Below, one piece after another: positions 1 through 8,111 of a stretch of 8,111 bases of DNA; the first letter of the stretch is position 1, and the number at the start of each line of letters is the position of its first letter. This DNA is from JBHIER01 sp046760705 [NCBI: bacterium] (GTDB taxonomy: Bacteria; JBHIER01; G020348925). Position numbers and translations under genes: made by a program. A model generated the notes under the pieces. It had not been told where the DNA came from. It saw only the letters and a list, made by a program, of their open reading frames with translations, and ran no database searches. The DNA is taken from positions 1-8,111 of the forward strand of contig JBHIER010000130.1 of NCBI GenBank assembly GCA_046760705.1, read 5' to 3'.

Positions 1-58
1 TAGTGGCGGACGTCCCTGTCCGCCAGGGGGGAGGGGTGGACACAGAGTTCCCCCCTAC
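1..58. repeat. REP-like element 1, cut by the window edge
   Basis: The forward hairpin covers 1-24, with a perfect 7-bp stem GGCGGAC/GTCCGCC. The first G of its GTAG foot lies outside the window. The inverted hairpin covers 33-58 and ends in CTAC; its GGGGTGGA arm faces a TCCCCCC arm with one mismatch. Confidence 0.75.
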
Positions 59-108
59 AGAAGCCGTAGGGGGCTGCCCCAGAGTTTGGTGCAGAAAACA
101 GATAAACC

Positions 109-199
109 GTAGTGGCCGACGTCTCTGTCGGCCTGTGTAGGGGCGGTCGTCTCTGTCCGCCAGGAGGGGGATGGGGTGGACACAGAGTTCCACCCCTAC
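109..199. repeat. REP-like element 2, with an extra hairpin
   Basis: This element has three hairpins: forward 109-133 (stem GGCCGAC/GTCGGCC), a second forward copy 137-161 (GTAG foot, one T-T mismatch in the stem), and inverted 173-199 ending in CTAC (GGGGTGGA/TCCACCCC, perfect). The extra hairpin explains why this element is about 30 nt longer than the other two. Its first stem differs from elements 1 and 3 at two paired positions that change together. Confidence 0.78.
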
Positions 200-248
200 A
201 GAAACCACGCGGGCTGACACAGGGTTCGGCCCACAAATGAAATGAACC

Positions 249-309
249 GTAGTGGCGGACGTCTCTCTCCGCCAGGGGGGATGGGGTGGACACAGAGGTC
301 CACCCCTAC
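249..309. repeat. REP-like element 3
   Basis: The forward hairpin is at 249-273 (GTAG foot, GGCGGA/TCCGCC with a C-C mismatch next to the loop) and the inverted hairpin at 283-309 (perfect 8-bp stem GGGGTGGA/TCCACCCC, ending CTAC). It ends only 22 nt before the ATG of the ABC ATPase gene, so it would lie in that gene's 5' leader if transcription starts upstream. Confidence 0.78.
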
Positions 310-331
310 GAAAGGCAAAGAGAGAAAAAGG

Positions 332-1012
332 ATGAATGTCGTCTCAGTTGAAAACGCCACAAAAATCTACCACTTGGGGCAAACTCAGATCACAGCTTTG
401 AAAAATATAAACTTAGAAGTCTCTGAAGGCGAATTTGTGTCCGTCGTCGGACCCTCTGGATCCGGAAAAACGACCCTGCTCAATCTTCTCGGTTGCTTAG
501 ACCAGCCGACCTCCGGAACGGTAAAAATTGAAAACCGAGAAGTGGCCGCCCTCTCCCACAACCAGTTGGCAGACTTGAGGGCTGAAAGGATCGGTTTTAT
601 CTTTCAGACCTTCAATCTCATTCCTGTGCTTTCGGCCGCCGAAAATGTGGAGTATCCTCTCCTGCAAAAGAGGCGGGTGGGAAATAGCAAAGAAAGAAGA
701 GCGAAAGTCTTGGAGATTTTAGGGAGTGTGGGAATGGGAGAGCTGAGCCACCACCGCCCCAACGAATTGAGCGCCGGAGAGCAGCAGCGGGTGGCCGTGG
801 CGCGGGCTCTGGTCACCGAGCCGAAGATCGTTCTGGCCGATGAGCCCACGGCCAATCTTGACCATGAAGCCGGGGCCATCGTCCTCAACTTGATGAGGAA
901 GCTAAACCAGGACAGGGGGACCACATTCATTTTCGCCACTCACGACCCCGAAATAGTGCGATTGGCAGAGCGAGTGATTACATTGCGCGATGGGGTGATT
1001 GTTGAAAAATGA
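332..1012 (+). CDS. ABC transporter ATP-binding protein, LolD/MacB family
   Basis: Cytoplasmic ATPase subunit (226 aa, normal family length) that would power the adjacent permease. The motifs are in the expected order: Walker A GPSGSGKT at 40-47, Q-loop glutamine at 92 (FQTFNL), signature LSAGEQQR at 146-153, Walker B IVLADEP at 166-172 with catalytic Glu171, and the H-loop histidine at 204 (ATHD). The signature reads LSAGE rather than the commoner LSGGQ. The ATG at 332 was chosen because the protein homologous to the family starts with MNVVSVENATKIY. An in-frame ATG at 242 would add 30 residues encoded by the repeat array and is unlikely. The ribosome binding site is weak (purine-rich AAAGAGAGAAAAAGG). 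The last codons overlap the permease start by four bases. Members of this family do lipoprotein release, macrolide or peptide efflux, or envelope remodelling; the substrate cannot be read here. Confidence 0.93.
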   Translation: MNVVSVENATKIYHLGQTQITALKNINLEVSEGEFVSVVGPSGSGKTTLLNLLGCLDQPTSGTVKIENREVAALSHNQLADLRAERIGFIFQTFNLIPVLSAAENVEYPLLQKRRVGNSKERRAKVLEILGSVGMGELSHHRPNELSAGEQQRVAVARALVTEPKIVLADEPTANLDHEAGAIVLNLMRKLNQDRGTTFIFATHDPEIVRLAERVITLRDGVIVEK

Positions 1013-2235
1013 TGTACTTGAAACTTGCCCTCCGGAACGTTTTCAGAAACAGAAGAAGGACCCTTATTACGTTGTTGGCCATAAGCTTCGGCTGCGTAGC
1101 CTTGATCATCAATGGGGGGATCATCTACAACATCTTCTGGGCTCTCCGCCAGGATGCCATCCACGGTCGCCACGGCCACATCCAGATATACCAGAGGGGA
1201 TATATTGAGAACTCTATGGCCAAGCCTCTTGAGTACATCATCTCGAAGGAAGATTATGATTTATTAAAGCCACTTTTGGTCTCTTTGGATCATGTGGAAC
1301 ACGTCACATCGAAATTGGAGTTTTGGGGGTTGGCTCGGATCACAAAGAAGGGCGTCCCCTTTATGGGCATCGGAGTGGAGCCCGATCAGGATAGCACCTT
1401 CAGCACCCAGGTGACCATCATCGAAGGCCAAGGGTTGTCGAGCCGCGATCCCGATGGGGTCATATTGGGCAAGGGCTTGGCCGAGAAGATTGTGGCCAAA
1501 CCAGGTGACTCCATTGTCATGCTCGGCACCGACAAAAGGGGCTATCTCCACTCAGTGAATGCCAAGGTGAGGGGCATCTTCGAGGGGGGGATGAAGGTCT
1601 TCGACGATTGGACCATGAAGGTGCCCATTCAGAAGGCTCAGGAACTGCTGCGCCTCGAAGGGGTTCAATCCGTTGTTCTTCTCTTGGACGAGGACGAGGA
1701 GACCGAACCGCTTACCCGTCGGTTGATGACCCTCTTTGCAGAGAGGGGGTTGAGGCTTGAGCTCAGGGCCTGGCCTGAGCTGGCCCTCTTTCACAACCAG
1801 GTGGTAGACCTTTTTGGCCGAGAGCTCAATATCATCAAGCTCATCATCTCTGTCATCGTCATCCTCAGCATCCTCAACACCATGGGGATGACGGTCGTGG
1901 AGAGAACCAGGGAGATCGGGACCATTATGGCTGTGGGTACGAAGAGAAGGAATATTCTGCTCATGTTTCTGTTGGAGGCCCTCATTATCGGGTTGCTCGG
2001 TGGGGTCTTGGGCATCGTGGGGGGCATCGTCCTGGCCAAGATCATCTCCCTAATTGGGATAACATTCCCTTCGCCTCCAGGGGCGACGCGGCCCTACATC
2101 GGAAAGGTGGACATTGTCTTCTCGGTGCTGGTCCTCTCCTTTGCCATTTCAGTGGGCTCAACTCTGATCGCCGCCTTCCTCCCCGCTTACCGGGCTTCAA
2201 AGCTGCGGATAGCCGAGGCCCTGCGGCATGTTTAA
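1009..2235 (+). CDS. ABC transporter permease, MacB/LolC-E (FtsX) type
   Basis: Inner-membrane partner of the preceding ATPase, 408 aa. It has the four-helix MacB topology: an amphipathic LALRNVFRNRRRTL start and a first membrane segment at about 18-40, a large extracytoplasmic domain at about 45-270 (MacB periplasmic core type), then an FtsX domain with three segments at about 275-296, 316-350 and 366-390. The cytoplasmic loop ERTREIGTIMAVGTKRRNI (299-315) is the family's coupling region, and the C-terminus PAYRASKLRIAEALR is the typical tail. The start at 1009 overlaps the ATPase stop (ATGA), implying translational coupling; a second ATG follows at 1012. No HlyD/MacA-like adaptor or outer-membrane factor lies next to it in the window, although one could lie upstream of position 1. 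A mechanotransmission or lipoprotein-release role is as plausible as efflux. Confidence 0.92.
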   Translation: MMYLKLALRNVFRNRRRTLITLLAISFGCVALIINGGIIYNIFWALRQDAIHGRHGHIQIYQRGYIENSMAKPLEYIISKEDYDLLKPLLVSLDHVEHVTSKLEFWGLARITKKGVPFMGIGVEPDQDSTFSTQVTIIEGQGLSSRDPDGVILGKGLAEKIVAKPGDSIVMLGTDKRGYLHSVNAKVRGIFEGGMKVFDDWTMKVPIQKAQELLRLEGVQSVVLLLDEDEETEPLTRRLMTLFAERGLRLELRAWPELALFHNQVVDLFGRELNIIKLIISVIVILSILNTMGMTVVERTREIGTIMAVGTKRRNILLMFLLEALIIGLLGGVLGIVGGIVLAKIISLIGITFPSPPGATRPYIGKVDIVFSVLVLSFAISVGSTLIAAFLPAYRASKLRIAEALRHV

Positions 2236-2295
2236 TTTCTTTGTCTTGTCATCTATCGTAATATCCACAAGATGTAGCTCCTTTTTCCGCTCCCC

Positions 2296-2313
2296 ACCCA
2301 ATATATTGTGGGT
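2296..2313. other. Short inverted repeat ACCCA/TGGGT
   Basis: ACCCA at 2296-2300 pairs with TGGGT at 2309-2313 around the A+T-rich centre ATATATTG. It lies 56 nt upstream of the promoter's -35 box. It could be an operator half-site pair or a small hairpin; there is no independent evidence for function. Confidence 0.3.
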
Positions 2314-2329
2314 ACCATGACGGCAGATG

Positions 2330-2348
2330 AAAAAATCCGATTTTTTTT
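2330..2348 (+). terminator. Possible weak terminator of the transporter operon
   Basis: AAAAAAT (2330-2336) and ATTTTTT (2340-2346) form a perfect but A+T-only stem around CCG, and the T run continues to 2348. The U tract is good but the stem is weak, and it lies about 95 nt after the permease stop. It would also separate the operon from the promoter that begins at 2369. Confidence 0.28.
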
Positions 2349-2368
2349 GAAAAAATTGAAGAAAAAGC

Positions 2369-2396
2369 TTGACAATTTCTACATTGAATGTATCTT
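2369..2396 (+). promoter_or_regulatory. Sigma70-type promoter, TTGACA-16-TATCTT
   Basis: A consensus -35 box TTGACA (2369-2374) is followed after 16 nt by TATCTT (2391-2396), a 4/6 match to TATAAT. The region upstream is A+T-rich (runs of A and T at 2330-2368), as expected for an UP-like segment. It points toward the large secreted gene 330 nt downstream and is the best promoter candidate in the window. Confidence 0.6.
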
Positions 2397-2430
2397 GCGA
2401 AAGATAGTCAGTCTTTTGGGAACAAATCGC

Positions 2431-2442
2431 AAGGAGGAGGTG
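2431..2442 (+). promoter_or_regulatory. Strong ribosome binding site with no proper gene behind it
   Basis: AAGGAGGAGGTGA matches the 16S rRNA anti-Shine-Dalgarno very well but is not followed by a usable reading frame: the GTG inside it reads two codons to TAA (2446-2448), and the next ATG (2467) reads six codons to TGA. The sequence after it resembles the functional start region of the downstream 393-aa gene (AGGAGGTG, then A-rich, then ATGAAA), but has AAAAGAAG where ATG would be. It may be the remnant of a lost start. Confidence 0.45.
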
Positions 2443-2596
2443 AGTTAAAAGAAGGGAAATTCGCTCATGTTTCAGCGGAAGAGATGAAATTTCGCCACAG
2501 CTCCAGAACTTGCGGCTCAACTCCGTCTGTTTCGTCGTCTTCTTCAGAATATCTTCAAAAGCGGTTTCCTGCTCTATTAAATCATACTTTCGAAGC

Positions 2597-2612
2597 TTCA
2601 GAAATATCTGAA
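2597..2612. other. Perfect inverted repeat TTCAGA-AATA-TCTGAA
   Basis: A 6-bp perfect inverted repeat with a 4-nt loop, overlapping on its left side the self-complementary GAAGCTTC (2592-2599). It lies in the presumed 5' leader of the large secreted gene. It could be a regulator site or a small hairpin; function is unknown. Confidence 0.3.
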
Positions 2613-2716
2613 CATTACACTGCGCGATTTGCCATTCAGTAGATCCGCAGCGTGCCGGTCGAGCTGGGATTTGGCAAGACCTAAAATCGAATATAACATC
2701 CAACGATCGCTTTCCC

Positions 2717-2722
2717 GAGGAG
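2717..2722 (+). promoter_or_regulatory. Ribosome binding site of the large secreted gene
   Basis: GAGGAG lies 7 nt before the ATG at 2730. It supports that start, which also yields a complete signal peptide. Confidence 0.75.
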
Positions 2723-2729
2723 AACAAGA

Positions 2730-5700
2730 ATGTCCCTCTTCAAATGCAAGAAACCGATCTTTTCCCTCCTTGTGGGCGGGCTTATTATGGGTTTGGTCGT
2801 GTTCACGTTGGCGCAAAAATCTGACAGAAACTCAGCCCCAACACCGAAGAATGGAGAAGATATTCAATACGCATTCGTATCCTCATGGGCCCCCTTTCAG
2901 ACGGCTGGAGCAGAAGCTGGGGGGCAGAGAGCCTCTGAAGCACTCATAGGGAGTGACATCAAGGCTCATCCTGAAGGCCTGGCCCACGCAGAGCAAGGTC
3001 TGTACGAATACAATGAAGGAGACACTATATGTATTCGTTATCGAGTCTGGTGGGCAGAGCCACCGGCAGAGCCAACGCCTCTCTGTCTGTGGCCTGAGCT
3101 GGAGACTTTTCCTCAAGATGCCTTGTTTGACCCACATTCAGGGTGCGTCTGCGATTACGACACAGCAGTGGTCATAGTCTGTTGGGTTCCTGATTACTGT
3201 GATGCTGGAGAGTATACCTGGGTCTACTACTATGCAGCATACGGATGTGAGGAACCTAGTGGTGTCCTCGAGGCACCTATTACCGTCCACAACGTCAATA
3301 GATGTCCGAGCATACAGGCCGATCCACCTGGACCTTTTACAGTTTCCGCGGGAGAGTGCGTTCATGTTGACGTAACAGCCACCGACCCTGATATGACGGA
3401 GTGCGGGGACGATAATATTCTATTGTTTGCCGCCAACATGCCTCCTGGGGCCACTTTTGTGGACAATGGGGGTGGTGACGGAGACTTTGACTGGTGTGCC
3501 ACCGAGTCAAGCGCTGGGCAGTACACCGTCACTTTCTACGCCTACGATCTTTACGAGTGCGTGGATAGCGCTACGGTGGAGATTACGCCGCCCAGTTGCC
3601 CGCCCACAGGCTATCCCCAAGCCGGGACCGATGCCTTTCCCTCAAGCGCGGGTTTGCAGGTATATTTCCCCGGGATAGGGGGGGCGGTGGTCAAATTGGA
3701 AGGGCAGACGACCGTGCAAAGGGGTGAGCCCACCCTGACCGAGGAGTTGATGACCATCGATACTGAGATCATCGATATAAACTTGACCGGTTCTGATCCG
3801 ATCTTGGGACCCATAACCCTGGCCCTCAACCCTCAGTACCCGTCGACCGGCCAGATCACACAATTGGACCCAGAGGAAGAATCCCCCATGGAGAACTTTT
3901 TCGATGTCTACGTCGAACTGTACACAGAGATAGGGGTGCTTCACAACGAGGATCCGATACGAATGCGGGCGACCATCGAATCCATTCCACCGCGGGCCGG
4001 GGTGTACGAGTATGTGGGTGAACCGCACCTTCCTCTGTATGACGGGGAGGGCATTGAAATGGGTTATATCGTCAATGTCAAACACGTCACTCAGCCGCCC
4101 CGCGATCGCTTTCAATCCACGGCTACCTTCAAAGAAGTGGAGATTTATGGTGTTGGAACAGACACAAATATCGTGGTAGTTGGTCCGACCGAGGTGGTCA
4201 GAAGCGACTGGGTGGGAGGGGTGGTGACCACTGAGATGGTGGAGCTGAACCTGACGGGCTCCGGTCCCAGTTTAGGCCCGATTACGGTCACCGAAGATCC
4301 GTCAAAAATCTCCACGGGCCAGGTCTCATCGATGTTGCCTGCGAAAGCGTCGTTGGAGCCCTCCCAAGAGTTTCCGGCCGACAGTTGGTTCAATATCAAC
4401 CTGGAGATAGAAACCGGCTACGGAACGGGTACTGCTTGTGCGCCGGTGCAGGCCACGATTGATAGTTTTCCTCCCATTGGAGCTGAATACGTAGGGCCGC
4501 ACGATGTGGATCTTGTCGATGAGAGCGGCCAGGTGATCGGTCGGATCAGGAGGGGTTTCGTCCATCTCCCCGAAGAACCTCTCGAACCGCCTCCGATCAG
4601 CACTCTACCTCCGGCTGGTTGGGACTGCTTCGACTCCGAGGCCCAGATCACCCTCCAGATCGGTCAGGATCAGGAGACCGTCCTCCTGACCGGTCCGACC
4701 ATAGTCAGCCGGGGCGATCCCCAAGACCCTGGTGACGGCCTCCCTGAGGTGCAGACTGAAATTATCTTTATGGCCTTGGAGGGCAGCAGCGTTCTTCTCG
4801 GCGGGCCAATCACAATCGCTGAGTGTGATACCCCTTCACCAGGTAAGATCAAACAACTGAAGCCCGAACTGGGGCTGCCGGCCATCAGCGACTTCACCGT
4901 GAACTTCGACCTGTTGACACCCTATGGAACGTATTGGGGACAGCAGGGCCCGGTGGTCGCCCTCATCGACAGCATCCCTCCGGAAAATGAGGAGTATCAG
5001 GGGCCTCATCCGGTGGTGATCACTGATCCGACCACCGGCGAAGATATCGGTCAGATCATCGATTTCATCCATATTCCCAAGGAGTCCATTCCCTGTCCAG
5101 ATATAGCCTTCCCTGTCCCCTGCCCGCCTTGTGAAACGGGCCAGAGGGGCGATGCCAACGGTGACGGGACCATCAACGTGCTCGATGCGCTGACGGTGGT
5201 CAACCACATCTTGGAAATAGCTCCCTGCCCGGACCTGTGCTGGTGCGACTGCAACTGTGACGATGCTATCAACGTTCTGGATGTGCTGTGCATAGTCAAC
5301 ATCATCTTAGAGATTTACGTCCCAGATACAGGTGTTGATTACATGGCCACCACGGCGGTCATAACCCTGCAGGTCGGGGAGATGACCGTGCCAAATGTGA
5401 CCGTGACCGGAGCCACCCAGGTTCAGAGGGGCGTTCCCTACGATCCAGGTGACGGGAAGGACAAGATCGACACCGAGATCGTCTCCATGGATCTGACCGG
5501 AACGAGTCAACTTGGTCCTATTACGGTGACCGAAAGTCCTGATTATGCTTCCACCGGTTACATACAGGCATATCAAACCGGGCGGGATTTTCCAGCGGGG
5601 AGTTTCTTCGACATTTTCGTAGAGATCGACATTCCCGACGTGGGCACCGTGCACAACGAAGACCCCATACCGATGAGAGCCAAGATAGATACGATCCCCC

Positions 5701-6551
5701 CCACCGGCCGGATCTATTATCCCCCTTACAGAGTGGAGATCCCTGTCTATGGTCCCAAGGGTGATCTGATCGGTTACATCGTCCATGTGACGCATAAGAT
5801 CGATTCGGAGCTTCCAGTTCCGCCGACACTGTTGAAGAGTGGGCGCTCTTCGGTGATCATTGAGGTGGAGGAGAAGTATGCTAAAACGGGTGAGAGAATT
5901 CTTCTGCCTGTCTCGGTGGAGGCAGGAGAAGCGATCAGCGGGGTTCAGTTTACACTAAGCTACAATGCCAGCAGGCTAACTCCGCTGACTCCGCAACTGA
6001 CCGAGCGTAGCGCTGAGATGGAGTTAGCCTCAAACGCCGTGGACGGTGAGTTGATGGTGCTCATTTACAGCCTCGAGGGGAAAGCCATCCCGGCTGGTCA
6101 TGGTCCTATTGTTCAAGTACCTTTCAAGGTGGCAGACTTTGGACGTAGGACTTTGGACTTTGGACTGGAGTTCAAAGAAGTTATTGTGGCTGGGGAGGAC
6201 TGCTGCCGGGCTCTTCCCGTCGAAGTCAGGCCCATCACTGTGAAATTTGACCGCACTGCACCCGAGGATTACGCCCTGCACCAGTGCTACCCCAATCCCT
6301 TCAATCCAGTAACCAGTATTCAGTATTCAGTGATCAGTGATCAGTCCCCTCCCCACGTCACCCTCAAAATTTACAACTTGCTGGGGCAGGAGGTGAGAAC
6401 CCTGGTGGATGAACCAAAGGAGCCGGGGTATTATACGGTAACGTGGGATGGTAGGGATGAGGAAGGAGACGATGCCTCCAGCGGGGTCTATTTCTACCGG
6501 CTCCAGGCTGGGTCTTTTGTGAGTACCAAACGCATGGTGTTGATACGATAG
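2730..6551 (+). CDS. Large secreted modular protein with dockerin, cohesin-like domain and type IX sorting domain
   Basis: 1273 aa, probably exported by Sec and then carried to or across the outer membrane. Order of parts: signal peptide 1-28 (KCKK, hydrophobic stretch, likely cut after TLA); Cys-rich beta domain at about 78-188; Ig-like domain at about 192-287 (VTATDPD...PPGATF...AGQYTVTFYAYD); repeated module copies at about 301-455, 461-612, 632-784 and 869-1022; dockerin at about 805-866 between copies 3 and 4, with Ca-binding loops at 808-819 (DANGDGTINVLD) and 840-851 (DCNCDDAINVLD); cohesin-like domain at about 1040-1173 (GERILLPVSV, ISGVQFTLSYN); C-terminal sorting domain 1177-1273 with YPNPFNP at 1187-1193. 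No catalytic domain is seen, so a structural, adhesive or scaffolding role is likely. Two heptanucleotide repeats lie in the coding sequence near the 3' end. The dockerin and sorting domain are firm; the cohesin call is moderate. Confidence 0.9.
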   Translation: MSLFKCKKPIFSLLVGGLIMGLVVFTLAQKSDRNSAPTPKNGEDIQYAFVSSWAPFQTAGAEAGGQRASEALIGSDIKAHPEGLAHAEQGLYEYNEGDTICIRYRVWWAEPPAEPTPLCLWPELETFPQDALFDPHSGCVCDYDTAVVIVCWVPDYCDAGEYTWVYYYAAYGCEEPSGVLEAPITVHNVNRCPSIQADPPGPFTVSAGECVHVDVTATDPDMTECGDDNILLFAANMPPGATFVDNGGGDGDFDWCATESSAGQYTVTFYAYDLYECVDSATVEITPPSCPPTGYPQAGTDAFPSSAGLQVYFPGIGGAVVKLEGQTTVQRGEPTLTEELMTIDTEIIDINLTGSDPILGPITLALNPQYPSTGQITQLDPEEESPMENFFDVYVELYTEIGVLHNEDPIRMRATIESIPPRAGVYEYVGEPHLPLYDGEGIEMGYIVNVKHVTQPPRDRFQSTATFKEVEIYGVGTDTNIVVVGPTEVVRSDWVGGVVTTEMVELNLTGSGPSLGPITVTEDPSKISTGQVSSMLPAKASLEPSQEFPADSWFNINLEIETGYGTGTACAPVQATIDSFPPIGAEYVGPHDVDLVDESGQVIGRIRRGFVHLPEEPLEPPPISTLPPAGWDCFDSEAQITLQIGQDQETVLLTGPTIVSRGDPQDPGDGLPEVQTEIIFMALEGSSVLLGGPITIAECDTPSPGKIKQLKPELGLPAISDFTVNFDLLTPYGTYWGQQGPVVALIDSIPPENEEYQGPHPVVITDPTTGEDIGQIIDFIHIPKESIPCPDIAFPVPCPPCETGQRGDANGDGTINVLDALTVVNHILEIAPCPDLCWCDCNCDDAINVLDVLCIVNIILEIYVPDTGVDYMATTAVITLQVGEMTVPNVTVTGATQVQRGVPYDPGDGKDKIDTEIVSMDLTGTSQLGPITVTESPDYASTGYIQAYQTGRDFPAGSFFDIFVEIDIPDVGTVHNEDPIPMRAKIDTIPPTGRIYYPPYRVEIPVYGPKGDLIGYIVHVTHKIDSELPVPPTLLKSGRSSVIIEVEEKYAKTGERILLPVSVEAGEAISGVQFTLSYNASRLTPLTPQLTERSAEMELASNAVDGELMVLIYSLEGKAIPAGHGPIVQVPFKVADFGRRTLDFGLEFKEVIVAGEDCCRALPVEVRPITVKFDRTAPEDYALHQCYPNPFNPVTSIQYSVISDQSPPHVTLKIYNLLGQEVRTLVDEPKEPGYYTVTWDGRDEEGDDASSGVYFYRLQAGSFVSTKRMVLIR
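6135..6169 (+). repeat. Heptanucleotide repeat (GACTTTG) within the large gene
   Basis: Five consecutive 7-nt units in register: GACTTTG (6135), the degenerate GACGTAG (6142), GACTTTG (6149), GACTTTG (6156) and the degenerate GACTGGA (6163). It encodes residues 1136-1147, giving DFG twice, in the cohesin-like domain after its VPFKV strand. Loss or gain of one unit would shift the frame. Confidence 0.8.
6314..6345 (+). repeat. Heptanucleotide repeat (CAGTATT/CAGTGAT) within the sorting domain
   Basis: Two CAGTATT units (6314, 6321) and two CAGTGAT units (6328, 6335) are followed by CAGT, all in one 7-nt register. It encodes residues about 1196-1205 right after YPNPFNPVT. This stretch is three residues longer than the same loop in the 393-aa neighbour (15 against 12 residues between NP and HVTL), so the repeat appears to have expanded a surface loop. 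One unit gained or lost would put the rest of the sorting domain out of frame. Confidence 0.82.
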
Positions 6552-6585
6552 CCGGCAAATTTGGATTGATAAGGAGATTAGTTAA

Positions 6586-6609
6586 GTGAGGTTGCTGTCA
6601 TCATACTAA
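6586..6609 (+). other. Possible seven-codon leader frame
   Basis: AAGGAG (6571-6576) lies 9 nt before GTG (6586), which opens a seven-codon frame (VRLLSSY) ending at TAA 6607-6609, 13 nt before the hairpin at 6623. The spacing is good for translation, but so short a frame can arise by chance. It could be a leader peptide or simply an orphan ribosome binding site. Confidence 0.2.
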
Positions 6610-6622
6610 TAACATTATCTAC

Positions 6623-6657
6623 GGGCTACACACGACGGTGCCATTGTAGTGTAGCCC
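6623..6657 (+). terminator. Terminator-like hairpin after the large gene
   Basis: GGGCTACAC (6623-6631) pairs perfectly with GTGTAGCCC (6649-6657) around a 17-nt loop and is followed by TTTAT. The stem is strong but the T tract is short, so termination may be partial. The downstream arm can also pair differently: GCCC (6654-6657) with GGGC (6663-6666), which would break this stem. Confidence 0.5.
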
Positions 6658-6709
6658 TTTATGGGCGTATTGCCGTGGTATAGCCCTTTATGGCTGTATC
6701 TGCATTGTC
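6652..6709 (+). repeat. Degenerate tandem direct repeat, 29-nt period
   Basis: TAGCCCTTTATGG occurs at 6652-6664 and again at 6681-6693. The rest of each 29-nt unit is similar but diverged (GTAT then TTGCC or CTGCA). Each copy can fold: GCCC-TTTAT-GGGC in the first, and a 7-bp stem TATAGCC/GGCTGTA with one G-T pair around CTTTAT (6679-6698) in the second. I see no convincing promoter between here and the next gene. Confidence 0.55.
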
Positions 6710-6773
6710 CCTATTTAGGTTTCTTGAGACCTTGGAAATCTTATGAACTTGGTCGAGAGTGCCATAAACGAAA

Positions 6774-6782
6774 AAGGAGGTG
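6774..6782 (+). promoter_or_regulatory. Ribosome binding site of the 393-aa gene
   Basis: AAGGAGGTG ends 8 nt before the ATG at 6791. It fixes this start over the in-frame ATG at 6743, which lacks such a site and would place 16 extra polar residues before the signal peptide. Confidence 0.82.
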
Positions 6783-6790
6783 TGAGCGAA

Positions 6791-7972
6791 ATGAAAAAGC
6801 TCAGTTTGATTCTGGTGTGTGCCGCCATTCTGGGATTGGGAGCAGTGGGGATGGCGGAAGCCTTCTATCCTGCCGCAGGGGATACGTTTCCGCCCGCGGG
6901 CCAAGATGAGTTCAATTCGAGTGCCACGCTCTCGATCCAGCTCCAGGGGATTATTGTGGAGAATGTACAGTTTAGCGGCCCGACGGTCATCCAGAGGCAA
7001 GATCCACAGGGTCCTCCCCCCAGGACTATTGAGACTGAGATAGTGGATCTCCAACTCACGTCTGGAAGCACTGCCCTTGGAGTCATCACGGTCACCCTGA
7101 ATCCTGATATTCCGTCAGTGGGACAGATTACGGCAAACCAGACCGAGACAGATTTTCCCGCAGACAGCTACTTCGACGTCTATGCGCAGATGACAACCAC
7201 TCTGTACGGCGGGCCTTATCACACCATAGACCCCCTTAGAATGGAAGGGCTGAATCTTACGGATCTTCCTCCATACGGAGTCATATACGGCCCGCACAAA
7301 CCTGCTACGTGGGTTCCCTTATATGACGAGCAGGATGAGCTTGTTGGGTATCTTTTTCATGTTACCCACGAAGTGGCTATCACTCTGAACCATTTTACGG
7401 TCTACACTGTGGATCAGGTGGTGATGATTGAGTGGACCACCGGGACCGAAATGGACAATGCCGGCTTCAACCTCTACCGAAGCGGAAAGGAGGATGAAGG
7501 GTACGTCAAGATCAATGGGGAGCTGATCCCGGCTGAGGGGGACGCGACTGCGGGAGCCGGGTATAGTTTTACTGACGCTGCTGTTATCCCTGGAGCTACT
7601 TACTACTACAAGCTCGAAAGTCTCGCCTCTGACGAAAGAACGGATGTGTATGGACCGGTAATGGTGAAGGTGCCCGCCGGTGTTTCAGTGCCAACGGACT
7701 TCTATCTGGTCCAGAACTACCCCAATCCCTTCAATCCCCGGACGACCATCGAATTTGCTCTTCCGGAGAAGGCTCACGTAACCCTAACGATTTACAATTC
7801 ACTCGGTCAACAGGTGAAGGAACTGATGAATCAGGAGTGGCCAGCCGGGAGATACCAGACGTATTGGGATGGGAAGGGCATCTATGGTGAGGTCCTCCCC
7901 AGCGGCGTCTATTTCTGCAAGATCTCAGCGGGGAATTGGACGAGTACGAAGAAGATGATGCTGTTGAAGTAG
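6791..7972 (+). CDS. Secreted protein with shared module, FN3-like domain and type IX sorting domain
   Basis: 393 aa, extracellular or surface-bound. Signal peptide 1-24 (MKKLSLILVCAAILGLG, likely cut after AEA). Residues about 38-193 are one copy of the module found four times in the upstream protein: GPTVIQR, TEIVDLQLT, LGVITVTLNP, DFPADSYFDVYAQ, IDPLRM, PPYGVIYGPH, LYDEQDELVGYLFHVTH. Residues about 196-297 form a fibronectin-III-like domain (VVMIEWTTGTEMDNAGFNLYR...YYYKLESL) that commonly precedes this sorting domain in related bacteria. The C-terminal 303-393 is the sorting domain, with YPNPFNP at 310-316, IYNSLGQ, and SGVYF near the end. It has no dockerin, cohesin or enzyme domain. It lies 239 nt after the large gene in the same orientation. 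A partner or simpler paralogue of that protein is the likely role. Confidence 0.9.
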   Translation: MKKLSLILVCAAILGLGAVGMAEAFYPAAGDTFPPAGQDEFNSSATLSIQLQGIIVENVQFSGPTVIQRQDPQGPPPRTIETEIVDLQLTSGSTALGVITVTLNPDIPSVGQITANQTETDFPADSYFDVYAQMTTTLYGGPYHTIDPLRMEGLNLTDLPPYGVIYGPHKPATWVPLYDEQDELVGYLFHVTHEVAITLNHFTVYTVDQVVMIEWTTGTEMDNAGFNLYRSGKEDEGYVKINGELIPAEGDATAGAGYSFTDAAVIPGATYYYKLESLASDERTDVYGPVMVKVPAGVSVPTDFYLVQNYPNPFNPRTTIEFALPEKAHVTLTIYNSLGQQVKELMNQEWPAGRYQTYWDGKGIYGEVLPSGVYFCKISAGNWTSTKKMMLLK

Positions 7973-7996
7973 GACGATTTTTGATTTGTGTCTCTG

Positions 7997-8040
7997 GGGT
8001 AAGGTGGTCAATACGTTTTGATCCTTTGACCACCTTACCC
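7997..8040 (+). terminator. Strong hairpin after the 393-aa gene
   Basis: GGGTAAGGTGGTCAA (7997-8011) and its exact complement (8026-8040) form a 15-bp perfect stem with a 14-nt loop, 24 nt after the stop codon. No T run follows on either strand, so it may act as a transcript-stabilising 3' hairpin or as a factor-assisted terminator rather than a classical intrinsic one. Confidence 0.6.
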
Positions 8041-8111
8041 TACTCAGGCGAATTGGAGATGTCACGGCGAATTTTTACAATTGCCTTTATTCTTGGACCT
8101 TAGCTATTTAT

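What the first reader, a model, noticed from the sequence alone, without database searches (positions are those of the whole stretch)
5139..6551. Dockerin and cohesin-like domain in one type IX-sorted polypeptide
Two dockerin calcium loops (808-819, 840-851) and a cohesin-like domain (about 1040-1173) lie in the same chain, ahead of a type IX sorting domain, with no enzyme domain. In cellulosomes these are opposite partners normally split between enzyme and scaffold. Here they could let copies of the protein self-assemble head to tail on the cell surface, or dock other dockerin proteins of the genome. This would be an unusual surface polymer system.
Basis: partly seen in the sequence, partly recalled or inferred. 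Interest (0 to 1): 0.62.

Follow-up and report, generated by a model that had tools for sequence, protein, structure and literature searches.

The report
Surface adaptor with cohesin and dockerin
This gene makes a large cell-surface scaffold protein that carries both halves of a well-known protein 'plug and socket' pair, an arrangement that recurs in another bacterial phylum with the same sorting domain, so it is a variant of a known kind rather than a new polymer system, although its four barrel domains resemble a fatty-acid-binding protein and deserve a test.

Summary
ORF 2730-6551 (1273 aa) has calcium loops at exactly 808-819 and 840-851 (Pfam Dockerin_1, over cut-off), a cohesin-family domain at about 1040-1173 (segment alone 28.1 bits, cut-off 24.1; whole protein 23.4) and a type IX sorting domain (1184-1273); no enzyme domain was found. 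Both modules in one chain is what adaptor scaffoldins have, and chains with one dockerin and several cohesins are reported in ANME archaea. In the Zixibacteriota genomes held, 118 of 132 carry cohesins and 127 of 132 dockerins; of 65 cohesin frames in 40 hand-picked regions, 56 also match the sorting domain, 17 a dockerin and 10 all three. Head-to-tail polymerisation is neither shown nor excluded; no pairing prediction was possible. Best reading: a surface-anchored adaptor whose cohesin recruits other dockerin proteins and whose dockerin enters another cohesin. The boldest open reading is a surface array of hydrophobic-ligand barrels held in a cohesin-dockerin network. The window's organism and genome are not known.

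The parts
2730..6551 (+). whole ORF, 1273 aa, secreted multi-domain surface protein
   Evidence: open frame, domains
2730..2816 (+). N-terminal signal-peptide-like stretch, residues 1-29 (read by eye; no signal-peptide program run)
   Evidence: sequence
3315..3599 (+). weak Ig-like region, residues about 196-290
   Evidence: Big_9 19.7 and He_PIG 16.5 bits, both under cut-off
3594..4103 (+). DUF6073 / DynF-like barrel D1 (residues 289-458)
   Evidence: PF19550 four stretches, 127.3 bits; model pLDDT 89.4; Foldseek to DynF 6ubl 1.6e-10
4092..4613 (+). DUF6073-like D2 (residues 455-628)
4623..5120 (+). DUF6073-like D3 (residues 632-797)
5139..5312 (+). type I dockerin-like domain, residues 804-861
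   Evidence: PF00404 28.5 bits whole protein, 40.2 segment, cut-off 22.9
5151..5186 (+). calcium loop 1, residues 808-819
5247..5282 (+). calcium loop 2, residues 840-851; the two 22-residue halves are identical at 14 of 22 positions
5313..5831 (+). DUF6073-like D4 (residues 862-1034), between dockerin and cohesin
5847..6248 (+). cohesin-family domain, residues about 1040-1173 (model match 1044-1136)
   Evidence: PF00963 28.1 bits on the segment; 48.3 bits against own cohesin model
6279..6548 (+). type IX sorting domain, residues 1184-1273
   Evidence: TIGR04183 35.2 bits; FlgD_ig 36.3 bits
6743..7972 (+). neighbouring gene: one DUF6073 domain and a type IX sorting domain; no dockerin or cohesin found
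   Evidence: 32% identical to residues 865-1273 of the first protein

Best explanation
A non-cellulosomal, surface-anchored adaptor scaffoldin. The protein is exported and anchored through its type IX sorting domain (inferred from the domain). Its single cohesin captures dockerin-bearing secreted proteins, and its single internal dockerin engages a cohesin on another surface protein, so it links members of a surface network and displays four DynF-like barrels. Shown: the domains and their order, and the recurrence of cohesin + dockerin + sorting domain in one frame in another phylum. Inferred: anchoring, binding of either module, partner identity, and any ligand of the barrels.
For: Domain calls. 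Both calcium loops intact. In Zixibacteriota 118 of 132 genomes have cohesins and 127 of 132 dockerins, often tens per genome. Of 65 cohesin frames in 40 chosen regions 56 match the sorting domain, 17 a dockerin, 10 all three; 6 of those 10 lie next to and downstream of another cohesin + sorting-domain frame. Adaptor scaffoldins combine both modules (PMC4959524, passages); a cohesin scaffoldin with a type IX-style CTD plus dockerin enzymes is proposed for Cloacimonadota (PMC8542988, passages); ANME chains with a dockerin and up to five cohesins (PMC9012536, passages).
Against: No binding evidence of any kind. The window's own genome is not held, so partners cannot be named. Cohesin is under Pfam's cut-off in the whole protein. 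Of the 10 three-module frames, Pfam puts the dockerin over cut-off in only 2, the cohesin in 8, and both in 2. In a second phylum none of 14 cohesin frames in ten short loci carried a dockerin. The neighbouring gene has neither module.
Confidence: 0.55

Rival explanations
1. Copies of the protein polymerise head to tail: the cohesin of one binds the dockerin of the next.
For: One cohesin and one dockerin per chain would give linear growth; the two dockerin halves are similar (14 of 22).
Against: No pairing prediction was possible: the only cohesin model failed. In adaptor scaffoldins the interscaffoldin contact is of another type than the enzyme contact (PMC4959524, passages). Each copy also has its own sorting domain, which makes chain growth away from the cell less needed.
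Confidence: 0.12
2. The cohesin-like and dockerin-like domains no longer bind: they act as structural beads in a surface stalk of beta-rich domains.
For: Cohesin matches only profile positions 4-103 of 139 and is marginal in the whole protein. Internal position of the dockerin is atypical, between D3 and D4.
Against: Both calcium loops keep their acidic pattern; dockerin segment 40.2 bits.
Confidence: 0.22
3. The dockerin folds back on the cohesin of the same chain as an intramolecular clasp around D4.
For: Dockerin and cohesin flank one 170-residue domain; several Zixibacteriota frames also have dockerin next to a cohesin.
Against: No structural test; no precedent seen in the passages read.
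Confidence: 0.08

Closest known systems
Monovalent adaptor scaffoldins of cellulosomes (PMC4959524, passages)
   Same: one chain with cohesin and dockerin and no enzyme domain
   Different: here a type IX sorting domain, four DUF6073 barrels, internal dockerin; no carbohydrate-binding module found
Dockerin + multi-cohesin proteins of ANME archaea (PMC9012536, passages)
   Same: non-cellulosomal, both modules in one chain
   Different: archaeal; up to five cohesins; no type IX sorting domain expected
Ca. Stygibacter (Cloacimonadota) scaffoldin-like protein (PMC8542988, passages)
   Same: cohesin scaffold with a C-terminal domain for surface attachment; dockerin partners in the genome
   Different: dockerins reported on separate enzymes; many cohesins and CBMs
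Cohesin-dockerin-sorting-domain frames of Zixibacteriota (this work: L102, L103, L105, L109, L112, L117, L120, L121, L125, L129)
   Same: all three modules in one frame; in most, an Ig-like domain too
   Different: no DUF6073 domain detected in them (U scan of the cohesin regions)
DynF (PDB 6ubl; PMC8725005, passages)
   Same: fold of the D domains: Foldseek 1.6e-10, TM 0.84, 25% identity; profile hit 1.5e-12
   Different: DynF is a biosynthesis protein, dimeric, palmitate bound; D domains are tandem modules of a surface protein with no ligand known

Membership tests
Cohesin family (PF00963) | profile match over the curated cut-off | tested here: met
   28.1 bits on residues 1034-1182, cut-off 24.1; but 23.4 for the whole protein
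Cohesin family (PF00963) | cohesin fold (nine-stranded jelly roll; recalled) | tested here: inconclusive
   single-sequence model pLDDT 31.7; a profile of window + 17 cohesins hits 33 PDB sequences, named scaffoldin, cohesin or anchoring protein except two named endoglucanase, but 17 of its 18 rows were chosen as cohesins
Cohesin family (PF00963) | binds a dockerin | not testable with these tools
   no binding data
Type I dockerin (PF00404) | two duplicated calcium-loop motifs, profile over cut-off | tested here: met
Type IX secreted protein | C-terminal sorting domain | tested here: met
   TIGR04183 35.2 bits, cut-off 23; Pfam Por_Secre_tail 20.8 and CHU_C 21.9 are under their cut-offs
Type IX secreted protein | type IX machinery in the same genome | not testable with these tools
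   own genome not held
Adaptor scaffoldin | cohesin and dockerin in one chain without catalytic domain | tested here: met
Adaptor scaffoldin | cohesin and dockerin of different specificity, with partners in the genome | not testable with these tools
   own genome not held; no binding test
Cellulosome component | carbohydrate-binding module or cellulase partners | tested here: not met
   none in the protein or its neighbour by Pfam; genome not searchable
DynF / DUF6073 (PF19550) | profile over cut-off and DynF-like barrel | tested here: met
   127.3 bits, cut-off 25; model and Foldseek
DynF / DUF6073 (PF19550) | fatty acid bound inside the barrel | not testable with these tools
   known for DynF only (PMC8725005, passages)

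The most novel reading that the evidence does not exclude
A surface array for hydrophobic molecules: tandem DynF-like barrels bind lipids or other hydrophobic ligands outside the cell and are gathered on the surface by cohesin-dockerin contacts. The window protein would be both a carrier (four barrels) and an adaptor (cohesin, dockerin, sorting domain). In Zixibacteriota the same barrels, up to seven or so per frame in one genome, occur with a dockerin-model match in 14 of 17 frames.
Probability: 0.13. Interest if true: 0.65.

Novelty: new variant of a known kind. Interest (0 to 1): 0.3.

Why it matters
It shows that cohesin-dockerin networks outside cellulosomes are probably a broad trait of bacteria with type IX-like sorting: in one phylum nearly all held genomes carry both modules, and chains with both plus a sorting domain recur. 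It also ties the little-studied DUF6073/DynF barrel to that network, which gives a concrete, testable cargo hypothesis other than plant cell-wall breakdown.

Tried and rejected

Source phylum: not settled. The permease next door gave 0 of 132 matches at 1e-60 in Zixibacteriota and 1 of 80 (33% identity) in the phylum of G007. The whole-protein scan of genome contigs returned 8 loci, each matched only in the sorting domain for the best segment. Plasmids: no match for residues 289-1034. Viral contigs with the whole protein: no relative; with the neighbouring gene: 26 loci, no DUF6073 match in them, cohesin-model matches in 4 frames (L150, L151, L155, L158) with a sorting domain and no dockerin.

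DUF6073 profile A1 by phylum: 12 of 132, 0 of 39, 18 of 80, 3 of 395 in the Ignavibacteriales phylum, an even draw. No frame with DUF6073 + cohesin was found in the 25 DUF6073 regions examined; the window's three-way mix (barrel, dockerin, cohesin) was not seen elsewhere.

BFVD search of the barrel: nothing at E 0.001. Search of solved structures with the cohesin segment alone: only weak hits, the best two being scaffoldins at E 0.14 and 0.21.

First dockerin model (3 sequences) found dockerins in 8 of 65 cohesin frames; the second (27 rows, 21 of them from the same regions, so partly circular) found 17 of 65. Pfam on those 8; on the 7 further three-module frames. Two of the 8 had no Pfam family at all. 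Pfam put a dockerin over its cut-off in 3 of 16 DUF6073 frames scanned (the 17th was not scanned). 7 of the 65 cohesin frames are cut by a contig or region end.

Papers: 'DUF6073' 0; 'Zixibacteria' with 'dockerin' 0, with 'cohesin' 0; 'zixi' with the other two: one paper holding all three terms, on enzyme assembly by peptide tags, seen in the listing only. Peer et al. 2009 (PMC3035643) is not held and was not read.

Full report
What is there. The frame 2730-6551 encodes 1273 residues. In order: signal-like start; a region of about 165 residues without a Pfam family over cut-off; a weak Ig-like region; three DUF6073 domains (D1-D3); a dockerin (804-861); a fourth DUF6073 domain (D4); a cohesin-family domain (about 1040-1173); a type IX sorting domain. 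The domain after D4 is a real cohesin-family member: 28.1 bits for the segment alone, 48.3 bits with a model of 27 cohesins from Zixibacteriota against 7.5 for the best of 5000 shuffles. In the whole protein it is just under Pfam's cut-off (23.4 against 24.1). The next gene (6743-7972) has one DUF6073 domain and a sorting domain and is 32% identical to residues 865-1273.

How common the combination is. The tool gave the phylum of G008, whose locus L008 is titled Candidatus Zixiibacteriota. There, 118 of 132 genomes match the cohesin family (111 over cut-off) and 127 of 132 the dockerin family. I chose 40 regions in 33 genomes by hand, 39 of them from the listed cohesin matches and one (L132) beside DUF6073 genes. 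They hold 65 frames with a cohesin: 56 also match the sorting domain, 17 a dockerin, 10 all three, in 10 genomes. Since the regions were chosen for cohesins, and mostly from the top of a list that was cut, these are not phylum-wide rates. The dockerin model is partly built from the same regions. Pfam alone is stricter: among the 10 three-module frames the cohesin is over cut-off in 8, the dockerin in 2 (L109, L121), both in 2. Six of the 10 follow another cohesin + sorting-domain frame on the same strand with no or a short gap. In the phylum of G007, 38 of 80 genomes match the cohesin family, but none of 14 cohesin frames in ten short loci has a dockerin-model match, 9 of 14 have the sorting domain.

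The D domains match DUF6073 (127.3 bits in all) and, as a five-row profile, the solved DynF structure (1.5e-12). The model of D1 has pLDDT 89.4 and pTM 0.81, and DynF is the only Foldseek match in the PDB at E 0.001 or better (1.6e-10, TM 0.84). DynF is an eight-stranded barrel with palmitic acid inside (PMC8725005, passages). In Zixibacteriota 12 of 132 genomes have the domain; of 17 frames in the regions fetched, 14 also match the dockerin model, though Pfam supports a dockerin over cut-off in only 3 of 16 scanned. In the phylum of G007, 18 of 80 genomes have it, and 10 of 10 frames examined carry a sorting domain and no dockerin. So this domain travels with one surface-attachment module or another; the window's protein has dockerin, cohesin and sorting domain together.

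How it most likely works. Shown: the modules and their order. Established knowledge: dockerins bind cohesins; sorting domains direct export through the type IX route and anchoring. Inferred: this protein sits on the surface, catches dockerin proteins with its cohesin and attaches to another cohesin by its dockerin. Adaptor scaffoldins of that kind are described, one type being generally monovalent (PMC4959524, passages); ANME archaea have chains with a dockerin and up to five cohesins (PMC9012536, passages). I could not test it: the cohesin model failed, no complex prediction is offered, and the genome is not held.

Novelty. The pairing of cohesin and dockerin is a known kind. The mix with tandem DynF-like barrels and a type IX sorting domain was not found in the 25 DUF6073 regions examined nor in the 40 cohesin regions, and 'DUF6073' is in no paper of the library. 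I call it a new variant of a known kind.

Noticed in passing
L105, L109, L112, L117, L120, L125: Six cohesin-dockerin-sorting-domain frames lie directly downstream of another cohesin + sorting-domain frame on the same strand, suggesting a recurring gene pair in Zixibacteriota.
   Followed up: partly
L045-L050, L052-L054: Frames of about 770-840 residues in the phylum of G007 with one DUF6073 domain and a sorting domain; those printed (L045, L048, L049, L052) also hold a stretch that looks, by eye, like a C39-type cysteine peptidase (the peptidase label is recalled, not scanned).
   Followed up: no
L019, L020 (genome G051): Three frames of 1555-1973 residues with about seven or eight DUF6073 profile matches each and a C-terminal dockerin-model match.
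   Followed up: partly
window 1-309: Imperfect direct repeats of 34-63 nt with a GGCGGACGTC...GTCCGCC core ahead of the ABC transporter genes.
   Followed up: no
window 6646-6699: Two imperfect 25-nt direct repeats between the two DUF6073 genes.
   Followed up: no
window 7997-8040: Perfect 15-nt inverted repeat with a 14-nt loop just after the second gene, possibly a terminator; not tested.
   Followed up: no
window 6791: The second gene probably starts at 6791 (Met 17 of the listed frame), where a signal-peptide-like stretch begins (by eye).
   Followed up: no
window 5220-5294: The dockerin is rich in cysteine: six between residues 833 and 854, which may mean disulphide bonds around loop 2.
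   Followed up: no
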